Of a stretch of DNA of 52,837 nt, positions 1-52,837 are shown one piece after another. Position 1 is the stretch's first letter, and each line of letters starts with the position of its first letter. The stretch comes from Elusimicrobiota bacterium (lineage in GTDB: Bacteria > CG03 > SLGR01). The stretch covers positions 1 to 52,837 of the forward strand of contig PWEK01000075.1 in the NCBI GenBank assembly GCA_003553445.1, written 5' to 3'. Made by a program: the position numbers and the translations under genes. The notes under the pieces were generated by a model, which searched no databases, was not told the DNA's origin, and saw nothing but the letters and a program-made list of their open reading frames with translations.

Positions 1-23
1 ATCAGGTAGACAGAAAGGAAACA

Positions 24-2369
24 ATGAAAAAAACAACAAAAATATTAGTTTTTATATGCATTTTTTTAACTTCTACAGCGGCTTCTCTGGAAGCCGGAGA
101 ATCTTTTAATTTCAAAATTGAAACTACCCAGGATAATCAGGAGTTCGCTTTTTGGGTAGATAATGCGCAGGATTTTGAAGTTGACTGGGGAGAAGAAGCA
201 GGAGATAACTTTGTGCCGGTAGATGACAGCTCTTCTCTTCTTTCACATGAATACGTCTCCCAGGGAGAATACATTGTAAAGGTAAAGGGTGTTGCTAACA
301 AAATATCTTTTTTTGGAGAAGCAACAAACTTCGTGGGGGGAACTGGAACCCCTGAACTCCTAATTGACATACTTACTCCCGTATCAGACGGAGTCGAAGG
401 AATAACCAGCGCTGAAAAGATGTTTCGCGGAGCAAATAATATTACAGAGTTTACAGCAGAGGACTTTTTTGATGAAACATCAGGAAACGTTACGGATATG
501 AGCGGAATGTTTCGTAGCGCATCTTCTTTTGACGGAGATATAAGCAACTGGGATGTTTCTAATGTAACTTCCACACAAAGGATGTTTCAATCTGCCGGAA
601 ATTTTAACAGCTGCATTAAAGACTGGGATGTCTCAAGCGTTACTAATATGGGGGCCATGTTTGATTCTTTGGGCATAGATGGAGGTGGTTCTTTCAATCA
701 AGATATAGGGGGATGGGATGTTTCAAGCGTTGAGAATATGTCATTCATGCTTCGAAGCTGCAAATTTTTTAATCAGGATATAAGTAGCTGGGACGTATCC
801 AATGTTAAAAATATGAAATATCTGTTTTATGAAGCCGAACGATTCAACAAGGATATTGGCGGATGGAATGTATCAGGCGTAGAAGATATGTCCTTTATGT
901 TCAGCTTTGCGGAAGCCTTTGACGAGTATATCGGCGCGTGGGATGTCTCCGGGGTATCCGATATGTCCCGTATGTTTACAGGAGCAGAGAACTTCGATCA
1001 ATATATAGGAGGATGGGATGTTTCTAACGTCACATCCATGAGCGGAATGTTCAGGGATGCCGTATCTTTTAACCAGGATATAGGAAACTGGAATGTTTCT
1101 AATGTTGAAGATATGTCAAGCATGTTTGATGCCGCGGATTCTTTCAATAAGGATATAGGAGGCTGGGATGTCTCTAATGTAGAAGATATGTCATGGATGT
1201 TCAAGACAAATACATGGGGGGGGCGATCTACAGCATTTAACCAGGACATCTCCGGTTGGGATGTTTCAAGTGTGAAAGACATGTCACTGATGTTTTATAA
1301 TATACGCTCATTCAAGCAGGATATTGGAGACTGGGACACCTCTAATGTAGAAGATATGTCAGGCATGTTTGAAAAGGCAAGCAGCCATAACTTTGATCCG
1401 AAGATATATAAATGGGATGTTTCAAATGTAGAAAACTTTGAAGATTTCCTTAAATCCTTCAGGCTGCCTACTGATATTTACAACGAACTTTTAATAAGGT
1501 GGTCTAAGCTCGTCCTTCAAGAAAATATAGATTTTAACGGCGGTTTATCAAATTACGACATTGGGCTGCCTGAAATAAAAAGAAAAAATATAATTGATGA
1601 GTTTAACTGGACATTTGAAGACGGAGGAAGCAGCGGTGAAAATTACTCTCTGGAGGGATATACATATCATTTTATACATAACAACACCCCGGTAGCAAAA
1701 ATAAAAATATCAACCTTTGCCTTTGACTATTCAGCAAAGGCCGAAGTTGACGAATTATCCCTGAGTCAGGAAAATGCGGCAGAACGGGCGGACAATAAGC
1801 TCACCACCGGGGCAGAAAGGGTATCCATTCCTCTCAGGGATTATAAAATTGTCGACCTTGAAGGAGAAGAAACCGGTCCTTCGGAAAACCCGGAGGGCAT
1901 TACCCTGAGATTCTATTTTTATCCCGGTGTAGTTTATGCAGATTTTAAAAACACGAAAATTGCCCGGCTATGCGAAGATGACGAAGAATGGATTGAACTT
2001 GAAGCCTTAAACGTAAATAGCAAAAAAAAATGGATTGAGACTAAAACCGACACCTTATCAGTATACACGCTCATCAAATACCCCCATGAAACCCTGGATA
2101 ATGTGTATGTGTACCCAAACCCCTTTAATCCGCATAACAAAAACCACCGGTCGGCATACGGAGGCAGGGGAATAAAATTCGCAGGGCTCCCGAATGAAGC
2201 TGAAATAAGAATATTCAATATCGCCGGTGATCTTATTGACGAATTAAACCATGAAGGCTCCACCTCTCTAAGGTGGGAAGAAGCCGAAAGAATGAGCTCA
2301 GGCGTTTATATCCTTGTAGTAAACTATAATGGGAGTTCGAAAACCCAGAAGTTTTCGATAATAAGATAG
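24..2369 (+). CDS. Secreted BspA/DUF285-repeat surface protein with C-terminal sorting-like domain
   Basis: 781 residues. The N-terminus is a classical signal peptide (KK, then a hydrophobic stretch, cleavage likely near residue 24). Residues about 130-475 hold 13 repeats of about 25 residues with the pattern MF..A..FN.DI..WDVSNV.DM, the DUF285 (BspA-like, Mycoplasma lipoprotein-type) repeat, expected to form a surface-exposed solenoid used for adhesion or binding. Residues about 560-690 form a beta-rich region, and the last 90 residues begin with VYPNPFNP and end VYILVVNYNG...FSIIR, resembling the type IX/FlgD-like C-terminal sorting domains. The same two C-terminal modules occur in the GH144-type protein at 41556-45347. 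An AAAGGA ribosome site lies just before the ATG. Binding target unknown. The family call is secure, the export route is inferred. Confidence 0.85.
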   Translation: MKKTTKILVFICIFLTSTAASLEAGESFNFKIETTQDNQEFAFWVDNAQDFEVDWGEEAGDNFVPVDDSSSLLSHEYVSQGEYIVKVKGVANKISFFGEATNFVGGTGTPELLIDILTPVSDGVEGITSAEKMFRGANNITEFTAEDFFDETSGNVTDMSGMFRSASSFDGDISNWDVSNVTSTQRMFQSAGNFNSCIKDWDVSSVTNMGAMFDSLGIDGGGSFNQDIGGWDVSSVENMSFMLRSCKFFNQDISSWDVSNVKNMKYLFYEAERFNKDIGGWNVSGVEDMSFMFSFAEAFDEYIGAWDVSGVSDMSRMFTGAENFDQYIGGWDVSNVTSMSGMFRDAVSFNQDIGNWNVSNVEDMSSMFDAADSFNKDIGGWDVSNVEDMSWMFKTNTWGGRSTAFNQDISGWDVSSVKDMSLMFYNIRSFKQDIGDWDTSNVEDMSGMFEKASSHNFDPKIYKWDVSNVENFEDFLKSFRLPTDIYNELLIRWSKLVLQENIDFNGGLSNYDIGLPEIKRKNIIDEFNWTFEDGGSSGENYSLEGYTYHFIHNNTPVAKIKISTFAFDYSAKAEVDELSLSQENAAERADNKLTTGAERVSIPLRDYKIVDLEGEETGPSENPEGITLRFYFYPGVVYADFKNTKIARLCEDDEEWIELEALNVNSKKKWIETKTDTLSVYTLIKYPHETLDNVYVYPNPFNPHNKNHRSAYGGRGIKFAGLPNEAEIRIFNIAGDLIDELNHEGSTSLRWEEAERMSSGVYILVVNYNGSSKTQKFSIIR
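414..1440 (+). repeat. 13 tandem DUF285 repeats (75-bp unit)
   Basis: Protein-coding tandem repeats inside the first gene. The unit is 25 residues; units 4, 11 and 13 carry insertions of 2 to 6 residues. The core DI..WDVSNV is conserved at protein level but the DNA copies differ at many codons, so this is an old, diverged array rather than a freshly expanded one. Confidence 0.85.
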
Positions 2370-2451
2370 ATTTGATTTTTACAATTATTTTTGTAAGTTG
2401 TAAGTAGGATGACAAATGGATATTGATGAACATTGCTGGGAGGTGATTTTT

Positions 2452-2577
2452 ATGAAACTTAGAGGTATAATTTTCACGATTATGGCTGTTCTGGTACTCG
2501 GAGTAATGACCGGATGCGAACCGCAGCCGGATCCGGGACCGGAAGATCCGATGGAAGAACCTGTAGAACCATTCTAA
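2452..2577 (+). CDS. 41-residue putative lipoprotein
   Basis: A very short gene, too small for most gene callers. It starts with MKLRG followed by a hydrophobic stretch and MTGC, a lipobox-like site with Cys22 as the lipidation residue, then an acidic Pro/Glu-rich tail (PQPDPGPEDP...) of about 20 residues. The upstream sequence GGGAGGTGATTTTT is the best Shine-Dalgarno in this part of the window, and a strong terminator follows 20 bases after the stop, so the unit looks like a real expressed gene. It lies 82 bases after the DUF285 gene on the same strand. Function unknown; after lipidation the mature peptide would be only about 20 residues, like the small entericidin-type lipopeptides in size but not in sequence. 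Confidence 0.6.
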   Translation: MKLRGIIFTIMAVLVLGVMTGCEPQPDPGPEDPMEEPVEPF

Positions 2578-2597
2578 AAGGTTAGAAACACAAAAGT

Positions 2598-2631
2598 AAA
2601 AAGCTCTCTCTCTTTTCAGGGAGGGCTTTTT
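2598..2631. terminator. Bidirectional intrinsic terminator
   Basis: A 13-bp stem (AAAAAGCTCTCTC pairing with GGGAGGGCTTTTT, with three G-U pairs on the + strand) around an 8-base loop. The A-tract and T-tract on either side make it work for both strands. It sits between the stop of the small lipoprotein gene (2577) and the stop of the convergent phosphofructokinase gene (2633). Confidence 0.8.
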
Positions 2632-2632
2632 G

Positions 2633-3931
2633 CTATATAAATAGCGAAGCCGGCTGGTGTGTAGCGCCCATGACGGTACGCCAGAGGCGCCCGCGGGAAT
2701 CAACCTTCTTTCTTTTCTCCGTTGCCATTGAAAGGGGAACATGTATATAATCAGAATGACACTTGCTAACCATCATATCGGTCCTTCCGGAGATTGTTGC
2801 ATGAACTGTATTCTGGGCCAGGTTCACGCAGTACATTGAATCAGCGGCATTTGCAGGAATGCTCCTTATAATATAACTGGGATTAAAATACTTAATATTT
2901 ACCGGAATATTCTCATCCGCAAAATGTTCTTCAATAGACTTTTTGAGGTATACCCCAATATCCTTAAGCTTAACATTGCCTGATGCGTCTTTCTCCACTC
3001 CTTTACCGTCATCAATATGATTTTGGCCTGCACCCTCGGCTACTACTATTACAGCATGGCCTTTTCTATGGAGTCTTTCTTTTAAAACCTCCAGTAGTCC
3101 GCCGTCACCTTTCAGTTTGAATGGGATCTCCGGAATAAGGCAGTAGTTAACGTTCCTGTTTGCAAGTGTTGTTGCTGATGCTATAAACCCGGAGCTTCTT
3201 CCCATCAGCTTTACAAGACCTATGCAATTCTCATAACCCTTTGACTCCGTATGAGCGCTGTCTATTATTTCTGAGGCAGCCTGAAAAGCGGTTTCAAAAC
3301 CAAAAGACCTGTCAATGTAAGGTATATCATTATCTATAGTTTTTGCTACTGCAGCAACTGAGATATCAAGGCACCGCTCCTTTATTCTGCGGGCAATGTC
3401 ATGAGCACCTTTCATTGTTCCGTCACCGCCTATCGCATAAAGAATTTTTATATCCCTCTTAATAAGCGCATCAATCATCTCATCTGTTTCCTGGGGGCCT
3501 CTTGAAGATGACAGGATGCTTCCCCCGTCTGTGTGTATAGAGTCAACAACATCCGGATCCAGCGACATAGGTTTAATTTCATCAGCTTTTGCCAGACCCC
3601 TGTAGCCGTACCTGAAGCCCTTTATCTCTCTAACACCGTATCCCTGATACAGTTTTACGACAATTTCCCTGATAATATCATTTATGCCCGGGCATAATCC
3701 CCCGCAGGTGACGATTCCGCATTTCAGGTTTTCTGATTTATAATAAATTTTTTCACGCGGGCCGGCTGCCTCGAAATATTTTAATTCGTCTTCCCCAGAG
3801 AAGCTTCTCCTGTGTATATGAGAAATAACATCATCCCCTTCAGAAACAAACCTTACCCATTTTATCTTTCTCAATGGCGATGGGATCTTGGCTTTCCCGA
3901 TTTTTTTAATATTGACCATTTTTGATTTCAT
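2633..3931 (-). CDS. pfkA: 6-phosphofructokinase, atypical (PPi-clade) type
   Basis: 432 residues. Phosphorylates fructose 6-phosphate in glycolysis, in the cytosol. Visible motifs: GGLCPGIND (nucleotide/phosphate loop), SSSRGPQ, GGDGT, KTIDND with the catalytic Asp, and LMGRSSGFIA. GGDG (Gly at the E. coli 104 position) normally marks ATP users, while the Lys of KTIDND is a feature of PPi-dependent enzymes. This combination is the one seen in the plant and trypanosomatid ATP-PFKs of the PPi clade, so ATP is the likelier donor but PPi is not excluded. The chain is longer than the 320-residue bacterial PfkA, with an N-terminal extension typical of that clade. AAAGGAG stands 6 bases before the ATG. 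Monocistronic by layout; shares a terminator with the convergent lipoprotein gene. Confidence 0.92.
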   Translation of the reverse strand: MKSKMVNIKKIGKAKIPSPLRKIKWVRFVSEGDDVISHIHRRSFSGEDELKYFEAAGPREKIYYKSENLKCGIVTCGGLCPGINDIIREIVVKLYQGYGVREIKGFRYGYRGLAKADEIKPMSLDPDVVDSIHTDGGSILSSSRGPQETDEMIDALIKRDIKILYAIGGDGTMKGAHDIARRIKERCLDISVAAVAKTIDNDIPYIDRSFGFETAFQAASEIIDSAHTESKGYENCIGLVKLMGRSSGFIASATTLANRNVNYCLIPEIPFKLKGDGGLLEVLKERLHRKGHAVIVVAEGAGQNHIDDGKGVEKDASGNVKLKDIGVYLKKSIEEHFADENIPVNIKYFNPSYIIRSIPANAADSMYCVNLAQNTVHATISGRTDMMVSKCHSDYIHVPLSMATEKRKKVDSRGRLWRTVMGATHQPASLFI

Positions 3932-3978
3932 TTTTTGCTCCTTTTAATTCGGATATTTAAATTAACTCTTTAATTTTA

Positions 3979-4006
3979 ATAATAATTAATCTTTTTTTTT
4001 ATGCAA
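3979..4006 (-). promoter_or_regulatory. Candidate sigma70-type promoter of pfkA
   Basis: On the minus strand TTGCAT, 16 bases, TATTAT. Three to five bases match consensus in each box, in a very AT-rich intergenic stretch, so a chance match is possible. It would give a leader of about 40 bases carrying the AAAGGAG site. Confidence 0.35.
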
Positions 4007-4026
4007 AAAAACAATATTTGCATTAT

Positions 4027-4057
4027 GTGACAGAAGAGTAAATTTTTGCTATATACT
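4027..4057 (+). promoter_or_regulatory. Candidate promoter of the GH39 gene (leaderless start)
   Basis: GTGACA, 19 bases, TATACT. The spacer is longer than ideal. A transcript from here would start about at the ATG at 4064, which has no Shine-Dalgarno, so translation would be leaderless. Weak evidence. Confidence 0.3.
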
Positions 4058-4063
4058 GTTAAT

Positions 4064-5503
4064 ATGAAAATTATTGTAAAGCCAAACGGCAAAGCTGAAA
4101 CTATCCGGCACTACTGGAAAGAATGCGTAGGAAGCGGCCACGCTTCACTCGGATTAAGAGATGACTGGCTGGCGCAGTTAAAGCGGGTGAAGAAGGAACT
4201 GGGCTTTAAGCGGGTCCGTTTTCACGGGGTGCTAAACGACGAAATGACATCGCTATCGCCCAATAATAAAATCAGCTTTGAAAAAATCGGCTGTCTTTAC
4301 GATAGAATACTAAACACAGGAATGGCCCCCTTTGTGGAGCTCAGCTTTATGCCTGAATCTTTATCTTCCGGAAAAAAAACAATTTTTAAATACAAGGCGA
4401 ATGTAACACCTCCGCGGGATTATAAGGAATGGGGAAAAATGATACACGAACTCACGGGGTTTCTTACTTCCAGGTACGGGTCTGATACAGTCAAGAAATG
4501 GTTTTTTGAGGTATGGAACGAACCGAATCTCAGCGGTTTCTGGGACGGAAACATGCATGATTATATGCTTCTTTATAAAGAAAGCGCTTTGGCGGCAAAA
4601 GAGGTTCTCCCGGAAATAAAGATAGGAGGCCCGGCCACCGCAAAAAACCAGTGGATCCCTGAAATGAAAAACTTCTGCAGAAAAGAAAAACTGCCTCTTG
4701 ATTTTATCTCAACACATCACTACCCCACTGACACGGCGCTGGGCTTTGAAAGAAATTTAGAGGAAGAACTTAAATCTACAAAAAGAGGAGTACTCGCTGA
4801 AATGACAGCAAAAGCCGGAAAAGAAGCGGGAAATATTCCTTTATTTTACACCGAATGGAACAGCTCTCCCTCAGCGAGGGACCATTACCACGACGAACCC
4901 TTTCTGGCCGCTTTCGTGATAAAAACAATTATGGATAACATCGGAATCACAGACATCTATTCTTTCTGGACTTTTTCGGATATATTTGAAGAAACTGGGT
5001 TTGGGAATAAACCTTTTCATGGAGGATTCGGGCTTTTAACAAACGACTCAATTCCAAAACCGGCATACAGGGCTTTTCAACTGCTCTCTTCCCTCGGGAA
5101 AGAAAAAATGATACAGCGGGTTTCCGGAAAGGCAACATGTGAATCCGTTGTTTTCAGAAAAAACAACGCCCTGCAGATACTTTTGTATAACCACCAGATG
5201 CCTGGAAAGGAAATAAAATCTGAAAAAGTTCAGATTCTGGTGAAAAATGCCGATGTATCATCAGTTCAAGAGGAAAGAATAGACAGTAAAAATTCAAACC
5301 CCAAAAGACTCTGGAAGGAAATGGGGGCTCCTGTAAAACTAACGGGGAAACAAAAATCTGAACTTGAAAAGTCCTCCGAATTAATAAAAAGAAATTATGA
5401 ACCGCAAAAATCCGGAAAGAATTATTCTATAAACATAAACGTTCCGCCTCACAGCGTCATACTTCTTACAGTTAAACTCTCATATTGTAAAAAAGAAAAA
5501 TAA
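4064..5503 (+). CDS. GH39-family glycoside hydrolase (beta-xylosidase-like)
   Basis: 479 residues from the ATG at 4064; an in-frame TTG at 4046 would add six residues, but family N-termini (short strand, then WK.CVGSG) fit the ATG. The (beta/alpha)8 barrel shows the GH39 signatures WKECVGSGHASLGLR, RFHGVL, VWNEPN with the acid/base Glu153, and FYTEWNSS with the nucleophile Glu264, followed by a C-terminal beta-domain from about residue 360. No signal peptide, so it is cytoplasmic and should cleave short imported xylosides or related beta-glycosides. It is followed by an MFS transporter 51 bases downstream, which fits import followed by hydrolysis. GH39 also includes iduronidases and other activities, so the sugar is inferred. 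Confidence 0.88.
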   Translation: MKIIVKPNGKAETIRHYWKECVGSGHASLGLRDDWLAQLKRVKKELGFKRVRFHGVLNDEMTSLSPNNKISFEKIGCLYDRILNTGMAPFVELSFMPESLSSGKKTIFKYKANVTPPRDYKEWGKMIHELTGFLTSRYGSDTVKKWFFEVWNEPNLSGFWDGNMHDYMLLYKESALAAKEVLPEIKIGGPATAKNQWIPEMKNFCRKEKLPLDFISTHHYPTDTALGFERNLEEELKSTKRGVLAEMTAKAGKEAGNIPLFYTEWNSSPSARDHYHDEPFLAAFVIKTIMDNIGITDIYSFWTFSDIFEETGFGNKPFHGGFGLLTNDSIPKPAYRAFQLLSSLGKEKMIQRVSGKATCESVVFRKNNALQILLYNHQMPGKEIKSEKVQILVKNADVSSVQEERIDSKNSNPKRLWKEMGAPVKLTGKQKSELEKSSELIKRNYEPQKSGKNYSININVPPHSVILLTVKLSYCKKEK

Positions 5504-5554
5504 CATCTATAATAGAATAATATTTTAAATAAAGAAAGAAGGGATTATTTAAAT

Positions 5555-7081
5555 ATGGAAAATAAACAACTGGAAAAAGCGCTTAACCTTTCTATACTGG
5601 ACGGATCCCTGTCTGCAATAATGGGGTCTTTGTGCGGGGGGATTTTTTTAATCGGATTTGTTTTAAAGGTTCTTGAAGCCGACGCCGGCAAAATCGGAAT
5701 TATAGCCTCTCTTCCCATGTTCGCAAATCTTATACAGTTTATGGGATCTTATATAATAGAAAAGACAGGCAAAAGCAAGTTGCTGTGTCTTCTGTCTATT
5801 AGTCTGAGCCGAATCCTATGGCTTCTTATCATTCTCCTGCCCTTCAAAATTTTTTCACCGCTTGATGACTATAGAATATGGGTTGTAGTTGCTGTTATAG
5901 GCGTTTCCAGTTTATTTTCGTCACTTTCAGGCGTGGCCTGGGTTTCATGGATGAGCAATCTTGTTCCCGATAAAAAAAGAGGCTCCTACTTCGGAAAAAG
6001 AAATATGGTAACCTCTTTTAGCGGAATGATTTTTGTTCTTATAGGAGGAAGATTCTTAAGCTTTTGGGAGAACACCTATCCGGATAACCTTACTGGGGGC
6101 TTTATAGCAATCTTTTCAGCCGGGCTTGCAGCGGGCCTGCTCTCCCTTGTATTTCTTGGCATTATTCCGGAAATTTCCTATAAGGATAAAGATGACAATT
6201 CGGGGTTCAGCCTCTCAAGGTTCACCGCTCCCTTTAGAGATAGGAATTTCATAAAGCTAATACTGGCTGTTTCAGTATGGATATTCGCAATAAATCTTGC
6301 CGCTCCTTTTTACGGTGTTTACATGATAAACAATCTGAATATTAACTTTTCCAATCTAACGGTGTTTGCTACAGCGGCAACTATTTCCACTTTGATAATG
6401 ATGAAAATATGGGGACCCATAACGGACAGACTGGGAAACAAACCTGTCATTATCGTATCAAGCGCCATCTTAATTTCCGTACCCTTTATCTGGATGACGG
6501 CTGTTCCCGGATTTTACTATTTGCCAGTAATAACTGCCCATATACTTTCAGGGGCTTTTATGGCCGGGGCGGGGCTATCTCAATTTAACATACTTATAAA
6601 ATTATCTCCGCAGTCCGGGCGTTCCGCATACCTCGCTTTATACGCTGCCGTAACAGGACTTATCGGAGCTGCAGCCCCGATATCAGGAGGAATTATATCA
6701 GACACAATGGCAGATTTTTCATTCACCCTGCTCAATTATACTGTTTCAAACATTCATTTTCTTTTTCTCTTGTCCTCTATAATATTGGCTGTTTCCCTCT
6801 TTTTGTCATTGAGAATTAAAGAAGAAGGAAGCGCAAAACCGATGGCGGTTGTTCTTCAGCTCAAAAACGATTTGAATCCCCAGGCAGGAATCTCAAGCTC
6901 TTCAGATTTTATAATAATGAAAACCAAAAAAGGGGGAGCATTACTAAAACATATTGATAAAAAAACAGACCAGCTGGCTGAAAAATCTGAAGAATCAATA
7001 AGAAAGCTGGTGGAAAAAAGCGAAAAGCTTATCAACAAACCCGTGAAAAAATTAAAAGATTTTCTTAAGGATGATGAATAA
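5555..7081 (+). CDS. MFS transporter
   Basis: 508 residues, about 12 hydrophobic segments through residue 425, then an unusual 80-residue hydrophilic, Lys/Glu-rich C-terminal tail predicted helical (KTDQLAEKSEESIRKLVEKS...). The central loop between helices 6 and 7 (near residue 210) and the conserved WGPITDRLG loop in the second half are as in major facilitator proteins. GAAGGGA precedes the ATG. Its place between the cytoplasmic GH39 enzyme and an MscS-like channel suggests a sugar or glycoside importer, but substrate specificity cannot be read from the sequence. The tail may be a regulatory or protein-binding element. Confidence 0.85.
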   Translation: MENKQLEKALNLSILDGSLSAIMGSLCGGIFLIGFVLKVLEADAGKIGIIASLPMFANLIQFMGSYIIEKTGKSKLLCLLSISLSRILWLLIILLPFKIFSPLDDYRIWVVVAVIGVSSLFSSLSGVAWVSWMSNLVPDKKRGSYFGKRNMVTSFSGMIFVLIGGRFLSFWENTYPDNLTGGFIAIFSAGLAAGLLSLVFLGIIPEISYKDKDDNSGFSLSRFTAPFRDRNFIKLILAVSVWIFAINLAAPFYGVYMINNLNINFSNLTVFATAATISTLIMMKIWGPITDRLGNKPVIIVSSAILISVPFIWMTAVPGFYYLPVITAHILSGAFMAGAGLSQFNILIKLSPQSGRSAYLALYAAVTGLIGAAAPISGGIISDTMADFSFTLLNYTVSNIHFLFLLSSIILAVSLFLSLRIKEEGSAKPMAVVLQLKNDLNPQAGISSSSDFIIMKTKKGGALLKHIDKKTDQLAEKSEESIRKLVEKSEKLINKPVKKLKDFLKDDE

Positions 7082-7095
7082 AAGGAGAAATTAAA

Positions 7096-7926
7096 ATGAA
7101 TATTCATTCAGTTTTTAACGAGCTTGTAATAAATTCCTTCAGGCATGTTATCGAAATACTGCAAACCTACGGCCCAAGAGTATTACTCGCCGTTGCGGTG
7201 GTGCTGCTGGGATGGGTATTTGCAGTAATAATCAGAAAGATTATAGCAAAACTTCTTCGGCTGTTCGGATTTGACGTTTTTGCGGAAAAGTTCGGAATTA
7301 CAGGTTTGCTTCAAAGAGGAGAAATAAAACGCAGCCCCTCATCTCTAGCAGGAAAACTTTTTTTCTGGCTTATAATTATCAACTCCTTTATAATGGCGTC
7401 AGACATAATGAACCTTGGTTTTACCACAAGGCTGTTCCATAGGATTTTTGTCTATTTGCCTAAAATAGCGGTAACAATAATAATTTTGGCAATCGGAATT
7501 GTAATCGGAAAATTTATAGACAGATTTGTATATAAAACTGCACTTATCGCTAAATTCCCTTTCAGCTATATCGCTGGGAAAATCGCGGCTTTTATGATTT
7601 TCGGAATAATATTTTTAATTTCACTTGAATATCTGGAGGTTTCAAGACATATCTCAGTTCAGTTTTCAATCATAATCATCAGCGCAGTCCCCCTGTTTCT
7701 TTTCATTACATTTTCAATTGGAGGAAAAGATATCATATCTAATGTATCTGCCTCAAAATTAATTCAGAAAGAATACAAAATCGGAGACTCAATAAAAGCC
7801 GGGGACTTCTACGGAGAGATAATTTCAATTAATTACTATGCGGTAAAACTAAAAAACAAAAAAACAGAATTGCTAATACCCAATTCCTTATTCATACAGA
7901 TGGCTGTTGAAAAAAAGACCGGATAA
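7096..7926 (+). CDS. MscS-family small mechanosensitive channel-like protein
   Basis: 276 residues. The N-terminal half has the conserved TM-helix type segment (VLLAVAVVLLGWVFAVIIRKI) found before MscS-like domains; further hydrophobic segments lie near residues 92-108, 115-138, 155-178 and 184-202. The C-terminus (YKIGDSI...GEIISINYYAVKL...ELLIPNS) matches the MscS beta-domain pattern GD.I....G.V..I......LIPNS. Inner membrane. It starts 14 bases after the MFS gene with AAAGGAG and is probably co-transcribed. Likely role is osmotic pressure release, perhaps protecting cells during solute uptake by the neighbouring transporter; that link is inference. Its stop is separated by a single base from the stop of the convergent gene. 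Confidence 0.72.
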   Translation: MNIHSVFNELVINSFRHVIEILQTYGPRVLLAVAVVLLGWVFAVIIRKIIAKLLRLFGFDVFAEKFGITGLLQRGEIKRSPSSLAGKLFFWLIIINSFIMASDIMNLGFTTRLFHRIFVYLPKIAVTIIILAIGIVIGKFIDRFVYKTALIAKFPFSYIAGKIAAFMIFGIIFLISLEYLEVSRHISVQFSIIIISAVPLFLFITFSIGGKDIISNVSASKLIQKEYKIGDSIKAGDFYGEIISINYYAVKLKNKKTELLIPNSLFIQMAVEKKTG

Positions 7927-7927
7927 A

Positions 7928-8908
7928 TTAATTATTGTCTAATTTAATATAAACATAAATATTGTAAATCAGAATATAAGGTGTCATGAAAAGAAGCATA
8001 AACAAATACCAGAGGTAACGCAAAAAAACAGGCGGTAAAATCTGAGATAAGAAGAAAACAATAAAAAGCGTAGAGGTAACTAAAAAAATCGGCAAAATCA
8101 CTGTCATCAATAAAACTTTTATTTCGCTTTCCTTAGTAATTTCCCAGCTGTAAACAATCGCATCCAGCGGTCCTTTTTCTTTATCCACTATAACCAATGA
8201 GGTAAAAACCAATCTTAAATAAAAATAAAGAAAGGCCAGCCCGATAATTATCAATGCAATTTTCAATGCCGGAACCAAATTACGAAAAACATATACTGTT
8301 GCAAAAAGAACAATGGCAATAACCGAAAATTTTATTAAGAACAAACCGATGACATTAATAGCAAGAAGCGACTTTTTGTACAAATCGGAAAATGAAGCTT
8401 TACCGTTCCGGCAGGTCACTATAAACACATTAAGAACCCCCACAAGATACAGGGGCACCAAAATAATTGAAAGAAGAAACTCAAAACTCAGTATAAACCC
8501 GGCAGGAATTGAAATAAGCATTACAGCGGAATAAAAAAGAGGCCTTTCCTTAATTTTCTCAAAAGCCATCATTAAGACCTCATTTACATCGAAACTCCTG
8601 CCTACACTTTTTCTTGAGGAAGATTTAAGACGGGCTTTAGAATCAGCCTCTTCCGGTTTTCCTTTTTCTTGCCTTTCCCGGGATTCTTTTTCCTCCGGCA
8701 AGAAACCTTTTTTTCTACTACTAAATATATCTTTAAACTCTTTAAACTCGCTGACATCTTTCCATTTCTGCCCGCCCGGCCTTAAAATCGGAATTTCTTC
8801 AGGCAGTTTATTATTCTTTTTTATTTTCTCAAGAAAATTTCTCACTGTTTCAGTGCTTGAGGATTTATAAACCTTATCCCCTATTTTAATTTTCCACTTA
8901 TTATACAT
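7928..8908 (-). CDS. Membrane protein with GYF_2-like N-terminus (paralogue 1, no zinc ribbon)
   Basis: 326 residues, last gene of a reverse cluster. Residues 1-65 (KWKIKIGDKVYKSSSTETVRNF...LRPGGQKWKDV) resemble the GYF_2/DUF4339 fold. A charged linker (residues 65-110) follows, then five or six hydrophobic segments from about residue 118 to the end in an arrangement reminiscent of glycerophosphodiester phosphodiesterase membrane domains or DUF975. The central motif VDKEKGPLDAIVYSWEIT is shared with both neighbours (VDREYGPIEALTYSWSIT and VDKEYGPAESLIRSWKIT). Unlike them it has lost the Cys4 zinc ribbon. Upstream AAGAGAA is a weak ribosome site. Function unknown; the shared layout suggests a membrane scaffold or sensor. 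Confidence 0.7.
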   Translation of the reverse strand: MYNKWKIKIGDKVYKSSSTETVRNFLEKIKKNNKLPEEIPILRPGGQKWKDVSEFKEFKDIFSSRKKGFLPEEKESRERQEKGKPEEADSKARLKSSSRKSVGRSFDVNEVLMMAFEKIKERPLFYSAVMLISIPAGFILSFEFLLSIILVPLYLVGVLNVFIVTCRNGKASFSDLYKKSLLAINVIGLFLIKFSVIAIVLFATVYVFRNLVPALKIALIIIGLAFLYFYLRLVFTSLVIVDKEKGPLDAIVYSWEITKESEIKVLLMTVILPIFLVTSTLFIVFFLSQILPPVFLRYLWYLFMLLFMTPYILIYNIYVYIKLDNN

Positions 8909-9003
8909 TTCTCTTTTTTAAGAATCCTCTCTTTTGGCTAAACATACCCTCTTTCAAACAAAACTTATTAGTTAAAAAGCAAATGCGCATATATATTCTT
9001 GAA

Positions 9004-10113
9004 TTATCCCCCCTCCAGCTTAACATACAAAAAAGTGTAGGAAGTTGTCGAAAAACACACCACATACATCATTCCAAAAACCCATATATAATTACCTGCG
9101 CCGGGAGATACAATAGAGGAAAACAAATAGACCAGAAGGGCTAAAACTCCTGTTAATAAAAGGGGCATTAAAATCATTATAATCAGAAGTTTTAATTCAC
9201 TTCTGTGTGTAATGCTCCAGCTGTAGGTAAGCGCTTCTATGGGGCCATACTCTCTGTCTACCAGCGCTATCTGCGCAAAGAAAAATCTCATGTAGAAATA
9301 ACCCACTACCAGGGAAATAATAATTATGCCTGTTGTGTGAAACCTTATTAAATCTTCTACTGTTCTTGCCCCTCCAACATAATTCCTGAATATTATGAAA
9401 ACTACAGCAAGAAACATGAATGTGACACCGCCTGAAATGAAATACAAACCAATCATATTAATTATAAGGTGAATTTTGCTTAAAAAGTCGGAAAACGATG
9501 CCCGGCCTCCACGCGATGTTATTATGAAAATATTTAAAAAACCTATTGTGAAGAAAGGTCCTAGAATAATTGAAACAAAAAATAAAAAGTCCAGCATATA
9601 AGAAAACACAGCCGCAAACAGCATAACAGCAGCAAAGAAAAGGGGCCTTTCTTTTATTTTATTAAAAGAGAATTTTAGGACATCCGTTATACTAAAATCA
9701 TTATTTTCATCTTCTTCTTCAGAGAAAGAGCTGTCATTTACATCCGGATCCGGCTGAGCCGATTCTCTTTTCTTCGTAAACGGCAATTTGCAGAAATCGC
9801 AGTAAGCGCTATCCGGAGGGTTTACAGAACCGCACTTGGAGCATTTTCCGTCCTGACTGCCATCCCGCGGCTCTTTTTTTTCTTCTTCCGAAGCATCCTC
9901 ATCCTCAAGAGTCAGATTATCCATAAGAAACATATCCTCAAACTCTTCAATCTCCCTGGCATCCTTCCACTCCCGCTGGCCCGGCCTCATCACCTGAATA
10001 TTATCTGAGAATTTCTTTTCGTTTTTTATTTTCTGAATAAGTCTCCTTACTGTTTCCAGCTGTTCGGATTTGTAAACCTTCTCACCTATTTTTATTTTCC
10101 ATTTATTATTCAT
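9004..10113 (-). CDS. Membrane protein with GYF_2-like and zinc-ribbon domains (paralogue 2)
   Basis: 369 residues. Order: GYF_2-like domain (1-65, KWKIKIGEKVYKSEQLETV...RPGQREWKDA), acidic linker, a Cys4 zinc ribbon (residues about 90-113: C-x2-C, then C-x2-C in YCDFCKLPF), second acidic linker, and six hydrophobic segments from about residue 150. AAAGGAG is placed five bases before the ATG. The gene is 95 bases upstream of paralogue 1 and 68 downstream of paralogue 3. No enzymatic motif is visible. The zinc ribbon and GYF_2 parts should face the cytosol, the rest is inner membrane. Confidence 0.72.
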   Translation of the reverse strand: MNNKWKIKIGEKVYKSEQLETVRRLIQKIKNEKKFSDNIQVMRPGQREWKDAREIEEFEDMFLMDNLTLEDEDASEEEKKEPRDGSQDGKCSKCGSVNPPDSAYCDFCKLPFTKKRESAQPDPDVNDSSFSEEEDENNDFSITDVLKFSFNKIKERPLFFAAVMLFAAVFSYMLDFLFFVSIILGPFFTIGFLNIFIITSRGGRASFSDFLSKIHLIINMIGLYFISGGVTFMFLAVVFIIFRNYVGGARTVEDLIRFHTTGIIIISLVVGYFYMRFFFAQIALVDREYGPIEALTYSWSITHRSELKLLIIMILMPLLLTGVLALLVYLFSSIVSPGAGNYIWVFGMMYVVCFSTTSYTFLYVKLEGG

Positions 10114-10181
10114 TTTTCTCCTTTATAGTTCCGCTTTTCCGGTAAAGTATGAAGCCATTTGAAAACATACATACACATATA

Positions 10182-11303
10182 CTAAGCTTGCTTTTGCGAA
10201 GCTCTTCCTTCCAATTTGGTGTATGCATAAACCAGTGCAATAATGGGAATACACAGAACATACAATATTCCCAAACCCCATATATAGTTTATCAATCTAA
10301 AACGGATTACCATTGAAAACAATGAAAGCAGCGATGTTAAAACCCCGAAAAGCAATAATGGAGCTATTATCATTATAACAACAAGTTTCAGCTCTTTTTT
10401 CCTGGTGATTTTCCAGCTTCGGATAAGCGATTCTGCCGGTCCGTATTCTTTATCAACCAGAATTATCTGTGAAAAGAAAAACCTGAGATAGAAATAAGCC
10501 AATATCACAGAGCCAATAATCATGCCCGCTTCCCTGTTTCCAAGCAAAAATTCAAAAATAAGGACAACTAAAATGGAAAAGAAAAAAATAACGGCGAATG
10601 TGATAAAATCCAAAAGTATCATATTAAATAAGAGATGACTTTTAGTGCTGAAATCAGAAAACGATGCCCGGCCTCCCCGGGCGGTTACTATGAAAATATT
10701 AAAAAATCCTATAGAAAACAAAGCAGATCCAATAATTACTAGCAACAAGGAGAATAGGGGGGTCAGAATCATAGCAAACATTGATACAAAATGCATTATA
10801 GAGTAAAACACGGCAGAAAACAGAATAACAGCAGCAAAAAAAAGCGGTCTTTCCTTTAATTTACTAAAGGCAAATATTAAGACCTCCTTTATATTGAAAT
10901 CATACGTAATGGTTTTTTCAGAAAGACCGCTGAAATTTAAATCCATCCCCGGCTGAGCCGATTCTCTTTTTTTCTTAAACGGTAATTTGCAGAAATCGCA
11001 GCATAAAGAATCAGGTGGGTTTTCAGATCCGCACTGGGGGCACTTTCCGTCCTGGATTTTTTCCCGCGGCTCTTTTCCCACCGTTTCGTCTTCCTCCAGA
11101 GTCAGTTTGTCAACAATAAACAATCCCTCAAACTCTTCAATCTCTCTCGCATTCTTCCACTCCCGCTCGCCCGGCCTCATAATCAGAACATCCTCAGATA
11201 ACCTGTTTTCGTCTTTAAGTTTATGCAGAAGCCTGCTTACCGTATCAACCTGTTCGGATTTGTAAATCTTCTCTCCTATCTTAATTTTCCATTTTTCCTG
11301 CAT
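10182..11303 (-). CDS. Membrane protein with GYF_2-like and zinc-ribbon domains (paralogue 3)
   Basis: 373 residues, the closest relative of paralogue 2: same GYF_2-like start (KWKIKIGEKIYKSEQVDTV), same zinc ribbon (KCPQCGSENPPDS, CDFCKLPF), same membrane half with a 25-residue longer hydrophobic insert near residues 175-210, and a short basic tail (RASQKQA). Its ATG is 9 bases after the stop of the M48 protease gene and has a TAGGAG site, so it is translated from the same transcript. It heads the trio and is probably the ancestral copy position. Function unknown; operon position suggests work together with the protease in the membrane. Confidence 0.72.
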   Translation of the reverse strand: MQEKWKIKIGEKIYKSEQVDTVSRLLHKLKDENRLSEDVLIMRPGEREWKNAREIEEFEGLFIVDKLTLEEDETVGKEPREKIQDGKCPQCGSENPPDSLCCDFCKLPFKKKRESAQPGMDLNFSGLSEKTITYDFNIKEVLIFAFSKLKERPLFFAAVILFSAVFYSIMHFVSMFAMILTPLFSLLLVIIGSALFSIGFFNIFIVTARGGRASFSDFSTKSHLLFNMILLDFITFAVIFFFSILVVLIFEFLLGNREAGMIIGSVILAYFYLRFFFSQIILVDKEYGPAESLIRSWKITRKKELKLVVIMIIAPLLLFGVLTSLLSLFSMVIRFRLINYIWGLGILYVLCIPIIALVYAYTKLEGRASQKQA

Positions 11304-11312
11304 TTTTTTCTC

Positions 11313-13226
11313 CTATTCCCTTACAATCCCCGGGAAAAGAGGCGGAACTGGACAACCTATGGCATCGGCTATGACCCTAAGTAATTCTGACTGAGATACA
11401 GTTATCCATCCGTCGGCTGAAACGCAAACGGCAGCGGCCTTGATAATGTTCTTTTTCACTTGGGGAACAGCCTCATCAAGTTCTTTCAGGGCCTTGTCAA
11501 TTTCCTTAAAACCGCGCTTCTTTTCCGGGAACATTTCAGGGTAATTATCCACCCCTAGCTTTTCAAAAGCTGATTTATATGATTTTTCCTTATTTTTTTG
11601 ATTCTCTTCACCGTAATGCGCAAGAGAAGACAGCAGAATACGGCACTGCGGTATTAAAGGCTTAATATTTTTGTAACGGACAGCTGTTTTTTTAGTTTTT
11701 GCAAAAGCCGGTTTCAGGTGCCTTTTTATCATGCTGTAAACGGCATACTCAAACAACGATATTTTCTTATTCGCTCTTATAAGAAAACGTATATTTTCAG
11801 AAAACCTTATATAGTTGTCCCTGTCCATACCCTTCAATGTAGCAACAGAAATATCAATAAGCGGCAGCCTGAACCTTGAAGGCAATGAGACTGCATCATA
11901 ATCCAATTTTTTTACATTGTTAAATATCTTTAAATCAACGTTTTCTTTAATATGTTTCAGCTGTTTCTTTTTAATATCGGAGGAAGCGCTGAAAAGCATT
12001 ACATATATAATCGACTCAGCCCCGCTGATTTCATGCACATTATTTAATACATAATTAGGGATAATTTCAAACATACTCCTGGCGTAATTCAAACCGGCTG
12101 CTTCAATAGTTCCCACAGATGCCGCCAACTTTTCAGCGTTTATGCGGCTTTCCGGTTTTTCCCCTTCCTCTTTAGAACCACGTTTGTTCTTATCCCGGAG
12201 AGTCTTTTTCTCTTCAGAGCTATCCCCTGAAGATATTCCGACCCTCTTTATTCTATTTTCAAGTGAAGGATGCATGCCAAATGAGCCCTTAAGCCGCCTG
12301 GGGAGGCATTCAGCAAGAAACATGTGATTGGCTTCATGGGCATACAGATTGTTTATATAAGAACCAGGAAACCGGCTCATGAGTTTTCTGAAAACAGATG
12401 TCAACGCCTCCGGGTTTCTTGTAAACTGCACCGCCTGGGCATCCGCAAGATACTCTTGCTGGCGCATTATGGCTTTTTTAATAATCTTTGCCAGAAAAAC
12501 ACCTAAATATCCTACAACCATTAGAGCTATTCCCAGGGGTAAAAAATGTAATGGGGGGCGGTTTCTTCTATTACCGAGATAAATAGCTTTCCCTGAACGG
12601 GTTCTCCCCAGGACAAGAAAATATCCCACCAATGCCACAACAAGTATTCCGTGAAGAAGGCCCAAAAGCATGCAATCCAAACGGGTATCGCCGTTTGCTA
12701 TATGACTGAACTCATGTGCAATAACTGACTGAAGCTCATCCCTGTTTAAATGTTTTAAACACCCCCGGGTGACCCCAATGACACAGATGCCGGGATAACT
12801 GCCCATGGAAAAGGCGTTAATACTTTCTTCGTTATCAAGTAGATAAACAAATGGAAGAGGCACACCGGAAGCTATGGAAATTTCTTCAATAACATTAAAA
12901 AGAACACGCTCTTTGAAATTTTCTGTTGAAGGATCAACATACCTGCCGCCGAAAAGCGATGCCGTGTAAGTCTCTTTTTTTGATATTTTACTTATCTTGT
13001 AGCTGGACCCTGAACCTATAATAAGTAAGGTTATCGCCGATACTGAAACCGCCAGAAATGTTCTCTCTGAAAACAATTCCATTATGCCTGAGTCAGTATA
13101 ATAAGCCAGCGGGGCAAAGATAACAGCATTTACTGCAGCCACCAGTATAATCACCGCCAGTATATAAGCGACAATTAACCATTTTGCCCTTTTCCTGGCT
13201 GAATCCTGGTTTTCAAAAAAGCTCAC
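11313..13226 (-). CDS. M48-family (HtpX/Ste24-like) membrane zinc metalloprotease with TerB-like C-terminus
   Basis: 637 residues, starting with GTG behind GGGGA. Two N-terminal membrane segments (18-40, 55-70), then the M48 catalytic region: HEFSH with zinc ligands His171 and His175, two more hydrophobic segments, and QQEYLADAQAV carrying the third ligand Glu near residue 256. HtpX itself ends at about 290 residues; here about 300 more follow, with a charged linker (HPSLENRIKRVG then KEEGEKPESR) and a helical domain ending CVSADGWITVSQSELLRVIADAIGCPVPPL, which resembles the TerB-like tail seen in other long M48 proteins. Expected role: membrane protein quality control at the inner membrane. 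Three GYF_2-like membrane genes follow directly and may be partners or substrates. Confidence 0.85.
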   Translation of the reverse strand: MSFFENQDSARKRAKWLIVAYILAVIILVAAVNAVIFAPLAYYTDSGIMELFSERTFLAVSVSAITLLIIGSGSSYKISKISKKETYTASLFGGRYVDPSTENFKERVLFNVIEEISIASGVPLPFVYLLDNEESINAFSMGSYPGICVIGVTRGCLKHLNRDELQSVIAHEFSHIANGDTRLDCMLLGLLHGILVVALVGYFLVLGRTRSGKAIYLGNRRNRPPLHFLPLGIALMVVGYLGVFLAKIIKKAIMRQQEYLADAQAVQFTRNPEALTSVFRKLMSRFPGSYINNLYAHEANHMFLAECLPRRLKGSFGMHPSLENRIKRVGISSGDSSEEKKTLRDKNKRGSKEEGEKPESRINAEKLAASVGTIEAAGLNYARSMFEIIPNYVLNNVHEISGAESIIYVMLFSASSDIKKKQLKHIKENVDLKIFNNVKKLDYDAVSLPSRFRLPLIDISVATLKGMDRDNYIRFSENIRFLIRANKKISLFEYAVYSMIKRHLKPAFAKTKKTAVRYKNIKPLIPQCRILLSSLAHYGEENQKNKEKSYKSAFEKLGVDNYPEMFPEKKRGFKEIDKALKELDEAVPQVKKNIIKAAAVCVSADGWITVSQSELLRVIADAIGCPVPPLFPGIVRE

Positions 13227-13312
13227 TTTAAAATCCCCGCCTTTTTCAGTAACTTCGCTAATAGCATATAATAACTATAATTTAACTCCACTTCATAATT
13301 CAACATTAAGCT

Positions 13313-14131
13313 TCAGCGCTGCTTTTTAAAAAAAGCTTTATCCCATGATATAAGGAAAATAAATAAAATATTAAAAGGAAAAATAACAAGCAGCATATAC
13401 AAGAAAATTGCTTTGTCGAAAAGAGCGCTCAATAACATAAAAAGAACAATAAGACAGTTATGTCCGGCAGGGCCTATCAGCCTTACTGCATTCATAAACG
13501 GTTTTCTTTTTGTAAGGAAATCCTGCCGGGACTGTGAATCCTGTATATAAATATACTCTGTTTTTTTAGATGATACCCCCCTTTGAAAAAATTGATAAAC
13601 GCGGTATGCTCCTCTCAGAAAACCGGAAGATATTTCATTCCCGGGATCTCCGGTTTCCGGATTGTCTTCAACCGTATCGGAATAACCCTCAATCAAACCG
13701 GACAAAAACCACTGCTTTTTAAAATCATAGTAAATGCTGTGCGCAGCCATGGACAATGCAGCGCCGGCTGTCCACAGCCATGCGTGGTTAATGTATTCAG
13801 AAAGATATAATGCCATACCTATGTGTACGGCAAGCGCCGAGACGTAATCCGCAGTTCCGTCGAGCATCCTTCCAAGCAGGCTGCCGCCTCCTCTGAGCCT
13901 GGCAAGCTGTCCGTCTGCGCAGTCTAAAATCATTGAAATCAAAAGAAGCCCCGCCGCCGGGACCACCATTCTATATCCCGCCAGAATACCCGCGAAAACA
14001 CCGGCTGAAGCAGAGAAAAATGTTATATGATTAGGTGTTACGGAACTGTTTTTAAATACATTTACAACTATAGAAGCAGCCCGCCTTAAAAAGAAATGAC
14101 AGGGCTCTCTGGTATGTTTTCTTACATTCAA
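13313..14131 (-). CDS. CDP-alcohol phosphatidyltransferase
   Basis: 272 residues, inner membrane. The family signature D-G-x2-A-R-x8-G-x3-D-x3-D is complete (DGQLAR then G...D...D, residues about 90-112). Five to six hydrophobic segments flank it. It should transfer a phosphoalcohol from CDP-alcohol (such as CDP-diacylglycerol) to another alcohol in phospholipid or inositol-phosphate synthesis. The middle region (residues 160-215) is a long soluble loop not present in PgsA or PssA, so the acceptor is unclear. The gene begins 4 bases after dinB, apparently coupled to it, and 86 bases separate it from the protease gene. Confidence 0.85.
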   Translation of the reverse strand: MNVRKHTREPCHFFLRRAASIVVNVFKNSSVTPNHITFFSASAGVFAGILAGYRMVVPAAGLLLISMILDCADGQLARLRGGGSLLGRMLDGTADYVSALAVHIGMALYLSEYINHAWLWTAGAALSMAAHSIYYDFKKQWFLSGLIEGYSDTVEDNPETGDPGNEISSGFLRGAYRVYQFFQRGVSSKKTEYIYIQDSQSRQDFLTKRKPFMNAVRLIGPAGHNCLIVLFMLLSALFDKAIFLYMLLVIFPFNILFIFLISWDKAFFKKQR

Positions 14132-14135
14132 TTTT

Positions 14136-15317
14136 TTATTTCAACCGGCTGCGGCAGGCAGCCCTCCGGATAACCCCTTCCCCGTATTTTTCCTGCATTT
14201 TTTCAACCGCCTTATGAATATCTTCTTTCACATCTTTTCTGCCATAAAATAAATCAAGTTCTTCACTGTCGAAGTTTGAAGCTTTTACGCCTACCAGCCT
14301 GACCTTCTTTCCACACCTGCTAAACTCTTCGTATAAGTCCTTTATCCTTCCGTATATATCTTCAACATAATTGGTCTGTTTCGGCATTGTATAACTCCTG
14401 GTATATGTATTAAAACCCTCAAGCCTTATTTTCATCGTTACTGTTCTTGCCTTCAGGGATTTTTTTCGCAGCCTCATCGAAACCTTTTCACATAAAGTCA
14501 AAAATGTTCCCATGATTTTTTCTCTTTCCGCGGTATTAGAGGGAAACGTAAACTCATTGCTCACTGACTTTATTTCCTGGCGGCTTTCTACCTCTCTGGA
14601 ATCCTTTCCGTTTGCCAGATGCCACAGATTAACCCCGTTTTTTCCAAACACATTATATAATTCCCGAACATCTTTATCTGCCAGGTCCGCGAAAGTTCTA
14701 ATATTCATTTCGTGCAGGATACCCAGCGTTTTTTTTCCAACCCCCCATAATCTGCCTATATCAAGGGGCCTGAGAAAACCGGAAAGATTTTCATTTTTTA
14801 CATAAACAAGACCATCGGGCTTAAGGATATCGGATGCAATCTTTGCCGCCAGCTTGTTGGGTGCAAGCCCAACCGAAGAGGTTAATTTCAAGCTTTTCTT
14901 TATTTTTTCTTTCAGTATTTTACAAGTTCTTAAAGGAGAGCCGAAAAGATGAAAGCTGCCGGAAATATCCAGAAAAGCCTCATCGATGCTAAGCTTCTCA
15001 ACCCTGGGTGTGAAATTCAAAAATATCTTAAAAAGACGGGCTGATACCTTCAAATACTCATCCATATTTACCGGAAGAAACACAGCATCAGGACACTTTC
15101 TGTATGCAACAGAAACGGGCATTGCGGAATGAATTCCGTACTTTCTCGCTTCATACGAACAAGCTGAAACCACCCCGCGTCCTTCACCTTTTTTGGGATC
15201 AGCCCCCACTACCACCGGTTTTTTTTCATACTTAGGATTATTGCGCTGCTCAACAGAGGCAAAAAACGCATCCATGTCAACATGAACAATATAACTTCTG
15301 TTATCTGAAGGACTCAT
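14136..15317 (-). CDS. dinB: DNA polymerase IV (Y-family translesion polymerase)
   Basis: 393 residues. N-terminal VHVDMDAFFASVEQ carries the first metal Asp, followed by CSYEARKYGIHSAMP and LSIDEAFLDISG with the catalytic Asp-Glu pair. Then come the helix-hairpin-helix thumb (GVGKKTLGILHEMNIRTFADL) and the little-finger domain. SEELDLFYG near residue 361 sits where the clamp-binding segment is found in the family. Length is normal. Copies past damaged bases with low fidelity. The stop codon is 4 bases before the CDP-alcohol transferase start. No LexA-type box is evident, and expression is probably from the upstream signalling genes. Confidence 0.95.
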   Translation of the reverse strand: MSPSDNRSYIVHVDMDAFFASVEQRNNPKYEKKPVVVGADPKKGEGRGVVSACSYEARKYGIHSAMPVSVAYRKCPDAVFLPVNMDEYLKVSARLFKIFLNFTPRVEKLSIDEAFLDISGSFHLFGSPLRTCKILKEKIKKSLKLTSSVGLAPNKLAAKIASDILKPDGLVYVKNENLSGFLRPLDIGRLWGVGKKTLGILHEMNIRTFADLADKDVRELYNVFGKNGVNLWHLANGKDSREVESRQEIKSVSNEFTFPSNTAEREKIMGTFLTLCEKVSMRLRKKSLKARTVTMKIRLEGFNTYTRSYTMPKQTNYVEDIYGRIKDLYEEFSRCGKKVRLVGVKASNFDSEELDLFYGRKDVKEDIHKAVEKMQEKYGEGVIRRAACRSRLK

Positions 15318-15335
15318 TGAATTAGCCCTGGCTTA

Positions 15336-18300
15336 CTATGTATCGAAATTCTTTTTTTCCTTTTCACATACTGGAAAAAAGACATCAAACGTAGTCCCCT
15401 GTTCCGGTTCGCTGGATACTTCGATAAACCCCTTATTCTGCCTTACAATTCCGTAAACAGTGGCCAGCCCGAGACCGGTACTCCTTTCGGTTTCTTTTCC
15501 GGAAAAAAAGGGATCAAAAATATCAGGCAATACTTCCTGCGGTATGCCTCGGCCGTTATCACTGAATTTGATCTTTACGTATTTACCGGATGAAACATGA
15601 TGTTTACGGCAAAAATCCTCATCCAAGTTACAGCAGGAGGTTTCTATACTCCCCCTGCCCCTACCTGAGATCGCCTCTCTGGAATTTACAGTAAAATTCA
15701 CTAGAATACGGTTTAGCTGTTCCGGATCCATCTTTATATTAACCCCGGAGTTACAATTCCATGCGATTTTTATCTTATCCCCTATAAGAGAGTTAAGCAT
15801 CTTTTTCATTCCTTTAACAGTTTCATCAACATCAATAATAATGGGACACTGAGGCTGCTTTTCTGCAAATGCCTGCAGCTGAAAAGTCATCTCTGAAAGT
15901 TTTTCAGCGGATCTTTTTATCTTTTCTATCTCTTTCTCACTCTCATGTCCTGAAACGGCCGCTTTACCTGCATTTTTCATTATCTCACTCAAAATATTGT
16001 CAAAATCACTTGCGATACCCCCGGCAAGGCGGCCAACCGTTTCCATTTTTTGAGCCTGGGCCATCTGTTGCTGAATATTAACATTCTCAAAAGCATCAGA
16101 TGCTATGTTTGCCAAAACTTTCAGAAGAGATATAGAATCCTCTTCCCATTTCTTTTTTTGCCTGACAGTATCAAACCCCATAAATCCGTTGAGACAGGAA
16201 AATCTGTCTTTTACCGATACACACATCATTGATTTTATCTTCTGCCTTTTGAACTCATTTTTTTCTTTGTCAGCTATATCAGGCATCTTATCAACATCAT
16301 TTATACATACATGACTGCCTTTTTTTATTTTTTTTATAAACCAGGGCATTGTTTCAACGGGAATTTCCTGGATGGTATCTTTCTGCGGAGAAATACCATC
16401 CCGGCACCACTCGTGTGTATTGTTCATTTTCATTCCATCATTTGAAAGCCTTATAAAATAAGCCCTGTCAACTTTGAAAAACTCCCCGCAGTTTTTCAGC
16501 ATAAGATTTATTTTCCTGTCAATATTGTTTTCATTGACATTTATGAAACTTGATGATATTCCGGCAACGAGACTGTTGAGCATTGCCTGTCTTTCTATTC
16601 TGTCTTCCGCCCTCTTCCTGTCAGTAATATCCACACAATGTCCTATATACCCGAGAAACTTTCCCTTCTTATTAAAACGCGGCTTTCCATTTACAAGTAT
16701 CCACCGGTATTTACCATCTGCGCGCCTCAAGCGGTATTCGAGGTGATAAGCTTTGCGTTTTTCAAAAGACTTCATGTAAGTCTGCAGACACATAATAAGA
16801 TCATCCGGATGAACGCTTCCGGTCCATCCGTCTCCCAGCTCCTGCTCCAGCGATCTGCCGGTAAAATCAAGCCAGGGTTTATTGAAATAATCCCTCTTTC
16901 TGTCTTCCCTGGAGGTCCAAATCATAGTATTTCCGGAATCAGCAAGGGTTCTGAACCTGAACTCACTTTCCGAAAGCTCTCTCTCAGCTTTCTTTCTCTC
17001 TGTTATGTCTTCCGAAATCCCCAGGAGGTAAACTGCTTCACCTTTTTCATTTAAAATCGGCACCTTTCTTGTATGAAGTATCCTGAGTCCACGATGGCGG
17101 GTCTTTATCGGCTCTTCGGGTATATTTACTGCTTTTTTTCCTCTCAAAACCTCATAATCTTTCTGAGTAAAAAAATCCGCCTGCTCTTTAGGAAAAAAGT
17201 CATAATCGTTCTTCCCATACAGGTCCTCTCTCGAAAATCCGAGCAGCTCTTCGCCCGCTTTATTAAAACGCACAAATCGCAATTCGCGCGCTTCCTTTAA
17301 AAAAAGCATCATATTCGGAATGTTTTCTACTATCGAGTCAAGAAGATTATTTGCCCTTCTCAGTTCATCTTCAGCCTGCTTTTGTTCAATAACGCCCGAT
17401 ATTATCCTGGAGATTGCCAGAAAATAATTTATATCTTCTTTTTGCCACTCCCTCGCTTTATTACACTCATCAAACCCTAAAAATCCGTAAAAAGAATCTC
17501 TTACAAGCAGCGGTACCACCAAAACGGACTTTACCTTTAAATCCATAAAACTTGACCTTAACTCTTCAATGTCAATATTCTCAGTATCGTTAAAACAAAA
17601 ATAATCTCCCCGGTTAAGCGTTTTCATTATCCAATTACTGTTCTTGTAATTAAATCTTTTGTTTACTGCTTCTATCCCGGATTCAACCCCCTGACTTAGC
17701 CGCTCATTAATGCAATTAGCCCTGTCCTCCATATCATCATACTCATAAATATAACAGCGGCTCGCATTTACAGTATCAGCCATCAGATCAAGGCTCTCCG
17801 AAAGAAAACTCTCAAGCCTCTTTACTGAAACTGCCCTTGAAGATATGTCAACCAGCAGTCTTTCATAGGTCAACCGCTTCATAAGAGCTTTCCTGTCCTG
17901 TTTTCTTATTGTAATATCACGAACTGTTGCAAGTAGAAAGGATTTGTTATCAATATTAACCCTTGATAGCAGTACCGTAGAAGGGAATTCTTTGCCTTCA
18001 GAATTTTTGTGCTGCCATTCGAAAAAAACTGAGCCTTCTTTCATGGCTTTTTTAATCATTTTTTTCGCCATGCTTTGGGACTTTTTTCTATCCGGCTGAT
18101 ATTTAGGCGACAACTTCCAAATATTTTCTTTTTTTATCTCTTTTTCTTCGGAAATACCGAAAAGCTTCAATGCCGCCGGATTTGCAGATGTAAAGTTCCA
18201 CTCCGGAGGCTCCATGGTCAATATCGGGTCTTTGGATTTTTCAAAAAGCGACCTGTATCTTTTTTCCGATGTCATAATATCACGGTTCGCAGCCCTGAGC

Positions 18301-18659
18301 TGTTGCTCGGTAGCCCTTAATTGCTGGTTGGCTGCTTTTAACTTAGACTCAGTCTTTTTCAAAGAGCTTATATTCGCCGCATAGATAATTACATTGTGTT
18401 TTTTCTTCAGGGGCTCAAAAATAAAAAGGTATGTTTTTTCATCCCTGCTTTCCTCCAGTCTGATTTGATTGCCTGTCTTGACAGCTTTCCTTGATGCTTT
18501 ATACAAGCGCCCCGAAAGATTCTCCCCCTCTTTTATCTTAAGAATATTCCTGGCTGCGGGATTTGCAAAAAGAATTCTGGATTTTTTTATCCTTATCACC
18601 GGATTCGGGTTTTTATCCAGAAAGCCCTCTAAAAAAACCTCGTCAAAAATCCTTGTCAT
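15336..18659 (-). CDS. PAS/GAF multidomain histidine-kinase-like protein lacking the phospho-acceptor His
   Basis: 1107 residues, no membrane segment. Order by sequence: PAS (about 10-95), coiled coil (105-135, LKAANQQLRATEQQL), PAS (137-255), GAF (265-430), PAS (437-560), PAS (565-690), GAF (700-860), a HisKA-like helical pair (865-930) and HATPase (960-1100; NSREAI, DNGRGI, TGLGLATVYGI). The H-box reads GGIASDFDNI instead of the family GGIAHDFNNI: Ser884 (codon AGT at 16008-16010) stands where His should be. The ATP-binding boxes look intact. It overlaps cheD by four bases (ATGA). Possible roles: a sensor that acts without its own phosphorylation, a partner that phosphorylates another H-box in trans, or a decayed kinase. 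Confidence 0.85.
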   Translation of the reverse strand: MTRIFDEVFLEGFLDKNPNPVIRIKKSRILFANPAARNILKIKEGENLSGRLYKASRKAVKTGNQIRLEESRDEKTYLFIFEPLKKKHNVIIYAANISSLKKTESKLKAANQQLRATEQQLRAANRDIMTSEKRYRSLFEKSKDPILTMEPPEWNFTSANPAALKLFGISEEKEIKKENIWKLSPKYQPDRKKSQSMAKKMIKKAMKEGSVFFEWQHKNSEGKEFPSTVLLSRVNIDNKSFLLATVRDITIRKQDRKALMKRLTYERLLVDISSRAVSVKRLESFLSESLDLMADTVNASRCYIYEYDDMEDRANCINERLSQGVESGIEAVNKRFNYKNSNWIMKTLNRGDYFCFNDTENIDIEELRSSFMDLKVKSVLVVPLLVRDSFYGFLGFDECNKAREWQKEDINYFLAISRIISGVIEQKQAEDELRRANNLLDSIVENIPNMMLFLKEARELRFVRFNKAGEELLGFSREDLYGKNDYDFFPKEQADFFTQKDYEVLRGKKAVNIPEEPIKTRHRGLRILHTRKVPILNEKGEAVYLLGISEDITERKKAERELSESEFRFRTLADSGNTMIWTSREDRKRDYFNKPWLDFTGRSLEQELGDGWTGSVHPDDLIMCLQTYMKSFEKRKAYHLEYRLRRADGKYRWILVNGKPRFNKKGKFLGYIGHCVDITDRKRAEDRIERQAMLNSLVAGISSSFINVNENNIDRKINLMLKNCGEFFKVDRAYFIRLSNDGMKMNNTHEWCRDGISPQKDTIQEIPVETMPWFIKKIKKGSHVCINDVDKMPDIADKEKNEFKRQKIKSMMCVSVKDRFSCLNGFMGFDTVRQKKKWEEDSISLLKVLANIASDAFENVNIQQQMAQAQKMETVGRLAGGIASDFDNILSEIMKNAGKAAVSGHESEKEIEKIKRSAEKLSEMTFQLQAFAEKQPQCPIIIDVDETVKGMKKMLNSLIGDKIKIAWNCNSGVNIKMDPEQLNRILVNFTVNSREAISGRGRGSIETSCCNLDEDFCRKHHVSSGKYVKIKFSDNGRGIPQEVLPDIFDPFFSGKETERSTGLGLATVYGIVRQNKGFIEVSSEPEQGTTFDVFFPVCEKEKKNFDT

Positions 18660-19174
18660 AGCCTTTCACTGTATTCTTTTACTTTCTTGGCTTTTCTATA
18701 TTTGAAAAGAATTCTCCTTTCAGAGTCTCCAACAGTTTCATATACTATCCCGCTATTCAGATCCAGCGCAACAACCCTCCTGTCAAATCCTCCGACAGAT
18801 TTCTTAACTATATTCAGAAGCATATTTTTCATTTCACCTAAAACCGAATGTACAATTATATCAGATACTGGGCGGTGCCTTTCTTTCAGCACATTCGCTC
18901 CTCCGGCAACAACATATGAAAAAGTATGAGGCTGTAAACCCATATCTTCAATCTCCCCAACAAGATACCTTAATGCATCTTTGGCATATCTGTTTTTCAT
19001 CCCCTCATCAGCCGGGGCTTCCCCCGGCAGCATAATATGAATCAGGCCTCCGATGCCGCTTGCGGTGTCGTAAGTTACAACTGCTATGCATGAACCTAAA
19101 GGGCTTGTTCTCAGTATTTTATTTCCAGAACTCACACATACATAACCTGAATAAATATCCTGGAGACATTGCAT
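18656..19174 (-). CDS. cheD: Chemoreceptor glutamine deamidase CheD
   Basis: 172 residues from the ATG at 19174; a GTG at 19201 would add nine. Family N-terminal lengths fit the ATG better, but neither start has a clear ribosome site. The catalytic set is complete with exact family spacing: Thr in RTSPLGSC, Cys six residues on, and His 17 after that in GLIHIMLPG; VVAGGANVL follows. CheD deamidates Gln in methyl-accepting chemoreceptors and can be held by CheC/CheY-P. No receptor, CheC or other che gene is in the window. The stop overlaps the start of the PAS/GAF kinase-like gene (ATGA), so the two proteins are made together. Confidence 0.9.
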   Translation of the reverse strand: MQCLQDIYSGYVCVSSGNKILRTSPLGSCIAVVTYDTASGIGGLIHIMLPGEAPADEGMKNRYAKDALRYLVGEIEDMGLQPHTFSYVVAGGANVLKERHRPVSDIIVHSVLGEMKNMLLNIVKKSVGGFDRRVVALDLNSGIVYETVGDSERRILFKYRKAKKVKEYSERL

Positions 19175-19272
19175 TATAATTTTATTGTAACAAAATATCA
19201 CCTATTTTTCATCCTGCAATATATTCTTCTTTTGAAATAAACTTTTTTCCAAAAAAACACACGAAAAGAGCA

Positions 19273-19301
19273 TTGACAAATCCAAAATTCCAAATTAGTA
19301 T
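19273..19301 (+). promoter_or_regulatory. Sigma70-type promoter of the secreted unknown protein gene
   Basis: Exact TTGACA at 19273-19278, a 17-base spacer, and TAGTAT at 19296-19301 (4 of 6). Transcription would start near 19308, which leaves almost no leader for the upstream ATG at 19311 but about 40 bases, with GGAGAAG, for the ATG at 19350. Confidence 0.55.
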
Positions 19302-19349
19302 TAAGCTGAAATGGAAAGAAAAAGAGCTAAAAAAAGCCGGAGAAGAAAA

Positions 19350-20258
19350 ATGAAATTTTATATTATCACAGCAGCAATGATAATAATGACCAACATAGCT
19401 ATTTCAGCAGAAAAGATAGACCCGGGTGAATATCCCTTTACAGAATACAGAAACGAAACCCGTAAAACTATTCAAATAAACGGTTCTGAATACAAAGCAG
19501 AAATAAGAAAAGCCTATTTATCTGAGAGTAAATCTGAAAAGGGATGGAGAGAAACTGTAAAGGAACTCAGTATAAGAGGACCCGACAATAGCATACTGCT
19601 TGAAAAGAATTATGAATCTGAAATAATCAAGGGACACGGCTTTAACAGAATTCACAATGTAAACATAATAAAAACAGAAATAGGCAAAGACAGTGTCATA
19701 GCTGTAAGAGATTCTGTAATACCCAGAACTGATAATACAGGAAATACACTTCAGTATTTCGTACTTGAAAAAAAAGAACTCAAGCCCATAACTCCCATTC
19801 TTAGTGGTGACGGTTTCTTTTCAGAAATTTCTCTAAATTCAAACAACGAGTTTTCTTTTCAGGTATGGGCGGAATATTTTTCTACTGAAATACCCTTAAA
19901 AGTAAATCCCTCGCGCGGCATTAGCTTTTCCGGAGAGGAAGTTTCATCTGCAGCACTAAAAGAAATGCCGGTAATGACACCGGTGACCTCATGGCCGGAA
20001 GAAGAAAACAGAAAATATGAAATCCAGCTTTTCGAATCGATTGAATCAGATTCATATAATAAAGTTTCAGTCTCTTCGAAAAAATCCAATATTAAATACA
20101 GCGCGGCTTACGGTAATATTGCAATGCCGAATCCATCAAAATCAAATACTTTTAAAATCCGGCCCGATGTTAAATACATAAAAGTTGAGATTGACGGCAA
20201 CGAAGGCTTTGTAAAAAAAGCTCAATTTGAAAATATCGGGCTTAAAACTGCAAGATAA
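19350..20258 (+). CDS. Secreted protein of unknown function
   Basis: 302 residues from the ATG at 19350. That start is favoured by GGAGAAG seven bases upstream and by a normal signal peptide (MKFYIITAAMIIMTNIAISA, cleavage after ISA). The in-frame ATG at 19311 would add the very basic MERKRAKKSRRRK and has no ribosome site. The mature protein is beta-rich and charged, with no Cys, no membrane segment and no motif I recognise. It is a single gene between divergent cheD and convergent dsbD-like genes. Probably periplasmic or exported. Confidence 0.7.
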   Translation: MKFYIITAAMIIMTNIAISAEKIDPGEYPFTEYRNETRKTIQINGSEYKAEIRKAYLSESKSEKGWRETVKELSIRGPDNSILLEKNYESEIIKGHGFNRIHNVNIIKTEIGKDSVIAVRDSVIPRTDNTGNTLQYFVLEKKELKPITPILSGDGFFSEISLNSNNEFSFQVWAEYFSTEIPLKVNPSRGISFSGEEVSSAALKEMPVMTPVTSWPEEENRKYEIQLFESIESDSYNKVSVSSKKSNIKYSAAYGNIAMPNPSKSNTFKIRPDVKYIKVEIDGNEGFVKKAQFENIGLKTAR

Positions 20259-20282
20259 AAAAAGAAAGAAACTTGGTTTAGC

Positions 20283-22406
20283 TTAATTTTCTAACTCAGC
20301 AATAACCTCTAAAACACGCGGCTGTTGATCTGAATCCAGGACAAGGACTCCTTTTAAAATCTCCCCCCTTACGGGCACCTCAGTATCCATCCTCATCTTA
20401 TATCCATTGCTGTTTTTTTCCCAAAAATATTCTCCGGGCTTTATCTTTTCCCTTTGTGAAGGAAAAAAAGTTGAATTATATATCCTTTCAGAATCATTTT
20501 TCGATGGAGTCTCCAATACAAGTACCGCTTCGTTTCCCTCTGATTTTGCTGAGAATTTCCAGCCTTCTTTTTTCACTGGAAGCATTTTCCGGGTTTCTTC
20601 AAAGTAATCCCGCCATTTTTCTTCCTCCGGCGCAGCTGCATCTTTTACTTTGAGACTGATTGTATCCGAATCTTTACGGGGAATGCACATTTCCCTGCAA
20701 ACATACCACTTGATATCCGCCCCTAAAACTTCTTCGCTCCCCGGCTCCAGATACTCGGGCGGAGTTATCTTTTTTGTCAAAAGAAGAAAATCCTCATGTC
20801 CATAAGTAATAAGTGGCCCTTCTTCATATTTTTGGGGGGCAGGCCAATTTAGCTTCCCCTTTTCATAGCCCTCGGGCAAATTCCATTCAATCAATGCGGC
20901 CTCCCCGGATTCTCCGGGGTTTTTCCAATAGGTATGCCAGCCTTCGGGCAACTTAAATAAAACCCCTGCGTAAAACGGACGTCCCGGCTGAATCCATTTA
21001 TTCTCACTGACCATAATTGTTTCAAATTCAACATCCTCTTCAATTTCAAATAAATTCCGGTCCTCCTCTCCGTTTTCTTTTACAGTTTCAATTATTTCAA
21101 GCAGTCTTTCGGACGACACAAACCCTGTGGTTCTTTTGTCCCTTATCTCATTTCCTTTGGCATCAAGAAATATTATTGTAGGAACCCCGCGAATATCAAA
21201 TCTCTCTCTAAGATCTGCAGACTCCCTGCTCTCGTAATCGGTAAGATCCACCCGGAAGACAGTAAATGAAGAAAAGGCTTCTATAACATCTTCCTCGGAA
21301 AATGTTCTGAGTTCCATCTCAAGACACGGGATGCACCAGTCTGCTGAAAAATAGATCACAGAAGGCTCTTCTCTTTCAATAGCATCTTTCTGAGCCTCAA
21401 GTGACCAGGCAGTCCACCGGACAGAAGCATCCCTTACGGAAAGGAAAAAGAAAAGACCTGTTGCCGCGGCTGCTGTTCCTATTACTCTTTTCACCCAGAT
21501 AAAAAAAGAAGACTTCATTCCTGCTTTATCCAAAAATCCAAGGTAAATACCCCCTGCTACTAAAATTATGGGAATGAAAATATAAATTAACTCTCTTGTG
21601 ATAACAAGTGATAAGTAGAAAAAACCAAGCGCTAAAAGAAGGAGCCCCATCAGTCTACGAAACCAGACCATCCATTCGCCCGATTGCGGAATTTTTTTAA
21701 TCATGCCGGTAAACGTTCCCATCAGAAGATAGGGAAAACCGAGCCCCAGGCTGAGAACAAAGAAAATTAAAAAACCGAAGTAAACTTCGCCGCGGTGGCC
21801 CACTACAGTAAGCAGACCTATTATCGGGGGCCCGATACAGGGAGCGGCAAATATGCCGACAAAAAGCCCGGACAAATATACCCCGACAGTACCTGCAGTA
21901 CTTCTCCCGCCCAGGCGATTTATCAGGCTCTGAGGCACCCTTATTTCGAAAAACCCGAACATGCTCAAAGAGAGAAGGAAGAAAAGTGCCGCGATAGCTC
22001 CAAGAACATATCCGGACTGCAGAATACCCCCAAAAAGACCTCCCGTAAATGCAGCGACAACCCCAAGCAGGCTGTACATCGTAGAAATTCCAAGCACATA
22101 AACCAATGCGCGAAGAAAAGACTTCAAGCGTCCATACTCCCTGCCTTTGCTGAATACCGATGCGGTAACAGCTAGCATCGGATAAACGCAGGGGGTTAAA
22201 TTTAAGGCAAGCCCCAGAATAAATATTCCAATAAAAGTAAACTCTCTCACATCGGGTAATTCGAATTCCGAATTAGATTCCGTAAATTCTCTTTCCAGAA
22301 CGGAAAAATCCTGCTGTAAAGAATATACCTCTTTAACCTCGGTAAAAAAGGTAAATGTCAATATCACAGTAAGAGTAAGAAAACAAAGTTTAAATTTCTT
22401 TTTCAT
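20283..22406 (-). CDS. DsbD-like thiol:disulfide interchange protein with rearranged domain order
   Basis: 707 residues. Signal-like N-terminus, then the CcdA/DsbD membrane domain (about 57-330) with its two redox cysteines Cys73 (NLTPCVYPM) and Cys190 (APCIGPP). A thioredoxin domain (about 340-455) follows with Cys358 and Cys361 in DWCIPC. The C-terminal part (about 465-640; GWHTYWKNPGESG, LNWPAPQKYEEGP, YVCREMCIP with Cys570/Cys574) matches the DsbD N-terminal alpha-domain family. In E. coli DsbD and ScsB that domain is first; here it is last. It would pass electrons from cytosolic thioredoxin across the membrane to periplasmic thiol partners, used in protein folding or cytochrome c maturation. 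AAAGG precedes the ATG; the ankyrin gene lies 153 bases upstream on the same strand. Confidence 0.9.
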   Translation of the reverse strand: MKKKFKLCFLTLTVILTFTFFTEVKEVYSLQQDFSVLEREFTESNSEFELPDVREFTFIGIFILGLALNLTPCVYPMLAVTASVFSKGREYGRLKSFLRALVYVLGISTMYSLLGVVAAFTGGLFGGILQSGYVLGAIAALFFLLSLSMFGFFEIRVPQSLINRLGGRSTAGTVGVYLSGLFVGIFAAPCIGPPIIGLLTVVGHRGEVYFGFLIFFVLSLGLGFPYLLMGTFTGMIKKIPQSGEWMVWFRRLMGLLLLALGFFYLSLVITRELIYIFIPIILVAGGIYLGFLDKAGMKSSFFIWVKRVIGTAAAATGLFFFLSVRDASVRWTAWSLEAQKDAIEREEPSVIYFSADWCIPCLEMELRTFSEEDVIEAFSSFTVFRVDLTDYESRESADLRERFDIRGVPTIIFLDAKGNEIRDKRTTGFVSSERLLEIIETVKENGEEDRNLFEIEEDVEFETIMVSENKWIQPGRPFYAGVLFKLPEGWHTYWKNPGESGEAALIEWNLPEGYEKGKLNWPAPQKYEEGPLITYGHEDFLLLTKKITPPEYLEPGSEEVLGADIKWYVCREMCIPRKDSDTISLKVKDAAAPEEEKWRDYFEETRKMLPVKKEGWKFSAKSEGNEAVLVLETPSKNDSERIYNSTFFPSQREKIKPGEYFWEKNSNGYKMRMDTEVPVRGEILKGVLVLDSDQQPRVLEVIAELEN

Positions 22407-22559
22407 AAAATGACCTTTTTTGTGGTAGCCCGTAAGGGCTTATTCTTTACCATTATTTGTATCGGAAACATATTTCAAGTTATCTTTACCTGATTAATTA
22501 TAACTATTTATGTTGGCTTTTAAAGACAGGAACAAATTATCTCATTGCATTACTTAATC

Positions 22560-23486
22560 TCACCTTGCCTTAACACTGTAAATAAGCATGAATAAGCTCC
22601 CCAGCATAAATGACTCATCAGCACTGATTCTGGCTCCTGCGCGAAGAAGGACTCTGGCTATTTCCGGATTTCCACATTTGATTGCATAATTTACCGCTGT
22701 TTTTCCCGCATTATCTTTCGCATGGACATCAGCACCGTAATAGAGCAGCATGCGGGTACTTCTGCTCTTTTCTTTAAGCAGTTTCAAATACTCTTTTCTA
22801 TTTGAAAATAATCTTAGGTGCAGTTTTTTTGTAATTTTGGGGTTTTTCTTTATATTCACGAGCATAAGAGGAGTAATTCCCCCTTTTTGCTTTGCGTTGA
22901 CATCTGCGCCGGCCTCAATCAATATTCTGAGTGTTTTATCGCAACCGGATTCAACTGCGTACATAAGCGGCGTCTGATAATAATTACCTTTTGGATTATC
23001 TCTGTCATTTACATTTGCTCCGGCTTCTATTAGGGTTTTTACTATTTTTATATTTCCATTCCATGCGGCAAACATTAAAGGGGTAATTCCACTGCCCACC
23101 TTTGCTCCGGGGTCAACTCCGTACTTTAATAACAACCTTACTGTTTCAAGGTCCTCATTTATAGATGCTGACACAAGGGATTCTTCTCCTTCGTTTTTTA
23201 TATCCACCTTTTTTGCCAACAACTTTATGATATTCCAGGCGCATCTTCGACGAACATAATATTTCGCAATAGCTTCCAGGGGGCCCTCCCGATTTTTGTC
23301 TTTTATATTAACATCTGCTTTTGCTTTTATAAGCAGTCTGGTAATATTTGGATATCTGTAGAGAGCCGCCCAGTACAGAGGAGTTCTTCCGTCTTTGTCA
23401 GGCCTGTTAACATCAGCTCCTCTCCTTATAAGCCTCCGACACAATTTTACTTTGCCTGCTTTTACTGCATTAATCAACTCAGTCAT
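22560..23486 (-). CDS. Ankyrin-repeat protein
   Basis: 308 residues, composed almost entirely of ankyrin repeats. Examples are DGRTPLYWAALYRYPNITRLLIKAKADVN, SGITPLMFAAWNGNIKIVKTLIEAGANVN, QTPLMYAVESGCDKTLRILIEAGADVN and GKTAVNYAIKCGNPEIARVLLRAGA (each cut short here). About eight repeats can be seen, with a 35-residue insert between repeats 6 and 7 (KKNPKITKKLHLRLF). No signal peptide; cytosolic. The repeats bind other proteins, partner unknown. AGGAGG stands seven bases before the ATG. It follows the 131-residue gene by 52 bases and is likely read from that gene's strong promoter. Confidence 0.9.
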   Translation of the reverse strand: MTELINAVKAGKVKLCRRLIRRGADVNRPDKDGRTPLYWAALYRYPNITRLLIKAKADVNIKDKNREGPLEAIAKYYVRRRCAWNIIKLLAKKVDIKNEGEESLVSASINEDLETVRLLLKYGVDPGAKVGSGITPLMFAAWNGNIKIVKTLIEAGANVNDRDNPKGNYYQTPLMYAVESGCDKTLRILIEAGADVNAKQKGGITPLMLVNIKKNPKITKKLHLRLFSNRKEYLKLLKEKSRSTRMLLYYGADVHAKDNAGKTAVNYAIKCGNPEIARVLLRAGARISADESFMLGSLFMLIYSVKAR

Positions 23487-23538
23487 GCTTTACCTCCTAT
23501 AAAAACTCACCATAATCTTTAAGGGGATTCTCCGTTAT

Positions 23539-23934
23539 TTAGTTTTTTCCTTTTAAATTTTTTAATTCATTCATAATGTTATAAACATCCTCATCTTCAC
23601 TGTATTTTCCGAGGGCTTTGATCCAGGAATCCAGCTTTTCATTTTTTATCTTTAGCGTTTTTTTCTTTTTGATTTTCCTTTCATTATGTAAATACTCTTC
23701 AAGCCTGTATTTAATTAATCCGGAGGGTGTTCTTTTTTCTTCTTCCGCTGAATTGATAAGTTGATTATATGAAAATATGGAAATGATTTTCTTTAGCTGC
23801 GTAGTGCTTTTATCTTTAATTTCGTCAAATAAACTAATGTCCTGTCTGCCAAAAGCTACACTTACATTTTTATAGTGTTTTTCTCCTTTTTCGTCTATAT
23901 GCGGAAAATATATTGATATAAATTTTCTTTTCAT
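23539..23934 (-). CDS. Hypothetical 131-residue charged protein under a consensus promoter
   Basis: Not recognised. It begins MKRKFISIYFPHIDEKGEKHY, is strongly basic and acidic in turns, and is helical in its second half (KTLKIKNEKLDSW...EDVYNIMNELKNL). A short stretch TPSGLIKYRLEEYL looks like the second helix of ribbon-helix-helix proteins, but the rest of that fold is not obvious, so no DNA-binding call is made. The ATG lies only eight bases after a perfect -10 box and has no Shine-Dalgarno, so the transcript is probably leaderless. A 19-bp palindrome overlaps the promoter. If the protein were the repressor it would be autoregulated, which is speculation. Confidence 0.55.
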   Translation of the reverse strand: MKRKFISIYFPHIDEKGEKHYKNVSVAFGRQDISLFDEIKDKSTTQLKKIISIFSYNQLINSAEEEKRTPSGLIKYRLEEYLHNERKIKKKKTLKIKNEKLDSWIKALGKYSEDEDVYNIMNELKNLKGKN

Positions 23935-23942
23935 TTGCTGAC

Positions 23943-23971
23943 ATTATATCACACTGTGATATATATGTCAA
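23943..23971 (-). promoter_or_regulatory. Perfect consensus sigma70 promoter
   Basis: Minus strand: TTGACA (23966-23971), 17 bases, TATAAT (23943-23948). Both boxes match consensus in all six positions with optimal spacing. Predicted start of transcription is about 23935-23937, at or next to the ATG of the 131-residue gene. Confidence 0.85.
23945..23963. promoter_or_regulatory. 19-bp palindromic operator overlapping the promoter
   Basis: TATATCACACTGTGATATA: nine-base arms with perfect symmetry around one central base. It covers four bases of the -10 box and most of the spacer, so a bound dimeric repressor would block RNA polymerase. The arms are in the order TCACA-N-TGTGA, the opposite of a CRP/FNR site, so a different regulator is expected. 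Confidence 0.7.
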
Positions 23972-23999
23972 GTCTGAACCTGTTTGGATTTTTAACTTG

Positions 24000-24707
24000 T
24001 TAAAATTGATACTCGAACCCGGCTGATGCCGACTTTTTTAAAGCAGTCGATTCGTCCGGGTTATCAGTATACTTTCTAAGCGCATAGCTGTACTGAGCCT
24101 TTATGAGAAGCTTTTCATAGACCTCCTGCTGGTAGTTTACTCTGGCTGTGAACTGATCCCTGTTTTTCCATATTTCGCCTTCATCGGCATAGCGCTGACT
24201 GTTTAACCGCAGGAAAAGATTCGCTCTTCTTCTGCTTTGCCTGTCAATATTCCATCTCAATCTAAGGTTAGGAACGTGTATGAGGTTGTTCCATGGGCGG
24301 ACTTCATAAACCTGCTGGCGCAAATAATACTCCAGGCGCATATCAAAATCGTCACTTAATGTTATCCAGCAGAATGTACGGTAATACCTCATTACATTTT
24401 TATTGTTCAACTCGGGCTCCGCATAGGGATAATCCCTCCAGTTCCAGCTGAATCGCGCTGTATATCTAAACCCCGGGGTCAATCTCTGGGCAACCTGCAG
24501 ATATCCTTTATTGTAGTTATACGCCCATGTCTCCTGTTCATTCTCGTCTTTGAGTTCCATCCAGGGGGTAAGGGTTCCAAATTTGTCATAGGGCACTGCA
24601 TACCGCGAACCCTGCTCAATGTTACCCGACACCCTGGGCGCCGCCGCCTTAAGGATAAGCGGAAATAACAGAAAAATAACCATCAGCATAATTATTTTTT
24701 TATCCAT
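24000..24707 (-). CDS. Outer-membrane beta-barrel protein
   Basis: 235 residues. Signal peptide MDKKIIMLMVIFLLFPLILKA, then alternating polar/aromatic strands throughout (for example YRTFCWITLSDDFDMRLEYYL, ANLFLRLNSQRYADE) rich in Tyr, Trp and Arg. The chain ends ASAGFEYQF; a C-terminal Phe after a beta strand is the recognition signal for the BAM machinery. No family name can be given; porin-like or DUF481-like barrels have this look. Its start overlaps the end of the 103-residue membrane protein by eight bases, so translation is coupled and the two may form an envelope pair. Confidence 0.75.
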   Translation of the reverse strand: MDKKIIMLMVIFLLFPLILKAAAPRVSGNIEQGSRYAVPYDKFGTLTPWMELKDENEQETWAYNYNKGYLQVAQRLTPGFRYTARFSWNWRDYPYAEPELNNKNVMRYYRTFCWITLSDDFDMRLEYYLRQQVYEVRPWNNLIHVPNLRLRWNIDRQSRRRANLFLRLNSQRYADEGEIWKNRDQFTARVNYQQEVYEKLLIKAQYSYALRKYTDNPDESTALKKSASAGFEYQF

Positions 24708-25011
24708 TTTTTTCCCCCCTCCACTCGAGAAGCTCGTTCACAAGCGTATTTGCCCCGAATCCGAAGACGAAAGCTGTAGAGAAAACCCTTATTCCGGACA
24801 CGAAATCTCCCACTACAATTATTTCACTCTCATACTGGGGTATCAGAAGAAGGGTGGCTATCACAGCAATTGCTGCGGATCCAGCTGCCTGCCTTAAGTA
24901 CTTTTTGTCGAACTGTCTGATCTTGCCCTGCTTAATCTTGCGGATAAAGGGCAGCCACGTTCTTAACAATACCCCCAAAAAAAGACCGCCTAATTTCAAT
25001 GCTATTTCCAT
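24700..25011 (-). CDS. Small inner-membrane protein, unknown
   Basis: 103 residues with three hydrophobic segments (about 3-23, 40-58 and 76-95) and a basic stretch between the first two (RKIKQGKIRQFDKKYLRQ). A perfect AGGAGG stands six bases before the ATG. Translation is coupled to the outer-membrane barrel gene by an 8-base overlap. Size and topology are holin-like, but there is no phage context and no lysis enzyme nearby, so that name is not used. A role in anchoring or energising the barrel is possible but unproven. Confidence 0.65.
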   Translation of the reverse strand: MEIALKLGGLFLGVLLRTWLPFIRKIKQGKIRQFDKKYLRQAAGSAAIAVIATLLLIPQYESEIIVVGDFVSGIRVFSTAFVFGFGANTLVNELLEWRGEKNG

Positions 25012-25326
25012 AATGCCTCCTGGGCCGCAGTTTAATACGGCATACGGTTTTCCTTTTATTCAATTTTTCTTTTTCGCTACTGCAGAAGAACGAGAGATTT
25101 TTGTTATAAACCTTTTTTGTCTGTTGTAAAAGAATACGCAGGATATAATAAGGAAAGAAATCCAAAGAGGAAAAAATATTTATTTTTAATAATCCGATTC
25201 TCATTATTAGGAGCATCCTTAAAATGCCCGGTTACTCTCTGCTGTATAAATATTAATGTATTTTTGTGAATTTTTACAGGATAGCTATTTTAAAATCTTT
25301 CTTAAAGCAGATATTTTTTAATTCTG
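25012..25326. other. 315-base intergenic region, nothing identified
   Basis: AT-rich stretch between the end of the lone receiver gene and the start of the 103-residue membrane protein gene. It must hold the latter's promoter, but no convincing -35/-10 pair, hairpin with T-tract, or conserved RNA is visible. An open frame running into the next gene on the minus strand looks non-coding. Confidence 0.5.
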
Positions 25327-25701
25327 TTATGATTTCATTATTAGGTTTATTTCACCAATAATTTCCTCAATATCAAAAGGTTTGGATATGTATTTTTCCG
25401 CTTTCATAACTTCAACGCCATAAAACCTGTCTTTTCTGGAGTTTTTAGCAGTAAAAATAATTATCTTAACTCTTTTTTTTCTCCTTTTTATTTCTTTATA
25501 GACCTGCCAGCCATCCATACCGGGCATCATAATGTCAAGTATTACAAGATCCGGATCACATGTTTCAAAAGCATTCAGCGCCGCAGAACCGTCTTCAGCC
25601 ATATGCACACTATAGCCTTCCTCCATAAGATTATCATACAACAACTCCCTAATGTGCCGTTCATCATCAACAATCAGAATTTTTCCAAAACCATCTGTCA
25701 T
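25327..25701 (-). CDS. Single-domain response regulator (CheY-like receiver)
   Basis: 124 residues, receiver domain only. The acidic pair is in VDDE, the phospho-acceptor Asp in LVILDIMMPGMDG, the switch Thr in IIIFTAK and the Lys in YISKPFD; all are in place. There is no output domain, so it must act by protein contact or as a link in a phosphorelay. It overlaps the upstream histidine kinase gene by four bases (ATGA), which makes that kinase the obvious donor. Confidence 0.9.
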   Translation of the reverse strand: MTDGFGKILIVDDERHIRELLYDNLMEEGYSVHMAEDGSAALNAFETCDPDLVILDIMMPGMDGWQVYKEIKRRKKRVKIIIFTAKNSRKDRFYGVEVMKAEKYISKPFDIEEIIGEINLIMKS

Positions 25702-27233
25702 ATTTTATCACGTGTTTTATTTTCTATGCTCTTTTGAGGAAGCTCCATGGTAAATTCTGCGCCTTCTCCCGGGCTGGATTTTATACTGACTTTACCGTTA
25801 TGCATCTCAACAATGCTTTTTACTATGGCTAAACCCAGTCCTGAACCTTTATTTTTTGCATTTGCCTTATTCTTTTTCCTGTAGAACTTCTGAAATATCC
25901 TTCCGAACTCCTTCTCATCAATCCCGGGCCCATAATCCTTAATTTTAATATTCACGTTATCGCCGGGTATCGTTACTTTTATATCAACCCCTTTATCAAC
26001 AGGGGTGAATCTCAAGGCGTTGTCAATCAAATTCCCTACTGCCTGCTTCATGGCATTCATATCCCAGCGTACTTTTATATTTTCTTCAATCTCCATCCGT
26101 ATTTCAGTGCTGCTGTTTTTTCGGTAAAACCTTACCGTTTCTTCCATAAACTCCTTCAATTTAAACTCGTGTGTAACAATTTCGAACTCTCCCGAATCAA
26201 TCATTGATATATCTAAAAACCTGTCGACAAGAGAGGCAAGCCTGCTTCCCTCGGATACAATAACATTTAAATATTTTTTCTTCTTTTCCTCCGGCTCATC
26301 CCTTATTAAAAGTGTTTTTGCATATCCGACTATAGAAGTCAGAGGCGTCTTCAACTCGTGGGATACCAAAGAAACAAAGTCGGATTTCATCTTATCCATT
26401 TCTTTTAGTTTTTCGTTCTTTTTTTTCAGTTCTTCTTTTTGAGATTGAAGCATCTTGTTTGTTTTGTTTAAATTACGGGTGGCTTCTCTTACTTTCTTCT
26501 CCATACTTCCCGTAAGTCCTTCCAGCTGCTCAGCCATATTGTTCATGCTCATGGCAAGATTTCCGATAATGTCCTGCGATTTAACCGGAAGCCTCACTGA
26601 AAAATCACCCCGCGCAATTCTTTTTGAGGCTGCTGTAACGTTTCTCAGGGGCCTCAGAAGGAACCCTGATAGAGCCCACCCTACAAAGAACAAAATAATT
26701 ACCGTTATGAAATTAAAAATAAGTGCTCTCATTCGGGAGATTCTGATTGAATCCTTTGTAGGCCTCATGTCGTATCCAATTTGTATTTCTCCCGCAGTAA
26801 CCTCATCTATCTCAACCGGATAGCTTTTAATAAAAATGTCTTTTTCTTTTTCCCAAAAATCCTCGGTGTCCCTGGTTGGGTTAATTTCCCCCTCTATTTT
26901 CCTATAAGTAGAAAACCTTACAACACCATCAGGGCTCAGCACAGAAATGAATTCGATTTCGGTCTGATTATCCACAATATCAAGTATCTCGCGAATATCC
27001 TCGACAGATTCGCCTCTTATATATTCATCAATCTCTCTGGCTGCCAACTTTCCAATTGAATCCAGCCTTTTCAAGTCTCTTTCAAACATCAGTTCTTTAA
27101 AAACCTCAGTTCTGTTTAAGCTAAATGCAAACAGCATTAAAAATGCGGTAAAAACAATTGCAATCATCAGTTTCAACCGGTAATCTGAAACAATTTGTCT
27201 CAAATTCATAAAATCAATTATCCTGATCTGCAA
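25698..27233 (-). CDS. Membrane sensor histidine kinase with HAMP domain
   Basis: 511 residues. Membrane segments at about 21-40 and 168-190 enclose a periplasmic sensor of about 125 residues; a HAMP domain (about 190-243) and coiled coil (250-280) lead to HisKA with His292 in LVSHELKTPLTSIVGYA. The ATPase domain shows NLIDNALRF, DYGPGI, FYRKK and GSGLGLAIV. All boxes are intact. It should phosphorylate the receiver encoded immediately downstream. Its start overlaps the lipoprotein gene by 20 bases, so the lipoprotein, kinase and receiver are one translational unit; the lipoprotein could be a periplasmic input partner. Confidence 0.93.
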   Translation of the reverse strand: MQIRIIDFMNLRQIVSDYRLKLMIAIVFTAFLMLFAFSLNRTEVFKELMFERDLKRLDSIGKLAAREIDEYIRGESVEDIREILDIVDNQTEIEFISVLSPDGVVRFSTYRKIEGEINPTRDTEDFWEKEKDIFIKSYPVEIDEVTAGEIQIGYDMRPTKDSIRISRMRALIFNFITVIILFFVGWALSGFLLRPLRNVTAASKRIARGDFSVRLPVKSQDIIGNLAMSMNNMAEQLEGLTGSMEKKVREATRNLNKTNKMLQSQKEELKKKNEKLKEMDKMKSDFVSLVSHELKTPLTSIVGYAKTLLIRDEPEEKKKKYLNVIVSEGSRLASLVDRFLDISMIDSGEFEIVTHEFKLKEFMEETVRFYRKNSSTEIRMEIEENIKVRWDMNAMKQAVGNLIDNALRFTPVDKGVDIKVTIPGDNVNIKIKDYGPGIDEKEFGRIFQKFYRKKNKANAKNKGSGLGLAIVKSIVEMHNGKVSIKSSPGEGAEFTMELPQKSIENKTRDKI

Positions 27234-27744
27234 TATCAGCGTATCGCTGCCTCAAATCCTCATTCTGCTGTAAATTTTCTGATATTTTTTTGAAACCTTT
27301 TTCCCCCAAACCCGACTCTATTTTTATTTTCTCTCGCATATTTTCCATTCGGCCATGCATTTTTTCTATCTTTCTTTTTACTTTTTCAAACTTTTTTTTC
27401 TCTTCTTTGGGAATTTTATTTTTATTTTCATTCTCCAGAGCTTTTTGTATTTCCTGAAATCTCCCTTCTTCAAACCCTGCATCCTTCTTAATCTCTTCTG
27501 TCTTCTTTTGTGATTCTTCTTTCAATTCCTCGATTTTATTCATTACAAAAGCATATTTTTCAAGTTCGCTTTCCTTTATCTCTTCTTCTTTTTTTACTTC
27601 TTCTGTCTGTCTTTCTTCAGGTATTAGCATTGCGGAGGGTTCTTCATCGGGTTCTTTTTTATCTTCATCAACCGCGCAGGACTGTAGTAAAACAGCCGCA
27701 AAGAGGAGGGTTAATTTAATTATGGTAAATACGCCTTTATTCAT
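27214..27744 (-). CDS. Lipoprotein with two DUF4168-like helical units
   Basis: 176 residues. Signal peptide with lipobox LLQSC, lipidated on Cys23, then an acidic linker. Residues about 61-104 (LEKYAFVMNKIEEL...GFEEGRFQEIQKAL) and 117-160 (KKFEKVKRKIEKM...GLGEKGFKKISENL) are recognisable tandem copies of one helical unit with the look of DUF4168: a long helix, a G-[FL]-x-E-x2-F turn and a second helix. Strongly charged (Glu/Lys). The lack of Asp right after the Cys would allow outer-membrane sorting under the E. coli rule. The gene overlaps the histidine kinase gene by 20 bases. DUF4168 function is unknown. Confidence 0.65.
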   Translation of the reverse strand: MNKGVFTIIKLTLLFAAVLLQSCAVDEDKKEPDEEPSAMLIPEERQTEEVKKEEEIKESELEKYAFVMNKIEELKEESQKKTEEIKKDAGFEEGRFQEIQKALENENKNKIPKEEKKKFEKVKRKIEKMHGRMENMREKIKIESGLGEKGFKKISENLQQNEDLRQRYADIADQDN

Positions 27745-27819
27745 AATTTTATATTGTCTGTTTTTAAAAGCTTTCCGGAAATAATTAGATTGCCGCTCTA
27801 AGAGTATCTATATGCAATT

Positions 27820-28713
27820 TCAAGAGTGGTTGCATTTATTTTTATCTTCATACATATTTTTATCGGCTTTTTCAAAAAGTTTATCAGGACTCTCTGATTC
27901 AGAATCCCATGTTGCAGTGCCGACGCTTAAAGAAACAGGCACCGCTTTTCCGGAATTATTATAAATGAACTTTTCTGATTCAACCACCTCTTTTATCTTA
28001 TCGGAAACGACCCTTACCTGCGTTGAACCCAGGTCGGGGAAAATTATAACAAATTCATCTCCTCCGTAGCGAACAACAACATCCGATTCTCTAAGGTTTT
28101 TTTTAAGCAAATCAGCCAGCTTTTTTAATACATAATCACCCGTTTTATGTCCGTGTTCATCATTTATTTTTTTAAATCCGTTTACATCAGCCACAGCAAT
28201 TGAAAAAACCCTTTTATTTCTTTTGGCCATTTTAAAAAACCACTGTATCTGTTTTTTGTAAAAATTAATGTTATACAATCCTGTCAAACTGTCTGTCATT
28301 GATATTTCTTCATAAACATCCCTTCGGCTTAATACAGATTTTACGCGGGCAATAAATTCTTCAGGTTCAACCGGCTTTGTTATATAATCATCCACACCGA
28401 GCTTATGGCCTTTTATACGGTCCGATGTATTTTTCATTACAGTGAGAAAAATCACAGGCACTTTTTTCAACCTGCTGTCTTCTCTGATTCTTTTACATAC
28501 CTCATAGCCGTCTATTCCGGGCATTTTTACATCAAGAATCACAAGGTCCGGTGTTTCACTTTTTACCTTTTCAATTGCCTCCCGTCCATCTTCAGCTGTT
28601 GAGACATTATAATTTTCGTCATGAAGTATATCTCTGAGCAGCTCTCTTATGCTGCGGTCATCTTCAGCAATTAAAATATTTTTTTCTGGATTGAAAATTT
28701 TCTTCTCCCCCAT
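27820..28713 (-). CDS. Response regulator with GGDEF output (diguanylate cyclase)
   Basis: 297 residues. Receiver domain (12-130; phospho-acceptor Asp in LVILDVKMPGIDG, FLTV, TKPVEPEEF) joined to a GGDEF domain (140-295) with intact RYGGDEF and the product-inhibition site RESD five residues before it. Expected to make cyclic di-GMP when phosphorylated. It starts 25 bases after purC, with no ribosome site I can point to, and precedes the lipoprotein-kinase-receiver set by 75 bases. The same kinase could feed both receivers. Confidence 0.93.
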   Translation of the reverse strand: MGEKKIFNPEKNILIAEDDRSIRELLRDILHDENYNVSTAEDGREAIEKVKSETPDLVILDVKMPGIDGYEVCKRIREDSRLKKVPVIFLTVMKNTSDRIKGHKLGVDDYITKPVEPEEFIARVKSVLSRRDVYEEISMTDSLTGLYNINFYKKQIQWFFKMAKRNKRVFSIAVADVNGFKKINDEHGHKTGDYVLKKLADLLKKNLRESDVVVRYGGDEFVIIFPDLGSTQVRVVSDKIKEVVESEKFIYNNSGKAVPVSLSVGTATWDSESESPDKLFEKADKNMYEDKNKCNHS

Positions 28714-28738
28714 ATTGCAGTCACAGAAGAAGTGCTAT

Positions 28739-29425
28739 TCAACTTTTCAATACCCTTTTATATACTTCTTCATGTGACAAAACACCGCTGCTGTCCGATA
28801 CCCTCATGGAATCGGCGGAAATTTCATCTATAACGGCAAAGCCGCCTATATCACCAAACTCCAGCTTTATATCAAGAAGCTCCAAACCCCTGCTCTTTAA
28901 ATCTTCCCTGATAAAACTGACTGCTTTTTTTGTCATTTCTATGAGCTCACAGGATTCAGACCTTTCAAGAACTCCAAGAGCTGCTAAGCTGTCAGCGTTA
29001 ATAAGAGGGTCTCCCCCCCGGTCATCTTTCAGGGTAATTTCAACGACCGGCTTTTTTAAAGGCTGAAACTCCTTTTCTACTAAAGTCTTATAACGCCTGT
29101 AAAAACTACCGCAGGCAACCGACCTCCAGATAAACTCAAGTCCGCTGCTCCCCGGTAGACCGGCTTTCTTCACTTCAATTGCATTCTTTGATTCATCGGC
29201 AGAGATAAAGTGAGTGCGGATTCCTTTTTCTTTCAGAATATTAAAATAATGACATGTCAGTTCAAAGGACATCCTTCCCTTACCCTTAATCTTTCCCTTG
29301 ACCTCATTGGCGCCGGGGTTTATTCCCTCTTCATCTCCTGTAACATCATCCTTAAAGAAAAGAACAAGATTTCCTTTTTCATTTTCATAAACATCTTTAG
29401 TTTTTCCCGCAGCTACTTTTCTCAT
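28739..29425 (-). CDS. purC: Phosphoribosylaminoimidazole-succinocarboxamide synthase
   Basis: 228 residues, cytosolic. Makes SAICAR from CAIR and aspartate with ATP in purine biosynthesis. Family landmarks: AAGKTKDVYE (nucleotide loop), KGRMSFELT, GLPGSSGLEFIWRSVACGSFYRRY, LKDDRGGDPLI and LLDIKLEFG. Slightly shorter than the common 235-240 residues. No other pur gene is in the window. It lies 124 bases after hydA and has its own candidate promoter there, so it need not be part of the hydrogenase operon; it heads the signalling genes downstream. Confidence 0.95.
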   Translation of the reverse strand: MRKVAAGKTKDVYENEKGNLVLFFKDDVTGDEEGINPGANEVKGKIKGKGRMSFELTCHYFNILKEKGIRTHFISADESKNAIEVKKAGLPGSSGLEFIWRSVACGSFYRRYKTLVEKEFQPLKKPVVEITLKDDRGGDPLINADSLAALGVLERSESCELIEMTKKAVSFIREDLKSRGLELLDIKLEFGDIGGFAVIDEISADSMRVSDSSGVLSHEEVYKRVLKS

Positions 29426-29485
29426 TTTTCTCTCTCTCTTTATGAACCGTATAACATCCCTTCTGCACTTTAAGTCTGTTTTTAT

Positions 29486-29513
29486 TTTATAACAAAATAA
29501 TATAAAAAGTCTA
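29486..29513 (-). promoter_or_regulatory. Candidate promoter of purC and downstream signalling genes
   Basis: Minus strand TAGACT (29508-29513), 16 bases, TATAAA (29486-29491). It would give a leader of about 55 bases ending in GAGAGAG before the ATG. Moderate match in an AT-rich gap. Confidence 0.4.
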
Positions 29514-29549
29514 ACCGCGGCAGGCTAATCCTCTCCGGCCGGAAATAAT

Positions 29550-31340
29550 CTACTCCCCGGTCCGCGGAATGTATGGGGTCTTCCTGTACTCCGTATGCAA
29601 AAGCCTGTGTGACAAATCTCCCAGCGGTTTCTCCAAAAATTTTTCATAAAGCTCAATTACCGCCGGATTTTCATGAGACTGTCTAAGCTCCATAGACTCG
29701 TCTTCCCTGTAAAGGGCCTCCATTCTTCTTTTTCTTCTTTCATAGTTAGTAGGTACAGGCTGTCCGCCTCCCCCGATACAACCCCCGGGACATGTCATTA
29801 TCTCAATGAAATGATAATTACATTTTCCATCCTTAACCTTTTCCAGTATTTTTCTTGCATTGCCAAGCCCGTGAGCAACTGCAACATTAACATTGAGCCC
29901 GTTTATTTCCACCGATGCTTCCTTGATTTCCTTCATTCCCCTGGCAGGTTCAAAATCCAGCCTGGGCATTTTGCTTCCCGTCAGCTTGAAATATGCGGTT
30001 CTCAAAGCCGCCTCCATAACCCCTCCGGTCGCGCCGAAAATTGTGGCCGCCCCTGTGGAAGTCCCCAGGGGGATGTCAAACCTCTCGCCCGCCAGCTTAG
30101 CGTAATCTATGCCCGCTTCCCTGATCATATCTCCCAGCTCCCGTGTTGTTAAAACATGATCAACATCGGGGAAACCTTTCCCTTCATCCGTTCCTGTTTT
30201 CTCCTTCCAGTATCTGTATGCCGAATTCATCTCTTTTCTTTTTGCTTCGAACTTTTTTGCCGTACAGGGCATAACAGAGACCACCGTTATTTTCTCCGGG
30301 CTTATGTCAAGTTTTTCGGCATAATATGTTTTCGCAGCCGCCCCAAACATCTGCTGGGGAGATTTACAGGAAGAGATATGCGACAGAATACCCGGGAAAA
30401 AATTTTCCGCGAATCTTATCCACCCGGGTGAACACGATGTAATCATGGGAAGAACGCCCCCGGTTTTAATCCTGTCAATTAACTCATGCCCTTCTTCCAC
30501 AATTGTAAGGTCCGCGGTAAACTGGGTATCAAAAACCCTGTCGTAATTCATCTTTCTCAATGCAGCCACAAGCTTGCCCGTTGTGGATGTGCCGGACTCA
30601 ATTCCAAACTCTTCACCGATAGCTGCCCTGATAGCCGGGGCTGTCTGAACTACAACGAACTTATCCGGGTCGTCAAGAGCCCCCCATACTTTGTCAACCT
30701 CACTTTTGGCCATTAGCGCTCCGGTAGGGCATACAAGCAAACACTGGCCGCAGTTAACACATTCTGAATTCCCCAAACCCCTGTCAAAAAATGTAGAAAC
30801 ATGAGCATCCATCCCCCTGCCGGCAATATCTATTGCCTTTACCGACTGCATCTGACTGCATACTTCCACACACCTTGCGCAGAGAATACACTTATCATGA
30901 TCCCTGATGAGCGAATGGGATGTCTCGTCCAGCTTCACTTTCTTTTTCCTTATATTGGGATACGTAGCCTCTCTTACATCAAGCTCGTCCGCCATCTTCT
31001 GAAGCTCGCATTTCATATTTTTATCGCACTGCAGACAGTTCCGCGGGTGGTTCGAAAGAAGAAGCTTAAGGTTTGTCTTTCTTGCCCGTCGAACCCTCTT
31101 TGTATTTGTGAAAATCTGCATCCCTTCACTAATTTTTGTTACACATGCCCTCAACAATGACTTTGCACCTTCCACTTCCACCACACAGAGGCCACATGAA
31201 GCTCTTTCGCTGACGCCCTCAAGATAACAAAGATTTGGAACCTTAATCCCCGTCTCCAGACAAGCCTCAAGGACTGTGGTTCCTTCATACATCAAATAAT
31301 CCGATCCATTTATTCTTATCCGCAACTGTTTATGATTCAT
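29550..31340 (-). CDS. hydA: [FeFe] hydrogenase catalytic subunit (HydA/HndD type)
   Basis: 596 residues. N-terminal [2Fe-2S] domain (PNLCYLEGVSERASCGLC), the His-ligated [4Fe-4S] motif (HPRNCLQCDKNMKC), two ferredoxin [4Fe-4S] motifs (CILCARCVEVC and CVNCGQCLLVCP), then the H-cluster domain with L1 TSCSPGW, L2 MPCTAKKFE and L3 EIMTCPGGCIGGGGQP. The four H-cluster Cys are present. L1 has Ser304 where the standard TSCCPxW has the proton-relay Cys. Reduces protons or oxidises H2 in the cytosol. It lacks the extra C-terminal [2Fe-2S] of Thermotoga HydA. CGGAG precedes the ATG, 16 bases after hydB; it is the last gene of the operon. Confidence 0.96.
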   Translation of the reverse strand: MNHKQLRIRINGSDYLMYEGTTVLEACLETGIKVPNLCYLEGVSERASCGLCVVEVEGAKSLLRACVTKISEGMQIFTNTKRVRRARKTNLKLLLSNHPRNCLQCDKNMKCELQKMADELDVREATYPNIRKKKVKLDETSHSLIRDHDKCILCARCVEVCSQMQSVKAIDIAGRGMDAHVSTFFDRGLGNSECVNCGQCLLVCPTGALMAKSEVDKVWGALDDPDKFVVVQTAPAIRAAIGEEFGIESGTSTTGKLVAALRKMNYDRVFDTQFTADLTIVEEGHELIDRIKTGGVLPMITSCSPGWIRFAENFFPGILSHISSCKSPQQMFGAAAKTYYAEKLDISPEKITVVSVMPCTAKKFEAKRKEMNSAYRYWKEKTGTDEGKGFPDVDHVLTTRELGDMIREAGIDYAKLAGERFDIPLGTSTGAATIFGATGGVMEAALRTAYFKLTGSKMPRLDFEPARGMKEIKEASVEINGLNVNVAVAHGLGNARKILEKVKDGKCNYHFIEIMTCPGGCIGGGGQPVPTNYERRKRRMEALYREDESMELRQSHENPAVIELYEKFLEKPLGDLSHRLLHTEYRKTPYIPRTGE

Positions 31341-31356
31341 TTTTTTCTCCGTTTTC

Positions 31357-34300
31357 CTAATCTACCTTTACATCGCACCTTAAACACCTTCCCGCCTCAG
31401 TGCGAACCTGGTTTTTTGTAAACCCTTTTACAACCTCTTTAAAATTCTTCTTTCTCTCGGATATATTTATTCTACCCGGTCTCCTGGGGCCGCTCCCGTC
31501 GGGCTTATCCGGAGGAGCCATTTTATAACTGTAGTTTTTTATTATCTTTCCAAACCGGCTCTCCCCCATTAATTTGGCATCTGCGCCCCGGGCCGCTTTC
31601 TTTCCCAGGGCCATAGCCTGGGCAGCGGTGGCGGGGCCGCTGAAAACATCCCCGGCAGTATATATCCCCTCCGAAACCTCCATATTGCACGGATCCGCTT
31701 TAAGGGTATTGCCGGGAGAAACCTCAAATCCACAGCCTGAAAGAAATTCCTCATCCACACTCTCTCCTATGGCAATTAAAGCATTATCGCATTTGATTTC
31801 TTCAAACTTTCCGGTCCTCACCGGGCTTCTGCGCCCTGTAATATCGCATTCACCCGGCCTGGAAATTTCCACTCTGAGAGAATTAAGCGCGCCGCTTTCT
31901 CCCTTGAATTCCACAGGAGACCTCCAGAACCTGATATCAATCCCTTCCTGAATAGCATCTTCAATCTCATGAACATTTGCCGGCATGTCTTCTCTGCCTC
32001 TTCTATAAACCACAGTTACATCACAGCCGTATCTTAAGGCTGTTCTCGCGGCATCAATTGCGACATTTCCGCCGCCAATAACCACAACCTTTTTCTTTAA
32101 TTCCGGCTCTTTTCCGGAAGCAACCCTGCGCAATAGAGAGATGCCGTGATGAACCCCATTAAGCTCATTTCCCTTAACTTTTAACTCTCTGCTCTTATAG
32201 GCTCCGGTTGCCATAATTACGGCATCGTTTTTTCCGCGCAGCTTCTTTATATCCGCAGGAGACATATCCCTGCCAAGCCTGAATTTAACTCCTGTTTTTT
32301 CTATAAACCTGATCTCTCTTTCCAGAACATTGCGGGGAAGCCGGTATGCGGGTATTCCCCATCTTAAAATACCGCCTGCGCTCTCTTCTCTGTCGTAAAC
32401 CGTAACATTATGTCCAAGCATTTCCAGATAAAAGGCTGCTGTAAGGCCGGCAGGTCCCCCTCCGACCACCGCAATTTTTTTACCTGATGAAGGAAGCCTT
32501 CTCTTTCTAAATATTTCCGAGAACTCCTCCAGCTTGCCTTCTTTGGAAAACTTATCAGCAATATACCTGTGAACTTCCCCCTGATTAACCGGAGCGTCTA
32601 TATCCTCCCTGCGGCATCTCATTTTACAGTGAAAATGACAGATCCTCCCTATAGAAGCCGGGAGGGGATTGTCCTGAAGTATAAGCTCAAACGCTTCCCT
32701 TTCTTTTTCCTCAAGGAAAAGCTCCAAATACCCCGGTATGTTCATATGAAGGGGGCAACTGTTCTCGCAAGGGGAAATGAAAAGCTCACCGCATACTCCG
32801 CCATCGCAGTAGTTCTCTTTTATGTGCTGACGGTATTCCTCCATAAAGTACTTCATCGTTGTTACCACCGGATTCGGTCCGGTCTGCCCAAGACCGCAAA
32901 GCGCGCTGTCCTTTATAACCTCACTCAGATTATCAAGTTCTTTCAGGATAGAAAAATCCCCCTGACCGTTTTTTATTCTCCTGAGCATATCAAGTGAATG
33001 ATTTATTCCTTCCCTGCAGGGCACGCATTTTCCGCACGACTCGGAAGTGGTAAACTCCGTAAAATAGTGGGCCACATCAACCATACAGTTATCTTCATCC
33101 ATAACGACGACCCCTCCGGAACCCATAATCGCCCCGAGCTTTTTAAGCGCCTCATAATCAATGGTGCTTTCAAACTTTTCCGCAGGTATGCATCCTCCAG
33201 ACGGCCCCCCGGTCTGCACCGCTTTTACTTTTTTATTTCCGCCCGCTCCACCACCTATATCATAGATAAGCTTTTTCAGCGGCGTACCCAGGGGAAGTTC
33301 CACAAGCCCCGTATTTTTCACCTTTCCCACCAGAGAGAATACCTTGGTGCCGGTGCTTTCAGGGGTCCCGGTGCTTGAAAATTTCTTTCCCCCCACAGCG
33401 ATAATCATCGGGATGTTTGAAAGGGTTTCAACATTATTTATGCACGTCGGCTTTCCGTATAGCCCTTTTTCTGAAGGATAGGGGGGCCTGGGCATGGGCC
33501 ACCCCGGCTTACCGTGAACAGATGATATAAGGGCGGTCTCCTCTCCGCATACAAAGGCGCCTGCTCCCTCAACAATTTTTATATTAAAGCTGAAATCCCT
33601 TCCCATTATATTCTCGCCCAGTATTCCGATTTCTTCCGCCTGTTTTATCGCTCTTTTAAGCCTCTCAACCGCAACCGGGTACTCTGCTCTGCAGTATATA
33701 ACACCTTCTTTCGCTCCTGTAACAAAACCCGCAATAATCATTCCCTCAATAACCATATGCGGGTCCCCCTCAAGTTCGTTACGGTTCATGTAGGCCCCCG
33801 GGTCTCCCTCATCGGCATTGCAGAATATATACTTTGGGTTTTCTTTGTTTTTCTTCAGCATATTCCATTTAATCCAGACCGGAAACCCCGCTCCGCCCCT
33901 TCCCCGCAAACCGGACTCTTTTATTTCTGCGAGAACATCCTCTCCGGTCATTTCACTAAGTACGCTATAGAGAGAACCGTAACCGCCCACACCTATATAT
34001 TCACTGATTTCTTCCGGGTCAATTAGACCGCAATCCCTTAAAACATCCTTCTGCTGGCCTTTGTAGAACCCCACCTCGTTCCACAGCGGGATATCTTCCA
34101 GTCCGGAACCGTATTCTATCTGAGAGGTATGATGATTCCATTTTTCAATTTTACAGAATGTTTTGCTGTTTTTCGGTTCTCCTTTTTTAATATTTGAAAC
34201 CGCCTCTTTTATGTCTTTTTTCTCAACGTTTTTCATAATAGTCAACGGCTTGCCGGGTATATAAATATTTACAAAAGGCTCCTCCGCGCAGAAGCCGAAA

Positions 34301-34494
34301 CAGCCCGTCTTCCTCAAAACGGCATCCACCCCCTGTTTTTCAAGCTCTTTTCTGAATTCTTCGTATATCCTGTCAGCTCCGTTTCCCATTCCGCATGTGC
34401 TCATTCCTACAGCAATGCCCGGCTTATCCGGTTTAACGGCCGACAGCCCCTTATCCCTAACTTTTACAAGATCTTCATATTTCTCTATTTTCAT
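31357..34494 (-). CDS. hydB: NuoF/HydB-type flavoprotein fused to a GltD/NfnB-like oxidoreductase
   Basis: 1045 residues. Order: thioredoxin-like [2Fe-2S] (about 25-105; STCGMGNG, TGCFGFCAEEP); NuoF-type FMN/NAD(H) domain (140-400; GLRGRGGAGFPVWIKW, CNADEGDPGAYMNR); SLBB (about 395-470); a [4Fe-4S] site (ESCGKCVPCREG...CGLG, near 500-550). Where HydB normally ends in a two-cluster ferredoxin, the chain passes into a GltD-type domain: Fer4_20 cysteines (SPCENSCPLHMNIPGY, GRICHFHCKMRC), FAD loop GGGPAGL, second dinucleotide loop GGGNVAIDAARTA with YRRGREDMPA, and the family ending RCLRCD. So one chain has an NAD(H) site and a probable NADP(H) site. GAAGGG stands before the ATG. The frame is intact across the junction. 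Confidence 0.92.
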   Translation of the reverse strand: MKIEKYEDLVKVRDKGLSAVKPDKPGIAVGMSTCGMGNGADRIYEEFRKELEKQGVDAVLRKTGCFGFCAEEPFVNIYIPGKPLTIMKNVEKKDIKEAVSNIKKGEPKNSKTFCKIEKWNHHTSQIEYGSGLEDIPLWNEVGFYKGQQKDVLRDCGLIDPEEISEYIGVGGYGSLYSVLSEMTGEDVLAEIKESGLRGRGGAGFPVWIKWNMLKKNKENPKYIFCNADEGDPGAYMNRNELEGDPHMVIEGMIIAGFVTGAKEGVIYCRAEYPVAVERLKRAIKQAEEIGILGENIMGRDFSFNIKIVEGAGAFVCGEETALISSVHGKPGWPMPRPPYPSEKGLYGKPTCINNVETLSNIPMIIAVGGKKFSSTGTPESTGTKVFSLVGKVKNTGLVELPLGTPLKKLIYDIGGGAGGNKKVKAVQTGGPSGGCIPAEKFESTIDYEALKKLGAIMGSGGVVVMDEDNCMVDVAHYFTEFTTSESCGKCVPCREGINHSLDMLRRIKNGQGDFSILKELDNLSEVIKDSALCGLGQTGPNPVVTTMKYFMEEYRQHIKENYCDGGVCGELFISPCENSCPLHMNIPGYLELFLEEKEREAFELILQDNPLPASIGRICHFHCKMRCRREDIDAPVNQGEVHRYIADKFSKEGKLEEFSEIFRKRRLPSSGKKIAVVGGGPAGLTAAFYLEMLGHNVTVYDREESAGGILRWGIPAYRLPRNVLEREIRFIEKTGVKFRLGRDMSPADIKKLRGKNDAVIMATGAYKSRELKVKGNELNGVHHGISLLRRVASGKEPELKKKVVVIGGGNVAIDAARTALRYGCDVTVVYRRGREDMPANVHEIEDAIQEGIDIRFWRSPVEFKGESGALNSLRVEISRPGECDITGRRSPVRTGKFEEIKCDNALIAIGESVDEEFLSGCGFEVSPGNTLKADPCNMEVSEGIYTAGDVFSGPATAAQAMALGKKAARGADAKLMGESRFGKIIKNYSYKMAPPDKPDGSGPRRPGRINISERKKNFKEVVKGFTKNQVRTEAGRCLRCDVKVD

Positions 34495-34507
34495 GGTTTT
34501 CCCTTCT

Positions 34508-34996
34508 TTAAAGTTCGCTGAGCTTCTCCTTAAGCATATCCACTGTCACATTTCCATAAATGTCTCCGTCTATTTCTACCACCGGCGCAAGGGCGCACTG
34601 TCCAAAACAGGCAACTGTCCTTACCGTGAGTTTCCTGTCCTTAGTAGTAAGAAAAAGTTTTGCGTCATTTGTATCGTCTCCCTCGAAATCATAGCTGTTT
34701 TTTAAATAATCAAGTATTTTCTTTGACCCCTTGGTATGACAGGCTGTTCCCCTGCATACAGAGATACAGTGGTCTCCCTGGGGTATAAGGCTGAAAAAAG
34801 AATAAAAAGTGGCCACCCCGTATATCTCAGAATACGCAGTGCCTGTTTTTTGGGCAACATAGCTTAGCTCCTCCTGGGGCAGATATTTATACCTGTTTGC
34901 TTTCTGAATTTCTTCGAGCATGCCAAGCAGCGCTCCATGGCCTCCTTCATGCTTTTTTATTATTTTATCTAATTTCTCCCTCTTTTTCGTATTCAA
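34508..34996 (-). CDS. hydC: NuoE/HydC-type [2Fe-2S] subunit
   Basis: 162 residues, starting with TTG behind AAGGAGA at seven bases. Helical N-terminus (ALLGMLEEIQKANRYKYLP) and thioredoxin-like domain with the four cluster cysteines in CRGTAC and ACFGQCALAP. Same family as NuoE, HndA and Thermotoga HydC. It passes electrons next to the NuoF-type flavin and is required in the known electron-bifurcating hydrogenases. 13 bases separate it from hydB and 16 from hydF. Confidence 0.93.
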   Translation of the reverse strand: MNTKKREKLDKIIKKHEGGHGALLGMLEEIQKANRYKYLPQEELSYVAQKTGTAYSEIYGVATFYSFFSLIPQGDHCISVCRGTACHTKGSKKILDYLKNSYDFEGDDTNDAKLFLTTKDRKLTVRTVACFGQCALAPVVEIDGDIYGNVTVDMLKEKLSEL

Positions 34997-35012
34997 TTAC
35001 TCTCTCCTTTCT

Positions 35013-36317
35013 TCAGTAAGACTCCGCCTTTTCGCTTAAACCTTCGTCATATTTTATTTTCCACGGCCGTAAAACCCTTTCCAGAACATTTCTTCCCGAC
35101 ACATATGATAAAAACAGGCCGTAATTGGTATAGGGAACCCCGGCAGATTCAATATCTCTCAGCCTGGCCTGCAGCTTCTGAGAACTTATCATACACCCTC
35201 CGCAGTGAATAATCAGGCTGTAGTCGGATATTTCATCATCTGCCTTAAACTCTCTTCCGAAGCTGTGGTCTACTTTGACGCCGCTGAAATATTTCTTAAT
35301 AAGGCGGGGAATCTTTACGGTACCGATATCCTCAGCTATTCTTGAATGATTGCATGCCTCGGCTATAAGAACCCTGTCGCCGGACTTTAACCCGTCGATA
35401 GCCGCTGTACCTTTCGCAAAATCTCTTAATCTTCCTCGGCTGAAATAGTTTATCATGACAATAGAAAAAGTAGATAGCTCTATATCTTCCTCAAGCCAAT
35501 CATGCATATATTCAACAGCCTGGGAATCTCCTATGACAGCATGAGGCTTCTTTCCTAAGGCCGATATAAATTCCCTGAATTTTCTTTTTTCTTTCTCTTT
35601 AAGCAAGGCATCGCCGCTTCGGGCCCTGTCAAGATCAAGCCGATAACACACAGGCCAGGCCCGGTGCCTGGTTATGTATTCCTGAATCATAGACTGCGGA
35701 CGAAGCAACCTCCCCTCGGGAGCCTCTTCATCCATAACAATAACGAGAACATAAAACTCACCACTTTTTATAAACGGCAGCAGTTCGGTCTTCTTATTAG
35801 GGTTTCTGAAGTTTTCAAGAATAAAATTCAAAAGACGCATTCGCTCATATTCTTCAACAGCGCAAATACTGATTTTTTTATAAAACTTTAATACTCTTAT
35901 GTCAGACTCTATCTTATCAAATGAGTTTCTGCTGCTTTCTTTGAAAATATTGTAAATAACAAGAACCTGCTTATTAAGCTTTCTTGCAGCCTCTAAAAGC
36001 TCTCTTTCCGGAGAATAAACACCTGAAGAGGGATCTATTACAATAAGCACAAGGTCACACTCTTTCAAATCCCCGAGAACTTTATCTTTCTTCTTTTTCC
36101 CGAGAGCTCCCTTTTCATCAACACCGGCAGTATCGTATAAACTTACGGGGCCAAGACCGTGAATTTCTTTATTAAGAACCCTGGTGTCTGCCGTTGTTCC
36201 GGGCGTTTCATCAACAAGCGAAGCAGGCTGCTGGAGAAGAAGATTCATAACAGTACTTTTACCGCTGTTCATCTTTCCGAATATTCCTATGTGGTTTCTG
36301 TCAACCGGCGCAGACAT
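35013..36317 (-). CDS. hydF: [FeFe] hydrogenase maturation GTPase HydF
   Basis: 434 residues. GTPase domain with P-loop GKMNSGKST, PGTTAD (switch) and DTAG; a dimerisation domain; and a C-terminal cluster domain with CNH (near residue 325) and HCGGC (near 375), the C-x-H ... H-C-x2-C [4Fe-4S] ligand set. Scaffold on which the 2Fe subcluster is assembled before transfer to HydA. Overlaps the end of hydE by 17 bases, so it is translationally coupled; GGGGGA stands before the ATG. Confidence 0.95.
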   Translation of the reverse strand: MSAPVDRNHIGIFGKMNSGKSTVMNLLLQQPASLVDETPGTTADTRVLNKEIHGLGPVSLYDTAGVDEKGALGKKKKDKVLGDLKECDLVLIVIDPSSGVYSPERELLEAARKLNKQVLVIYNIFKESSRNSFDKIESDIRVLKFYKKISICAVEEYERMRLLNFILENFRNPNKKTELLPFIKSGEFYVLVIVMDEEAPEGRLLRPQSMIQEYITRHRAWPVCYRLDLDRARSGDALLKEKEKRKFREFISALGKKPHAVIGDSQAVEYMHDWLEEDIELSTFSIVMINYFSRGRLRDFAKGTAAIDGLKSGDRVLIAEACNHSRIAEDIGTVKIPRLIKKYFSGVKVDHSFGREFKADDEISDYSLIIHCGGCMISSQKLQARLRDIESAGVPYTNYGLFLSYVSGRNVLERVLRPWKIKYDEGLSEKAESY

Positions 36318-37332
36318 TATTTCTTTCCCCCTCTTTCCTTACGAACCTCAGTGAATCTCCCCATTCGTTAAAGGCCGCCTTCATCCCTACAGATTCAATT
36401 CTGCGTACAATGCATTCTCTGCATTCCGATGCCTTTTCAGTTAAACAGGGTTTCCCATCATAAAGAGTATAATCATTCCTGTATTTGACCGGGGTAACCC
36501 CGGGCATTATTATATTCGCCCCTGCCTCCAGGGCCATTTCCCTGCCTCTTTTATGCAGGGTCTGGAAGGCGGTCGTTGCAGCGATATTTATATCAGGCAT
36601 CATTATTCTTAAAACGGAGATCATATTCAGGCTTCTCATTAAAGCCTCTCTTTTGCTGTAGGACCTCCTTCCTTTTAGAGGAGTCCTCTCATGGGGGATA
36701 AATGGGCCCATTCCTACCATATCCACATCCATTTCACTTATAAAAATGAGGTCTTCCGCCAGGTTATCCAATTTCTGATAAGGAGAATGAACCATAACAC
36801 CGGTTCCGGTTTGAAAACCTGTTTCCTGTAAACTCTTCAGGCATTTAGTTCTTTCAGCGAAGCTCATATATGCCGGATGCAGCGAGCCGTAATGCTCCGG
36901 GCTGGAGGTTTCTATTCTTAGTAGGTATCTGTGAGCCCCCGCCTTAAAAAACCTCCTGTAAACATTTTTTTTCTGCTCTCCGCAGCAGAGAGTTATACCC
37001 AGCCCGGGAAATTTTCTTTTTATACTCCTTACTACGTCACAGACAAAATCCACGAATTCCCGGGAGTTATCCTGTCCGGACTGCAGAACAAGAGACCCGT
37101 AACCGGAGTCTTTGCAAAACTCAGCGCATTTAAGAATTTCTCCGGCGGTCATACGGTACCTTTTAATACCCGAATTGGATTTTCTAATCCCGCAGTAAAA
37201 ACAGTCATTGCAGCAGATATTGGAAAACTCTATTAACCCCCTGAAATATACACTGCTGCCTACTTCCCTGTCACGCAATGAAGAGGCGGCGGAAAAGAGT
37301 TCTTTCTGCTCATCCCCGTCAAACCGGAGCAT
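36301..37332 (-). CDS. hydE: [FeFe] hydrogenase maturase HydE (radical SAM)
   Basis: 343 residues. Radical-SAM cluster motif C-x3-C-x2-C in CCNDCFYCGIRK, followed by a (beta/alpha)8 barrel with the family segments LQSGQD, GTGVMVHSPYQ, MVGMGPFIPHERTP and ATTAFQTL. Works on the HydG product during synthesis of the dithiomethylamine-bearing cluster. AAGGAA before the ATG; 16 bases after hydG. Length is normal for the family. Confidence 0.95.
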   Translation of the reverse strand: MLRFDGDEQKELFSAASSLRDREVGSSVYFRGLIEFSNICCNDCFYCGIRKSNSGIKRYRMTAGEILKCAEFCKDSGYGSLVLQSGQDNSREFVDFVCDVVRSIKRKFPGLGITLCCGEQKKNVYRRFFKAGAHRYLLRIETSSPEHYGSLHPAYMSFAERTKCLKSLQETGFQTGTGVMVHSPYQKLDNLAEDLIFISEMDVDMVGMGPFIPHERTPLKGRRSYSKREALMRSLNMISVLRIMMPDINIAATTAFQTLHKRGREMALEAGANIIMPGVTPVKYRNDYTLYDGKPCLTEKASECRECIVRRIESVGMKAAFNEWGDSLRFVRKEGERNNVCAG

Positions 37333-37348
37333 TTTTTTTATTTCCTTC

Positions 37349-38746
37349 TTAGAAATACAGATCTCTTTCTCCTTTCTCTATTCTGCCAAGAAAATCCTCT
37401 GTCCGCCGGCGCCTTGAACAATCAGGAATATCCCCCAGTTTTTCATCAATAAGCTTTTCTCCGGCCCTCCGTGTCTCTTCATCAGCGTAATCAACCAGGT
37501 ATTCTTTCAGTGTAGTAAGGGCATTTGGGAGGCAGTGAAGCTTTATCAACCCGGGCTTGGCCAGCTCCATGAAATCAGTTCCGACCCTGCCGAGCCTGTA
37601 ACATCCGGTGCAGAAAGATGGAATATACCCCAGTTTAATGACTGACTTAATTACATCACCGGCCGGACGGTTGTCATTCAGAGAGAACTGACCGCTTTCA
37701 TAACAGCTTTCTTCTCCCTCATATCCCCCCGGAGAAGTTCTCGAACCGGCGCTTATCTGAGAAACCCCCAGGTTAAAAAGCTCTTCCCTTAGAAGAGGCG
37801 ACTCCCTTGTCGAAAGTATAATACCGGTGTAAGGCACCGCGCACCGCAGAACCGCCACGATTTTTTTAAAATCCATATCGCTTACAGGATGGGGGGTATT
37901 GTGCGAAAGGGGCGCTCCGGCAGCCGGTTCAACCCGGGGAACTGATATTGTATGAGGGCCAACCCCGAATTTTTTATCCAGATGACTGGAGTGCTCAAGA
38001 AGAGAAAGGACTTCAAACCTGTAATCGTAAAGGCCAAAGAGAGCCCCGATACCCACATCATTGAGGCCATTCTCCAGCGCCCTGTCCATTGTTGAGAGCC
38101 TAAAAAAATAATCGCTTTTTCTTCCCCCGGGATGCATTTTCTCATAGGTCGGCCGGTGATAGGTCTCCTGAAACACCGTATAGGTGCCTATACGGGAATC
38201 AGCCAGTTTCCGCAACTCACCGGGTTCAAGCGGAGGAACCTCAACATTAATACGCCTTACGTAACTGCCGTCTTCGCCAGCAACTTCATAAGCTGTCTTT
38301 ATTGAATTTAAAAAATAATCAAAAGAACACTTCTGCGGATTCTCTCCCATAAGCATAAGAATCCTTTTATGCCCCTGCCTCAGCAGCGCCCTGACCTCAT
38401 CCTTTATCTGGTCATTACTGAGACATTTTCTTTTAATACCTGTATTTTCTTTTCTGTATCCGCAGTATAGACAGCTGTTTGAGCAGTAATTTGATATGTA
38501 AAGAGGAGCAAAAAGAACAAGCCTTCTTCCGTAAATGAGATTTTTTATCCTTGAAGCCGCATCAAAAAGCCTCTGCAGCTCCCCCCTGTTTTTAATATTC
38601 AAAAGGACCGCCGCCTCATAACAGGAAAGCCCTTTAAGCTTCAGCGCCTTATTAATTATTTTATCTTTATCTGAAGAAGAAGCTTTTTCAGTTTGTTCTA
38701 TTATATTATGTAAATCTTTTTCTTTTATTACTGCTGTTTCCTTCAT
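37349..38746 (-). CDS. hydG: [FeFe] hydrogenase maturase HydG (tyrosine lyase, radical SAM)
   Basis: 465 residues. N-terminal radical-SAM motif CSNSCLYCGYRK, barrel, and the C-terminal second-cluster motif C-x2-C-x22-C starting CTGCYRLGRVG and ending at LIKLHC, which binds the auxiliary cluster carrying the dangler iron. Cleaves tyrosine to give CO and cyanide ligands. First gene of the operon; its ATG is about 55 bases downstream of the predicted transcription start and about 30 bases after the Rex-type operator. Only a weak ribosome site is seen. Confidence 0.96.
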   Translation of the reverse strand: MKETAVIKEKDLHNIIEQTEKASSSDKDKIINKALKLKGLSCYEAAVLLNIKNRGELQRLFDAASRIKNLIYGRRLVLFAPLYISNYCSNSCLYCGYRKENTGIKRKCLSNDQIKDEVRALLRQGHKRILMLMGENPQKCSFDYFLNSIKTAYEVAGEDGSYVRRINVEVPPLEPGELRKLADSRIGTYTVFQETYHRPTYEKMHPGGRKSDYFFRLSTMDRALENGLNDVGIGALFGLYDYRFEVLSLLEHSSHLDKKFGVGPHTISVPRVEPAAGAPLSHNTPHPVSDMDFKKIVAVLRCAVPYTGIILSTRESPLLREELFNLGVSQISAGSRTSPGGYEGEESCYESGQFSLNDNRPAGDVIKSVIKLGYIPSFCTGCYRLGRVGTDFMELAKPGLIKLHCLPNALTTLKEYLVDYADEETRRAGEKLIDEKLGDIPDCSRRRRTEDFLGRIEKGERDLYF

Positions 38747-38777
38747 AATCTTTTTTTTAGCCTCTAAAACCCCCAGT

Positions 38778-38795
38778 TTGTGAAAAATTTCACAA
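38778..38795. promoter_or_regulatory. Rex-type operator of the hydrogenase operon
   Basis: TTGTGAAAAATTTCACAA: 8-base perfect arms with two central bases, identical to the Rex consensus TTGTGAA-N4-TTCACAA. It also fits the HcpR/CRP pattern TGTGA-N6-TCACA. It lies between about +5 and +23 of the predicted transcript, where a repressor would block elongation or initiation. Rex releases DNA when NADH/NAD+ is high, which fits induction of a hydrogenase that disposes of reductant. Confidence 0.75.
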
Positions 38796-38806
38796 TATTG
38801 ATGGAA

Positions 38807-38835
38807 ATTTTACCATTTTTCAGCACTAAAATCAA
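38807..38835 (-). promoter_or_regulatory. Candidate promoter of the hyd operon
   Basis: Minus strand TTGATT (38830-38835), 17 bases, TAAAAT (38807-38812); 4/6 and 5/6 matches with ideal spacing. Start of transcription near 38800, directly before the operator. Confidence 0.5.
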
Positions 38836-38902
38836 ACAGATTCCATTCGATACAATTAGGAAAAAATAAAATTATTATTGAGATGCTATCAATAGCCCTG
38901 GA

Positions 38903-41500
38903 TTAGAATTTATCCTGGCTGCTGAAAAAAGTCCTGTTCGTTCGCGGCAACTGAAGTTCTATCTTCTGATCAGAATCATTTCCCCGGGATTCCAGGCGTG
39001 CATCGTCAAACATAACCGAACAAAACTGCCCCGAAATGGAAAAATACTCGCTTCCGAAAGAAACCCTTACCTCGCGGCTGCCTTCGGGAGAAACATCGGA
39101 AATAGATTTTCTTTTCCAGTCCGTACATAAGGTAAATGTTTTTGAAGTTACATGTATCAAATCTCCGTTTTCATCAAGCCAGTCCATCATAATAAAAAAA
39201 TCACCCTTAAGATTACCATCATCCCGTCTTGCCCAGAAAGAAAATTCATACCTTTTCCCCTCAAATATATTAACTCTCTGCTTAACCCTCGCGCTATCTC
39301 CCAAATCGCCCAAAAAACCGTAACCCCATTTGCCCGTTCTGGAGGCCCACTCTTCAGTCTGGGCAGAATCGCTGTCTTCCCATCCCAGAGCCGTACCGCC
39401 GGCTCTGCTGCCGGCCTCAAATGAGGGGTTTTTTAATAAATTATCTGTAACTTCTATTTCAAAAAGAACTGAATCAGAAGATAATAATCCGCCCTCTTCT
39501 ATAATAAGAACCCCTGAACCTTTATCTTTTTTTATCTCCCCCGCGATCTCCACTTTAGCTTCTTTCTCGGAAAGCAGGTCAAGAGATTCAACCTTGACTT
39601 CCCGGAAATCCCCTTTCAGCCTGATATCATTTTTTGACAAATCATCGAACTTGCAGTTTACCAGCGTCAGGGTTATTTCTTCATTAATGGCGCTGTGAAT
39701 AAAAACTTTATCTGTACACGCTTCAATCCTGGTTCTTATAAAATCTTCTTCTATCTGTTCGGCTTCGGAAAATTCACTCCAATTAAAATAACCGTCAGAC
39801 GCCCTTATCCAGAACCTTGTCTCATCGGGCCATGACGAAAGATCAGTATCATAATCTTTAAGATCAATTACAATATCGAACGGGTTTTTGCTCCAGGAGC
39901 TTGTAGAAAAGAGGATATCATAATCCAGGTAGTGATCCGGAGCGTGGCGCGGATCATCTATTGAAGAAACTGTTGAAAAACGTATATCGTAAAGGCCGTC
40001 ATCAAAATAAACGTATTCATTTTCTTTCAACGGCGCTCTCCATGAAAGATACGCCCTGCTGCCTGATAAGCGGACCCTGAAACCCCCGATCCTGTCGGGT
40101 GAAGTCGATTCTCTGTTTTCATTAAAACCCAGCCTCTTAAACGCATTCTGAATATAATCCGTACGGGATACTTTGTCTTTAACAAGACCCGAACGCATAT
40201 TTTCAATGGCAAGAAGCACCGCCCCCTGCTGCACACCGACTACATCGTCCGACCTCCATATACTGCCCCGCCTAACTACGGAAGGTTCGGTATTGTAACT
40301 GTCGGAAAACCCGTATTTTCCCCACAGATCCCCAGAATGATTCCGGTAAATATACCTCAACGAGTCCGCAACAGCTCCCGGAAGTTCATGTGCTGCGGCT
40401 GCAAGATTTGTAAGAGCCACAGTCCCGTCGTTATCATAAAGCCCGTATGCATAATACCCGCCGGGATCCAGGGAATCCGCCGCTCCGATGCCCCAGCTGT
40501 ATTTTGAATATGTATCATATTCTTCTCTTCTGTTATGAGCATACCTCCTCTGGTGAATGGTAGCCCTGTACACATTCGAGGTGTAGCATGCAAAGTCGTC
40601 CCTCCTTCCGGAGAAATCTATAAAAAGCAGGGGATACTGATGGGTAAAAAGAGATTTTTCAAATATATATTCAAGGGATTTGGTAGATTCTATCGGGCGA
40701 TACATATTCTTCCATCCGCGCCGGTCGAGTCTTTTACTTTCTGAAGGAGCTCCGGCACCGAGAATATAAGCAAGTATACCCTCGCTGAAACCCCCGATTA
40801 AACCCTCACTGAAGTTTCCTTCCGGCGTCCAGCCCCATTCCAGAATCCCGCCGGGGTTATTATTAGTCATCCACTTCCAGTCTATTCTCTCATAGATGCC
40901 TTCGGCAAGCTCTTTCGGGTAATCATCTCCATGGTCGCTGAAGTATTCCCCCGCAAAAAGAGCCGCAGACACAAGTATGGCGGTATCTATTGTGGACAGC
41001 TCACTGTCCCATACCCGGTTGCCCTCCATGTCGGTAAAGTGATAGAAGAAGCCTTTATAGTGAACAAGCCCGTCGGGATTTAAGCTGTCTGACTCCCTGG
41101 CATTATAGTAGCTCTCCAGGACCCTGACCACCCTTTCATAGGCTTCATCGTAATTTATCCCCCCCCGCTTGTGTCCGATACATAGTGCCGCTATACCCAT
41201 ACCCGATGAAGCGCAGCTTACAATATCATCCCTGTTGGGAGGGGTATTAAAGTTGTGAGCTCTGTCCTTAACCAGCCCGTTTTCAGGGTTTGCCTCCTCA
41301 ATGAAGTATGAAAAAATCCTTCTCTGAACTTCATCATATAATTCTTCATCTGAAAGCGAGGAATAATCTTCCAGATACTCAATCCCGCCCGCTGCATATC
41401 CCTGACAAAATATGAGGAAAACAAAAACCAGCCTGGATACATTCCTCAATACCCCCCCCTTAAAGAGAGTTCCGCTTTTTTCCCTGCTTAAAATTTTCAT
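38903..41500 (-). CDS. Secreted GH144/glycoamylase-like enzyme with carbohydrate-binding C-terminus (copy A)
   Basis: 865 residues from the ATG at 41500. Other possible starts are TTG at 41518 and TTG at 41449, the latter just after a G-run. Signal sequence LVFVFLIFCQGYA. Residues about 45-480 match the glycoamylase-like (PF10091, GH144) fold: RIFSYFIEEANPENGLVKDR, CASSGMGIAALCIGHKRG, SELSTIDTAILVSAALFAG, FTHQYPLLFIDFSGRRDD, GVQQGAVLLAIEN. An FN3-like domain, an Ig-like domain and a jelly-roll binding domain starting LLKNPSFEAG follow. It probably cuts beta-1,2-glucan or a related polymer. Unlike copy B it ends after the binding domain, without the sorting-like tail. It starts 55 bases after copy B. 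Confidence 0.82.
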   Translation of the reverse strand: MKILSREKSGTLFKGGVLRNVSRLVFVFLIFCQGYAAGGIEYLEDYSSLSDEELYDEVQRRIFSYFIEEANPENGLVKDRAHNFNTPPNRDDIVSCASSGMGIAALCIGHKRGGINYDEAYERVVRVLESYYNARESDSLNPDGLVHYKGFFYHFTDMEGNRVWDSELSTIDTAILVSAALFAGEYFSDHGDDYPKELAEGIYERIDWKWMTNNNPGGILEWGWTPEGNFSEGLIGGFSEGILAYILGAGAPSESKRLDRRGWKNMYRPIESTKSLEYIFEKSLFTHQYPLLFIDFSGRRDDFACYTSNVYRATIHQRRYAHNRREEYDTYSKYSWGIGAADSLDPGGYYAYGLYDNDGTVALTNLAAAAHELPGAVADSLRYIYRNHSGDLWGKYGFSDSYNTEPSVVRRGSIWRSDDVVGVQQGAVLLAIENMRSGLVKDKVSRTDYIQNAFKRLGFNENRESTSPDRIGGFRVRLSGSRAYLSWRAPLKENEYVYFDDGLYDIRFSTVSSIDDPRHAPDHYLDYDILFSTSSWSKNPFDIVIDLKDYDTDLSSWPDETRFWIRASDGYFNWSEFSEAEQIEEDFIRTRIEACTDKVFIHSAINEEITLTLVNCKFDDLSKNDIRLKGDFREVKVESLDLLSEKEAKVEIAGEIKKDKGSGVLIIEEGGLLSSDSVLFEIEVTDNLLKNPSFEAGSRAGGTALGWEDSDSAQTEEWASRTGKWGYGFLGDLGDSARVKQRVNIFEGKRYEFSFWARRDDGNLKGDFFIMMDWLDENGDLIHVTSKTFTLCTDWKRKSISDVSPEGSREVRVSFGSEYFSISGQFCSVMFDDARLESRGNDSDQKIELQLPRTNRTFFSSQDKF
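40890..41002. repeat. 113-bp block identical in copy B (copy A side)
   Basis: Every base, including synonymous positions, is the same as 44752-44864. Bases on both sides differ at scattered third positions. It encodes the part around SELSTIDTAILVSAALFAGEYF of the catalytic domain. Confidence 0.85.
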
Positions 41501-41555
41501 ATATAAAAAGTAATACAAAGATCCAGATTTTTCAAGCCCTTTTTAAAAAATCTTC

Positions 41556-44500
41556 CTATTGAATTACAGAAAACTTTCCTGTTTCCACATTGCCGTCGTG
41601 GTTTACAACAAGAATATACACTCCGGAGGAGAGATTGGCAGCATCTCCCCACCTGTAAAAAGAACCCTCACGGTGAGTAAATTCATCCACAAGGCTTCCG
41701 GCGACATTGAATATCCTGACCTTTGCTCCAGCGGGCAGTCCGGATATTACTATTCCTTCTCCCTTATCCGAACTTCCGTATTTTCTATGCCCCGGAATAT
41801 AGGGGTTAGGATATACATACACATCACTGATGTCCCTGTAAGGAAATACCGCCAAGCCAAGAACTGACATTTCAGAAAGATGAGCTTCAATCCAGTTGTC
41901 TTTTTTATCTTTTCCATAATTTTCCAGCTTCACCCAGCTTCCGCTATTTTCATCAAGTTTAACCACCCTCAGATTTTTTTCCTCAGCCCTGCTTAGCCCT
42001 CCGGGATAGTAAAACCTTGCGGTAATGCCATCCGGTATCTTTGTTTTTTCCTTGACTTGTTTTTCATTTCGGTTTCTTACAATATAACTTCTAAGCGGAG
42101 CTAAATCTCTAATAGTCTCTTCAGGCAAACCCTCATCGGCGTTCCTAACCAGGTCTCTCTCAACGCCGGAGAGCTCTGCAATATCTATTCGGGTCGGGAA
42201 TTCATACGCCCCCTCTGAAAGAGTTATTCTCGAAATAAGTCTTCCCTCCTTTATGAATTCAGCATAGTATTCTCCTGTAAAATACTGATGAAGCGTCCTT
42301 GTAGAAACCGTATTGGAAAACCCGGATTTTTTATCGCCATCATTATACGACCAGGTCCGGAAATAATATGTTGTAGCCGGACTAAGGTCCACAATCCCGG
42401 TGCCGGTTGAAATGAGATTATCAAAACTTCTTACCGGGGTGGAGACACCAACAGAAAAATCCGGGTCCCGGGCATAGGAAACCCCATATCTCGTACCCTC
42501 CCTGTTTATCTTATCCTGCCAGGAAAGAGCGGCCGAACTTGTGTGAACACGAAGAACCTTAAGCTCCCGGGGCGCAGCCGATAGGGTGTAAACGGTTCTT
42601 TCCGGGGATGACAGAAGCTCTACTTCCTCATACCCCTCAACCCGGGCCACAAGGTATCTGCCCACGGCAGTATTTGTAGAAAACCCCTTTTCAGTAAAAG
42701 TTTCTGACTTAATCCCCTCCGCAACCGGGGAATCGTCCAAACAGTACAGGCTGTAGCTCACCGGCCCGGGCAGATCATTCCACTCCCACTGAATCTCGCT
42801 GACTGACTTGGCCGTCCCTATGAAATCAAGCTCCGCCTTCCTCGAAATAAGCGATGCATCATCAAACATTGCAGAATAAAAATCTCCGGTAATTGAAAAA
42901 TAATCGCTTCCGAAACTCACCTCCACTTTCTCCGCATCTTTAGGTGAAACTGCCGAAAGCTCCCATTCCTCCCATACATCGGACATTTGAAAAGATACAG
43001 AAGAGATATATATAGTATCCCCGGAACTGTCCAGCCAATCAAGCTTCATGAAAAAATCACCTTCCAGAATCCCGCTGTCTCGTTTTCCCCATAAAGAAAA
43101 ATCGTAAATTTTTCCGCCCGATACCTGAGCCTCCTGCCACACCTTCCCATCTTCTTCATCTCCGAGCAGACCGTATCCCCAGTCTCCGCTTCGCGCAGCC
43201 CACTCTTCTATCTGCGCCCCTCCGGAATCATCCCAGAAGTCGGTACTTCCCGCCCCCTCACTTCCCTTCTCAAAAGAGGGGTTTCTTAAAATATTTTCCG
43301 TGACCTCAACCAGGGCAGTAAGCGGATTATCCCCCTGCAAACCAGAGGGATGAAAAAGAATCGCACCCATGCCCAAATTCATTCTAAGATTTCCGCTGAT
43401 TTCAATTTCTGCCTCTGAAGAATTAACCCTACTTACGGATTCTATTGCAAGATTCGAGAAATTTCCTTTCAATTCTATATCGTCCCTGCCTAAACCCTCC
43501 TTAAAATTTTCGTTCTTGAGAAAAACGGAAAACTTTCTATTAAAATTCTCATTAATGCCGACCCTGTCCGGCTCAGCCGAAACCGAAGAGCCGGCATGTT
43601 TTTCTTCCACAACTTCCGCCCCGGTAAATTCAGACCAGTTGAAAAAGCCGTCCGAAAACCTTATCCAGAACCTTGTATCATCGGGCCAGCTTTCAATTCC
43701 CGCATCATTATTATCCAGGCTTACTCTCCAGTGCATCCCCTGCCCGCTGCCGAATGAGGTGGACACAATGATATCAAAGTCCAGGTAATGATCCGGCGAC
43801 TCCCACGGATTATTCACAGACGGATCTGTTGAAAAACGGACCTCAAAGATTCCATCCTCCACATAAGTAAAATCCACGCCTTCATAGGGCGCCTCCCAGG
43901 AAAGGAAAACATCGTCTTCAGAGATGAATGCCTTAAACCTGTCCGCTTTATCCAGAGAGCCTCCGCTTTTCTTTTCCCTGAAACCCAGCCTTTCAAGGGC
44001 ATCCTGAACATAGACAACTTCAGTAAGCGCGCTGTTTACCAATCCGCTGCGATGATTTTCAATCGCCACAAGGACCGCCCCCTGCTGTACGCCGATTACA
44101 TCATTTGACCTCCACATGTTGTATTCATTAAAATCATTTTCTATTGAAGGGTCCGTATTGAAACTGTCGGAGAATCCATACTTACCCCATAACTCCGTTT
44201 CGTATTTATTGTAAATATACCTCAGGGAATTTCCCGCGACGCACGGCAGCTCATAAACAGCAGCCGAGAGGTTTGAAAGAGCAACCGTACCGTCATGATC
44301 CCTTATTCCGTAGGCGTGATACCCCCCATCCCATGAATCCGCCGCTCCCAGGCCCCAGCTGTATTTTGAATAGGTATCGTATGCATCTGCTCTTTCATGA
44401 ACATACCTTCTGTGATGCACTGTCGCTTTAAAACTGTTGCTTGCATAACACGCATAGTCATCCCTGCGGCCGCTTAAATCTATAAAAAGCTGGGGATACT

Positions 44501-45347
44501 GATGGGTAAAAAGAGATTTTTCAAATATATATTCAAGGGATTTTGAATTTTCCCGTGGGCGTCTCATGCTTCTGAAACCGTCATCGTCAAGCCTTTTTTC
44601 CTTTTCCGGAGCCCCGGCTCCCATTATATAGGCAAGTATACCCTCACTGTATGAGCCTATATAACCCTGGTCAAAACCTTCTTCCGGCGTCCAGCCCCAT
44701 TCCAGAATCCCGCCGGGGTTATTATTCGTCATCCACTTCCAGTCTATTCTTTCATAGATGCCTTCGGCAAGCTCTTTCGGGTAATCATCTCCATGGTCGC
44801 TGAAGTATTCCCCCGCAAAAAGAGCCGCAGACACAAGTATGGCGGTATCTATTGTGGACAGCTCGCTGTCCCATTCCCGATTGCCCTCCATGTCGGTAAA
44901 GTGATAAAAGAAGCCTTTATAGTGTACAAGCCCGTCGTTATTTACGCTGTCTGACTCTCTGGCATTGTAATAGCTTTCCAGTACCCTGACCACCCTTTCA
45001 TAGGCTTCATCGTAATCTATCCACCCCCGCTTGTGTCCTATACAGAGCGCCGCTATACCCATACCCGATGAGGCGCAGCTTACAATATCATCCCTGTTGG
45101 GAGAGGCATTAAAGTTGTGGGCTCTGTCCCTAACCAATCCGTTTTCAGGGTTTGCCTCCCGGATAAAATATGAGAAAATTCTTTTCTGTATCTCTTCGTA
45201 AAACTCTTCGTCTGAAAGAGAATCTAAATCTTCAATATATTCAATATTCGCATCCGCATAATTCCCTGCTGACAAGGTTATAAAAAGAACGAAAAATGCA
45301 GGGAGAACCCGCAGGGCTTTATTTATCTTAGAAAGTATCGTTTCCAC
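41556..45347 (-). CDS. Secreted GH144/glycoamylase-like enzyme with FN3 and sorting-like domains (copy B)
   Basis: 1263 residues from GTG at 45347, placed by GGTGA five bases upstream and by the signal peptide that follows (RVLPAFFVLFITLSAGNYADA). The open frame runs further upstream, but that part overlaps the PorV-like gene. Domain order: catalytic domain closely similar to copy A (about 35-480), FN3-like, Ig-like, jelly-roll binding domain (ILRNPSFEKG), two FN3 domains (near 860-1040), a beta-rich module (about 1055-1165) and a C-terminal sorting-like domain starting DVYVYPNPY and ending GVYILVVN...FSVIQ. The last two modules match those of the DUF285 protein at 24-2369. Overlaps the PorV-like gene by 20 bases. 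Exported; substrate probably beta-1,2-glucan-like, inferred from family. Confidence 0.84.
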   Translation of the reverse strand: METILSKINKALRVLPAFFVLFITLSAGNYADANIEYIEDLDSLSDEEFYEEIQKRIFSYFIREANPENGLVRDRAHNFNASPNRDDIVSCASSGMGIAALCIGHKRGWIDYDEAYERVVRVLESYYNARESDSVNNDGLVHYKGFFYHFTDMEGNREWDSELSTIDTAILVSAALFAGEYFSDHGDDYPKELAEGIYERIDWKWMTNNNPGGILEWGWTPEEGFDQGYIGSYSEGILAYIMGAGAPEKEKRLDDDGFRSMRRPRENSKSLEYIFEKSLFTHQYPQLFIDLSGRRDDYACYASNSFKATVHHRRYVHERADAYDTYSKYSWGLGAADSWDGGYHAYGIRDHDGTVALSNLSAAVYELPCVAGNSLRYIYNKYETELWGKYGFSDSFNTDPSIENDFNEYNMWRSNDVIGVQQGAVLVAIENHRSGLVNSALTEVVYVQDALERLGFREKKSGGSLDKADRFKAFISEDDVFLSWEAPYEGVDFTYVEDGIFEVRFSTDPSVNNPWESPDHYLDFDIIVSTSFGSGQGMHWRVSLDNNDAGIESWPDDTRFWIRFSDGFFNWSEFTGAEVVEEKHAGSSVSAEPDRVGINENFNRKFSVFLKNENFKEGLGRDDIELKGNFSNLAIESVSRVNSSEAEIEISGNLRMNLGMGAILFHPSGLQGDNPLTALVEVTENILRNPSFEKGSEGAGSTDFWDDSGGAQIEEWAARSGDWGYGLLGDEEDGKVWQEAQVSGGKIYDFSLWGKRDSGILEGDFFMKLDWLDSSGDTIYISSVSFQMSDVWEEWELSAVSPKDAEKVEVSFGSDYFSITGDFYSAMFDDASLISRKAELDFIGTAKSVSEIQWEWNDLPGPVSYSLYCLDDSPVAEGIKSETFTEKGFSTNTAVGRYLVARVEGYEEVELLSSPERTVYTLSAAPRELKVLRVHTSSAALSWQDKINREGTRYGVSYARDPDFSVGVSTPVRSFDNLISTGTGIVDLSPATTYYFRTWSYNDGDKKSGFSNTVSTRTLHQYFTGEYYAEFIKEGRLISRITLSEGAYEFPTRIDIAELSGVERDLVRNADEGLPEETIRDLAPLRSYIVRNRNEKQVKEKTKIPDGITARFYYPGGLSRAEEKNLRVVKLDENSGSWVKLENYGKDKKDNWIEAHLSEMSVLGLAVFPYRDISDVYVYPNPYIPGHRKYGSSDKGEGIVISGLPAGAKVRIFNVAGSLVDEFTHREGSFYRWGDAANLSSGVYILVVNHDGNVETGKFSVIQ
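44752..44864. repeat. 113-bp block identical in copy A (copy B side)
   Basis: Exact partner of 40890-41002, in the same reading frame and same position of the catalytic domain. Confidence 0.85.
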
Positions 45348-46305
45348 CCTTTTCACCAGGTAAGCCTTCCGGGTAATCCCGGTGGTCCAACCTTTCCCGC
45401 TCCAGCCTGTATCCGATAGATATCCTGTGGGTAATTCCCAGGTCTTCATAAGGCGAAAATGCGTAGTCAAAAACTATATTTGAATACTCAATTCCAAAGC
45501 CCGCGCTGAGATGGCTCCATCCATCCAGTCCCTGTGCGTAAGATGTCAGTCCCAGCCTTAATGAAAAAATAAAATCCTCGTAAGAGTAGTCTGCATTCAA
45601 ACCGGTATTGATCTGAAAAGGGACCTCAGAGGAAAAATTAAGCTCTGATACTGCAAGCATCTCTATTTCTGAAAAACTGAAAGGATAAGAGGCCCCCATC
45701 CTGACAGTCCGGGGAAGGGGATAGGATTTATTGCGGAACTTCATCCTGGTACCGATATTCTGTATAGATATCCCGGCAGTTAACATACTGAATTCGCGCG
45801 CAACACCTATATCAAATCCTGCCGCATTTGCCCTGTAGCCTGCAATCCGGGATCTTATAAACTTTACGGAAGCCCCGGCATGCATTTCTTCAAACTCACG
45901 AGAATAAGAAAATGTTGCCGACATATCACTAGGACTGTAGCTTCTTCCTACAAAATCCCCTTTCCGGTCATATTTATCTATTTCTCCGTAAAACAATCCG
46001 CATAAACCCAGCGCCATATACCCGTCAAACACAGGAGCGCCGGCTGTGAAATTCGCGTAATCTATGCTGTCCAGCCAGAAGGCATGTGAAAAAGAAAACT
46101 TGTACCCGCTGCTGGATGCCGGCCCCGCCGGGTTATAATAAAGAGAAATGAGATCGCCTTTTACCCCCGAATATGCCCCTGCCATCGCCGAGGGTTTTGC
46201 TCCAACTCCTATCCGAAGGAAAGCTGCCGTATTATCTCCCGGCTTAGCATACAGAAATGTAGCATTGAGCAGAAGAAACAGAGATGCTGTAAGAATTTTT
46301 TTCAT
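45328..46305 (-). CDS. PorV/PQ-family outer-membrane protein
   Basis: 325 residues from the ATG at 46305. The longer open frame is false because its first 30 codons are the tRNA-Ser gene. Signal peptide MKKILTASLFLLLNATFLYA, then the family start AAFLRIGVGAKPSAMAGAYSGVKGDLISLYYNPAG and alternating beta strands to the end, as in PorV/PQ (UPF0164-like) barrels. PorV in Bacteroidota is the outer-membrane part that hands type IX cargo to the attachment complex. Here it is directly upstream of and overlaps (20 bases) a secreted enzyme with a sorting-like C-terminus. No other type IX component is in the window. Confidence 0.87.
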   Translation of the reverse strand: MKKILTASLFLLLNATFLYAKPGDNTAAFLRIGVGAKPSAMAGAYSGVKGDLISLYYNPAGPASSSGYKFSFSHAFWLDSIDYANFTAGAPVFDGYMALGLCGLFYGEIDKYDRKGDFVGRSYSPSDMSATFSYSREFEEMHAGASVKFIRSRIAGYRANAAGFDIGVAREFSMLTAGISIQNIGTRMKFRNKSYPLPRTVRMGASYPFSFSEIEMLAVSELNFSSEVPFQINTGLNADYSYEDFIFSLRLGLTSYAQGLDGWSHLSAGFGIEYSNIVFDYAFSPYEDLGITHRISIGYRLERERLDHRDYPEGLPGEKGGNDTF

Positions 46306-46337
46306 ATGTAATTCCGGCAAAACTAAGTTTACCAAAA

Positions 46338-46427
46338 TGGCGGAGAGGGTGGGATTCGAACCCACGGATCCCGTTAGGGATCTCACGCTTTCCAAGCGTG
46401 CCGATTAAGCCGCTCTCGCACCTCTCC
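46338..46427 (-). tRNA. tRNA-Ser (anticodon GGA)
   Basis: Acceptor stem GGAGAGG/CCTCTCC, long variable arm (AGATCCCTAACGGGATC), T arm GGGTTCGAATCCC, anticodon stem CACGC/GCGTG with loop TTGGAAA. CCA is encoded (46338-46340). 90 bases including CCA. Confidence 0.96.
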
Positions 46428-46458
46428 AGTAGAGGACAATAATATCAATTACCGGGTA

Positions 46459-47934
46459 TCAATTCAAATCAACAACAGGCCTATCCGTACTGCCTGAAAC
46501 CTTAATTATAAGCTCACGCCCGAATATATTGGGCCTCATATTAAAATCCAAATTACCGTCCCAAAAGTAACTTCCCGAAAGGCTGCCCCTGATATCACCG
46601 TTATCGGCACTCAGTGATTCTATGTTTAATTTTTCCCTGTCTATTTTTAAGTCAACATCCGTATTTCCCAGCCTCATAAAGTCCCTTTGAATTCCGGTTA
46701 TCCTCCTAAAAAGATTTTCCAGGGCACTGAAATTTTCCACCCTTACATCCTCAGAGCTTATCCTGCCGGAAAATAACGGGTCATCCAGGCTTCCGGATAC
46801 TGCCCCATTTATATCCGCCTCTCCCCCGGCTATATATTTTCTCCACCCGGGAAAATCGGAAACCGCTTCCGTAAGTTCAATTGAATCGGCAATAACGCTT
46901 AGGTTTATCTCCCCTCCATAGATTTCCCCTACAAAAGATAAAAAAGTTCCGCCGGTTTCAAAAACACACCAGTCAATTTTAATGACCTCATTATCCAGGC
47001 CGGCTCTCCCCATAAATTTCAAATTCCGCCCCGGCTGCTTGTAATATATATCAGAAATACTCAAAAAACTGTCTGTAAAATCAAAACTCCATTCTAAATC
47101 AATACTTGACAACTCTTCTTTTACAGTTCCACTGATTCTTGGTCTTCCTTCGAAAGTGAGAAAATCAGAAAGAAGCCCGTGGGGAAATTTCCTGACACCC
47201 CACTGAAGGTTAAAGGCAGGATTCCCCAAAACATTATCTATATAACCCGACATAACAAACTCTCCCTCATACCCTTTTAAAACAATCTCATTTACCAGGG
47301 TCCTTTGTTCTCTTCTGTCTACAGCCGCGTTAATGTCCAAACTCTCCAGCTCAGAATCCAAAAACTCCGAACTGAAAGATAAATCATAGCCTGTGCCCCT
47401 TCCTATCTCTTCCACACTTATATCTACAGCAACCATTTTAAGCTCTGGAAAATCAGGAGGGTACATATTTACTTTGCCTTCCCTTACTTCTACGCATCCA
47501 ATGCTGAAGCTCATATTTCTTGTAATTGTCCTGTTCAGTAAAATACCACCAAAAAGCCTTTTGTAATCAAAAGCTATTTTTCGTATAAAATTCACTTCGG
47601 GCGCCTCTAATTCTATTTTCTTAAAAACCAGCTGCCTTCTCAAAAGGGGCGCCAACCTGAACTGCAGAAATATTCTTTCACAGGAGATAAAATTTGTGAC
47701 CCCTTCGGGAACCTCTCCTTCCTCCCTGAAACCAACCTCCAGCCCTTCAAGAGAAAGCCCCCCGGGCGTAAGGCGAGCGCTAGAAACATCTACCGGCCTG
47801 TTCAGTACAGACGAAGCCGTACTTACAAAAAGCCTTTCAACGCGTTCGGGGCTGAAATAAATTCTGAATGCCAGGTAAGCAAACGCAAGAATTCCTATAA
47901 CCGAAAATATAAGTACTTTTAAAAATTTTTTCAT
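46459..47934 (-). CDS. AsmA-like envelope protein
   Basis: 491 residues. One N-terminal membrane anchor (FLKVLIFSVIGILAFAYLAFRIYF) followed at once by the AsmA/TamB-type pattern (RVERLFVSTASSVLNRPVDVSSARLTP, cut here), then long beta-repeats of amphipathic strands. The end FGRELIIKVSGSTDRPVVDLN is the usual AsmA-like finish. Such proteins bridge inner and outer membranes and are linked to phospholipid transport. It sits between two tRNA-Ser genes on the same strand. Confidence 0.78.
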   Translation of the reverse strand: MKKFLKVLIFSVIGILAFAYLAFRIYFSPERVERLFVSTASSVLNRPVDVSSARLTPGGLSLEGLEVGFREEGEVPEGVTNFISCERIFLQFRLAPLLRRQLVFKKIELEAPEVNFIRKIAFDYKRLFGGILLNRTITRNMSFSIGCVEVREGKVNMYPPDFPELKMVAVDISVEEIGRGTGYDLSFSSEFLDSELESLDINAAVDRREQRTLVNEIVLKGYEGEFVMSGYIDNVLGNPAFNLQWGVRKFPHGLLSDFLTFEGRPRISGTVKEELSSIDLEWSFDFTDSFLSISDIYYKQPGRNLKFMGRAGLDNEVIKIDWCVFETGGTFLSFVGEIYGGEINLSVIADSIELTEAVSDFPGWRKYIAGGEADINGAVSGSLDDPLFSGRISSEDVRVENFSALENLFRRITGIQRDFMRLGNTDVDLKIDREKLNIESLSADNGDIRGSLSGSYFWDGNLDFNMRPNIFGRELIIKVSGSTDRPVVDLN

Positions 47935-47955
47935 AATTAATTGCCGAAAAAAATA

Positions 47956-48046
47956 TGGCGGAGGGGAGAGGATTCGAACCCCCGGTGCCTTAAAAAGACA
48001 CTGCGGTTTTCGAGACCGCCGCCTTCGTCCGCTCGGCCACCCCTCC
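47956..48046 (-). tRNA. tRNA-Ser (anticodon CGA)
   Basis: Acceptor GGAGGGG/CCCCTCC, D arm GGCCGAGCGGACGAAGGC, anticodon stem GCGGT/ACCGC with loop CTCGAAA, long variable arm (GTGTCTTTTTAAGGCAC), T arm GGGTTCGAATCC. CCA encoded at 47956-47958. 91 bases with CCA. Confidence 0.96.
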
Positions 48047-48048
48047 TT

Positions 48049-48495
48049 TTATCTTAAAATTCCGTATTCTATCTCAGAGATCTCTTCTCTCTCCTGCCGG
48101 GTAGTTAATTCGTTTCTCGCAATGTAAACTCCGATAAACAAAACCACTCCAACTAAAAGGCCTATAATAAACCTGATAATCCTGAATTTTAAAATCTGAG
48201 CCAGAATGACATAAGCCGCCAGCGCCAGCATCACTATAGCGGAAATATACGCAAAAGAATAATCCAGTGACCATCCAACGCCGAAAATCATGTACATTCC
48301 GTAATAAATGAGAAAAGGAAGGACAAAACACTGAACCATCTTTCTCTTAAGGAAAAGCGCAACAGCCCCGATAAACATGTAGGGTGAAAAAGAAGTAAGC
48401 ATCCACTTACCAAAATTCATCCCATGGACTACAACAACAACATAGAAAGAAATCAGAGAAACAATCAAACTTAAACCTATAATTATTCTCTTCAT
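48049..48495 (-). CDS. Small membrane protein, unknown
   Basis: 148 residues with five hydrophobic segments (about 5-25, 35-50, 55-75, 80-102, 106-126) and a short basic/acidic tail (RNELTTRQEREEISEIEYGILR). No family recognised. It begins within the stop of the deaminase gene (ATGA overlap of four bases) and ends two bases before tRNA-Ser(CGA), so it is probably co-transcribed with both. Inner membrane. Confidence 0.65.
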   Translation of the reverse strand: MKRIIIGLSLIVSLISFYVVVVVHGMNFGKWMLTSFSPYMFIGAVALFLKRKMVQCFVLPFLIYYGMYMIFGVGWSLDYSFAYISAIVMLALAAYVILAQILKFRIIRFIIGLLVGVVLFIGVYIARNELTTRQEREEISEIEYGILR

Positions 48496-48911
48496 TTTCT
48501 CCTTTCAGCAAAAAAACTTTTCATTAAACGGGTACATTTAACTGAATGTTTTTTTTCCTTTTCATAAGCTACTTCCTGAGTAGATTCCTTAGCTTTCTCA
48601 GTTGCATAATAAATTTTCTTTATCCGGGCCCTCTTTATTGCCTCTTCACACATAAAGCAGGGTTTTACCGTAGAATACAATTCACAGCCGTCAAGCCTGA
48701 AGTTTTTTTCATTCCGTGCCGCTTCTCTCAAGGCTGCAATCTCAGCATGCCCTGTAGGATCATTATCGCAAGCCTGGACATTCATCCCCTCACCAATAAC
48801 TTTTTTTTCTTTTACAACCACCGCCCCTACAGGAATTTCCCCTTTTTCAGCGGCTTTTTTAGCCAGAGAAAAGGCTATTTTCATAAATTTTTCCGGCTTT
48901 TCTTCTTTCAT
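48492..48911 (-). CDS. TadA/guanine-deaminase-type nucleoside or tRNA deaminase
   Basis: 139 residues. Zinc site HAE (TGHAEIAALREA) and PCFMCEEA, the cytidine-deaminase fold signature, with the proton-shuttle Glu in HAE. IPVGAVVV at the start is typical of TadA and GuaD relatives. The tail after ARIKKIYYA lacks the TadA sequence and is rich in Lys/Glu, so the substrate (tRNA-Arg adenosine 34, guanine, or another base) is not fixed. A tRNA-Arg with ACG anticodon, the classic TadA substrate, lies five bases upstream. The ATG has no room for a ribosome site after the tRNA; an internal ATG at 48884 with GGA upstream is an alternative start. Confidence 0.8.
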   Translation of the reverse strand: MKEEKPEKFMKIAFSLAKKAAEKGEIPVGAVVVKEKKVIGEGMNVQACDNDPTGHAEIAALREAARNEKNFRLDGCELYSTVKPCFMCEEAIKRARIKKIYYATEKAKESTQEVAYEKEKKHSVKCTRLMKSFFAERRK

Positions 48912-48916
48912 TTATT

Positions 48917-48994
48917 TGGAGCGCCCGAGAGGATTCGAACCCCCAAACCTGCTGATCCGTAGTCAGCCGCTCTATCCAGTTGAGCTACGGGCGC
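48917..48994 (-). tRNA. tRNA-Arg (anticodon ACG)
   Basis: Acceptor GCGCCCG/CGGGCGC, D arm TAGCTCAACTGGATAGAGC, anticodon stem GCTGA/TCAGC with loop CTACGGA, T arm GGGTTCGAATCC. CCA encoded (48917-48919); discriminator is T. The A34 is expected to be deaminated to inosine. Confidence 0.94.
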
Positions 48995-49219
48995 CTTGAA
49001 AAACTATCCTTTATCCCGGATGATATTATAGTTAAAAGTCATTACGAGGTCAAAAACCTGAAATAGACATACAGGTATGGAAGAGAAAAAGAACAAAATC
49101 TATTAATATAATATAAATTATAGATTAATTTTTGCTTAATATCGTTACTTTGGGAAATTGAATTTAACCAAATAAGTTATTAATTTAATAGTCTCAATAG
49201 ATGGGAAATTTACATTCTA

Positions 49220-52200
49220 TCAATTTAAAATTTTCTCAGCAAAATTCGAAAAAATTTCCCTCAGTGTTTTTACACCAAAGGGTTTTTGAATAAATTCATA
49301 CTCATTCAATGTGATTTCTTCATAGTTCACTGCCTCATTAGTATATCCACTGGCTGCGATAATACATAAATTTCCCTTCATCCTTATAAACTCTCCAGCG
49401 AGATTCAAACCGTTACCGTCCGGCAGTACAACATCGGTAAATACGATATCTATCTTTTCTTTATTTTTTTTGAATATGTTTTTACCTTCTTCGAAGGATG
49501 AAGCAGTAAAAATTTTAAAATTCATCTTATCAAGCACCCTGCGGACCGTTTTCATAACCTCTATTTCATCTTCTATTATTAAAACTCCTATCTCAGAGTA
49601 TCTATTTTCCGAATTTTTTTTATTTGCCTCTTTTTCATGTTCTTCATATTCCCCATGCAATCTTTTTGTCAATGGTAAAAAGATATTAATTGCGGTTCCT
49701 TCTCCCGGAGAAGTCTCTACGACAACATAACCGCCGCTGTCTTTTACTATTCCGTATACTACCGGAAGCCCCAAACCGGTACCTGCCTTAACTCCCTTCG
49801 TAGTGAAAAATGGTTCAAAAATTTTTTCTTTGGTTTTTTCGTCCATTCCCAGGCCGTTATCCCGAACGGTTAACTGCACATATTCACCGAGCTCCATTTC
49901 TATAAGAGGAAGGTTGTCTGAAGTTATTTTCACATTTTTGGTCTTTATGTTAAGAACTCCCCCATCCGGCATCGCATCTCTGCTGTTTATGGCCAGATTT
50001 GTTATAACCTGCTCCATGTTTGAAGGAGCTGCTTTTACGGGCCACAAATCTTCTTCTATGGTGGTTTCTATATCTATATTTTCGGGCATAATCCTTCTCA
50101 ACATTTTAAGGGAATTTTCTATTATTATATTTAAGTTAATTACCTCTTTATGGGTCTTATCCTTTCGACTGAACTGCAAAAGCTGTTGAGTAAGATTCTT
50201 TGCCCGGTCCGATGAGTTGTTTATCTCCTTAATATCGCTCAACACTTCCTGCGGAAGATTTTCTTCAAGTAAGAGCTCGGCTGTCACTTTTATGGAAGTC
50301 ATAATATTATTAAAATCATGTGCTATCCCCCCGGCTAAAGTACCCACCGCTTCCATTTTTTGAGACTGAAGGAGCTGATTACGATATTTTTCCCTTTCTT
50401 TTTCGGATTTCTTTAGTTGGGTTATATCTTGCACCATACCTATGCTCCGTATTATATTACCATCAGAATCTCGAAAATGGTTGCTTCTTTCTCTAACGTA
50501 GCGTATTTCACCCGTATCTTTTTTAATTATCCGGTGCTCAATTTCATGCGAACCCCTACCTTCTGCCACCGATGAAGTATAAGTCTGGTCAACTTTCTTC
50601 CTGTCCTGGGGGTGTATAGAGCTTAGAAAAGTTTCATAAGTGGGCTCTATCTCGCCCGGTTTGTATCCAAAAATCCTGTAAGTCTGATCCGACCATATAA
50701 GTTTTCCACTCGAAACTTCTATCTCGCAGCTGCCCAGATTAGCTATCTCTTCGGTCTTTTGCAGTCTTCTTTTACTTTCAATCAGGTCTTTCTCGGCTTT
50801 TTTCTGCTCCGTGATATCCCTTAACTGCTCAACAATCTTAATAATTACTCCATTCTCGTCCTTAACAGGATTGCTGCGGCAATCCAGGTAAACGCCCAGC
50901 TCCGGAAAATATTTTTCCAGATGTTCCATCTTTCCGCTTTTTAGGACTTTACGTGTGGCGCACTCTTCGCATTCCCGGTCACGCCCGATAAGCTCGTAAC
51001 ATTTCTTGCCTTTCACCTCTTCAGGTGTCTCTCCTAATAAATCATATCCGGCCTGATTGTATCTCTCTATGCTATAGTCAGGTTTTTGAATGGCAAGAAC
51101 ATCTGAAATGTTGTTTATTACTCCTTCCAGCAAATTTTGTTGATATATAATTTTACTCTCCGATTCTTTGCGCTCGGTTATATCCCGGGCTATTTTTATG
51201 ATTTTATCCGGATCTCCATTTTCATTAAGTATCGGCGCCAGACTCACCAACCAGTATCTACCGTCGGGGCTATTCACTTCCCCGCTAAAAAACTTCTTTG
51301 TATCTATTACTTTTTTAGAAGGACAATAAGGACATTGATCTTCCCGGTTAAATCTTAATTTATAACAGTATTCGCCCCGGGCCTCTTCCGGTTTTTCTAA
51401 ATTCAGATCATCAGCAAAAGCTTTATTCGCCCATACAATCTTGCCATCCGTCTTCATCATGGATATAAATTCATCCGTTGAATTTAAAATTAAATCCTTT
51501 TCCTGCTCGGACCTTTTGAGTTCCTCGTAAGCTTTCTTCCGCTCCAAAGCTTCACAGATAACATCTCCAGCTACTCTTAATAGATTTATGATTGCATCCT
51601 GCCAGATTTCGTTTTTTTCTATGTAATCAAAGCCTATAAAGCCTTTTAGGGAATCCCCGGCAACCATAGGCAATACTAATAATGATTTTATTCCCTGTTC
51701 TTTCCAGTGCTTTTTCTCCTCTTTTGCATCAGAAGAAAGAAAGTCAACATCTGGAACTATTATATTCTGGAATCTTTTTAGTTTATCCATTAACCAGGCA
51801 TATTCTTTTGTAGAAAGACCCTGTAATTTTTCTACCTCAGACGACACTCCTTCTGCGCACCATTCGAAGGTGTTAGAGATTGTTACTTTGTCCGGAGAAA
51901 AATGAAAAACATATCTGCGGTCAGCTCCCGCAAATTTCCCGATTTCCTCCAGGGCCTTTGTAATCTGAGCTGGAATTTCTTCAATATTAGCATTTAATAA
52001 TTCTGTTGAAATTGTAGTTATAATTCTTTCAAGTTTCTCCCTTTGTTGTAGTTCTTTTTCCCTTTTTTTTCGTTCTGTGATATCTTTGACCAGGACCAAT
52101 ACAACATTGGTGTTTCTATATTGAACGATTCCGGACGAGAGTTCGACCGGATAAATGGTACCATCTTTGTGCCGGTGTTCCAGTTCAAAATCAAAACGCT

Positions 52201-52837
52201 GTCCCGGCTTCCATTTGCTCCACATTTGGAGAAGTTCAGATTTAGACTGGTTAATTTTGCTTTGAGCCGTATGAACGTCAAACACGGTAAGCCCGAGCAG
52301 TTCCTCTCTGGAACATCCGGATTGTTTGCACGCCATTTCGTTAACGTCCAGAAAACGGCCCTCCAAATCGTGGAGATAGATGCCTTCCGTTGACTGATTG
52401 AATAAGGTGCGGTACTTCTCTTCGCTTTCCCGGAGCTCCTGTTCCCTTTTTTTTCGTTCGGTGATGTCAAAGCCAACACCAACCATTCTCTTTCCTCGCT
52501 GGTCATCAATCACCTGACCGCGCACATCGAGCCAACTATACTTACCGTCAGCTTTCCTAACCCTTTGCTCAACGTGGTAGGATTCACCTGTTTTCAGGGC
52601 GGATTCGATAGCGGCCCTGGTCCGTTTGAAATCGTCAGGATGCAGCTTTTCGTTAAAAAAATCGATTGTTCCGAGAAATTGCTCTTTCGAATAACCAAGT
52701 AAGTTAAAAAGATCTTCACTCCAGTACAAGTCATTCGATTCAATGTTCCATTCCCATAAGCCGCCGTTGGCCTTTTCAAGAGCCAGATCCAGTCTACGGC
52801 TCGTTTCCTCGAGTTTTCGTTCTCGTTCATTTTGCTC
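49220..52837 (-). CDS. Hybrid PAS/GAF histidine kinase with C-terminal receiver (5' end cut by window)
   Basis: 1205 codons visible; the frame is open to the window edge, beginning inside a helix (EREREKLEE-like, then LDLALEKANGGLWEWN), so the true start is outside. No membrane segment in this part. Order: PAS, PAS, GAF (HFSPDKVTISNTFEWC), PAS, PAS, PAS, then HisKA with an intact H-box GGIAHDFNNI (His codon 50318-50320), HATPase (NLAINSRDAM, DNGLGM, GTGLGLPVVYGI) and a receiver (IIEDE, Asp in VFTDVVLPDG, QKPFG). Soluble multi-input sensor. It resembles the His-less protein at 15336-18659 in architecture. Preceded downstream by 220 AT-rich bases without features. Confidence 0.92.
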   Translation of the reverse strand, partial: EQNERERKLEETSRRLDLALEKANGGLWEWNIESNDLYWSEDLFNLLGYSKEQFLGTIDFFNEKLHPDDFKRTRAAIESALKTGESYHVEQRVRKADGKYSWLDVRGQVIDDQRGKRMVGVGFDITERKKREQELRESEEKYRTLFNQSTEGIYLHDLEGRFLDVNEMACKQSGCSREELLGLTVFDVHTAQSKINQSKSELLQMWSKWKPGQRFDFELEHRHKDGTIYPVELSSGIVQYRNTNVVLVLVKDITERKKREKELQQREKLERIITTISTELLNANIEEIPAQITKALEEIGKFAGADRRYVFHFSPDKVTISNTFEWCAEGVSSEVEKLQGLSTKEYAWLMDKLKRFQNIIVPDVDFLSSDAKEEKKHWKEQGIKSLLVLPMVAGDSLKGFIGFDYIEKNEIWQDAIINLLRVAGDVICEALERKKAYEELKRSEQEKDLILNSTDEFISMMKTDGKIVWANKAFADDLNLEKPEEARGEYCYKLRFNREDQCPYCPSKKVIDTKKFFSGEVNSPDGRYWLVSLAPILNENGDPDKIIKIARDITERKESESKIIYQQNLLEGVINNISDVLAIQKPDYSIERYNQAGYDLLGETPEEVKGKKCYELIGRDRECEECATRKVLKSGKMEHLEKYFPELGVYLDCRSNPVKDENGVIIKIVEQLRDITEQKKAEKDLIESKRRLQKTEEIANLGSCEIEVSSGKLIWSDQTYRIFGYKPGEIEPTYETFLSSIHPQDRKKVDQTYTSSVAEGRGSHEIEHRIIKKDTGEIRYVRERSNHFRDSDGNIIRSIGMVQDITQLKKSEKEREKYRNQLLQSQKMEAVGTLAGGIAHDFNNIMTSIKVTAELLLEENLPQEVLSDIKEINNSSDRAKNLTQQLLQFSRKDKTHKEVINLNIIIENSLKMLRRIMPENIDIETTIEEDLWPVKAAPSNMEQVITNLAINSRDAMPDGGVLNIKTKNVKITSDNLPLIEMELGEYVQLTVRDNGLGMDEKTKEKIFEPFFTTKGVKAGTGLGLPVVYGIVKDSGGYVVVETSPGEGTAINIFLPLTKRLHGEYEEHEKEANKKNSENRYSEIGVLIIEDEIEVMKTVRRVLDKMNFKIFTASSFEEGKNIFKKNKEKIDIVFTDVVLPDGNGLNLAGEFIRMKGNLCIIAASGYTNEAVNYEEITLNEYEFIQKPFGVKTLREIFSNFAEKILN

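Follow-up and report, generated by a model that had tools for sequence, protein, structure and literature searches.

The palindrome upstream of hydG, the first gene of an [FeFe] hydrogenase operon, raises the question of which regulator governs the operon and to what signal it would respond. The 18-mer TTGTGAAAAATTTCACAA occupies positions 38778-38795 of the window (the whole stretch of 52,837 nucleotides that was analysed), 31 bp from hydG on its upstream side, and reads TTGTGAAATTTTTCACAA on the minus strand, which is the operon strand. We interpret it as very probably the operator of the redox-sensing repressor Rex, governing the six genes hydGEFCBA, a reading that is based on an exact and unique site, on a rex gene with a site of its own, and on the recurrence of both arrangements in related genomes.

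The operator and its operon

The palindrome is an inverted repeat with 8-bp arms and a 2-bp centre, and departs from its reverse complement only at the two central bases. An earlier sequence-only reading had claimed that every fixed position of the Rex consensus is matched, and this is indeed the case for all 14 fixed positions of the generalized consensus TTGTGAANNNNTTCACAA, as quoted in PMC5317091. The S. aureus form TTGTGAAW4TTCACAA is fitted as well, W4 centre included (PMC2883068). Across the 2.22 Mb searched, the hydG site is the only exact TTGTGAANNNNTTCACAA match in the genome (0.015 expected per 2.22 Mb under an order-1 Markov model of the window), and the expectation within the 156-bp intergenic stretch is 2.6e-6 under a model of that stretch. 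The features of the locus, including those found in the relatives G004, G006 and G001, are as follows.

38830-38835, minus strand: putative -35 hexamer TTGATT (TTGATT also in G004 and G006, there with a spacer of 16 nt)
38807-38812, minus strand: putative extended -10, TGG-TAAAAT, with the transcription start expected near 38800
38778-38795, minus strand: predicted Rex operator, exact TTGTGAANNNNTTCACAA match, kept at hydG in G004, G006 and G001
37349-38746, minus strand: hydG, H-cluster radical SAM maturase, first gene of the operon (NCBIfam TIGR03955 and Pfam)
36301-37332, minus strand: hydE, H-cluster radical SAM maturase (NCBIfam TIGR03956)
35013-36317, minus strand: hydF, H-cluster maturation GTPase (Pfam HydF_tetramer, HydF_dimer)
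34508-34996, minus strand: hydC, thioredoxin-like [2Fe-2S] subunit of NuoE/HoxE type (Pfam PF01257)
31357-34494, minus strand: hydB, NuoF-like with a fused GltD/NfnB-like FAD-NAD(P) module (Pfam Complex1_51K, NADH_4Fe-4S, Fer4_20, Pyr_redox_2)
29550-31340, minus strand: hydA, catalytic subunit, group A [FeFe] hydrogenase (NCBIfam NF040763)

The promoter predicted on the minus strand consists of TTGATT, a 17-nt spacer and TAAAAT, with TG upstream of the -10 element, and places the operator at about +6 to +23 of the hydG transcript. These positions agree with the previous proposal of an operator at about +5 to +23 of a 17-spaced promoter in front of hydG, the promoter itself being a prediction. 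Three promoter-like sites were found compared with 1.6 in shuffled sequences, so that the promoter alone is weak evidence. At the hydG promoters of the relatives, likewise predicted only, the operator lies 10-14 nt past the predicted -10 element, most clearly in G004 and G006.

Identification of the operon genes follows from profile scores and gene context. HydG scores 518 bits against NCBIfam rSAM_HydG (cut-off 312) and HydA 859 bits against NF040763, 'NADH-dependent [FeFe] hydrogenase, group A6' (cut-off 765); HydF reaches 320.8 bits with TIGR03918, slightly below the cut-off of 325.6, and both HydF Pfam domains are present. The HydA catalytic domain, HydE, HydF and HydG, which together define a group A [FeFe] hydrogenase operon, thus all occur here. 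The genes are separated by short gaps or overlap, and the order hydG-E-F-C-B-A is the same in G004 (L135) and G001 (L139). Downstream of hydA, no terminator-like site was found before purC, the gene that follows, for which no tblastn match was obtained among the contigs of the relatives. Elsewhere in the window, positions 22560-23486 encode an ankyrin-repeat protein of 308 aa.

HydB comprises 1045 aa, and the full-length fusion is kept in G004 (67%) and G001 (63%). Its extra module might allow the hydrogenase to use NADPH besides NADH; no paper describing a GltD-like fusion in a hydrogenase HydB was found in the literature searched.

The rex gene and recurrence of the sites

The window had been described as lacking rex, which is correct: the single copy in the genome is located on another contig than the hyd operon (G000:C73:18377-18991). 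Its product scores 52.5 bits with PF06971 and 237.8 bits with the NCBIfam Rex subfamily model (cut-off 126), exceeds the cut-offs of three Rex models, matches solved Rex structures by phmmer at an E value of about 2e-42, and retains the conserved motifs GAGNLG and QVRRDLS..GKPGVGY. The site in the rex promoter, TTGTGAATGTTTTCACGA, has one mismatch to the consensus, and its last base is the A of the rex start codon. This overlap (L004 1501-1520, G000:C73) is accompanied by the lack of a visible Shine-Dalgarno sequence, and TTGACA occurs upstream in 4/4 of the rex promoters that have a site; together these features suggest that the leader of the rex mRNA may be very short.

The sequence-only reading had suggested looking for rex and for additional motif copies elsewhere in the genome. 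The former turned up on C73 with a near-consensus, one-mismatch site at its start. A second hydCBA operon in the same genome (L154 4946-9264, G000:C29) has no Rex site within three mismatches. By contrast with that operon, the second hydCBA operon of G004 has an exact site in front (L136), as does hydC of a second operon in G006 (L138). In the genome under study, intergenic sites with at most one mismatch occur only at hydG and rex, as found with a fixed-pattern search, which weaker sites may have escaped and which does not amount to a full regulon. A comparative study of Rex regulons was reportedly carried out by Ravcheev et al. in 2012.

Other near-matches in this genome (on C7, C33 and C89) lie inside open reading frames and were ruled out. 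The two-mismatch sequence TTGTAAACCCTTTTACAA (31416-31433), at the end of hydB before hydA, has no conserved counterpart in G004 or G001 and probably arose by chance. In G001, the substrate-binding gene of an ABC transporter (PF04392), an unusual Rex target, has an exact site 54 bp upstream (L117 1501-1518, G001:C233:2102-2119).

We compared 16 genomes of the phylum, related to one another, of which 12 bear hydG. A site within ~50 bp of the hydG start was found in 4/12; the genome under study, G004 and G006 have an exact site, and that of G001 departs from the consensus at one position. The G004 and G006 sites are identical to that of the window at 18/18 positions, whereas over the 60 bp upstream the three relatives share no more than 37-47% with the window (40-47% for G004 and G006). 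In the other 8/12 hydG-bearing genomes, which include G002 and the f5 lineage, the site is missing and no rex was detected. Among the genomes with a hydG site, rex was detected in the one under study, G001 and G004; none was detected in the 82%-complete assembly of G006, though both of its sites are present. A Fisher test of rex against hydG-site presence gives 4/220 = 0.018 with counts treated as independent, which they are not, because the genomes share ancestry and the sample is small.

Sites at rex itself follow a similar pattern. They have one mismatch in the genome under study and in G004 and are exact in G003 and G005, two genomes with rex but no hydG, whose best sites genome-wide are those directly before rex. 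In G001, rex closely follows an upstream gene and has no site of its own. The hydG promoters of named genomes with similar HydG proteins, mostly Clostridia, contained no TTGTGAANNNNTTCACAA match within two mismatches save for L051, which is a contig of G006; as variant Rex consensuses could escape a fixed pattern, this negative result is uninformative on Rex in that set.

Alternative readings of the palindrome

Binding of a CRP/FNR-family regulator such as HcpR to the hydG site had been put forward as the alternative to Rex, and the site does satisfy the HcpR/CRP consensus TTGTGANNNNNNTCACAA (PMC545781), as then observed. No such regulator was found to go with it: the helix-turn-helix domain HTH_Crp_2 (PF13545) is absent from the 97%-complete genome, whereas the same search was positive in 14/14 control genomes. 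The sole cNMP-binding protein (PF00027; L153 955-1830, G000:C50) lacks such a domain and adjoins a PilT-like gene, so called from the sequence of that gene, which suggests that it serves twitching motility and not transcription. Moreover, the inner A/T positions, which the CRP pattern leaves open, hardly vary among ten sites (A7 in 10/10, T12 in 9/10), and rex itself is preceded by near-consensus sites. A CRP-type regulator at hydG is therefore very unlikely and this reading largely refuted; the presence of rex, the lack of any Crp/FNR/HcpR-type helix-turn-helix and the conserved site support the earlier proposal of Rex, for which the regulator question is decided as far as genomic evidence reaches.

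The inverted repeat lies within the predicted leader of the hydG transcript and might act there as an RNA hairpin in the 5'UTR instead of as a DNA operator. However, such a hairpin would have an AT-rich stem and hardly any loop, and the same sequence is also present at rex promoters, where it overlaps or abuts the start codon at varying positions. Across the ten sites it is the sequence and not the pairing that is conserved, as the outer arms show no compensatory changes, and we consider action at the RNA level even less probable than a CRP-type regulator. Least credible is a functionless AT-rich repeat formed by chance, for although the region has a GC content of 29% and sites with one or two mismatches do arise by chance in open reading frames, the very low expectation for an exact intergenic match and the retention of the site in three other genomes despite diverged flanks leave this explanation next to no weight.

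The proposed switch and its counterparts

With Rex as the regulator, a mechanism can be outlined from the behaviour of the Rex family. At a low NADH/NAD+ ratio, a Rex dimer would occupy the operator and block RNA polymerase. As NADH builds up it would replace NAD+ on Rex, causing the protein to leave the DNA, whereupon the NADH-linked [FeFe] hydrogenase and its three maturases would be made together. This coordinated synthesis would allow surplus reducing power to exit as H2. Via the site at its own gene, Rex would presumably also limit its own synthesis. More tentatively, Rex may serve this lineage almost exclusively as a hydrogenase switch, with a regulon of little beyond rex and hyd and a single pyridine-nucleotide signal controlling an enzyme that, through the extra GltD/NfnB-like NAD(P) module of HydB, may use both NADH and NADPH; we regard this as possible but on balance doubtful.

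Switches of this type are already known, and their occurrence in another, little-studied bacterial lineage is well supported by the genomic patterns described above. In S. aureus, NAD+ favours and NADH prevents DNA binding by Rex, and both repression and release by NADH have been shown, although the targets there are fermentation genes and not a hydrogenase (PMC2883068). A closer likeness is found in Caldicellulosiruptor bescii, for which gel shifts show Rex binding at the promoters of hydG, hyd and rex and a rex deletion strain exists; a Rex operator is described at the ech promoter too (PMC6391272). Common to both cases are sites at hydG, at an [FeFe] hydrogenase operon and at rex itself, those of the present case being predicted. 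In C. bescii, however, the regulon is broad and hydG lies in a separate operon that includes a CopG-type regulator (PMC6391272), whereas here one predicted operator would serve all six hyd genes and near-exact intergenic sites occur only at hyd and rex. In Caldithrix abyssi, a Rex site has been predicted at a hydrogenase operon of which rex is the first gene, and that site has two deviations (PMC5317091); here, the hydG site has no deviation and rex is encoded on a different contig. With the present locus, control of [FeFe] hydrogenase by Rex, which is known in Clostridia-type bacteria and predicted in Caldithrix, would extend to a lineage of which one member, a metagenome-assembled genome, is filed as Elusimicrobia; the proposed switch also provides a testable prediction of when such organisms make hydrogenase.
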